Assembly: GCA_017381015.1 (NCBI GenBank)
Contig: JAFOCV010000119.1
Span: 1-33,713 of the forward strand
Source: Bacteroidaceae bacterium
GTDB taxonomy: Bacteria; Bacteroidota; Bacteroidia; Bacteroidales; Bacteroidaceae
Reading direction: 5' to 3'
DNA: 33,713 nucleotides
Part shown: piece by piece, positions 1 to 33,713 of the stretch
How positions within the stretch are numbered: the stretch's first letter is position 1
Layout: each line of letters starts with the position of its first letter
The notes under the pieces: generated by a model
The model's database searches: none
Seen by the model: only the letters and a program-made list of their open reading frames with translations
Told to the model about the DNA's origin: nothing
Translations under genes and position numbers: made by a program

Positions 1-36
1 GGTTCTTAGTAAAGTGAAAGCCTTTGGCAGACAGAT

Positions 37-62
37 TTGTGTCGCATGTGCCAACGACACAA
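37..62. repeat. 8-bp inverted repeat (hairpin) upstream of smalltalk gene
   Basis: TTGTGTCG at 37-44 is followed by a 10-nt loop and its exact reverse complement CGACACAA at 55-62. No T-run follows on either strand, so it is not an obvious terminator. It could be a protein-binding site or part of a structured leader RNA; role unknown. Confidence 0.4.
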
Positions 63-117
63 GACAGATGAAAACAAGATTATAGGAGCGGCACCTCTGC
101 ATCAGTGTTCATCAGTC

Positions 118-143
118 GTTAATCAAGCGAAGATTTGATTAAC
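118..143. repeat. 9-bp inverted repeat (hairpin) upstream of smalltalk gene
   Basis: GTTAATCAA at 118-126 and TTGATTAAC at 135-143 are perfect reverse complements around an 8-nt loop. There is no following T-tract. It lies about 100 nt before the smalltalk start. It could be an operator or a recombinase-type binding site; I see nothing that decides between these. The rest of 1-240 holds no gene I can support. Confidence 0.4.
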
Positions 144-240
144 ATCCAATAAAGAAGACACACTCTCAAGGAAAAAATCTAGTTAAATCTCGTGTCATCT
201 CGTTGATAAATTACTAACCTCAAAAACCAACTTTCACACT

Positions 241-345
241 ATGGGAACTTTCAACAACAACTCCACCTGGGGAAAAATCCTCAACATCCTCATCACCATC
301 CTTACGGCCATAGCCACCACCTTCGGGGCACAGAGCTGTATGTGA
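241..345 (+). CDS. smalltalk family small protein (34 aa)
   Basis: A 34-residue peptide with a short polar N-terminus (MGTFNNNSTWGK), one hydrophobic segment (about residues 13-29, ILNILITILTAIATTFG) and a C-terminus ending SCM. This layout, with the conserved W near the start, the LTAIATT core and the terminal CM, matches the tiny 'smalltalk' proteins of Bacteroides and Prevotella, whose function is unknown. The hydrophobic segment suggests membrane association (inference). The stop codon lies 2 nt before the left arm of an inverted repeat pair, and a DUF6261 gene follows on the same strand. In other genomes these peptides often sit near HU-like DNA-binding protein genes; the window starts too late to check that here. 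It is easily missed by gene finders because of its size. Confidence 0.82.
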   Translation: MGTFNNNSTWGKILNILITILTAIATTFGAQSCM

Positions 346-347
346 GC

Positions 348-499
348 AGACCCACCCTAACCCTCCCTGCAAGGGAGGGGACGTAGGATGGAGAACTAAA
401 TACTAAATCACCAATTAAACCAATTCACTAACCCTTTAACAAAATCCTGCCCGACTACATCACACATCCCCTCCCTGCAGGGAGGGCTAGGGTGGGTCT
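348..499. repeat. Pair of 33-34 bp inverted repeats framing the smalltalk-DUF6261 gap
   Basis: The left arm (348-381) and right arm (467-499) are reverse complements of each other except for one missing base and one mismatch, and enclose 85 nt. Each arm is also a hairpin by itself: CCCTCCCT-GCA-AGGGAGGG at 361-379, and the perfect palindrome CCCTCCCTGCAGGGAGGG at 469-486. Both arms also carry the flanking ACCCACCCTA/TAGGGTGGGT segment. The arms sit 2 nt after the smalltalk stop and 10 nt before the DUF6261 start. Compact self-complementary elements in opposed pairs between genes resemble REP/BIME or MITE elements (inference). The pair could form a large cruciform or act on the shared transcript. 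Confidence 0.75.
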
Positions 500-509
500 T
501 TAACCAACT

Positions 510-1325
510 ATGAAAACTATCAATCAATTCATTAGCGTAAATCTCGCTAAGTTCAACACCGCAGAGTATGTCAACCTGATGAGCCGCGTCGTTAGCCAAT
601 GCATCGCCCTTGGCAAGGAGGCTCTCCACTATGAAGACACCGACATGCAGCGCATGCAAACTCTGCTCACTCAGCTGCAGAACAACGTGGCTCGCTCCAT
701 GGCACTGGCAGAGACTCCCGAACTGCAGGCAATGGACCGCGAACGCACCAGCCTGGCACAGTACATCATCACCACCGTGCGCAATGCGCAGAACCTGCCC
801 ATCAAGGCCAAGGCCGAGGCTGCCAAGGCTCTCTACGTAGTGCTGAAGCCCTACACCGGCTTCTATGCCAACCCCATGCTTCAGCGCACCAGCATCATAG
901 ACGGTATGCTCTATGACCTCTCTCAGGAGGACAATGCTGCACACGTCACCACCCTGGGTCTGGGCGATTGCGTGGAAAGCCTCACTCTGACCAACGCCAA
1001 GTACAAGGTGTACGTGGAGCAGCGCACCGTATCGCGCAGTGCCCTCCGTGGCCCTGAAAGCACCGTGCTTCGCCTGGAGATGGATGCCCTCTACAAGTAC
1101 GTCACCACCGTAGCCTTTGCCCACAACGTGGTGACTCCCTCCGAGGACATCGACCACTTCATCTTCTACGTGAACGACATCCTCTCCGAGGTCAATACCT
1201 CCTACAACCAGCGCATGGCCGCTAAAACTGAAAGCGGAAAGGGGAAAACGGAAAACTCCGTAGAAACGGGAAACGGAGAGGTGAGCCCCGAAGGCTCTGA
1301 GCCCTCTGACTCTGCCGAGCAATGA
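510..1325 (+). CDS. DUF6261 family protein
   Basis: A 271-aa protein of unknown function, soluble and mostly helical, with no signal peptide or membrane segment. The N-terminus (INQFISVNLAKFNTAEYVNL) and the general pattern fit the DUF6261 family of Bacteroides/Prevotella, named from memory rather than by search. From about residue 238 the sequence turns into a low-complexity polar tail rich in K, E, S, G, N and P, encoded by repetitive purine-rich DNA with GGAAA/GGGAAA units. The start ATG is 10 nt after an inverted-repeat arm. Third codon positions are clearly richer in G and C than in the neighbouring genes, which could mean a different origin or strong expression. A strong hairpin terminator at 1463 closes the unit. 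A long open frame on the opposite strand is an artefact of this composition. Confidence 0.75.
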   Translation: MKTINQFISVNLAKFNTAEYVNLMSRVVSQCIALGKEALHYEDTDMQRMQTLLTQLQNNVARSMALAETPELQAMDRERTSLAQYIITTVRNAQNLPIKAKAEAAKALYVVLKPYTGFYANPMLQRTSIIDGMLYDLSQEDNAAHVTTLGLGDCVESLTLTNAKYKVYVEQRTVSRSALRGPESTVLRLEMDALYKYVTTVAFAHNVVTPSEDIDHFIFYVNDILSEVNTSYNQRMAAKTESGKGKTENSVETGNGEVSPEGSEPSDSAEQ

Positions 1326-1462
1326 AGAAGTGTCAAATAATCGATGATGGACCAGCTCCATTCATTAGCATGACACAGTAGTGAACCAGAGACGAAAAAG
1401 CCACTTCATTGTCTAACACATAAAAAATACGATTATGTGTGCAAACAATGATTTTATCACCA

Positions 1463-1494
1463 GCCTCTGATGGGCCGTCCATCAGAGGCATTTT
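1463..1494 (+). terminator. Rho-independent terminator after the DUF6261 gene
   Basis: A perfect 11-bp stem, GCCTCTGATGG (1463-1473) with CCATCAGAGGC (1479-1489), a 5-nt loop, then ATTTTCCTT. The T-rich side is on the + strand only. It lies 138 nt after the DUF6261 stop. The 311 nt between 1325 and 1637 hold no gene; a weaker AT-rich 8-bp hairpin is at 1416-1440. Confidence 0.85.
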
Positions 1495-1559
1495 CCTTAT
1501 TCCCAAAAGAAGTTTAAGCCGACACTGATAGAATAATAATCATCAACTGAAATTTAAAC

Positions 1560-1579
1560 ACAGGATAAAATAAACCTGT
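1560..1579 (-). terminator. Possible weak terminator after the EnvC-like gene
   Basis: On the - strand ACAGG, a 10-nt AT-only loop and CCTGT form a 5-bp stem followed by GTTTAAATTT. It is about 60 nt past the stop of the last gene of the - strand run. The stem is short, so this is tentative. Confidence 0.25.
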
Positions 1580-1636
1580 CTTGAATATCAACACTTTCGC
1601 CTAAGGAATAAATACCTAGAGTACACGGTGAGCGAG

Positions 1637-2932
1637 TTATTTGCCAATCCAGGCTTCAGGGTTGAGCTTGGTGGTTTCGTTGCGCAATTGGAAGTGCAGC
1701 ACGCTATTGCCAGAGTCGTCCTTGGCTACGGTGCCGATGATATCGCGAGCCTTCAACTTTTGTCCCTTCTTTACGATGACAGAGGATAGGTTGCAATAAA
1801 CGGAGATGTAGCTGCCATGGCGAACGAGCACATTCTTGGCACCGGAGAACTGGAATACGGCAGTTACCTCGCCATCGAAGATGCAACGGGCACGTGCACC
1901 GGGTTTGCCCACGTAATTGACACCCTTATTGTCCAGGGTCACGTTTTGCAGTCCTGGTACGTTGTATTTGCCAAACTTGCTACCTATCTGATATTGTCCA
2001 GTAATGGGCACGGGCAGACGACCCTTGTTTTGGAGGAAGGTGCCGCTCAGTTTCTTTTCCTCGGCCGTCAACCATGATGTGGTGCTTGTCTTAGTGCCAC
2101 TCTTGGATGTGGTGCCACTCTTGGATGTGGACTTTTGCGATTGAGCCTTGCGCTTGGCTTCTGCCTCGGCCTTTTTGCGCGCTTGCTCTATCTCCTGAGC
2201 AATCAGATTGTCTATCTTCTTGTTGAGGGCGGTGAGTTCTTTCTGTTGCTTTGCCACCTTGTCGCGCAGGTTCTTCTCTCGCTTTTCCAGGTTTTTGATG
2301 TATTGTTGCTGGCGTGCCTGCTTGTCGTTCAGATTCTTGCGCTGGCGCATCACCTCCTTCATCATCACGTTCATCTTACTCTGCTCTGCCAACAAGGAGT
2401 TCTTGGCACCCATCAACTGGCCACGCTTACGCATGATTTCCAGTCCCAGGTCGTGCTGATAGGCAGCATACTCGCGAGTGTAATAGGCACGGCGATACAT
2501 CTCGGTCAGTGTCTTGGCACTGAGAATATACACGATGGGATTGTTGATTTTGGGATATGTCTGTGAGAGGCGCAGGGCACGCTCGTACTTTTGCTTCTTC
2601 TCCTTGAGTTGGCCCTCAAGGCTGGTGATTCTCTTGCGAATGCCCGTCATACGGCGCTCCACGCTATCCATGTCGTGTTCAATGTCTTTGATGCGCTCTA
2701 CGCGCTTGTCCAACTGCTCGTCGATATAGTGCAGATAGCTCTGGCCGTTCTTCTTCTCCTTGCCCGTTTTGGTCAGGTCCTGTTGGGATTTCTTGAGGTT
2801 CTTCTGAAGACGACTCTGTTGGCTTTTCAAATCTTTGACCTTCTTGCTGTTCTGCGCATACGAAGGCGCAATGCTGGTGCAAGCAAGGAGGAAGACGCAG
2901 ATAAGTCTGAGGAAAAGTCTAGAGATTTGCAT
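1637..2932 (-). CDS. EnvC-like murein hydrolase activator (coiled coil + degenerate LytM/M23)
   Basis: A 431-aa exported protein. Residues 1-27 are a signal peptide ending SYAQ. Residues 30-260 are a long charged coiled coil, then a Ser/Thr/Lys linker of repeated KSGT units (about 265-285). A LytM/M23 fold occupies about 310-431. The zinc-ligand motifs are broken: the HxGxD position reads NKGVNY, and the HLHF position reads VLHF, leaving one histidine. Proteins of this layout (EnvC, NlpD) activate cell-wall amidases at the division septum and do not cut peptidoglycan themselves. That role is inferred here from architecture and lost ligands. It is the last gene of a - strand run, 36 nt after the DUF4292 lipoprotein gene. 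Catalytic peptidase function is the alternative but looks unlikely. Confidence 0.88.
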   Translation of the reverse strand: MQISRLFLRLICVFLLACTSIAPSYAQNSKKVKDLKSQQSRLQKNLKKSQQDLTKTGKEKKNGQSYLHYIDEQLDKRVERIKDIEHDMDSVERRMTGIRKRITSLEGQLKEKKQKYERALRLSQTYPKINNPIVYILSAKTLTEMYRRAYYTREYAAYQHDLGLEIMRKRGQLMGAKNSLLAEQSKMNVMMKEVMRQRKNLNDKQARQQQYIKNLEKREKNLRDKVAKQQKELTALNKKIDNLIAQEIEQARKKAEAEAKRKAQSQKSTSKSGTTSKSGTKTSTTSWLTAEEKKLSGTFLQNKGRLPVPITGQYQIGSKFGKYNVPGLQNVTLDNKGVNYVGKPGARARCIFDGEVTAVFQFSGAKNVLVRHGSYISVYCNLSSVIVKKGQKLKARDIIGTVAKDDSGNSVLHFQLRNETTKLNPEAWIGK

Positions 2933-2968
2933 TATAGAATAAAGTCGTTTTTATGAGTGTCGGAGCCC

Positions 2969-3643
2969 TTAGAGAGAGGAGAGAACAGTAAGATTAGAGA
3001 TTATTTTTATTATTTCGGCGCTTTTGAGACGGGTGTAGCTGGATTGGTTGAAGCTGGTGCGTGTGCTCCATCCTTCCTCCATACGATGGTTTTGCATCTC
3101 CAGATCCAGATTGACGGACATGGCACCACTCTTGACATTGAAGATGATTTCAGAGGGAATGGGACGATTGTCGGGTAATTGCGAGAAAGACTCGTATTTC
3201 CACTCAAAACCATTTATCTTGCTCTTCTTGGCCTCTCCCCAAAAAATATCTTGCAAGTCATCGAAGGAAAGTGCTCTCCCAGTCAGAGAGGATAGTTCCT
3301 CATAGGAAAGAATGGCATACTGGCGTGTGGCACGGCTGATGATGGTCACGGCATCGGGGGTAATCTCCAGTGTGCCCACCTGAATGCCAAAGAGGTAGGT
3401 GGCTGATAGTTGCACGACATCATCGCGCTTCATTCTGAGGGTACCATTCACGGAAAGGTCCAGCTTCTTGGTATTGTCGGAGAGATGGATGTTGGTCTTG
3501 GCTACTATGCATTCGCCAGTCTTCCAGGCAACTTTTTGCTTGGACACAGGGCCATCGCCTGCTACCTTGCGCGAGGTGGAGCATGCCGCCAATATTACCA
3601 TAGCGGTGATGAGGCATATAATATGTAAAAGGGAGCGTCTCAT
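2969..3643 (-). CDS. DUF4292 domain lipoprotein
   Basis: A 224-aa lipoprotein. The N-terminus MRRSLLHIICL...ILAAC has a lipobox with Cys21, so it should be lipidated and held in the inner or outer membrane. The remainder (for example LSVNGTLRMKRDDVVQLSA and TPDAVTIISRATRQYA) is beta-rich and has the look of the DUF4292 family, which is LolA/LolB-like in fold. A role in lipoprotein or lipid handling is therefore possible but unproven. The gene lies between the TPR gene (34 nt) and the EnvC-like gene (36 nt). As I recall, this dut-TPR-DUF4292-LytM order recurs in Bacteroidales. No catalytic motif is visible. Confidence 0.82.
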   Translation of the reverse strand: MRRSLLHIICLITAMVILAACSTSRKVAGDGPVSKQKVAWKTGECIVAKTNIHLSDNTKKLDLSVNGTLRMKRDDVVQLSATYLFGIQVGTLEITPDAVTIISRATRQYAILSYEELSSLTGRALSFDDLQDIFWGEAKKSKINGFEWKYESFSQLPDNRPIPSEIIFNVKSGAMSVNLDLEMQNHRMEEGWSTRTSFNQSSYTRLKSAEIIKIISNLTVLSSL

Positions 3644-3677
3644 GTGTTTTTATTCTGGGGTATGGGATGTTGTGAAC

Positions 3678-5390
3678 TTATTTGTAATACTTCTTTTTGC
3701 GAGCTTTCTTGGGCAGGAGAGGTGTGACATCGGCATCTCCACGCTTGGCCGCTAATTGCCATAGGTATACAGCACGCTGAGTATCTCCATTCATCCATGC
3801 AATATCTCCAGCATGCTCAAGGATAGCACTGCCAGTGTAATCGTCCGTAAGCAGATAGTGCTCGCTACTATCCCTTGGAACAACCCTTTCCATGTATCGC
3901 TCAGCCTCGGCATATTGCTCTTGCATGAACAGAATCCATGCGTAGGTGTCCAGATATGTGCGATTGTCTGGCTCCAACTTTATGGCGCGATAACTCATCT
4001 CTTCTGCCTTGCCGAGGTCCTTGTTCAGCAGGGAAAGGAAGTAGGCATAATTGTTCAGGCACAGGACGTTGTCCTTGTTGTACACCAGAGCCGAATCGTA
4101 TTGCAGGAAGGCTTCCTCGTGCTTGCCCATCTCATAATAGCAATCACCCTTCTGAGTATATACGTCCGAGATAATTTCCGCCTTGGTGTCTTCTGCTCGC
4201 AAGCGAAGACCACGCGCCAGAGTTTCGATGGTTTCTTCGTAATTGCCCGAATTCATCAGCGGAAGGGCCAAAAAATAATAGTATGTGAGATTGCTGGGGT
4301 AATAGTTGACTCCTCGTCGGCATATCTCTTCTATGGCACTGAGGTCACGCTGAGCGATATGGTATTGTGCCAGCCATCGCATGGCCGTCTCTTGGTCAGG
4401 TTGGACGTCCAGCACTCGTTGCATTACCATGGCTATATCAGCAGGTGGAAATTTGCGATACTCCATATAGATGGCATTTAGCATCAGCATCTGAACGTCA
4501 TTTGGAACAACCTCCAGAATGCGATTAAAACGCATCATAATGGCTTCGGTGCTGGCAGAATCGGCTGGACTACTTTCAATGATATTCTCCATGAGCATGG
4601 CTCTCTTCTGCGAGTCGGTGGAGGGAGAGAAGAGTATAGAGTCGCGAGTGGTGGTGTAGAGGCTATCCATGCCCTGCATATTGTAGTAGTCAAGCATGAC
4701 CATCTGCAGAGTGGGATTACTGGGGTCCACTTTCTTTACCTCGTCATATATCTTCAGAGCTTGCTCAAAGTTGCCCAACAACTGGTACTGATAGCCCATG
4801 TGTATACGGTTGGACATATCTGCAGGATATTCTGCGCATAGTTCTTCCAATTCTCTGAAGGCATTGACGCTATCGCTCATCTCCATATATAGATTGAATT
4901 TCTCAAACGAGATGGATGGGAGTTTGCCTTCCAGTAGTTCCAATCTGTTCATCGTTTGTATGGCATCCTCCATGCGACCAACATTGGCATAGATTTTTGC
5001 CATCATACTGAGGACATCAGAGCGTTTGGCTTGTAACTTGCTCATCCTTTCCAGTAGGGGGAGAGCCTCGTCCACACATCGTTGGTTGATGAGGATAGTG
5101 GCCAGGGTTTCCAGATAAGAGCAGTTGCACGAATCCAGTTCTACCGCCTTATACAAGTATTCCATACCAAGGCTATCTTCTCCCAAATAGAACTTCATCC
5201 TTCCCAGGTGGAAGATGGCCTCTGCCGTTGATGGTTCTATCTCAAGGCAATGCTGATATAGGTCTGCTGCCGAGGATACTTGCCCCTGCACCATGCAACG
5301 AGCCGCCTCGTGCATGAAATAATCCACACGAGTTTGGGCTCCTGCCCATTGGCATACGCCCAATAGTATTATGATAAGGAAGTGTCTCAT
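3678..5390 (-). CDS. Exported tetratricopeptide repeat protein
   Basis: A 570-aa protein with a signal peptide ([19 protein letters not shown]) and TPR-type helical hairpins along nearly the whole length, with recurrent patterns such as A..L.......P....A...LG (residues 41-75, 205-235, 405-440, 465-500). It probably acts as a periplasmic scaffold. The C-terminus is strongly basic ([10 protein letters not shown]). The ATG overlaps the dut stop in an ATGA (5387-5390), so the two are translationally coupled. The partner is unknown; the neighbouring LytM and lipoprotein genes suggest an envelope role (inference). There is no enzymatic domain. Confidence 0.87.
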
Positions 5391-5824
5391 TTCACACCGC
5401 TATGTCCAAAGCCGCCTTCGCCACGCTCTGTTTCATCCAATGTCTCTACGGGAAGAAAATCACACTGCTCATACTTGGCAATGACCATCTGTGCTATGCG
5501 CTCGCCATCCTGAATGATAAAGTCTTCCTGACCAAGATTAATCAGAATAACACCGATTTCACCGCGATAATCGGCATCGATGGTGCCAGGAGTGTTGAGC
5601 ACGGTAATGCCATGCTTGAAGGCAAGACCACTACGTGGACGTACCTGTGCCTCATATCCTTCGGGTAGAGCAATGAACAAGCCCGTGGGAATCAATGCGC
5701 GCTGCATGGGCTTCAAGGTGATGGCTTCCGAGATGTTGGCTCTGAGGTCCATACCTGCACTCTGAGGAGTGGAGTATTGGGGAAGGGGATGATGTGACTT
5801 GTTTACTATCTTTACTGATTCCAT
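5387..5824 (-). CDS. dut: dUTP diphosphatase (dUTPase)
   Basis: Hydrolyses dUTP to dUMP and pyrophosphate, keeping uracil out of DNA and supplying dUMP for thymidylate synthesis; the family acts as a homotrimer. All five motifs are visible: [38 protein letters not shown] and the C-terminal lid [10 protein letters not shown]. At 145 aa it has the usual length. I start at ATG 5824 (MESVKIVN). The frame stays open to 5893, but that extension would overlap the dgt end and adds residues unlike the family. The stop overlaps the TPR start (ATGA). Together with dgt 43 nt upstream it forms a dNTP-pool pair. Confidence 0.96.
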
Positions 5825-5867
5825 GTGATGCTTATTATTTTTGAGGTATTCTTTTTTCGTTGAAGCA

Positions 5868-7220
5868 TTATAGTGTGGGTATAGACATACCATTTATCTT
5901 GCGATACATGTCCATGGCATAGACGTCAGTCATACCAGAGATGTAATCCAATACGGCCATTATACGGCCATAGAGTGTATCTGCCTTGATATTGTATTGA
6001 GTGGACACTCTGTTGATGAGCAATTCTGAGAATGCCTTGTTGGGGTGGATTACGGCTTGCACCATGAGATCGGTGAGGGTGGTAATCACCTTGAAACCAG
6101 CTATCTCAATATCCATTACATCCTTGCTATTATAGATGCGCGCAAAACTTACCTTCACGCACTCGTTATAGGCATTTCTGGGGATTTCGCTGATGCTTTG
6201 GATAAGGCTTCCTTCAAACTTGCCGGCAAGGATTTTCTCTTCATTTTCAATAAACACACGGACGCATTCGTTTTCCAGCGTATTTATCACGCAAGAGCGC
6301 AGGTACACTATCTGCTCGTTGGCATCCTCCACGGTGTTCATGCGCTTGAGTATCGCGTTCTTGTCGTTTTCGGAGAAGTATGACAGGAGGAGCTCCTTCG
6401 TTTCTGCCGTAGTGAGGATTTTCAATTTGTGTGCATCCTCGATGTCCATTATCTCGTAACAGATGTCGTCGGCAGCTTCCACCAGGTATACCAGAGGGTA
6501 GCGAGCATATCTCAGAGAGCCTTCCTTGCTCTCTAATTGAGGTATCCCCAGTTCATGGGCTATTCTTTGATAAAACTCCATTTCATCGCGGAAGAACCCA
6601 AATTTGTTCTTGCCACCAGCCAAATTGCTACTGAATGGATATTTCACGATAGAGGCCAGAGTGCTGTATGTCATTACAAAACCGCCTTGTCTTCTCCCCT
6701 TGAAATGGTGTGTGAGCAAGCGGAAGGCATTGGCATTGCCCTCAAAGTTGATAAGGTCGTGCCACTCGTCTTCTGATATAGAATCGCCTGTTTCTTCGCA
6801 GAAATAATCTTTCAGAAACTTGCCATCTCCTTCGCTGAAATAAGTACCTATGGCTTTCTCGCCACTATGCCCAAAGGGAGGATTGCCAAGGTCGTGAGCC
6901 AGGCATGCTGCTGATACTATGCTTCCGAGCTCCATGATGTGGGTATCGCGTAGTTCGGGGTGTTTTTCCAGGAGCAGTCTTCCCACATCGTTGCCCAGCG
7001 AGCGTCCCACGCTACTCACCTCTAATGAATGAGTCAATCTGTTATGCACGAATATACTTCCTGGCAAAGGAAATACTTGGGTCTTGTTTTGCAGACGTCT
7101 GAAGGGAGCGGAGAATATCAACCTATCGTAATCGCGCTGAAATTCAGTACGATCATCCTTGCGATGAGGTTGTTGCTCCTGACCAAGTCGTTTGTTAGAA
7201 AGTAATTGTTCCCAATTCAT
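5868..7220 (-). CDS. dgt: dGTP triphosphohydrolase (HD-domain dNTPase)
   Basis: Splits dNTPs, classically dGTP, into nucleoside and triphosphate. This 450-aa protein has the HD metal site: H64 in [11 protein letters not shown]109-D110 in [18 protein letters not shown], and a later [15 protein letters not shown] helix carrying the last Asp. The N-terminus ([28 protein letters not shown]) is typical of the family. It lies 43 nt before dut and 72 nt after the acyltransferase gene. No TAnnTTTG box is seen in that 72-nt gap, so it is probably read from the promoter further upstream. Substrate preference among dNTPs cannot be read from sequence. Confidence 0.94.
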
Positions 7221-7292
7221 TTTGTTAAAGGTGTGCTTTTTAGTACAGCTACGCTAGAGAGGACGTGATTTCTATGTCGTTTTTTGATGTGT

Positions 7293-8279
7293 TTAGTCGA
7301 TGGGGTAGAATATTTTCTTTGCTTCAGCGCTGGCTTGTATCAGTTCGGGGTGTTCTGCCGCAAAAGAGTCGATATGTCGCATACGCTTTTCTGGTAGGAT
7401 TTCATCTACGGCAATCAGGATACCAGTTTCTTCCACATCTCCAAACCCCTCATTGATAGCTGTGCCAAATAGTTTCATCGTGGGAGAGAGACCCATGTAT
7501 GCGTTGACCAATGGAGGTATGTTTTGACCTTGCTCGCGCACGGCCTTGTTCAGTATTCTGTAATCTGCCTTGAATTCATCTTCCACCAGCAGTTCCTCAA
7601 ATTGCTTTGTGTCGTGCTCATAACCAAAAGGTTTGATGGGTGTAATCAGCTTGTCATGATCGGGGAAATGCTTGTTGAGGAAGTAGATAATCATGTCCCT
7701 GCAAAATCTATCGTAAGAGGGATACATGGTAAATTTACCGAAGAGATAGCGCACATTGGGCTCAATGACGGTAACGGCACCAAGTCCATCCCAAAGGTTG
7801 TCCAGTGCAAATAGGCCCTTTGTGCCCATGCGGCTACTTTGGTATTCGAGAGTTACAAACGAGCGTCCCAGTTCTATTGTCAGGGGAGCATACTCCTTCA
7901 TAAATTTCTCAGAGAAATGGAACATATGGCTGGTGGCCAGCATGGGTTGACCATCTTCTGCAATCTTCCAATCGCTACCCAGAATGTATCGGTATCCGCC
8001 CAGAATCTCCTCCTCTTCGGGGTCCCAAACAATGAGTTGCTTGTAGGGATTATCGCATGTATCATATTCATCTAAGTCCATGCTCTTTCCGCTTCCTCCG
8101 CCGGCAGCTCTGAATGCAATTTCCCTCAAACGACCGATTTCGCGTACTGTGTTGGGAGAATCTTGCCATGTTACGATATAAATATCGTTGCCGCTCTTGT
8201 TTGTTTTGCGCAGCTTACGTTCTTCTGTCAACTCGGCTTTGATTAGCTCGCGTGGTACTTTAGATATTATTTCTTCCAT
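7293..8279 (-). CDS. GNAT-fold N-acyltransferase, GlsB/commendamide-synthase-like
   Basis: A 328-aa soluble protein. Its core (REIGRLREIAFRAAGGGSGK, then LDEYDTCDNPYKQLIVWDPE, EILGGYRYILG and PLTIELGRSFV) is that of the 'putative hemolysin' acyltransferases related to autoinducer synthases. In Bacteroides the GlsB member uses acyl-ACP to N-acylate glycine, giving commendamide and then glycine lipids with the O-acyltransferase GlsA. I infer a similar role here. The PlsC-type GlsA partner is not in this window, so the substrate is uncertain. The gene follows the small secreted protein by 10 nt and is almost certainly cotranscribed with it. Glycine lipids are important for Bacteroides stress fitness, which would fit regulation by a neighbouring sensor-like gene. 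Confidence 0.75.
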   Translation of the reverse strand: MEEIISKVPRELIKAELTEERKLRKTNKSGNDIYIVTWQDSPNTVREIGRLREIAFRAAGGGSGKSMDLDEYDTCDNPYKQLIVWDPEEEEILGGYRYILGSDWKIAEDGQPMLATSHMFHFSEKFMKEYAPLTIELGRSFVTLEYQSSRMGTKGLFALDNLWDGLGAVTVIEPNVRYLFGKFTMYPSYDRFCRDMIIYFLNKHFPDHDKLITPIKPFGYEHDTKQFEELLVEDEFKADYRILNKAVREQGQNIPPLVNAYMGLSPTMKLFGTAINEGFGDVEETGILIAVDEILPEKRMRHIDSFAAEHPELIQASAEAKKIFYPID

Positions 8280-8289
8280 GGGTAATGAA

Positions 8290-8649
8290 TTATTTAATCG
8301 TCACCAATTCGCTATTGATGTAATAGCGTCCCTTCGGCAAACCATTCAACCAATTGATGCCTTTGTTGAGGCGCATGACCAGGTAGAAGGTCTTATTGTG
8401 AGTATAGATGGGCAGAATTTGGCTTTCGGTGCTCTGTATGCGCACGGCATTGCCCACGACACGCATGCGTACGGGGTATGCAGAGTGACTCATCTTGCCG
8501 GGTAGGATTTTCTCGTCCACACTATACTTGATTCTAGCGAGGCTATCTATTTTGAGTCCTTCTTCGCTAGGATATGACAAACGAGCCGGTGCCGAAATAG
8601 CTTTCAGCATCGCACTAATGAGTATGAATATGGTTAATGCAACTCTCAT
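8290..8649 (-). CDS. Small secreted protein of unknown function
   Basis: A 119-aa protein with a signal peptide (MRVALTIFILISAMLKAISA, cleavage near residue 20) and a mature part of about 99 residues with beta-strand-like alternation (KMSHSAYPVRMRVVGNAVRI, TFYLVMRLNKG). It contains no cysteine pair, no lipobox and no domain I recognise. It is the first gene of the - strand run and is 10 nt from the acyltransferase gene. It is preceded by a possible long leader and direct repeats that look like regulator sites. Function unknown. Confidence 0.7.
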   Translation of the reverse strand: MRVALTIFILISAMLKAISAPARLSYPSEEGLKIDSLARIKYSVDEKILPGKMSHSAYPVRMRVVGNAVRIQSTESQILPIYTHNKTFYLVMRLNKGINWLNGLPKGRYYINSELVTIK

Positions 8650-8680
8650 ATGTGTATGTTCCTCAATTCTATGTTTATAC

Positions 8681-8688
8681 CAAACCTA
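8681..8688 (-). promoter_or_regulatory. Second candidate -7 box for the 8649 gene
   Basis: TAGGTTTG on the - strand fits TAnnTTTG and would give a leader of about 25-35 nt. No TTTG is found at the -33 distance, so it is weaker than the upstream candidate at 8821-8852. Confidence 0.3.
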
Positions 8689-8820
8689 AGACAAGGCAAA
8701 AGAAAAGAGGTTTATTCCCGATGTATTTTGTAATATCCTTAGTGTTTTTTCTAGTGCTGGAAATTATGCCCATAGAGTTTTTTCTAAATGGGTTGTCTCC
8801 TTATTTATAATATTCAGGCA

Positions 8821-8852
8821 CAAAATTACAAAAATAAGGTCAGACGAACAAG
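8821..8852 (-). promoter_or_regulatory. Bacteroidetes promoter for the - strand run (8649 to 1637)
   Basis: On the - strand CTTG (8852-8849), a 20-nt spacer and TAATTTTG (8828-8821) match the Bacteroidetes -33/-7 consensus. Transcription would start near 8814, giving a leader of about 165 nt before the small secreted protein gene. Direct repeats spaced 21 bp lie just upstream. Confidence 0.55.
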
Positions 8853-8879
8853 AAAAAACTAATAAAATGCACTTCACTA

Positions 8880-8914
8880 CTTGTAGTGGCTATGTAGAAA
8901 CTAGTAGTGACTAT
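8880..8914 (-). promoter_or_regulatory. Direct repeats 21 bp apart, candidate AraC-type operator
   Basis: CTTGTAGTGGCTAT (8880-8893) and CTAGTAGTGACTAT (8901-8914) match at 12 of 14 positions, exactly 21 bp apart, that is, two helical turns. The first copy is also part of the palindrome CACTAC-TT-GTAGTG (8875-8888). The proximal copy is 27 nt upstream of the -33 box of the promoter reading left. AraC-family proteins commonly bind direct half-sites with such spacing, and an AraC-type gene ends only 24 bp away at 8938. The link is inferred from position and spacing. Confidence 0.5.
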
Positions 8915-8937
8915 AGTATAAGGGGAAGAAATGAAGA

Positions 8938-10080
8938 CTATTGCTCCTTCTTGTGTTGCTGGATGTATTCGTCTAGATTTTTACCCTCGATACGCTCAAA
9001 ACATGAGCGTGCGGTCTTGGGTGCGGTAAATCCCACAATGTCACAATCGGAGATAGAAGATATCTCGCCAATACGGATGAGTCTTTTCAGTTCTTCTACT
9101 CTATATGCGGTGATGTATTCGTGTATATTATTGTGACCTTGGCTACGAAGGCATTGGAGCATCAATTGGCGATTTATGCCGGTTTCTTCGCATAATTTGT
9201 CTCGGGTAAACCTGTTGCTTTTCCATGCTTCTTTGTTGTTTTGCATCCACAACTGAACGCGCATATAGCGCTTCTGGTTCATCTCGTTGAAGTCGGCTAG
9301 CTTGGCCAATTCTGCTTGTTCGTCCTTCTCTGGTTGTTCGTTGGTGACTATCTCTTCCTTTTCTATCACTTCTATTTTAATGTCAGGGTGGGGAAGGTTC
9401 ACTACCAATATTTCCATTGTGTGGCATACCCAGAAGAAATTAACCACGGTGAATAGTGCGGCATATGCGCATATCATATAAGGAGTCCAATCTAAAGCGG
9501 TGTATAGATATAGTACGATAGAAGCTACCAGTACTACGATGTATGCAAATAATGACATGGGGAAGCTGGTCTTGTATGCTATACGACGTGGCAACAGGAT
9601 GATGTTTGCCGTATAATACACACCCAATCCCAATGCTATCAGACGTAGAATCATATCCAATGATACGATATTGTTGAATAACTCCTCGGCAGAGAATACC
9701 AGAGTTAGTTTGCCTGCGGGGAATATTGCTATCATGTACACTATCGCTAGAATCACAATGGGGCTTGCATATTTGAGCATACGTTCCAATTGCAAGAAAC
9801 CTGGCATGATGAGCCCTAGCGAATAGATACTTTGCAAGAAAATAGCACCATCAATAACCAGTAGCATGTAGGGATTGAGAATACCAGGTGCACCCGCCGC
9901 AACACTCTTGCCATAGATGGCTACAATAGTGGAAACAACGGCAAAGATGGCTAATATCCACGCCAAACTGAGGTATTGCACCCTGTGTCTGGCTAATATA
10001 CCCATAATGCTAAGACCTGTAAAATGCGCGGCGGCACAACAGGCAAAGGTGACCGTGACTATGATTTCTTCGTTTGTCAT
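8938..10080 (-). CDS. Membrane-anchored AraC-type transcriptional regulator
   Basis: A 380-aa protein with about seven hydrophobic helices in the first 230 residues (segments around VTFACCAAAHFTG, YLSLAWILAIFAVV, YMLLVIDGAIFLQSIY, VILAIVYMIAIF, LIALGLGVYYTAN, LFAYIVVLVASIVLYLY, YAALFTVVNFFWV). An acidic linker follows (IEKEEIVTNEQPEKDEQAE). The C-terminal AraC-like domain of about 110 residues has two helix-turn-helix units (FTRDKLCEETGINRQLMLQCL and ISDCDIVGFTAPKTARSCFE). It probably senses a membrane or extracellular signal and binds DNA directly from the membrane (inference). The start is placed at ATG 10080: the longer frame begins with TTG and lies inside the promoter. The promoter is so close that the mRNA may be nearly leaderless. 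The likely target is the repeat-bearing promoter beyond its 3' end. Confidence 0.82.
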   Translation of the reverse strand: MTNEEIIVTVTFACCAAAHFTGLSIMGILARHRVQYLSLAWILAIFAVVSTIVAIYGKSVAAGAPGILNPYMLLVIDGAIFLQSIYSLGLIMPGFLQLERMLKYASPIVILAIVYMIAIFPAGKLTLVFSAEELFNNIVSLDMILRLIALGLGVYYTANIILLPRRIAYKTSFPMSLFAYIVVLVASIVLYLYTALDWTPYMICAYAALFTVVNFFWVCHTMEILVVNLPHPDIKIEVIEKEEIVTNEQPEKDEQAELAKLADFNEMNQKRYMRVQLWMQNNKEAWKSNRFTRDKLCEETGINRQLMLQCLRSQGHNNIHEYITAYRVEELKRLIRIGEISSISDCDIVGFTAPKTARSCFERIEGKNLDEYIQQHKKEQ

Positions 10081-10086
10081 TCCGTG

Positions 10087-10117
10087 CAAAAGTATGGAAA
10101 AATAATGAAATGACAAA
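10087..10117 (-). promoter_or_regulatory. Consensus promoter for the membrane AraC-type regulator
   Basis: On the - strand TTTG (10117-10114), a 19-nt spacer and TACTTTTG (10094-10087), a full match to the Bacteroidetes consensus. The last G is only 6 nt before the ATG at 10080, so transcription should begin at or next to the start codon. Confidence 0.72.
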
Positions 10118-10220
10118 ATATTGTGAGCCTTATTCCTCCTAAATGGGGATAAAGAATTGCACTTTTGAATAGTAAATCTTGCAAATCTCGACCCTAAAAA
10201 TTAATCTCGAAACATCAAAA

Positions 10221-10255
10221 TAACAAAAACCTCAGCCGAATTAGGGCTGAGGCTT
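10221..10255 (-). terminator. Rho-independent terminator of guaA
   Basis: CCTCAGCC (10230-10237) pairs with GGCTGAGG (10245-10252) around a 7-nt loop. On the - strand it is followed by TTTTTGTTATTTT. It lies about 30 nt past the guaA stop. Confidence 0.82.
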
Positions 10256-10282
10256 TCTTAGAATGCTTTTATTACCTGGGAA

Positions 10283-11590
10283 TTATTCCCACTCGATGGT
10301 AGCACTTGGCTTGGGAGACATATCGTAGCAAACACGATTTACATTGGGAACTTCGTTCAGGATACGCTTGGTAATCTTGTCGAGGATTGCCCAATCAATG
10401 TGCTCGATAGAAGCGGTCATTGCATCGATAGTGTTGACGGCACGGATGATTACGGGCCATTCGAATGAACGAGCATTGTCGCGTACGCCTACTGACTTGA
10501 AATCGGGTACTAGGGTAAAGTACTGCCATACCTTCTTGTCAAGGCCTGCCTTTGCAAATTCCTCGCGGAGAATAGCATCGCTCTCGCGTACTGCCTCTAG
10601 ACGATCGCGAGTGATAGCGCCCAAGCAACGAACACCAAGGCCGGGGCCTGGGAATGGCTGACGGTATACCATCTCGTAGGGAAGACCCAGCTCAAGACCG
10701 CATGCACGTACCTCGTCCTTGAAGAGCTGCTTGATGGGCTCTACTAGTTCGAACTGAAGGTCCTCGGGAAGGCCGCCTACGTTGTGGTGACTCTTTACGC
10801 ACTTAGCTGTCTTGGTGCCGCTCTCAACGATGTCGGGATAAATGGTACCCTGACCAAGGAAGTCGATGCCCTCTAGCTTGCGAGCCTCTTCTTCAAATAC
10901 GCGGATGAATTCGCCACCGATAATCTTACGCTTCTGCTCGGGATCTGCTACGTTCTCCAATTTGGTGAGGAAACGCTCAGTTGCATCTACATATACCAGA
11001 TTAGCGCATAGCTGATTGCGGAATACCTCTACTACGTCTTCTGATTCGCCCTTACGCATAAGGCCGTGGTTGACGTGTACGCAAACCAAATTGTTGCCAA
11101 TAGCCTTCAATAGAAGTGCTGCTACAACAGAACTATCTACACCACCTGATAGGGCCAAAAGAACCTTCTTGTCACCTACCTGACGGCGAATCAATTCTAC
11201 CTGGTCAGCAACAAAGTTCTTCATATTCCAGTTGGTTGCTGCACCGCATGTATCAAAAACGAATCCTTTTACTGCTTCCTTGATAGCTTCTTCGTCATTG
11301 GCAAACTGGGGCAACTTGACATCACACAAAGCCTTGTCGTGGCCGGCTGCCATTACGGGGAAACCTGCTTCGTAAATCTCGGGTAGTACGTCGATAGCAA
11401 CGCCGTCGATGACGTTGTTAGGACCGCCATTGATGATAATGCCTTTTACACCAGGCAATGCCTTTAGCTCTGTAGCGGTAATGTCGTGAGGATAGATTTC
11501 ACTATACACACCCAAAGAACGAATTGCTCTTGCCAACACGGTATTCTCATGACTTCCTAAGTCTAGGATTACAATCATGTCTTGCTTCAT
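10283..11590 (-). CDS. guaA: GMP synthase with shortened, catalytically dead glutaminase domain
   Basis: Aminates XMP to GMP using ATP. The synthetase half is intact: the PP-loop SGGVDSS at 148-154, FLGQGTIYPDIVESG, SHHNVGGLPEDL, RQPFPGPGLGVR, and the terminal NRVCYDMSPKPSATIEWE dimerisation segment. The N-terminal class I glutamine amidotransferase domain is only about 110 residues instead of about 200. The nucleophile motif (GxCyGxQ in the family) reads PVMAAGHDKA, with Gly83 where Cys should be. The region carrying the His/Glu of the triad is absent, the sequence passing straight to FVFDTCGAATNW. The total of 435 aa compares with about 510-525. It may use free ammonia or a separate glutaminase subunit (inference). 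The reading frame is clean, so this is not recent decay. It is a single gene with its own promoter and terminator. Confidence 0.9.
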   Translation of the reverse strand: MKQDMIVILDLGSHENTVLARAIRSLGVYSEIYPHDITATELKALPGVKGIIINGGPNNVIDGVAIDVLPEIYEAGFPVMAAGHDKALCDVKLPQFANDEEAIKEAVKGFVFDTCGAATNWNMKNFVADQVELIRRQVGDKKVLLALSGGVDSSVVAALLLKAIGNNLVCVHVNHGLMRKGESEDVVEVFRNQLCANLVYVDATERFLTKLENVADPEQKRKIIGGEFIRVFEEEARKLEGIDFLGQGTIYPDIVESGTKTAKCVKSHHNVGGLPEDLQFELVEPIKQLFKDEVRACGLELGLPYEMVYRQPFPGPGLGVRCLGAITRDRLEAVRESDAILREEFAKAGLDKKVWQYFTLVPDFKSVGVRDNARSFEWPVIIRAVNTIDAMTASIEHIDWAILDKITKRILNEVPNVNRVCYDMSPKPSATIEWE

Positions 11591-11695
11591 AATAATGAGT
11601 ATTTAATATTAAATGCTTTTCTTGATGTGTCGCTGTTGTTAACTACGTGGGTCTTGTGAAGTTTTTGTGACTCACTGGCCTTTGTATTTTCGATG

Positions 11696-11703
11696 CAAAG
11701 ATA
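11696..11703 (-). promoter_or_regulatory. Candidate -7 box for guaA
   Basis: TATCTTTG on the - strand fits TAnnTTTG. There is no clear -33 TTTG. Transcription would start near 11690, leaving about 100 nt of leader, in which I see no purine-riboswitch core. Confidence 0.45.
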
Positions 11704-11773
11704 GTTAGAAAATCAGAAAAATATGCATGTGAAAAACAAAAAATATATGAGGATAGTCATATTTTTTTAACAT

Positions 11774-11819
11774 AAATCAATTGGAAAACGCTGTAAGCGC
11801 TTCTTTGAGCTATTGATTT
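11774..11819 (-). terminator. Possible terminator of the cyclophilin gene (nested inverted repeat)
   Basis: AAATCAAT (11774-11781) pairs with ATTGATTT (11812-11819), which begins at the stop codon of the peptidylprolyl isomerase gene. A small inner stem CGCT-GTA-AGCG is at 11789-11799. A T-run is lacking on the - strand, so function as a terminator is uncertain. Confidence 0.3.
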
Positions 11820-12549
11820 AAAAAGAAATGTTGTTAAATTTCACCCTCGCATCTTCGCTGATGTGCTCTATCGTTGCGTGTTTGATGACTATATCTTCTA
11901 TTGGTCGGTCACAAGAATCGGTGGGTTGAGCTTGTATGTATTTCACTATGTCCAGGCCCTCTATAACCTCGCCAAAAATAGTGTATGCGCCATCCAGATG
12001 AGGTGTGCCACCTAGCATTTGATAGTCGTTGATCATAAATCGATCCAGTTCTATACCTCTCTCGCGAAGATATGAGATTGCTTTTTGAAGAGAACCAGGT
12101 CTCATCTTCTTTCCCCATACGATGTAGAATTGAGATCCGCTACTACGGAAAGTGGGGTTGATGTCGTCCGATTCGCGAGCAGCAGCCACCATGCCTCTGA
12201 CGTGATAAAGGTAGGGGAAGACAATCTCGGCGGGTAGGTCATAACCAGGTCCGCCTTCGCCTAATTTCTTGCCTTGAGGAGCATCTTTGCTCTCAGGGTC
12301 ACCAGCTTGAATCATGAAGTCCTTGATGACTCGATGAAACAATATGCCATCGTAGTAACCTTTGCTGGCCAATGTCAGGAAATTGTCTCGGTGAATGGGA
12401 GTTAAGTCCGACAATGCAATGCGAATATTGCCGGCATTGGTTTCCAGAAGTACTACGCTACGTTTTTCCTTCTTTGAAGAATGAGCAATGGTTGGGATAA
12501 TAACCAAGGCGAGAAGTATAACGAGTGTGAGAGATAAAATCTTCTTCAT
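11818..12549 (-). CDS. Exported cyclophilin-type peptidylprolyl isomerase
   Basis: Catalyses cis-trans isomerisation of X-Pro bonds. The 243-aa protein starts with MKK and a long hydrophobic signal segment (LSLTLVILLALVIIPTIA), so it works in the periplasm or on the membrane. The cyclophilin core is clear: NFLTLASKGYYDGILFHRVIKDFMIQAGD, GTPHLDGAYTIFGEVIEGLDIV, and RSSGSQFYIVWGKK, where Trp-region residues vary from the human enzyme. An insert of about 35 residues (LQKAISYLRERGIELDRFM) sits between the core strands. I start at ATG 12549; the frame could extend to a TTG at 12582, but that lies inside the -7 promoter box. It is a single gene, divergent from mraZ. Confidence 0.92.
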   Translation of the reverse strand: MKKILSLTLVILLALVIIPTIAHSSKKEKRSVVLLETNAGNIRIALSDLTPIHRDNFLTLASKGYYDGILFHRVIKDFMIQAGDPESKDAPQGKKLGEGGPGYDLPAEIVFPYLYHVRGMVAAARESDDINPTFRSSGSQFYIVWGKKMRPGSLQKAISYLRERGIELDRFMINDYQMLGGTPHLDGAYTIFGEVIEGLDIVKYIQAQPTDSCDRPIEDIVIKHATIEHISEDARVKFNNISF

Positions 12550-12579
12550 TTTTTTCGTTTGATTAAGGTTTTGATTGTG

Positions 12580-12610
12580 CAAAAGTACAAATATTCATCA
12601 AAATGAGCAA
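12580..12610 (-). promoter_or_regulatory. Promoter of the cyclophilin gene
   Basis: On the - strand TTG (12610-12608), a 20-nt spacer and TACTTTTG (12587-12580) fit the Bacteroidetes consensus. Transcription would begin near 12575, giving a leader of about 25 nt. Its position rules out the TTG start at 12582. Confidence 0.65.
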
Positions 12611-12749
12611 TAGGATTGTTCTTGTGTCCTTCTTGTCCTTGATTACCCAAAAACGTCAAAAAGCAAGGTTTCAACGAGTTTTTTAAGCAATGCGAAAGAA
12701 AACGAAAAATTCTTGGCGAAAAAAAATAATGCCTGAGAGTGAATTATTT

Positions 12750-12775
12750 TGTGTCAAAGTGGGGAATTGTGGGGG
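12750..12775 (+). promoter_or_regulatory. Candidate MraZ operator (TGGG repeats every 10 bp)
   Basis: TGGGG at 12760 and TGGGG at 12770 are exactly 10 bp apart, and a one-mismatch copy TGTGT stands at 12750, in phase. In Escherichia coli MraZ represses its own operon by binding TGGGN repeats with 5-nt spacers, the same geometry. The repeats occupy the -33 region of the mraZ promoter, where no TTTG is found, fitting autorepression (inference). Confidence 0.65.
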
Positions 12776-12782
12776 ATTTTTG

Positions 12783-12790
12783 TACCTTTG
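12783..12790 (+). promoter_or_regulatory. -7 box of the dcw cluster promoter
   Basis: TACCTTTG fits TAnnTTTG. Transcription would start near 12796, with a leader of about 27 nt carrying an AAGG (12810-12813) 9 nt before the mraZ ATG. It lies directly after the TGGG repeats. Confidence 0.65.
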
Positions 12791-12822
12791 TGTCGGAATT
12801 AACACATATAAGGTACGCACAC

Positions 12823-13281
12823 ATGAGATTTACAGGCAACATAGACGCAAAGACCGACGATAAGGGACGAGTATTCCTCCCTGCGGCCTTTCGTAAGCTG
12901 CTTCAGCGTGAGGAGGTTGATTCGCTCATCTTGCGTAAGGATATTTTTCAGCATTGCCTGGTGCTATATCCAGAGGATGTGTGGAATTCGCTAGTTGATA
13001 CGATTAAGCAACAAACCAATCCGTTTGACAAGAAGGGACGAGAAGCGATGCGAGGTTTTGTTGCAGGTGCCGAGAGGATATCTCTTGATGGAAGTGGTCG
13101 TATATTGATACCTCGTCGTTATTTGGAATACGCCAATATAGAAAATGACGTTCGTTTCATTGGAATGGACGATACGATAGAAGTTTGGAATAGGCAACAA
13201 GCCGATGACATTCTAGACGACCCAGAGACACTTGCAGAAAATCTTGAACAAATAATGAATCGCAACAATCATGAATCCTGA
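12823..13281 (+). CDS. mraZ: Transcriptional regulator MraZ
   Basis: A 152-aa ring-forming DNA-binding protein of the AbrB-like MraZ family that in other bacteria represses the dcw cluster. Both tandem family motifs are present: DDKGRVFLPAAFRK near residue 11 and LDGSGRILIPRRYLEYA near residue 88. I start at ATG 12823 (MRFTGNIDAK). The frame is open back to 12739, but that part contains the promoter and operator. The 3' end overlaps rsmH by 11 nt, so translation of the two is probably coupled. TGGG repeats right upstream are its likely self-operator. Confidence 0.95.
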   Translation: MRFTGNIDAKTDDKGRVFLPAAFRKLLQREEVDSLILRKDIFQHCLVLYPEDVWNSLVDTIKQQTNPFDKKGREAMRGFVAGAERISLDGSGRILIPRRYLEYANIENDVRFIGMDDTIEVWNRQQADDILDDPETLAENLEQIMNRNNHES

Positions 13282-14191
13282 ATGCTATCATATACCCGTT
13301 ATGCTAGATGAATGCTTGGCGGGCCTTAATATCAAACCAAACGGAATATACCTGGATCTTACATACGGAGGAGGAGGTCATAGCAAGGAAATTATCAAGG
13401 AACTTTCATCAGAGGGACACTTGTATGGCTTTGACCAAGACTTGGATGCTCAGGCAGGTGCTATGGTGGATGATAGGTTTACCTTTGTCAGAAGTAACTT
13501 TCGTTACATCAAGAATTGGATGCAATACTATGGTGTGGAAAGAGTGGATGGCATATTGGCCGACTTGGGTGTAAGTAGTCATCACCTGGATGCTGGCGAG
13601 AGAGGTTTTTCTTTTAGATATGATGCTCCGTTGGATATGCGAATGAACCAAGCTGGCAAGGTATCGGCAAAGCATATTGTGACTACATATAGCGAGGAGC
13701 AATTGGCTGATGTGCTTTATTATTACGGCGAATTGAAGCAAAGCAGGCGTATAGCTGCGGCCATAGTAAAGGCAAGAGGGCAGAAGGATATCAATACAAC
13801 TGGTCAATTGGCAGAACTGGTTTCTCCCTTGCTAGGTGCTGATAGAGAGAAGAAGGATCTGGCTAAGGTTTTCCAAGCCTTGAGAATAGAGGTGAATGGA
13901 GAAATGAAAGTATTGAGAGAAATGCTTGCCAATGCAACGGATTTGTTGGCGCCAGGCGGACGATTGGTGGTAATGACATACCATAGTTTGGAGGATAGAA
14001 TAGTAAAGAATCATATCAAGGGTGTAGATAACAAAAAACAAGACTATACTGATGCCCAAGCGTTGATATTTGGAAGAGCTAAGACAATACTCAAACCAGT
14101 AAATAAGAGCGTAATAACTGCCTCGGCAGAAGAATTGGCCAGAAATCCTAGAAGTAGATCGGCAAAACTACGTATAGCAGAAAAGTCATGA
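13271..14191 (+). CDS. rsmH: 16S rRNA (cytosine(1402)-N(4))-methyltransferase
   Basis: Methylates N4 of C1402 in the 16S rRNA decoding centre with S-adenosylmethionine. At 306 aa it has the family length. The opening YHIPVMLDECLAGL, SAM motif YLDLTYGGGGHSKEI, ADLGVSSHHLDAGERGFSFR, RIEVNGEMKVL and VVMTYHSLEDRIVK are characteristic. The start overlaps mraZ and the end overlaps the ftsL-like gene in an ATGA, marking tight coupling within the cluster. Confidence 0.97.
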   Translation: MNPECYHIPVMLDECLAGLNIKPNGIYLDLTYGGGGHSKEIIKELSSEGHLYGFDQDLDAQAGAMVDDRFTFVRSNFRYIKNWMQYYGVERVDGILADLGVSSHHLDAGERGFSFRYDAPLDMRMNQAGKVSAKHIVTTYSEEQLADVLYYYGELKQSRRIAAAIVKARGQKDINTTGQLAELVSPLLGADREKKDLAKVFQALRIEVNGEMKVLREMLANATDLLAPGGRLVVMTYHSLEDRIVKNHIKGVDNKKQDYTDAQALIFGRAKTILKPVNKSVITASAEELARNPRSRSAKLRIAEKS

Positions 14192-14589
14192 AAGATAAAA
14201 TAAAAGATAAGCAAGATAAGAAAACTCGTCTGTTGGCCATGCTTAGCAACAAGGAAGACGAGATGGCACTGAAGCAATGGAAAAGTGTCATCAATCAGAT
14301 GAGTATTGACGGCCAATGGTTTAAGAAGCAGATAGGCGTGATATGTGTGGCGGTGTTTGGTATTATCATATACATAACATGCCGTTATCAAGCTCAACAG
14401 GAGATAATTCTGGAAGAACAACTCAAGATTGAGCGCCAGGATTGGATGTTCAGAAGTCTGACAAGAAGTAGCGAATTGACACTTAAGTCAAGGCAAAGCC
14501 AAATAGAATCCGCCTTGTATAGCTTTGGCGATAGCACATTGAAGGTGAGTACAGAGGCACCATTTACAACGATAGTCAAGAAAGATTAA
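14188..14589 (+). CDS. ftsL: FtsL-like cell division protein
   Basis: A 133-aa bitopic protein: a charged cytoplasmic part (1-46), one membrane helix (about 48-65, KQIGVICVAVFGIIIYITCR), and an outside coiled-coil-like part (EQLKIERQDWMFRSLTRSSEL). This is the FtsL/DivIC layout, and the gene has the usual place between rsmH and ftsI. FtsL with FtsQ and FtsB-type partners activates FtsW/FtsI at the septum. The sequence itself is weakly conserved, so the call rests on topology and position. It overlaps rsmH by 4 nt and is 8 nt before ftsI. Confidence 0.85.
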   Translation: MKDKIKDKQDKKTRLLAMLSNKEDEMALKQWKSVINQMSIDGQWFKKQIGVICVAVFGIIIYITCRYQAQQEIILEEQLKIERQDWMFRSLTRSSELTLKSRQSQIESALYSFGDSTLKVSTEAPFTTIVKKD

Positions 14590-14597
14590 TCCTGCCA

Positions 14598-16667
14598 ATG
14601 AAACCAGATAAAAACAATAGCATAAAACGATTCAAAGTCCTCTTTGGCCTCTTTTGTGTAATAGGCTTGTATATAGTGAGTACGGCCCTGTACACAATGA
14701 CGGTAAAGAGAGACTATTGGACAGAGGTGAGCAAGAAGTTCATTCGTGAGAATATTGCAATCCCTGCTACTCGTGGCAATATCTATGATTGCAACGGTAA
14801 TTTGATGGCTGGCTCTATACCAGAATATCGTCTGTATATGGACTTCGTTGTGATTGACAAGGATACTACGGCACGTATGAAGGCACAGGCGTGGAGAGAC
14901 TCAGTATTCAATGCCACGCTTGATACGATATGCGAGGGTTTGGCAAATATCTTTCCCAATAAGGCAAGAGGACATAAGGCCAACAAAGAGTGGTTCCGTA
15001 AACGTTTGCTCGAAGGAAAGAAACGCAAGAGCCATGCGTGGAGAATTTACCCACGTAATGCTACATACATTCAATACAAGGAGTGCAAGGAATTGCCCTT
15101 GTTCAAGGAAACCTCCTACAAAGGTGGCTTCTACGTGGAAACAATCATGCAAAGAAAGCACCCTTACGGTTCTTTGGCTTCAAGAACGTTGGGAAGCTTG
15201 AGAACTGATTCGAATGCGGCTAAGAATGGCTTGGAGCTAAGTTATGATTCGATTCTTAGAGGTAAGGATGGAGTCAGCCATAGCATGAAAATCAGAAACA
15301 AACGTGTGAGAATCGTTGACGTAGAGGCAGAAAATGGTCATGACTTGGTATCAACGATAGATGTGGACATACAAGACATGGCGGAGAAAGCCTTGGTGGC
15401 AAAACTCAAGGAGCCCAGCGTTAATGGCGAATTGGGTATGGCTATAGTAATGGAAGTCGCAACTGGTGATGTCAAGGCTATAGTGAATATGCATAGAGGC
15501 AAGGATGGTAACTATTACGAGATGAAGAATAGTGCTGTTAGCGACTTGATGGAGCCAGGTTCCACATTCAAGACGGCCAGTATGATGCTTGCTCTTGAAG
15601 AGGGCAAGGCTTCGTTGAATACTACCGTTGATTGCTCGGGAGGTGTTTATCCCATGCATGGTCGATTTATGAAGGATCACAACTGGCGCAAGGGTGGCTA
15701 TGGCGTGTTGACATTCTCGCAAATACTTGAGCAAAGTAGTAACATTGGTGTAAGTAGAATAATTGATGATGCCTTCAAGACTAATCCTCAGGCATATGTA
15801 GATGGTTTGCGAAGGATGGGCGTAGGTATTCCCTTGGATTTGCCATTTGTGGGTAAGGGAGAACCACGTGTTCCTCAACCTAATAGTAAGATAAGGTATT
15901 GGAGTAAGTCGGATTTGCCTTGGATGAGTATCGGTTACGTTAGTCAGCAACCGGTGATTAGCACTTTGACCTTCTACAATGCTATTGCCAATGGTGGTAA
16001 GATGGTAAAGCCAAGATTTGTCAAGGCAGAAATGGAGAATGGTCACATAGTAAGAGAATTCCCCACAGAGGTACTCGTTGAGCAGATATGTAAGCCCTCT
16101 ACTTTGAGAGATATACAGTTTTGCTTGAACAATGTAGTAAAGATTGGTTTGGGTAAAAAGGCTGGTAATGGTGGAAAACTCTTCCAGGTTAGTGGTAAGA
16201 CGGGTACTGCTCAGATTGCTAGTGGTAAGAGAGGTTATCATAGCGGTGTGACGAGATACATGGTTAGCTTCTGTGGTTATTTCCCATCCGAAGCACCAAA
16301 ATATAGTTGTATCGTATGTATTGTGAAGAGCGGTCTTCCCGCTTCAGGTGGTGGACAATGCGGTCCTGTGTTTAGCCAGATTTCTCAATACATTATGGCG
16401 CAATCTGTTGAGAGAAAGACTTCTGACATTGTGGACACATTGTCACATTCACCAATACCCAACAAGACGGATCGCCATCAAGTATTGCTAAACAACTTGC
16501 AAGAGGTTCCAAATGTGGTTGGTATGGGTGCCAAAGATGCAATCTATGTGCTAAAGAAGTGTGGCATGGAGGTTGAAATACAGGGTACAGGTACCGTAAA
16601 ATCGCAAAGTATTAAACCAGGTGAAGCAATCGAAAAGCAACAAAAAATTAAAATTGTGTTAGAATAA
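14598..16667 (+). CDS. ftsI: Septal peptidoglycan transpeptidase FtsI (PBP3) with PASTA domain
   Basis: Cross-links septal peptidoglycan. In this 689-aa class B penicillin-binding protein, a membrane anchor (about 12-33) is followed by the pedestal ([15 protein letters not shown]) and the transpeptidase domain. The active-site motifs are STFK with Ser322, SSN at 380-382 and KTG at 534-536. The C-terminus (about 630-689, [20 protein letters not shown]) is one PASTA domain, absent from the E. coli enzyme but usual in Bacteroidetes. It works with FtsW, encoded four genes on. It is 34 nt before murE. Confidence 0.95.
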
Positions 16668-16701
16668 GCAATCTATTTTACTCCTTAATATTATATATAT
16701 A

Positions 16702-18165
16702 ATGTGTATGACTATATCAGAACTAATATATAACTGCAAACCGGTAGAGGTTTTCGGAGATGCCAATGTCGCAATCAATGGTATTGAGATAGATTCTCGT
16801 AATTGTAAGGAAGGTTATGCTTTCGTGGCATTGCCCGGTACTCAAACAGATGGACATCAGTATATTGACAAAGCAATTGCTTTGGGTGCCGTTTGTGTGA
16901 TATGTGAAAAGCTACCCTCAGAATTGCAACAAGGAGTAACATATTTGGTGTATGAAAGTACAATAGATGTAGTTGGTCCTTTGGCAACATCTTTTTATGG
17001 AAATCCAACCAGGAAGATGAAACTCGTGGGTGTGACAGGTACCAATGGTAAGACAACAATCGCAACTACTCTCTACAATGTAATTCGCAGGATGGGCATC
17101 AAGGCTGGACTTTGTAGTACCGTGTGCAATTATATTGATGGCGAACCAGTACCCACAGAATGCACTACACCAGATCCCATCACTCTCAATCGTTTGCTTG
17201 CGCAGATGGCTGAGAAGGGATGCGAGTATGCATTTATGGAAGTTAGTAGCCATGCCGTTGACCAGAAAAGAATCAATGGTTTGACCTTTGCTGGTGGCGT
17301 ATTTACCAATCTCACTAGAGATCATCTCGATTATCACAAGACCTTTGAGAATTACAGAGATGCCAAGAAAGGATTCTTTGATCTCTTGCCTAAGGATGCT
17401 TTTGCATTGACCAATGCAGATGATAAGAATGGTTCTATTATGGTGCAAAACACCAAGGCATCGGCTAAGACTTATTCCATCAGACAGAATGCAGATTTTC
17501 ATGCCAAGGTGTTGGAGGAAAGTTTCGAGGGAATGAGTCTTGAAATCAATGGAGTAGAGGTGTTTGTGCAGTTCGTTGGACGTTTCAATGTGCAGAACAT
17601 TCTTGCCATATTTGCTTCGCTAAATCTGCTAGGTATAGATTCACAGGAGGCATTGATTCAATTGAGTGCGATGAAGCCCGTGAATGGAAGATTCGAAACC
17701 TTCCGCTCGCCCAAGGGAGTTACCGCAATTATCGATTATGCACATACTCCAGATGCATTGAGAAATGTGCTCTCCACTATTAACGAAATATTGTGTGGCA
17801 AGGGCGAATGCTGGACGGTATGCGGCGCAGGTGGTAATCGTGATAAAGGAAAGCGTCCTCTGATGGCACAAGAAGCGGCAAAGCAGAGTGATCACTTGAT
17901 ACTCACTAGCGATAATCCCAGAAATGAGGAACCTCAGGATATTATCAATGACATGCTTGAGGGACTTACCAAGGAAGAAAAGCAAAAGACGCTCAGTATC
18001 ATTGATCGCAAGGAGGCTATTAGAGTAGCTTGCATGATGGCCAAGAAGGGTGACGTAATCTTGGTTGCAGGTAAGGGTCATGAGGATTATCAAATAATAA
18101 AGGGAGTCAAATACCATTTTGATGACCACGAGGTGATACAAGAAATCTTCGAATCGCAAAAGTAA
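16702..18165 (+). CDS. murE: UDP-MurNAc-L-Ala-D-Glu:meso-DAP ligase MurE
   Basis: Adds the third stem-peptide residue to UDP-MurNAc-L-Ala-D-Glu in the cytoplasm with ATP. This 487-aa protein has the Mur ligase P-loop TGTNGKTT (about 112-119), the [10 protein letters not shown] segment with the central-domain histidine, and DNPR at 404-407. The DNPR motif marks meso-diaminopimelate specificity. Start at ATG 16702 (MCMTIS); a second ATG at 16708 is equally possible. The gap to ftsI is AT-rich and shows no promoter consensus. It is followed by mraY after 26 nt. Confidence 0.96.
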
Positions 18166-18191
18166 CATTACAATAGATATCATTCACAAAT

Positions 18192-19457
18192 ATGCTATAT
18201 TATTTCTTTAGATATTTAGAACAATTTGGTATTAGTGGCGCTGGAATGTGGCAATATATCTCGTTTCGTGGTATATTGACATTGGTATTGAGCCTTCTGA
18301 TATCTATGTGGTTTGGTCAATACTTCATCAAATGGATGAGAAACAGAAATATTAGTGAGGCTCAACGAGACGAGAGTATTGATCCTTATGGTGTGGAGAA
18401 GAAGGGAGTGCCAACGATGGGTGGCATCATTATACTCGTATCCATAATCATACCATGTCTCCTTTTGGGACGCTTGCGCAATATATACATGTTGCTTATG
18501 CTCGGTACTACAATATGGTTGGGATTGATAGGCTTTTTGGATGACTACATCAAGTTGAAAATCAACAAGGATGGCTTGCGTCCGATTTATAAGCTAGCTA
18601 GCCAGGCATTACTGGGTCTTACCATAGGTTTAACTCTTTGGTTAAGTCCGGATGCCGTTATTCGAGAGAATATTACCGTAGCCAAGAGTGGAGAAACAGA
18701 AACCGTTATCCACAAGAGCGAACCAGTAAAAAGTACCATAACAACAATTCCTTTCGTTAAGAACAACAATTTAAGCTATAGCAACCTGTTTTCTTTCCTT
18801 GGGAAGTACCGTACCGCGGCGGGATGGATATTCTTTGTCCTTCTTGTTACATTTGTGGTGATGGCCGTAAGTAATGGCTCTAATCTAAATGATGGTATGG
18901 ATGGAATGTGTGCCGGCAATTCGGCCATCATGGGTATAGCCTTGGCAATATTGGCATACGTGTCCAGCCATATAGAGTTGGCAGGTTATCTCAATATTAT
19001 GTTTGTGCCAGGTTCGGAAGAGTTGGTAATCTTCTTGTTGGCGTTTGTTGGTGCATTGATAGGCTTTATGTGGTACAACGCATATCCGGCACAAGTGTTT
19101 ATGGGAGATACAGGAAGCCTGGCAATTGGCGGAATCATAGCCGTGACAGCTGTGATTATACACAAGGAATTGTTGTTGCCACTCATCTGTTTTGTATTTG
19201 TGATGGAGAGTGTTAGCGTACTTTTGCAAACCAATGTAGCAAAGATGGGTAATAAGCGAGGACAGAAGTGGAGAGTGTTCAAGCGAGCTCCGATACACGA
19301 TGCCTTCCGCATTAAGCCCGGGCAATTAAGTCCCGAGTTGAAGATATTCCTGAATTGGCCAAAAGGATGTTGGTTGGAGAGCAAGATAACCACAAGATTT
19401 TGGATTATAACCATATTGATGGCAGCACTTGCTATCGTAACCTTAAAAATAAGATAA
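18192..19457 (+). CDS. mraY: Phospho-MurNAc-pentapeptide transferase MraY
   Basis: Moves phospho-MurNAc-pentapeptide from UDP to undecaprenyl phosphate, making lipid I in the inner membrane. It is polytopic, 421 aa, longer than the 360 aa of E. coli. An extra loop (about 155-195, rich in T, E, K) and an insert near the C-terminus account for the excess. Conserved sites are present: PTMGGI, LDDYIKLKINKDGLRP, NLNDGMDGM and FMGDTGSLAIGG. The usual HHH motif near the end reads PIHDAFR, keeping only the first His. The final ESKITTRFWI is normal. It is 5 nt from murD. Confidence 0.95.
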   Translation: MLYYFFRYLEQFGISGAGMWQYISFRGILTLVLSLLISMWFGQYFIKWMRNRNISEAQRDESIDPYGVEKKGVPTMGGIIILVSIIIPCLLLGRLRNIYMLLMLGTTIWLGLIGFLDDYIKLKINKDGLRPIYKLASQALLGLTIGLTLWLSPDAVIRENITVAKSGETETVIHKSEPVKSTITTIPFVKNNNLSYSNLFSFLGKYRTAAGWIFFVLLVTFVVMAVSNGSNLNDGMDGMCAGNSAIMGIALAILAYVSSHIELAGYLNIMFVPGSEELVIFLLAFVGALIGFMWYNAYPAQVFMGDTGSLAIGGIIAVTAVIIHKELLLPLICFVFVMESVSVLLQTNVAKMGNKRGQKWRVFKRAPIHDAFRIKPGQLSPELKIFLNWPKGCWLESKITTRFWIITILMAALAIVTLKIR

Positions 19458-19462
19458 GACAG

Positions 19463-20800
19463 ATGATGAATAAGATAGTAATACTAGGTGGTGCAGAGAG
19501 TGGCGTTGGTGCTGCTGTCCTGGCTAAGAAACAAGGCTTTGATGTCTTTGTGAGCGATATGGGTTTGATCAAGGAAAAGTACAAGAACCTATTGAACGAG
19601 CACGACATTGAATGGGAAGAAGGCAAGCACACTGAAGAAAAGATACTCGATGCCAAGGAGATTATCAAGAGCCCTGGTATACCCGATACAGCTCCTGTCG
19701 TGGCAAAGGCAATAGAGAAGGGTATAGGTATAATAAACGAACTGGAATTTGCATCTCGTTATACTGATGCCAAGTTGATATGTATTACTGGTAGTAATGG
19801 TAAAACCACCACTACGAGTTTGATATATCATATCTTGAAGAATGCAAAGTACAATGTAGGTTTGGCTGGCAATATAGGTCGTTCGCTAGCTCTCCAGATA
19901 GCAGAGGGATGTACATATGATTACTATGTTATTGAATTGAGCAGTTTTCAGTTGGATAACATGTATGATTTTCATGCCAACATAGCCGTATTGCTTAATA
20001 TAACTCCCGACCATTTGGATCGCTACGATTATGATATGCAGAAGTATACAGATTCGAAGATGAGAATCTTGCGCAATCAAGATGCCGATGATGCATTTAT
20101 CTATTGGGCAGATGATCCTATAGTTTCTTCCGAGTTGAAGAAATATGGTATCAAGGCAAGGACATGTCCGTTCTCTATCCTTAAAAAGGAAGGCATGATA
20201 GGCTATATTGCTGATGGCACATATAATATAGAGACTCCAACTCCCTTCAATATGGAGCAAGAGTCACTGGCTCTATACGGGAAGCACAATATGTACAACT
20301 CTTTGGCTGCTGGTATAGCATCAAAGTTAGTTGGTGTTAGCAACGAAAACCTTAGAGCGAGCCTTGCCGACTTCGAAGGAGTAGAGCACAGATTGGAAAG
20401 AGTGGCTACGGTAAATGGTATTCATTATATCAATGACTCAAAGGCTACAAACGTAGATGCATGTTGGTATGCGCTTGAAAGCATGACTACCCCCACGATA
20501 TTGATTATTGGTGGTAAGGATAAAGGAAATGACTATGAGGCAATAAGAGAGTTGGTCAAGCAAAAGTGTGCAGGTTTGGTATTCTTGGGTGCCGATAATA
20601 CCAAGTTGCATCAATTCTTTGGCTCAATGAATATACCCATTGCCGATACCAACAATATGAAGGATTGTGTTGATGCATGCACCAAGATGGCCAAAACGGG
20701 TTATACCGTATTGCTAAGTCCTTGTTGTGCCAGCTTCGATTTGTTCAAGAACATGGAAGACCGAGGTGAGCAATTTAAAGAATGTGTTAGAAATTTGTAA
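19463..20800 (+). CDS. murD: UDP-MurNAc-L-Ala:D-Glu ligase MurD
   Basis: Adds D-glutamate to UDP-MurNAc-L-Ala. This 445-aa protein has the N-terminal Rossmann strand (KIVILGGAESGVGAA), P-loop TGSNGKTTTT, the ITPDHLDRYDY segment and the NDSKATNVDA substrate loop. Two adjacent ATGs (19463 and 19466) lie 5 and 8 nt after the mraY stop; either may be used. The frame is open into mraY, but those residues do not belong to the family. Confidence 0.95.
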   Translation: MMNKIVILGGAESGVGAAVLAKKQGFDVFVSDMGLIKEKYKNLLNEHDIEWEEGKHTEEKILDAKEIIKSPGIPDTAPVVAKAIEKGIGIINELEFASRYTDAKLICITGSNGKTTTTSLIYHILKNAKYNVGLAGNIGRSLALQIAEGCTYDYYVIELSSFQLDNMYDFHANIAVLLNITPDHLDRYDYDMQKYTDSKMRILRNQDADDAFIYWADDPIVSSELKKYGIKARTCPFSILKKEGMIGYIADGTYNIETPTPFNMEQESLALYGKHNMYNSLAAGIASKLVGVSNENLRASLADFEGVEHRLERVATVNGIHYINDSKATNVDACWYALESMTTPTILIIGGKDKGNDYEAIRELVKQKCAGLVFLGADNTKLHQFFGSMNIPIADTNNMKDCVDACTKMAKTGYTVLLSPCCASFDLFKNMEDRGEQFKECVRNL

Positions 20801-20836
20801 TCAGATACTATAGAATACCTGCGGATAAATATATCT

Positions 20837-22063
20837 ATGAATTACTGGAGTAAAAAGAACTTTAAGGAAAAGGGTCTTATGCAAGGCGATATGGTGCTAT
20901 GGATGGTGCTATTGGCATTGTGCTTCATATCTGTTATCACCGTATATAGCGCTTCTAGCAATATGACTTATGGCACAGGAAAATATTGGGAACCAGTGAC
21001 TAGACATGCTATATTCTTGGGCATAGGTGTTTGTTTTACCTGGTTGATGCATATGTTGCCTTGCCGCTTGTACAAGTTGTTAGGTTGGGGATTAATGTTG
21101 TTTTCTTACCTTCTGCTTGTGTGTGCCCTCTTTGCCGGCGAGATCAATGGAGCTTCTCGTTGGATAGGTATCGGTAGTTTTACTTTCCAGCCGAGTGAGA
21201 TGGCCAAGCTAGGCCTTGTTATGACAACGGCATTTATCTATAGTGTGTTTCGCGACAAGGACGGTGTGACGAAGTTCGGCATCAAGTTGGCCGCCACCAA
21301 TATATTATGTACGTTAGCACTTATCGTGACGGAGAATCTGAGTACGGCAGGCATAATCTTTGTTGTCATGTTTGCCATGAGTTTCTATTCCCAGGTATCG
21401 TCCAAGCTACTCTTGTGGATAGGAGGTAGTCTTGTGGCATTAGCCGTGGGAGGATATCTGACGGCTAGCAATATTCCTCAAAGCACTCTAGATAAATGGG
21501 CAGCTAGTGATGGTGTAATGCATCGTGTGCCAACGTGGGTAAAGCGAATTACCAATAAGCATGTATTGCCTCTGGATCCAAAGGATTATGATATCGTAAA
21601 TAATAATCCTCAGGTTACACACGCTCAGATAGCCATAGCTACGTGCAAGGTAACTGGCTTGGGACCAGGTAATTCTATCGAGCGCGACTTCCTTCCTCAG
21701 GCATTTTCAGATTTCATATATGCTATTCTTATTGAGGAAGGCGGTATTGGCAGTTGTTGCTTGGTGATGTCATTGTATTTGTTGTTGTTATACAGGGCAT
21801 TGCGCATAGCACAACGATGCAAATCCTTGTTCCCGGCTTATCTGATTATGGGCTTGTCTTTAATGCTCGTAACTCAAGCCATGGTGAATATGGCCGTTGC
21901 CGTAGGAGTATTTCCCGTTACTGGTCAGCCATTGCCATTAATCAGTAGAGGAGGAACGAGTACATTTGTCAATTGTGCATACCTGGGTATCATGCTAAGC
22001 GTGAGTCGCTCGGCACGTCAGATAGACGATAATGTAGAACCATCATCAAACGTGGCATCATGA
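20837..22063 (+). CDS. ftsW: Septal peptidoglycan glycosyltransferase FtsW
   Basis: A SEDS-family polymerase that extends glycan strands from lipid II at the septum together with FtsI. It has 408 aa with about ten membrane helices. Signatures include VYSASSNMTYGTGKYWEP, INGASRWIGIGSFTFQPSEMAKL, the large periplasmic loop carrying ATCKVTGLGPGNSIERDFLPQAFSDFIYAILIEE, and GQPLPLISRGGTS. It ends in an ATGA overlap with murG. Confidence 0.96.
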   Translation: MNYWSKKNFKEKGLMQGDMVLWMVLLALCFISVITVYSASSNMTYGTGKYWEPVTRHAIFLGIGVCFTWLMHMLPCRLYKLLGWGLMLFSYLLLVCALFAGEINGASRWIGIGSFTFQPSEMAKLGLVMTTAFIYSVFRDKDGVTKFGIKLAATNILCTLALIVTENLSTAGIIFVVMFAMSFYSQVSSKLLLWIGGSLVALAVGGYLTASNIPQSTLDKWAASDGVMHRVPTWVKRITNKHVLPLDPKDYDIVNNNPQVTHAQIAIATCKVTGLGPGNSIERDFLPQAFSDFIYAILIEEGGIGSCCLVMSLYLLLLYRALRIAQRCKSLFPAYLIMGLSLMLVTQAMVNMAVAVGVFPVTGQPLPLISRGGTSTFVNCAYLGIMLSVSRSARQIDDNVEPSSNVAS

Positions 22064-23169
22064 AGAAGAACAAGGTAATAATTAGTGGCGGTGGTACTGG
22101 TGGGCATATTTTCCCAGCGGTAAGCATTGCCAATGCCCTTAAAAAACTATGTCCAGATGTGGAAATCCTCTTTGTGGGGGCTGAAGGGCGAATGGAAATG
22201 CAAAGAGTTCCCCAGGCAGGGTATGAAATAGTGGGTCTACCAGTTAGAGGCTTGATACGTCCTCTATGGAGCTTGAAAAATATCTCTGTCCTGCTTGACT
22301 ATATAAAAAGTAAGCGTAAGGTAAAGCATGTAATACGCGACTTCAATCCCGATGTTGTAGTGGGTGTAGGAGGATATGCAAGTGCTGCTACGCTAAATGC
22401 GGCACATGATATGCACATTCCATGTGTCATCCAGGAGCAGAATAGTTTTGCTGGTCTTACCAACAAGACTCTTGCCGAAAAGGCAGAGCGTATATATGTG
22501 GCATACGAGGGGATGGAGAGATTCTTCCCCAAGGACAAGATACGCCTGGTGGGTAATCCTGTTAGACAAAATCTTTGCAATGAGAATATTGACAAGGAAA
22601 AGGCCGCAGAGGACTTCAATCTTTCCCCCGATAAGCCAACAATACTCCTGATTGGTGGTAGCCTTGGAGCCAGAACGATGAACGAGAGCGTGCTGCAATC
22701 CCTGGAACTGATAAGGAATAGCAATGTTCAGTTCATCTGGCAAACTGGTAGCTATTATAAGGATCATATTGCTCAGCAACTAGCAAGACATAGTGTCCCC
22801 GGCAATCTGCACGTAACAGACTTTATTAAGTCGATGGACAAGGCCTATGCTCTTGCGGATTTGGTAATCAGCAGAGCGGGCGCTAGTAGTATTAGCGAAT
22901 TGTGCTTGTTGGGAAAGCCAAGTATTCTGGTGCCAAGTCCTAATGTTGCCGAAGACCATCAAACACACAACGCAATGGCATTAGTCAACAGGAATGCAGC
23001 ACTACTGGTTAAGGATGCAGAGGCCGAGCACACTCTCATTCCTTTGGCCATTAAGACCGTTGGTGACAAGGCCTTGCTCGAGTCGCTTAGCAAGAATGCG
23101 TCGGATATGGCCTTCCGCAATTCGGATACAATCATTGCACAGGAGATTTTGACATTAATAAATCGATAA
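22060..23169 (+). CDS. murG: UDP-GlcNAc:lipid I N-acetylglucosaminyltransferase MurG
   Basis: Makes lipid II on the cytoplasmic face of the inner membrane. This 369-aa GT-B enzyme has the glycine-rich SGGGTGGHIFPA near the start, VVGVGGYASAATL, the second G-loop LLIGGSLGARTMN, and the UDP-GlcNAc site ISRAGASSISEL followed by PSILVPSPNVAEDHQTHNA. It overlaps ftsW by 4 nt and is 18 nt before murC. Confidence 0.97.
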   Translation: MKKNKVIISGGGTGGHIFPAVSIANALKKLCPDVEILFVGAEGRMEMQRVPQAGYEIVGLPVRGLIRPLWSLKNISVLLDYIKSKRKVKHVIRDFNPDVVVGVGGYASAATLNAAHDMHIPCVIQEQNSFAGLTNKTLAEKAERIYVAYEGMERFFPKDKIRLVGNPVRQNLCNENIDKEKAAEDFNLSPDKPTILLIGGSLGARTMNESVLQSLELIRNSNVQFIWQTGSYYKDHIAQQLARHSVPGNLHVTDFIKSMDKAYALADLVISRAGASSISELCLLGKPSILVPSPNVAEDHQTHNAMALVNRNAALLVKDAEAEHTLIPLAIKTVGDKALLESLSKNASDMAFRNSDTIIAQEILTLINR

Positions 23170-23187
23170 TATATACATAGGATCAAG

Positions 23188-24546
23188 ATGCAAGCAGTAT
23201 ATTTCATAGGTATAGGTGGTATTGGTATGAGTGCCATTGCACGTTATTTCCTTAATACAGGAGTGTTCGTGGGCGGATACGACAGGACTCCTTCTCCTCT
23301 GACAAAGACGTTGGAGGAAGAGGGTGCCGTGATACATTACGAGGACAACGTAGAACTCATTCCCGAGCAATGCAAGCAGAGAGACAATTGCCTTGTTATA
23401 TATACTCCTGCAATTCCTGCCACTCACACCGAGTACAATTTCTTCAAGGATAATGGCTTTGATATTCAGAAACGTGCTCAGGTTTTGGGCACGCTTACCA
23501 AGTCCTTGCGAGGCCTTTGTGTTGCTGGTACCCATGGTAAAACTACCACATCCAGCATTACTGCTCATATCTTGCATCAAAGTCATGTAGATTGCAATGC
23601 ATTCCTTGGAGGTATAACCAAGAATTACGGTACCAACTATATTTTGTCGTCAGAAAGTCCCTATGTGGTGATAGAAGCTGATGAGTATGACCGCTCTTTC
23701 CATTGGCTCACTCCTTGGGCAAGTGTGATTACATCAACAGATTCTGACCACTTGGATATCTATGGCACAGAGGAGGCCTATCTGGAGTCTTTCCGCAAGT
23801 ACACAGGGTTGATACAACCGGGTGGTTTCCTGGTATTGCATACAGGTTTGAAACTTGTGCCCAGCACTCAGGAAGGAGTTACGACATATTACTACGGCCG
23901 AGAAGATGGTGACTTTCATGCTGATAACCTCAAGATAGGAAATGGCAGAATTACCTTTGATTTGGTTTCTCCAATCGAGAATATATCCGATATAGAACTA
24001 GGTGTGCCCGTTGCTATTAATATCGACAATGGCATTGCCGCTATGGCTCTGGCCCAGTTGGCAGGCGTGAGTGCCGATGAGATTCGCAAGGGAATGCTTT
24101 CGTTTGGTGGAGTGGATAGACGTTTCGATTTCCACGTTCGTCGTTCGGATATGGTATATATATCTGATTATGCTCATCATCCAGAGGAGATAAGACAAAG
24201 TATCTTGAGTATCAAGCAATTGTATGCTGGTAAGCGCATCAAGGCTATATTCCAGCCTCATTTGTATTCTCGCACACAAGATTTCTATCGCGAGTTTGCT
24301 GATGCTCTTTCGCTATTGGACGATGTGGTGATTATGGATATCTATCCTGCTCGCGAAGAACCAATCCCCGGTGTCACCTCCGATTTGATTTTTGACAATC
24401 TGCGTTCTGGTATCAAGAAGCAATTATGTACTAAGTCCACTATTATGGATAGCATCCGAGAGAAGGATTTTGATGTCTTGGTCACTTTGGGTGCTGGTGA
24501 TATAGAAAACTTTGCTGATGAAATTTCTGACTTCTTAACAAAATAA
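23188..24546 (+). CDS. murC: UDP-MurNAc:L-alanine ligase MurC
   Basis: Starts the stem peptide by joining L-alanine to UDP-MurNAc. This 452-aa protein has FIGIGGIGMSAIARYF at the N-terminus, P-loop AGTHGKTTTSS, EADEYDRSFHWL in the centre, and DYAHHPEEIRQS with IFQPHLYSRTQDF in the C-terminal domain. It is 18 nt after murG and 6 nt before ftsQ. Confidence 0.97.
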   Translation: MQAVYFIGIGGIGMSAIARYFLNTGVFVGGYDRTPSPLTKTLEEEGAVIHYEDNVELIPEQCKQRDNCLVIYTPAIPATHTEYNFFKDNGFDIQKRAQVLGTLTKSLRGLCVAGTHGKTTTSSITAHILHQSHVDCNAFLGGITKNYGTNYILSSESPYVVIEADEYDRSFHWLTPWASVITSTDSDHLDIYGTEEAYLESFRKYTGLIQPGGFLVLHTGLKLVPSTQEGVTTYYYGREDGDFHADNLKIGNGRITFDLVSPIENISDIELGVPVAINIDNGIAAMALAQLAGVSADEIRKGMLSFGGVDRRFDFHVRRSDMVYISDYAHHPEEIRQSILSIKQLYAGKRIKAIFQPHLYSRTQDFYREFADALSLLDDVVIMDIYPAREEPIPGVTSDLIFDNLRSGIKKQLCTKSTIMDSIREKDFDVLVTLGAGDIENFADEISDFLTK

Positions 24547-24552
24547 AGAGGT

Positions 24553-25290
24553 ATGAAGGTTGTATTCAAAATAATTCTCCTGTTGGGAGTGCTCTCTTAT
24601 CTGGTATTTGCGATTACCACATTGTCGCAACATAGCGAGGAGCGTGTATGCGTAGGAAGCGAGGTAATCATTAATGGCAAGGTGGACAAGGATTACATCA
24701 CGCCTCGCTTTATTGAAAATATTATAGCAGCTACAGAGATACCCATCAAGGGAGCGTTAGTAAATAATATCGATGTCAGACACATAGAGAACTCCATTTT
24801 GAGTAGCCCCTATGTAGATTCTGTTACGTGCTATTATACCTCCGGTAATCTGTTGTGCGTAAAGGTTGTTCCTCGCATTCCAATCTTACACGCCGTTCCT
24901 AATCAGGGAGAAAGCTTTTATATGGATGCAAATGGAAATTCAATGCCTACTGATCAGTTCCTTCTTGACTTAAGCCTGGTTACGGGTTATGTTACAACGG
25001 AGTTTGCCAAGGAAAACCTATTGGAGTTGGCGCAATTTATGAACACGCAAGCTCCTTGGAATAGAGAGATACAACAGATTCATGTTACAAGCAATCAACG
25101 CATAGAACTAGTGCCCATGAAGGGTGAGCACATCATAGTATTGGGCTCGTCGGCAGATGTGGAAGATAAGATGAAGAGGCTAGGGGCCTTTTACGATGCA
25201 ACCTCAGAAAATATGGCGTGGCAAAGATATGCTACTCTCGACCTCAGCTATGAGGGTCAAATAGTTTGTAAAAAGAAAAAAAACAAATAA
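24553..25290 (+). CDS. ftsQ: Cell division protein FtsQ
   Basis: A bitopic divisome protein of 245 aa that links the Z-ring side to FtsW/FtsI activation. It has one N-terminal membrane helix (about 3-22, VFKIILLLGVLSYLVFAITT) and then a periplasmic part starting with a POTRA-like segment (ALVNNIDVRHIENSILSSPYVDSVTCYYTSGN). Sequence conservation is low, as usual for FtsQ; the position between murC and ftsA supports the call. It is 13 nt before ftsA. Confidence 0.9.
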   Translation: MKVVFKIILLLGVLSYLVFAITTLSQHSEERVCVGSEVIINGKVDKDYITPRFIENIIAATEIPIKGALVNNIDVRHIENSILSSPYVDSVTCYYTSGNLLCVKVVPRIPILHAVPNQGESFYMDANGNSMPTDQFLLDLSLVTGYVTTEFAKENLLELAQFMNTQAPWNREIQQIHVTSNQRIELVPMKGEHIIVLGSSADVEDKMKRLGAFYDATSENMAWQRYATLDLSYEGQIVCKKKKNK

Positions 25291-25303
25291 ATATTCATAT
25301 ACT

Positions 25304-26668
25304 ATGGCAGTAGAAAAAGACATTATTGTTGCACTGGAATTGGCCACAACGGCAATTCGAGCAATAGCAGGACAGCGACTTCCAGATGGCAGTATGCAGG
25401 TGTTGGCATACTCGGAGGAGAATGCATCAAATTGTATTCGTAAGGGTGTCATCGACAACATCGACAAAACCACACAGGCAATAGGTCGAGTGTTGGCTCA
25501 ATTAGAGTTCCACCTATGTCATAAGATAGCAAGAGTATTTGTTGGTATTAGTGGCCAGTCACTTCGTTCCGTTCAAAACAGCATCAAGCGCCAGTTCAAT
25601 GAGAAGACTCAGGTGACCAACGACTTGATTGATCAATTGATGGATACCAATAGCGGTGTGGTATATACCGATTCAAGAATTCTGGAGGTAGTTCCTCAGG
25701 AATTCGTGGTGGGTAGTCGTGCAGTACCTGAGATTGTTGGTATGCAGGTAGAACAGTTTGATGCCAAGTTCCTAAATATCATTGCACGCAGTTCTTTGTC
25801 AGAGAATATAGAAAAGTGTGTCAATGGTGCAGGTTATGAGGTGGCAGAAATACTCATCACCCCCATTTCATTGGCCAATAGCATCTTGAACGCTAGTGAA
25901 AAGCGTTCGGGTTGTGCTTTGGTTGACATCGGTGCAGATACTACATCTGTAAGTGTCTACTCAAATAATATTTTGCGCAAACTTATTGTCTTGCCAATCG
26001 GAAGCCATAATGCAACAAGAGACGTAGCCTCATACCTTAATTGCGAAATAGAAGAGGCCGAGGCCCTAAAGTTAAAGTTTGGAAGCGCGTGGGTTAAGGA
26101 TACAGAAACTGCCAAGAACAATATCATTACCATTTCTCTGGGTAGAAGCCATTCCGAGAGCGATATCTGCTCTTGTGTTGAGGCAAGATATGATGAAATC
26201 CTGCTTAATGTGTTGGAGCAACTGAAGGGTCATGCCGACAAGCTTACCTCGGGTATCGTCTTTGCAGGTGGAGGTTCGCAGATTCGTTCTCTGACAGATG
26301 CATTCCAGCACATCAGCAAGAGCGACAAGCAGATACGTGTAGTCAAGTCCCTGCCTCAGGATGTATGTGTGGAAAAGGGCGTATCCTTCCCTCTGAATGG
26401 TCAGACAAATAGCGTGGTTGCCTTGTTGCTTTGCGGAGACCAGAATTGTGTAATAGTTTCTAAGCCTGCGGAAACACCCGTCGAGCCTGCGGAAACTGCT
26501 AATGGTACAGCTGTTGACCCTGTCACAGAACCAGTTGCTGCAGCAGAAGAACCAACCAACCAGGGCGATGATGTAGTAGTAACAGACAATGCTACCAAGA
26601 AGAAATGGTGGCAAAAGATGGTCAAAATGCTCACCGAAGATGAGGATAGAGACGATGCGGAAGAATAA
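25304..26668 (+). CDS. ftsA: Cell division protein FtsA
   Basis: An actin-like ATPase that ties FtsZ filaments to the membrane. It has 454 aa. The core has DIIVALELATTAIRAIAG (phosphate 1), GCALVDIGADTTSVSVYSNN (phosphate 2) and GIVFAGGGSQIRSL (adenosine site). From about residue 385 a long linker rich in P, E, A and T leads to a C-terminal amphipathic segment KKKWWQKMVKML, the likely membrane anchor, and an acidic tail. It is 58 nt before ftsZ, with no promoter consensus in the gap. Confidence 0.95.
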   Translation: MAVEKDIIVALELATTAIRAIAGQRLPDGSMQVLAYSEENASNCIRKGVIDNIDKTTQAIGRVLAQLEFHLCHKIARVFVGISGQSLRSVQNSIKRQFNEKTQVTNDLIDQLMDTNSGVVYTDSRILEVVPQEFVVGSRAVPEIVGMQVEQFDAKFLNIIARSSLSENIEKCVNGAGYEVAEILITPISLANSILNASEKRSGCALVDIGADTTSVSVYSNNILRKLIVLPIGSHNATRDVASYLNCEIEEAEALKLKFGSAWVKDTETAKNNIITISLGRSHSESDICSCVEARYDEILLNVLEQLKGHADKLTSGIVFAGGGSQIRSLTDAFQHISKSDKQIRVVKSLPQDVCVEKGVSFPLNGQTNSVVALLLCGDQNCVIVSKPAETPVEPAETANGTAVDPVTEPVAAAEEPTNQGDDVVVTDNATKKKWWQKMVKMLTEDEDRDDAEE

Positions 26669-26726
26669 TCCGAGTTTCAAAAGCCAGTAAATATATCAAA
26701 GAATAACCATATAATTCATTCAGAAT

Positions 26727-27899
26727 ATGAAACCAGAGCAAGATATTAATTTTGATTTAGGTCTTCCTATCGATGATCTTCCAAAGACGAACAATTGTAT
26801 CATCAAGGTGATTGGTGTTGGTGGTGGCGGTGGTAATGCAGTTAACCACATGTATCGCGAGGGTATCCACGATGTGTCTTACGTAGTATGTAATACAGAT
26901 AAGAAGGCGCTCGACGATTCAGCTGTGCCTAATCATCTCCAATTGGGTAATGACGGTCTTGGTGCCGGAAACCGCCCCGAGAAGGCTCGTCAGGCAGCCG
27001 AACAGAGTATGGACGCCATCAAGGAGATGCTCAACGATGGTACACGCATGGTGTTTATTACTGCTGGTATGGGTGGTGGTACTGGTACTGGTGCTGCACC
27101 TATTATTGCACGTTGTGCCAAGGAAGCAGGTATTCTTACCGTGGGCATTGTCACCATTCCCTTCCGTTTCGAGGGAATCAAGAAGATAAATCAGGCTCTA
27201 GTGGGCGTGGAAGAGATTTCCAAGCATGTGGATGCTCTGCTGGTTATTAATAATGAGCGCCTTCGCAAGATATATCCCGAACTCACCGTTATCAATGCAT
27301 TTGCCAAGGCCGATGATACACTGACCATAGCAGCAAAGAGTATCGCAGAGATTATCACCATGCACGGTATCATGAACCTCGACTTCGAGGATGTTACCAC
27401 CGTGCTCAAGGATGGTGGTGTGGCAATTATGAGTACTGGTTATGGCGAAGGTGAAAACCGTGTTACCAAGGCACTCAACGAGGCGCTCACCTCTCCTCTT
27501 TTGAATCACAATGATATCTTCAATTCCAAGAAGGTGTTGCTCAATATCAATTTCTGTGCCGATAATGAACAGGATTCTCTTATGATGGAAGAGATGAATG
27601 AGATACACGAGTTTATGGCCAAGTTCCAAAACGAGGTGGAAACCAAGTGGGGTCTTGCCACAGATTCTTCATTAGGTAGCAAGGTTAAGATTACTCTCTT
27701 GGCTACAGGTTTCGGCTTGCAGGGTATCAGCGAAACGGAGTATTATGATGATAGCGAGGATAATCCAGGTCATCGTCATCGCAATATCTTCATTTACTCA
27801 GCAGACAATATTGATGATGAAGATATCATCTCTCGCGTGGATGCCAGCCCCACATGGAAGCGCACCAAAGAGGAGATTAAGGATTGGAAATCAAAATAA
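26727..27899 (+). CDS. ftsZ: Cell division GTPase FtsZ
   Basis: Forms the cytokinetic ring. It has 390 aa with the tubulin signature MGGGTGTGAAP (about 114-124), the IKVIGVGGGGGNAVNHM nucleotide loop, and NLDFEDVTTVLKDGGVAIMSTGYGEG. The globular core ends near KVKITLLATGFG (about 330). Only about 60 residues follow, acidic and then basic (SPTWKRTKEEIKDWKSK), so the usual linker is short. The terminal peptide presumably binds FtsA. It is the last gene of the cluster and converges with recO. Confidence 0.97.
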   Translation: MKPEQDINFDLGLPIDDLPKTNNCIIKVIGVGGGGGNAVNHMYREGIHDVSYVVCNTDKKALDDSAVPNHLQLGNDGLGAGNRPEKARQAAEQSMDAIKEMLNDGTRMVFITAGMGGGTGTGAAPIIARCAKEAGILTVGIVTIPFRFEGIKKINQALVGVEEISKHVDALLVINNERLRKIYPELTVINAFAKADDTLTIAAKSIAEIITMHGIMNLDFEDVTTVLKDGGVAIMSTGYGEGENRVTKALNEALTSPLLNHNDIFNSKKVLLNINFCADNEQDSLMMEEMNEIHEFMAKFQNEVETKWGLATDSSLGSKVKITLLATGFGLQGISETEYYDDSEDNPGHRHRNIFIYSADNIDDEDIISRVDASPTWKRTKEEIKDWKSK

Positions 27900-27923
27900 G
27901 TCCTGTTGTCTTTCCTTCAGGAC
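27900..27923 (-). terminator. Weak hairpin between ftsZ and recO
   Basis: GTCCTG (27900-27905) pairs with CAGGAC (27918-27923) over a 12-nt loop. On the - strand it is followed by TTATTTTGATTT, so it could end recO transcripts. The + strand side lacks a T-run. Only 30 nt separate the two convergent genes. Confidence 0.3.
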
Positions 27924-27929
27924 ATAACC

Positions 27930-28652
27930 TTAAGCAAAGGTCTCTTTGAGAATTTCGAGACTTTTTAGCTCAGCAAAACTTGGCACGTGCAATTGGTAGT
28001 AATGCAGTATTACCTCCAGCATGTGCCAACGTTCTTTTCTGCTCAATTTCAGTCTTTCTGCATTGGCATAATCTATCTTTAATATATAAGGTATATATTT
28101 TGCCTCTTCTGAAGCTATATATTGTCCATGCTGGGGTATCTGTGGCGCGAATGTGCCCTTGATCAGATCGAAGTATCCCGTCTTGCAGTATTCGTCTGTA
28201 TTTGGCCAAAAACCCAGAAAGCGAGTCATCTTAAGCATCATCACCAAGTGAAAATTAGCTATTCCCTTCTCCGTTTCGTCCAACCAGCAAAGCGAGTTTT
28301 CCAAAAAGGAGAAAATAGCAGCATTCTCGCCCTCGTTGCGAAGACAATTGTACAGAAACTCTGCCAGATACATTGACACACAAGCCTTCACGGGATTGTA
28401 AGGTATGTCTTTCCATGGAGCAGCAATGCACACCTCACCTATCTTCTGAAAATCGCTATTCCCCCTAAAATCCACATTCAATTCCAATATGTTAAGTAAT
28501 TGCCATATAGCAATTCCACCCCTTCCTCTCGAACTGCTGGCGATACGCACCATGGAGGTAATCATACCATAATGTTCAGTATATAGCGACACTATCAACC
28601 TGCTGTCGCTATACCTCAGAGTTCTCAGTACTATTGCCTTCGTGGAAATCAT
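27930..28652 (-). CDS. recO: DNA repair protein RecO
   Basis: Helps RecR load RecA on gaps covered by single-strand binding protein. It has 240 aa from ATG 28652 (MISTKAIVLRTLRYSDSRLIVSLYTEHYGMIT), the OB-fold N-terminus typical of RecO. A helical C-terminal domain follows (YLAEFLYNCLRNEGEN, FHLVMMLKMTRFLGFWPN). The frame is open to 28739, but the extra residues are unlike the family. No zinc-finger cysteine cluster is present. The upstream region has only a near-match promoter (TAATTTCG). Confidence 0.93.
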   Translation of the reverse strand: MISTKAIVLRTLRYSDSRLIVSLYTEHYGMITSMVRIASSSRGRGGIAIWQLLNILELNVDFRGNSDFQKIGEVCIAAPWKDIPYNPVKACVSMYLAEFLYNCLRNEGENAAIFSFLENSLCWLDETEKGIANFHLVMMLKMTRFLGFWPNTDEYCKTGYFDLIKGTFAPQIPQHGQYIASEEAKYIPYILKIDYANAERLKLSRKERWHMLEVILHYYQLHVPSFAELKSLEILKETFA

Positions 28653-28755
28653 TCTATTTCTATATGTAAAACGATGCGAAATTAGGAAGATTACTTCTAA
28701 AAGTGCTCCAAAACATAAAAAACACACAGAAAAGTGCATTTTTTTATAAAATTAT

Positions 28756-28786
28756 TTTGCTGGTTTAAAAAAACGCCTTACCTTTG
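28756..28786 (+). promoter_or_regulatory. Consensus promoter for tRNA-Glu and rpsT
   Basis: TTTG (28756-28759), a 19-nt spacer and TACCTTTG (28779-28786) match the Bacteroidetes consensus exactly. Transcription would start near 28792, about 50 nt before the tRNA. No second promoter is seen before rpsT. Confidence 0.8.
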
Positions 28787-28840
28787 CACCGCAAAACGAA
28801 ACAAACACCGTTTAAGCACAGGCTCAAAGGCCGAAGGTAA

Positions 28841-28912
28841 GGTCCCTTCGTCTATCGGTTAGGACGAGAGATTTTCATTCTCTAAAGAGGAGTTCGACTC
28901 TCCTAGGGACTA
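28841..28912 (+). tRNA. tRNA-Glu (anticodon UUC)
   Basis: A full cloverleaf: acceptor GGTCCCT with AGGGACT (first pair G-U), anticodon stem AGAGA/TCTCT (28867-28871, 28879-28883), loop TTTTCAT with anticodon TTC at 28874-28876, T-stem AGGAG/CTCCT with loop TTCGACT, and discriminator A at 28912. The CCA end is not encoded, as is common in Bacteroidetes. rpsT starts 29 nt later. Confidence 0.95.
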
Positions 28913-28941
28913 CAAGTTAAAAAGAATTATATTAATACAAC

Positions 28942-29196
28942 ATGGCAAATCACAAGTCATCTTTAAAGAGAATCCGTCAGGAGGAGAAGAGAAGACTCCA
29001 TAACAGATATTACGCTAAGACCATGCGTAATGCTGTACGCAAGTTGCGCGCTACAACAGACAAGGCAGCAGCTATCGAAATGTATCCCAGCGTTCAGAAG
29101 GCATTGGATAAGTTGGCTAAGATTAACGTAATCCACAAGAACAAGGCTTCTAATTTGAAGAGCAAGTTGGCTCGCCACATCCAGAAGTTGGGTTAA
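28942..29196 (+). CDS. rpsT: 30S ribosomal protein S20
   Basis: An 84-aa primary 16S rRNA-binding protein, very basic and helical, beginning [21 protein letters not shown] and ending [13 protein letters not shown], as in the family. It is 29 nt after tRNA-Glu with no promoter between, so both probably come from one transcript that is cut at the tRNA 3' end. A strong terminator follows 32 nt after the stop. Confidence 0.97.
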
Positions 29197-29228
29197 TCAT
29201 CTTGATTCTCTCAAAGACAGAAAAATAT

Positions 29229-29260
29229 AACGACTTCCCTCAAAAAGGGAGGTCGTTTTC
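29229..29260 (+). terminator. Rho-independent terminator of rpsT
   Basis: AACGACTTCCCT (29229-29240) pairs with AGGGAGGTCGTT (29246-29257), 12 bp with one G-T pair, over a 5-nt loop, followed by TTTTC. It marks the end of the tRNA-rpsT unit and of the core-gene part of the window. Confidence 0.88.
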
Positions 29261-29278
29261 TGTATTCCAGGTACATGT

Positions 29279-30013
29279 ATGGGCTCAGTAGAAATTTACT
29301 GGGCACTGACGAGGAAAGACAAGACTCATGCTTGTAATAATCAAACTGCGACAAATGAATCAACGGTACAGAAGTCTGTTTTTCTTTTGGAGGCAATGCC
29401 AGTTTATAATGAGTCAGAGAGTATTGATACCATTAGTGAAGCAGAAACCGCTGAAGAGATAAGCGAGGCTGAGGTTGCAGAAGATGTGTGTGCGGCAGAG
29501 GCAGGAGAACTCGCAAAAGAAAGTCATGCCAGTGTAACCTACCAGCAGGGTATTAATGATTTTTATCAGAGTCAGGCAGAAAACCAAAAGAAAAAGCTGG
29601 ACACTATTCATGAATACCTTTTATACATCATGTCCCCTTTTATTTACGAGGAAGACATGGACGAGTTCTGTACAGATCTTTTGAGATTCGCAATGGACCA
29701 CAACTACCGCCCTGAAGTTGAGTGGAAGAGATACAAGCCTAAGCTGAGCAGCTTCGATGTCCGCCATCTGGTCTGGAGCATTGCAACGAGGTTGGGACTG
29801 GGTAAAGGCAAGGTTTACAGCAACGATGATTGCGCCTGTTATATCGAACGCCGTTTTGCTTCATTGTGCGTAACAGCCAGTGAGGAGTCATTGTCGCATA
29901 GCACACTCAGAAACCTGACTGTCACATCCAACAGCGACCAGATTCACTGCGATTACCCTAGGAAAGACGGACTGTTATTCCATATTCCCTTACAGTTGGG
30001 TAGCTCATGTTGA
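29279..30013 (+). CDS. Hypothetical protein with acidic N-terminal region
   Basis: I do not recognise this 244-aa protein. Residues about 45-85 are strongly acidic with a repeated pattern (ETAEEISEAEVAEDVCAAEAGELAKE). Residues about 90-205 look like a compact helical domain (FYQSQAENQKKKLDTIHEYL, FIYEEDMDEFCTDLLRFAMD, SFDVRHLVWSIATRLGLGKG, CACYIERRFASLCV). There is no signal peptide or membrane segment. The start is uncertain: ATG 29279 has a CAGG 8 nt upstream but lies just after the rpsT terminator, while ATG 29396 follows a GGAGG that is too close. A hairpin, GCTCAGTA/TACTGGGC, sits at 29283-29304. The 3' end overlaps the convergent primase-helicase gene by 9 nt. Confidence 0.55.
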   Translation: MGSVEIYWALTRKDKTHACNNQTATNESTVQKSVFLLEAMPVYNESESIDTISEAETAEEISEAEVAEDVCAAEAGELAKESHASVTYQQGINDFYQSQAENQKKKLDTIHEYLLYIMSPFIYEEDMDEFCTDLLRFAMDHNYRPEVEWKRYKPKLSSFDVRHLVWSIATRLGLGKGKVYSNDDCACYIERRFASLCVTASEESLSHSTLRNLTVTSNSDQIHCDYPRKDGLLFHIPLQLGSSC

Positions 30014-32842
30014 TTTCTGTAATGAGTCTAATAGGTTAGATGCTATCTCTGGATTTTTGAATCGAATAAGATTATCTTCAAGGGAACGATATCCAAGAAT
30101 ATTGACACTGCCGTACCAAATCGTACTTTTGTCAATAATGGCAGCATGAAGAGAAAGATGGTCATTGTAGATGACAGAAATTCCCTGATGTTGTATACGT
30201 ATTGCGTCATCATTCTCTTCTTTAGTGTACAACACTATCTCTATACCATTAGCCATTAAATCAGCAAGACGGTCTGCTATCTGTGAGTGTCGTCCTATTT
30301 TTATTTTCGGGCATGAGACAACAACTGATTGCCTGGCCTTTGATAAGTCGGTGATAAATGGCGATTCAAAGTTCTGGCCGTCGTAAATCACATCAGTAAT
30401 AGGAAATAGGCTATCAAAAGCCTCATTGTTTCGGATTCTATATCCGATGGAAGCATAACCTTTCAAGCGCTTGCGATACATGGACTCACATACAGGAACA
30501 CGGATGTCAATGTAGTCATATATCTGGACATCTTGTTTGCCTTCATACTCCCGATGCAAACGTCCTGCATATTGGGCCACGATGCCTTTCCATGCTACTG
30601 GAGATACAAGAAACAGCGTGTCAAGCCTTGCATAGTCAAAGCCCTCGCCAACATATTTTCCTGTAGCGACTATGACAAACGGCTCTGATGATGGAATAGA
30701 TTGTAGTTGTTCCATCTTTTGTCGTTTCTCCTTGGTGCTTTCAGATCCAATAAGAGTGATGACATTTGGACAATGAGGTTTAAGCAATTCCGCCAATGTT
30801 GCCACATGGGAGGTTCGACTGGTAAGGATGATGGGAGAGCGACCTTCTTTCAGAACTTCAATAACATCCTTGACGATAAATAAGTTTCGATATTCATCCT
30901 TTGCCAGTTGCTCAGCGACCTTTGTATACGAGAGATCGCTACCAACAATGGGCCTGAATGATGTAAAACGAGGTACCAGTAAACGCTCGAATGTCTGGCT
31001 TAACATCTGACTCTTTGCGTCAGCACTGTATCTAATCGGACCACACTGCATGAAGATGATGGGTTGGTGTCCATCTTTACGAATGGGTGTTGCAGTCAAA
31101 CCATATACATAATGAGCATTAGTGGCTTTAAGTATCTGCTCAAAGTTTACAGCTGATACATGGTGGCACTCGTCTGCAATCACCATGCCATATTCCTTGA
31201 CGAAAGGCTTTACATTATTGTCGGATATACACGACTGCATTAAGGCAATATCAATGATGCCATGAAGTTTGTTACCAGTTGATGATAAGGTGCCAATAGG
31301 CGAATGCGGCTTTCTTCGTTTGAGCTTGCCATCTTTCTCCATTGGGACTGTGTCAATCGTCAAAAACTGCTCCAATGCCTTTACCCATTGGTCAAGTAAG
31401 GCTTTTGTGTGAACAAGTATCAGCGTGTTTACTCCACGTCTTGCTATCAATCCTATTGCTGTCACAGTTTTACCAAATGCAGTTGTAGCGGAGAGTACAC
31501 CATTATTATTGGATGCCAAGACATTGACTGCCTCTTGCTGATTGTTTCTTAATACGCCATTGAACTGAACGGAAATCGGTTTGCCATGGTTGCTTTTGTC
31601 ATCAATTCGATAAAGAACACCCTTTTCCCTTAGCAACGTAATCACAGCATCCTCGCATCCACGAGGTAAAGCGAGATATTCATCATCTATGTCTGCACAG
31701 GAAATGATGCGCGGCGTTTGATAGGTTGACAGTCTCAATGCCTGTTTGCTGTAAAAATCTGGATTTCGGAATGAAGCAATTCGCCTAAGATGATTGAGAA
31801 CTTTTGATGAAAGATGGCTCAGAGGTATATAAAGCATGTTTGACATAGTGACGACAACCTCTGATGAAAAATCGCTTATTTCTATTTTTGTTGGCACAGG
31901 AACTTCCCATGGCTTTCTCTCACTGGTCTTTGAAAGCTCACCAAGAGGCTGAATGCTGGAAGCTCTTTTCAAAATATCGTCCAGCAGCTGCTCAGAGAGC
32001 TTGCCAACATTCAACAGATATTCCCATTGATCAGGGTATGGTTCAAAATCCTCATCTACAAACACACTATTGCCGTGTTTTCTGGCATTTCCCTGTAGCG
32101 GCAGAGCAACTAAATTACCAAGTCCTCCTTCCGGCATCGTATCTTGATTTGGAAAGAAACGGTCGTATGATTTGAAACCGATTTTCCCGTTTCTGCTCAT
32201 CGCCTCAGTAAGTATGGCATTGCCAAGTCTTCGAGCCTTGACTGCCAGCACAGAGGTCTCAAAGAAAATCCATACATGGGCGCCATTGCCTGAACGGGAA
32301 CGCTCTACAGAGCAAGGAATACTCCAGCTCTTGCAGACATCAATGAATGCCAGCACATCATTTTGATATCTATGTTCGCAGTTCTTGTCATCAAAATCCG
32401 TACACAAAAGATGACAAGTGTTGTCTTCATTAAGAACATAAAGACCAATTACGTCCCTGCCGTCGGCATCTTTGCCTTCCAGATGTCGATAGATGTCATT
32501 CTCAGTAAGAGGCGAAAACTTACGATTGGGACAATCGGCACATTTAAATGTTCTCTTGTCGCACAGTGGAGCCCATTCATTCTGACATACGGGCTGGTAG
32601 CCTGCTTTCCCACTTGTTTTGCTGTACCATCTACGGGCAAACACGTCTTCACGCCCTTTGAAAAAGCTTCTAAACAAGTCCACCCTCTCTTGAAGAGGCA
32701 AATTTTGCATTGCCGTTGGGGTCTTTTCTGTGGGCGTGACGTCTTCGCCAAGCCTTTTTCTAAGCTCGGCATTCTCGGCTTCCAATTCCTTAATGCGCCC
32801 AAGTAGCCGCTCACGTTCTATATACCACTCCTGATGTTGCAC
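30005..32842 (-). CDS. TOTE-type primase-helicase with C-terminal PLD-like domain
   Basis: A 945-aa multidomain protein. Residues 1-33 are a coiled coil (ERLLGRIKELEAENAELRKRL). Cys86, 94, 101 and 104 form a zinc site. About 110-280 is an archaeo-eukaryotic primase domain with DFD at 149-151 and SGNGAHVW at 184-191. About 430-800 is an SF2 helicase with TAFGKT (454-459), DECH (557-560), GLTATP (581-586) and QYAGRLHR (757-764). About 838-930 is phospholipase-D-like, with IWYGSVN (908-914) but an altered HxK box. This matches the TOTE conflict-system primase-helicases thought to act against invading DNA; that function is inferred. The start codon is GTG at 32842, with an in-frame TAA 6 nt upstream. 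Next to it, 34 nt away on the same strand, is a DUF4143 ATPase gene. Confidence 0.85.
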   Translation of the reverse strand: MQHQEWYIERERLLGRIKELEAENAELRKRLGEDVTPTEKTPTAMQNLPLQERVDLFRSFFKGREDVFARRWYSKTSGKAGYQPVCQNEWAPLCDKRTFKCADCPNRKFSPLTENDIYRHLEGKDADGRDVIGLYVLNEDNTCHLLCTDFDDKNCEHRYQNDVLAFIDVCKSWSIPCSVERSRSGNGAHVWIFFETSVLAVKARRLGNAILTEAMSRNGKIGFKSYDRFFPNQDTMPEGGLGNLVALPLQGNARKHGNSVFVDEDFEPYPDQWEYLLNVGKLSEQLLDDILKRASSIQPLGELSKTSERKPWEVPVPTKIEISDFSSEVVVTMSNMLYIPLSHLSSKVLNHLRRIASFRNPDFYSKQALRLSTYQTPRIISCADIDDEYLALPRGCEDAVITLLREKGVLYRIDDKSNHGKPISVQFNGVLRNNQQEAVNVLASNNNGVLSATTAFGKTVTAIGLIARRGVNTLILVHTKALLDQWVKALEQFLTIDTVPMEKDGKLKRRKPHSPIGTLSSTGNKLHGIIDIALMQSCISDNNVKPFVKEYGMVIADECHHVSAVNFEQILKATNAHYVYGLTATPIRKDGHQPIIFMQCGPIRYSADAKSQMLSQTFERLLVPRFTSFRPIVGSDLSYTKVAEQLAKDEYRNLFIVKDVIEVLKEGRSPIILTSRTSHVATLAELLKPHCPNVITLIGSESTKEKRQKMEQLQSIPSSEPFVIVATGKYVGEGFDYARLDTLFLVSPVAWKGIVAQYAGRLHREYEGKQDVQIYDYIDIRVPVCESMYRKRLKGYASIGYRIRNNEAFDSLFPITDVIYDGQNFESPFITDLSKARQSVVVSCPKIKIGRHSQIADRLADLMANGIEIVLYTKEENDDAIRIQHQGISVIYNDHLSLHAAIIDKSTIWYGSVNILGYRSLEDNLIRFKNPEIASNLLDSLQKST

Positions 32843-32876
32843 GGATTATATCATTGCACAATATGCTTATTATGCC

Positions 32877-33713
32877 TTAAAGGCCTGTAAGATCAAACTT
32901 ATAAACTTTTTCTTCTGCCTGTATTTGTTCGAAAAAGGTTATCATGTAGATGGGATAGTAAATAACCCTCCCCTTTATCTGAATATTCTCTTGACAGAAT
33001 ACATAAGCCATTGGTACAGCATATTCTTCATTCTCCATCACATTGGAAAGTGCATTATGCCGTTCATAGTCCTTACCAGACTTGACCTCTATCGGCAGCA
33101 TGTTACCAGCATACTCTACCACAAAGTCCAACTCTCCTTGCTTCTTGCTGTTGAAATAGTATAGTGAATGTTGCTGTGTTTCAGAGAAACCATGAGCATA
33201 CAGTTCCTGGGCAACAAGGTTTTCAAAAACAGAGCCAAAGTTGATGTTTGGATTCGGACTAAGCAATCTAGCCTGAATGTTCCCTCCATACATGGCAGCA
33301 AGCAGCCCTACGTCGTTGAGGAAAAGTTTGAACAGGTTTCGCTGTTTGTTCAGCAGTAGAGGGACTCGTGGCTCTTCGACATTATATGCAGGGATAGCCA
33401 CACCTGCATCCCTGAGCCATAAAAAACTGTTCTCGTATTTGCTGAACCGTGCCTTTTCGTTCAACTCTTTGAGAATAAAGCGTTTATTTTTTGCATTAAG
33501 CTCGGATGGTATAAGGTCATAGATTTCTTCTATCTGCAACTTGTGGTCATGATCATATTGGGTGATGTCTCTCTTATAGGTGCGAATGATTCCACGCTGT
33601 TCCTCATACACTCTGCGCAAGTTGTTAGTGTCAAGATACTTTTGAACAGCCGCGGGCATTCCTCCAACGATAAGATATAGGCGAATGGCCTCCAACATTC
33701 TCTTGTGAATAAA
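32877..33713 (-). CDS. ATP-binding protein with DUF4143 domain (5' end outside window)
   Basis: The C-terminal 278 residues of a AAA-ATPase/DUF4143 protein. The frame is open to the window edge, so the N-terminal P-loop ATPase part lies outside. An internal ATG at 33696-33698 is not the likely start, because the family sequence continues upstream (KRMLEAIRLYLIVGGMPAAVQKYL). DUF4143 has a nuclease-like fold; here QGELDFVVEY and LPIEVKSGKDYERHNAL form the E-D and ExK positions of the PD-(D/E)XK type. Family members are abundant in Bacteroidetes accessory regions and poorly understood. It reads into the primase-helicase gene (34 nt gap), so the two may form an operon. Confidence 0.85.
   Translation of the reverse strand, partial: FIHKRMLEAIRLYLIVGGMPAAVQKYLDTNNLRRVYEEQRGIIRTYKRDITQYDHDHKLQIEEIYDLIPSELNAKNKRFILKELNEKARFSKYENSFLWLRDAGVAIPAYNVEEPRVPLLLNKQRNLFKLFLNDVGLLAAMYGGNIQARLLSPNPNINFGSVFENLVAQELYAHGFSETQQHSLYYFNSKKQGELDFVVEYAGNMLPIEVKSGKDYERHNALSNVMENEEYAVPMAYVFCQENIQIKGRVIYYPIYMITFFEQIQAEEKVYKFDLTGL

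Follow-up and report, generated by a model that had tools for sequence, protein, structure and literature searches.

A primase-helicase with a degenerate PLD domain and a recurrent upstream ATPase partner: a candidate two-gene accessory cassette in a Bacteroidaceae genome

Our study describes a locus of a gut-type Bacteroidaceae bacterium in which a single polypeptide joins an archaeo-eukaryotic primase (AEP) domain, an SF2 helicase and a C-terminal pseudo-PLD domain, and in which the gene directly upstream encodes an ATPase of the AAA_14-DUF4143 type. We propose, at a probability of about 0.4, that the two genes form a mobile accessory cassette, most likely directed against invaders, in which the primase-helicase engages DNA and the ATPase acts in trans. 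Public annotation names proteins of this family as part of a conflict system; here the supposed effector nuclease appears to be dead, yet it is conserved, and the question shifts from what the PLD domain cuts to what a pseudo-nuclease senses and which protein does the killing. The window, meaning the whole stretch of 33,713 nucleotides that was analysed, is an entire contig of a draft genome with a completeness of 84.6%; its features are collected in Table 1.

Table 1. Features of the primase-helicase locus and its surroundings (positions in the window).
Feature	Position	Strand	Remarks
Conserved unit bordering the island (tRNA-Glu and rpsT)	28841..29196	+	
tRNA-Glu	28841..28913	+	conserved, island edge
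rpsT	28942..29196	+	conserved, island edge
Island left edge	29265..29309	.	homology breakpoints
Acidic ORF	29279..30013	+	N-terminally shortened; most likely a mobile-element relic
AEP primase, SF2 helicase and pseudo-PLD protein	30005..32842	-	945 aa, GTG start
Pseudo-PLD domain	30017..30367	-	residues about 826-942
Degenerate HKD motif	30131..30154	-	residues 897-904; SLHAAIID versus HxKxxxID in active relatives
SF2 (ResIII/XPB-like) helicase core	30434..31567	-	residues about 426-803
AEP-TOTE primase-polymerase domain	31976..32689	-	residues 52-289
Four-cysteine cluster	32531..32587	-	residues 86, 94, 101 and 104
N-terminal long helix	32753..32836	-	residues 3-30; single helix in the AlphaFold2 model
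DUF4143 protein, upstream of the primase-helicase gene	32877..33713	-	278 aa, N-terminus lost at contig end

The preliminary description read AEP, SF2 helicase and PLD-like domains and a set of zinc cysteines from the letters of this one polypeptide, and Pfam matches and invariant motifs bear this architecture out. The AEP-TOTE family (PF22548) matches with an E-value of 7.3e-97 (323.9 bits, cut-off 27), and the stretch from residue 110 to 280, where a primase had been predicted, matches AEP families in profile searches. All 77 aligned proteins have Asp149, Asp151, His189 and Asp227 unchanged, as expected of a primase-polymerase site built from a DxD motif, a histidine and a third acidic residue, which would be Asp227. 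The four cysteines are likewise each invariant (77/77) and constitute a probable zinc site. Pfam places ResIII at residues 430-588 and DEAD at 433-588, with a weak match to Helicase_C (22.1 bits against a cut-off of 23.5); Gly457, Lys458, Asp557 and Glu558 are invariant in all 77 aligned proteins, and Gln757, Tyr758 and Gly760-Arg764 of motif VI in 74 of 74; the Walker A, DExH/D box and motif VI of an SF2 helicase are intact. The AlphaFold2 model of the protein (mean pLDDT 84.4, pTM 0.71) has a low-confidence break at residues 806-815.

The gene is accessory rather than universal and lies in a variable island adjoining core genes. Including the genome studied here, the family is present in 21 of 200 relatives and in 29 of the 392 Bacteroidota genomes searched, and gyrB follows rpsT directly in 18 of 20 congeners sampled, at the point where our contig carries the island; the patchy occurrence and the position outside the conserved tRNA-rpsT unit are thus as first proposed. 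Homology to the two nearest relatives with an empty site stops at 29265 and 29268, just beyond a terminator-like hairpin (29229-29257), and homology to a mobile-element gene begins at 29309; for the far edge, a search for the genome's own gyrB gave a match of 37% at best. The acidic ORF, which overlaps the end of the primase-helicase gene by 9 bp, has no match in Pfam, PADLOC or PHROGs, and its single NCBIfam match is far under the cut-off (15.2 of 1021 bits) and was disregarded. In 7 of 10 loci its relatives sit between an integrase and an HTH-type gene, the domains being named by Pfam for L016 alone. We therefore dropped this ORF, which had been described as converging on the primase-helicase gene, as a partner; it is most likely the remnant of an integrase-linked mobile-element gene.

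This adjoining integrase-module relic also fits an explanation in which the primase-helicase helps an integrative element or plasmid to be copied, by restart or priming, with the island as such an element in erosion. Relatives occur in 244 plasmid records, in 71 of which a single place spans 80% or more of the protein, and at 14 viral-contig loci. The PLD-less form of Escherichia coli, a member of the AEP-TOTE family with AEP and SF2 helicase in a single chain as here, has matches in 868 genomes out of 5426, which in 681 of them span at least 80% of the gene, and adjoins AlpA/HTH, YfjI and Gp2 genes. PMC9751324 has AEP proteins of mobile elements as proposed replication helpers and reports plasmid-stability defects in Thermus ppol mutants; the copy number of the elements, however, is reported as unaffected in these mutants. 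Moreover, the commonest neighbours in Bacteroidales are AAA/DUF4143, ATPase_2, AlbA_2 and AbiEii genes rather than replication genes, integrase domains are found in just 5-6 of the 121 nearest genes scanned, and none of 50,697 phage records has a single place covering 80% of the protein, the 25 phage matches listed of 1504 falling chiefly on the helicase. We consider a role in replication or maintenance unlikely, if still a serious contender.

As a partner, the DUF4143 ATPase is likelier than the acidic protein. A full-length copy in a related locus (L026), 98% identical to the fragment in the window, identifies it as an AAA_14-DUF4143 ATPase. Of 80 loci, 30 have a DUF4143 (19) or DUF234-type (11) ATPase as the gene immediately upstream, compared with 3 of 573 other genes; these families were picked after the neighbourhoods had been inspected. 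The DUF4143 neighbour noticed at the outset is confirmed as a recurrent type of partner. No single partner is obligatory: in 15 of the 80 loci the upstream neighbour belongs to another family, and in 22 there is none at all, counting genes of 150 aa or more that run in the same direction and lie within 300 bp. The upstream partner has been swapped repeatedly on the tree of the primase-helicase, where the DUF4143 label requires 10 changes, at least 7 of them on well-supported branches. Against the cassette, the partner gene is itself split in two loci (L030 and L055); in its favour, the partner dN/dS is 0.025-0.037 in four of four pairs.

The DUF4143 protein matches the PADLOC model PDC-S01 (1.9e-113 for the fragment and 2.4e-195 for the full-length copy), one of the PDC families, which are candidates and not proven systems. 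Like the DUF4143 type, the DUF234-type ATPases and the AbiE genes find matches among PADLOC's candidate or known defence models, and 3 of the 10 upstream genes submitted to PADLOC are without a match. The C-terminal domain of the partner appears to carry a PD-(D/E)xK-like ExD...ExK motif: the protein of our contig reads ExD...EVK, 14 of the 19 DUF4143 partners show the ExK pattern (the three of the L043 type and two pieces lack it), and Asp400, Glu414 and Lys416 are present in 11 of 11 DUF234-type partners, one of which (L028) has a DUF234 match under the cut-off.

The variety of these partners, and the 22 loci that have none, could also mean that the primase-helicase acts alone and that its co-location with DUF4143-type genes reflects crowding in defence islands and 5' linkage. 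DUF4143 is abundant in some genomes (0-29 matches each in 21 genomes), and the PLD-less relatives in E. coli have different neighbours; no DUF4143 or DUF234-type partner was seen in the five loci read from such relatives in Pseudomonadota. Against this, our own genome has merely 4 DUF4143 matches, the frequency upstream of other genes of the same loci is the very low one given above, the gaps between partner and primase-helicase are often short, and the gene pair is common as one stretch to our contig and two relatives (L026 and L027). We regard solitary action as rather improbable.

The C-terminal domain is predicted to have a PLD fold. Pfam PLDc_2 matches residues 830-939 with 18.0 bits, under the cut-off of 27, compared with 42.5 and 49.4 bits in two HxK-bearing relatives (L104 and L180), and it matches 20 of 21 family members at E-values up to 0.1; the profile of the domain matches the structures of MitoPLD, NucT and Nuc (E 1e-4 to 5e-4), and the AlphaFold2 model gives a helix/strand pattern over the region. 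Both the His and the Lys of HxK...D are absent in 67 of 70 aligned proteins, ours included, and the three that have HxK are all from Clostridia; alignment to Clostridial and viral HxK-bearing copies puts Ser and His at the two catalytic positions. Despite this loss Asp904 and the WYG motif (Trp909-Tyr910-Gly911) are invariant. The dN/dS values of the domain in three pairs (0.078, 0.128 and 0.087) are on a par with those of the helicase in the same pairs (0.087, 0.118 and 0.105), and at 0.08-0.13 they show that the domain is kept by purifying selection. The PLD-like fold first described therefore stands, but a working nuclease is not supported, because HxK has been lost in the clade of this protein, where the domain is apparently a pseudo-nuclease. 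The pseudo-PLD domain is weakly similar to structures of TrmB (E 0.2-0.6), a sensor whose PLD fold is inactive, and the Pfam profiles of iHKD (inactive HKD) and the TrmB regulator each find weak similarity in 3 of 21 members.

The TOTE assignment first made for the locus does not hold in its strict meaning either. The acronym is expanded as TPR, OB, TBP and Effector in PMC12458937, and of these the AEP effector domain is present in our protein. TBP (PF00352) has no match in any of 101 genomes, including our own at its 84.6% completeness (the control was positive in 4 of 14, all archaea), and on this ground the strict assignment was rejected; TPR and OB/cold-shock genes are absent from the six window ORFs scanned and from the 25 commonest of 145 families (121 of 262 near neighbours scanned). 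A TOTE effector whose own chain includes a working PLD nuclease, a reading implied at first and fitting the Pfam and RefSeq names (the latter being 'TOTE conflict system archaeo-eukaryotic primase domain-containing protein'), is very improbable given the missing HxK and the missing TBP. Least plausible is a CRISPR-associated primase-polymerase for spacer adaptation: CAPP shares the AEP catalytic domain, with one type bearing a helicase domain (PMC8211822), PADLOC ranks a CRISPR-associated PrimPol model first (281.6 bits) and our protein is related to the CAPP-like structures 7nqd/7nqf, but the match to the NCBIfam CAPP model reaches 101.5 where 200 is required. Of 230 sequences searched with a simple exact-repeat script, one has CRISPR-like arrays, and the window has none; no CRISPR neighbourhood was found here.

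For the two-gene cassette we envisage the following mechanism. The zinc, AEP and helicase core of the second gene product would engage aberrant or replicating invader DNA, while the pseudo-PLD domain would offer a binding, dimerising or sensing surface without a nuclease role; the ATPase encoded by the first gene might cut or kill in trans, being released or recruited by helicase action. Such a conflict role would parallel Hachiman, in which HamAB pairs a sensor helicase with a separate effector nuclease (PMC12278908). Hachiman serves as a working analogy only: HamB models cover merely 64-69 helicase residues here (best E 1.9e-5), the HamA-type DUF1837 is absent from the six window ORFs scanned, and the locus does not appear to be a HamB helicase with a HamA nuclease. 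The literature matches listed hold no experimental work on the AEP-TOTE family. The recurrent DUF4143 or DUF234-type partner is a testable candidate for the effector, and would give a possible role to common families of unknown function. A broader idea is doubtful, namely that a whole defence class is widespread in Bacteroidales in which the N-terminal helix and the zinc module connect a primase-helicase, with its pseudo-PLD as sensor, to exchangeable partners, either ATPase-nucleases or toxins (DUF4143, DUF234 type, AbiE); if true, one DNA-sensing core would supply many effectors.

The E. coli form has 786-788 aa and lacks a PLD domain, whereas the form described here has the pseudo-PLD domain and the upstream AAA-DUF4143 partner. 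Three Clostridial copies (L100, L101 and L104) share the domain order and 50-52% identity with our protein, and have a DUF4143 gene directly upstream in two cases, both among the 30 loci counted above, but unlike our protein they keep HxK; PLDc_2 is above its cut-off in L104, the sole one scanned whole. The reading frame of L104 breaks near residue 73, as does that of L073, and phase variation was suspected and then dropped, the two breaks being unlike in kind and our gene having no homopolymer of 6 or more. The N-terminal region (residues 1-51) is fast-varying and tends to track the identity of the upstream partner, a joint travel that may be due to adjacency alone; one mosaic relative (L060) looks like a recombinant within the primase-helicase gene.

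Our domain searches bear out the claim of the preliminary description that an AEP primase and an SF2 helicase share one polypeptide; the HMM check of the AEP region was run and returned the AEP-TOTE family, with a ResIII/DEAD match marking the helicase. Structure-profile comparison gives the CAPP-like chains 7nqd and 7nqf as solved relatives of the primase part and XPB-type helicases as those of the motor, and a whole-chain AlphaFold2 model of the window protein has a mean pLDDT of 84.4 and a pTM of 0.71. CRISPR-associated PrimPol is the top PADLOC model for this protein, and its nearest NCBIfam models all scored under their own cut-offs. In PMC12458937, a citing preprint, the acronym TOTE denotes TPR, OB, TBP, Effector. 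A search for TBP gave no match in any of 101 genomes, the window's own included, with archaeal controls positive. The earlier TOTE-type label therefore survives for the protein, which the Pfam match places in the AEP-TOTE family, yet not for the locus, which, as judged by TBP, would lie outside the TOTE system definition; TPR and OB genes may yet be present.

Features of the primase-helicase locus and domains of the encoded protein
Feature	Position	Strand	Remarks
Primase-helicase gene	30005-32842	-	945 codons, GTG start
Partner gene (DUF4143 protein)	32877-33713	-	
Acidic ORF	29279-30013	+	
AEP-TOTE domain	residues 52-289		Pfam, E 7.3e-97
ResIII/DEAD	residues 430-588		Pfam
Helicase_C			weak Pfam match in window protein
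PLDc_2	residues 830-939		Pfam, sub-threshold

Scanning GTDB genomes yielded 518 stretches that encode the protein, of which the best 80 were kept (Bacteroidota, three Clostridia and one Succinatimonas), so that locus and alignment counts lean to close relatives. The 76 copies with a single unbroken frame and the window protein form an alignment of 77 rows; L073 and L104 entered by their longer frame, and four copies split by stops or frameshifts were excluded. Across this alignment the primase and helicase catalytic motifs are invariant or nearly so. The C-terminal motif is reached by 70 of the 77 rows, the other seven stopping short, and in 67 of the 70, the window included, both the His and the Lys of HxK are missing ahead of an invariant Asp. 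Bacteroidota and a single Succinatimonas make up these 67 rows; both residues persist in three rows, all Clostridial, with HQKFTVID...WYGSVN where the window has SLHAAIIDKSTIWYGSVN. HxK is also kept in one viral copy (L180), lost entirely in another (L179) and in L003, and reduced to its Lys in a further Bacteroidales copy, L004. In a quick, midpoint-rooted tree the Clostridia are nested among Bacteroidales (support 93 with the Alistipes copy L102, 96 for the larger group).

Profile searches matched PLDc_2 in 20 of 21 members, and the domain profile matches the MitoPLD, NucT and Nuc structures. The domain thus remains a PLD relative, as had been proposed, while a working nuclease is not borne out: with the catalytic HxK missing, the window copy is predicted to be dead as a nuclease. 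Synonymous distances are unsaturated in three pairs (L026, L027 and L037); in these, dN/dS of the pseudo-PLD domain is 0.078, 0.128 and 0.087 against 0.087, 0.118 and 0.105 for the helicase, and this likeness argues that the domain is in use rather than decaying; residues 1-51 evolve faster (0.300, 0.407 and 0.173). The PLD domain is missing from the examined Pseudomonadota plasmid and E. coli copies, whose chains end shortly past the helicase, which points to an optional module that Bacteroidales would have retained as a pseudoenzyme. More distant Bacteroidales copies (L007, L008, L009 and L011) have about 325-332 residues past motif VI without the WYG PLD motif, and in L007 this region matched no Pfam family.

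The DUF4143 ATPase described upstream is present: it ends 34 bp before the primase-helicase start codon and is itself truncated where the contig stops. L026 and L027 carry both genes in full, with a partner 98% identical to the window's over the 278 residues that the window encodes and a primase-helicase 89-91% identical. DNA homology with these loci begins at the gene end (30010) and runs through the partner to the contig end, and the pair is therefore the unit that the three loci share. Counting as partner the first upstream gene on the same strand that encodes at least 150 aa and lies no more than 300 bp away, we found an AAA_14-DUF4143 protein in 19 and an ATPase_2/DUF234-type protein in 11 of the best 80 of 518 loci, compared with 3 of the 573 other genes that these loci carry having such an ATPase upstream; the families were picked after the loci had been viewed, the loci are related to one another, and the contig edge was reached by 2 of the 80 primase-helicase genes and 73 of the 573 others. 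The remaining loci among these 80 have AbiEii (5), AlbA_2 (6), other families (15) or no such neighbour (22). Partner domains were named by domain scan, DUF234 itself lying under the cut-off in L028; PADLOC labels the two ATPases PDC-S01 and PDC-S27, both candidate models only, and 3 of 10 upstream genes submitted to it had no match. E388 and D390 are present in 18 of 18 DUF4143 partners and ExK in 14 of 19 (missing in three of the L043 type and two pieces); D400, E414 and K416 are present in all 11 DUF234-type partners. We take these ExD...ExK-bearing domains to belong to the PD-(D/E)xK superfamily. Partner dN/dS is very low (0.025-0.037, 4 of 4 pairs). DUF4143 genes are very unevenly distributed: across 21 genomes, G006, G093 and G097 among them, the number of matches in a genome ranges from 0 to 29.

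The DUF4143 label requires 10 changes on a 73-row tree, at least 7 of them on well-supported branches. Compared with the window in 150-bp steps, L060 is 83-95% identical over the DUF4143 gene and roughly the first 330 bp of the gene for the primase-helicase; over the remainder of the latter, identity is 63-81%, whereas for L026 and L027 it lies between 75 and 97% along the full length. In its core, L060 is closest to L041, L030 and L029 (91-92%), and the partners of these three are at most 31% identical to that of L060 or unmatched; the L060 partner shares 97% identity with the one in the window. L060 thus looks like a mosaic. At 80-90% core identity, residues 3-50 are 83% identical in 20 pairs with partners at least 60% identical and 67% in 87 pairs with unmatched partners, the former also being closer in the core (87 vs 83%); at 90-100% the values are 87% (23 pairs) and 68% (6 pairs), while at 60-72% the order is reversed (28%, 7 pairs, vs 32%, 690 pairs), and pairs are not independent. 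A partner interface at the N-terminus is thus a lead rather than a proven feature, as adjacency alone could explain the pattern.

The accessory distribution that had been claimed is confirmed, with the family present in 21 of the 200 relatives and 29 of the 392 Bacteroidota genomes, own genome counted in both. Of 101 genomes, 82 gave a match to rpsT, and 20 congeneric ones among these served to compare its place just outside the tRNA-rpsT unit: a gene that we take to be gyrB follows tRNA-Glu-rpsT at 90-332 bp in 18 and at 872 bp in one, and was not found within 6 kb after rpsT in the last. The window has no match to this gene, and the best in its own genome is only 37%, so that the island is seen from its rpsT side alone. 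Alignment of the window with the two nearest empty sites extends to 29265 and 29268, and a terminator-like hairpin (29229-29257) lies just before these ends. G017 carries a different gene set downstream of rpsT, which may mark this site as a hotspot for insertion; there (L154) DUF2971 and AlbA_2/HATPase_c_4/Fic-like_C genes are present instead, with no gyrB within 6 kb. Of the congener copies found first, three (G013, G020 and G079) are incomplete, either as fragments or through truncation at a contig end. Truncated primase-helicase N-termini occur in congeners, similarity stopping near residues 73-107: one follows a DUF4143 gene in G079 (L014, 91-1437 and 1489-1779), and the other lies after two genes in G013 (L013, 639-2458), presumably for an RloB-like protein and an ATPase.

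For the acidic ORF, 10 of 150 genomes gave a match, own counted, all within the genus. At 7 of 10 other loci its relatives are flanked by a tyrosine-integrase-type gene and, on the opposite side, an HTH-type gene; the best preserved (L016) has a membrane-like N-terminus missing from the window copy, and in G020 the last codons of the ORF lie beside a 92% identical primase-helicase end. The ORF is best read as the putative scar of an element at the island site.

The analysis shows the domain content, the lost motif, selection, the association with partners, their repeated exchange and the accessory spread; beyond this, we propose a model in which the primase-helicase core would bind and open invading or damaged DNA, on which it may prime, the pseudo-PLD domain would bind, dimerise or sense, and the partner ATPase would be the effector. 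Hachiman, in which a sensor helicase unleashes a separate nuclease (PMC12278908), is the nearest proven logic known to us. Rival readings would make the primase-helicase a replication helper of a mobile element, or a stand-alone actor within crowded islands.

At least 80% of the PLD-less form is present in 681 of 5426 E. coli genomes; on chromosomes (L195, L196) and plasmids (L192, L193) it follows AlpA/HTH, YfjI and inovirus-type Gp2 genes. The sole CRISPR-like array among 230 sequences examined lies at about 12925 in L066, about 2 kb from the primase-helicase gene.
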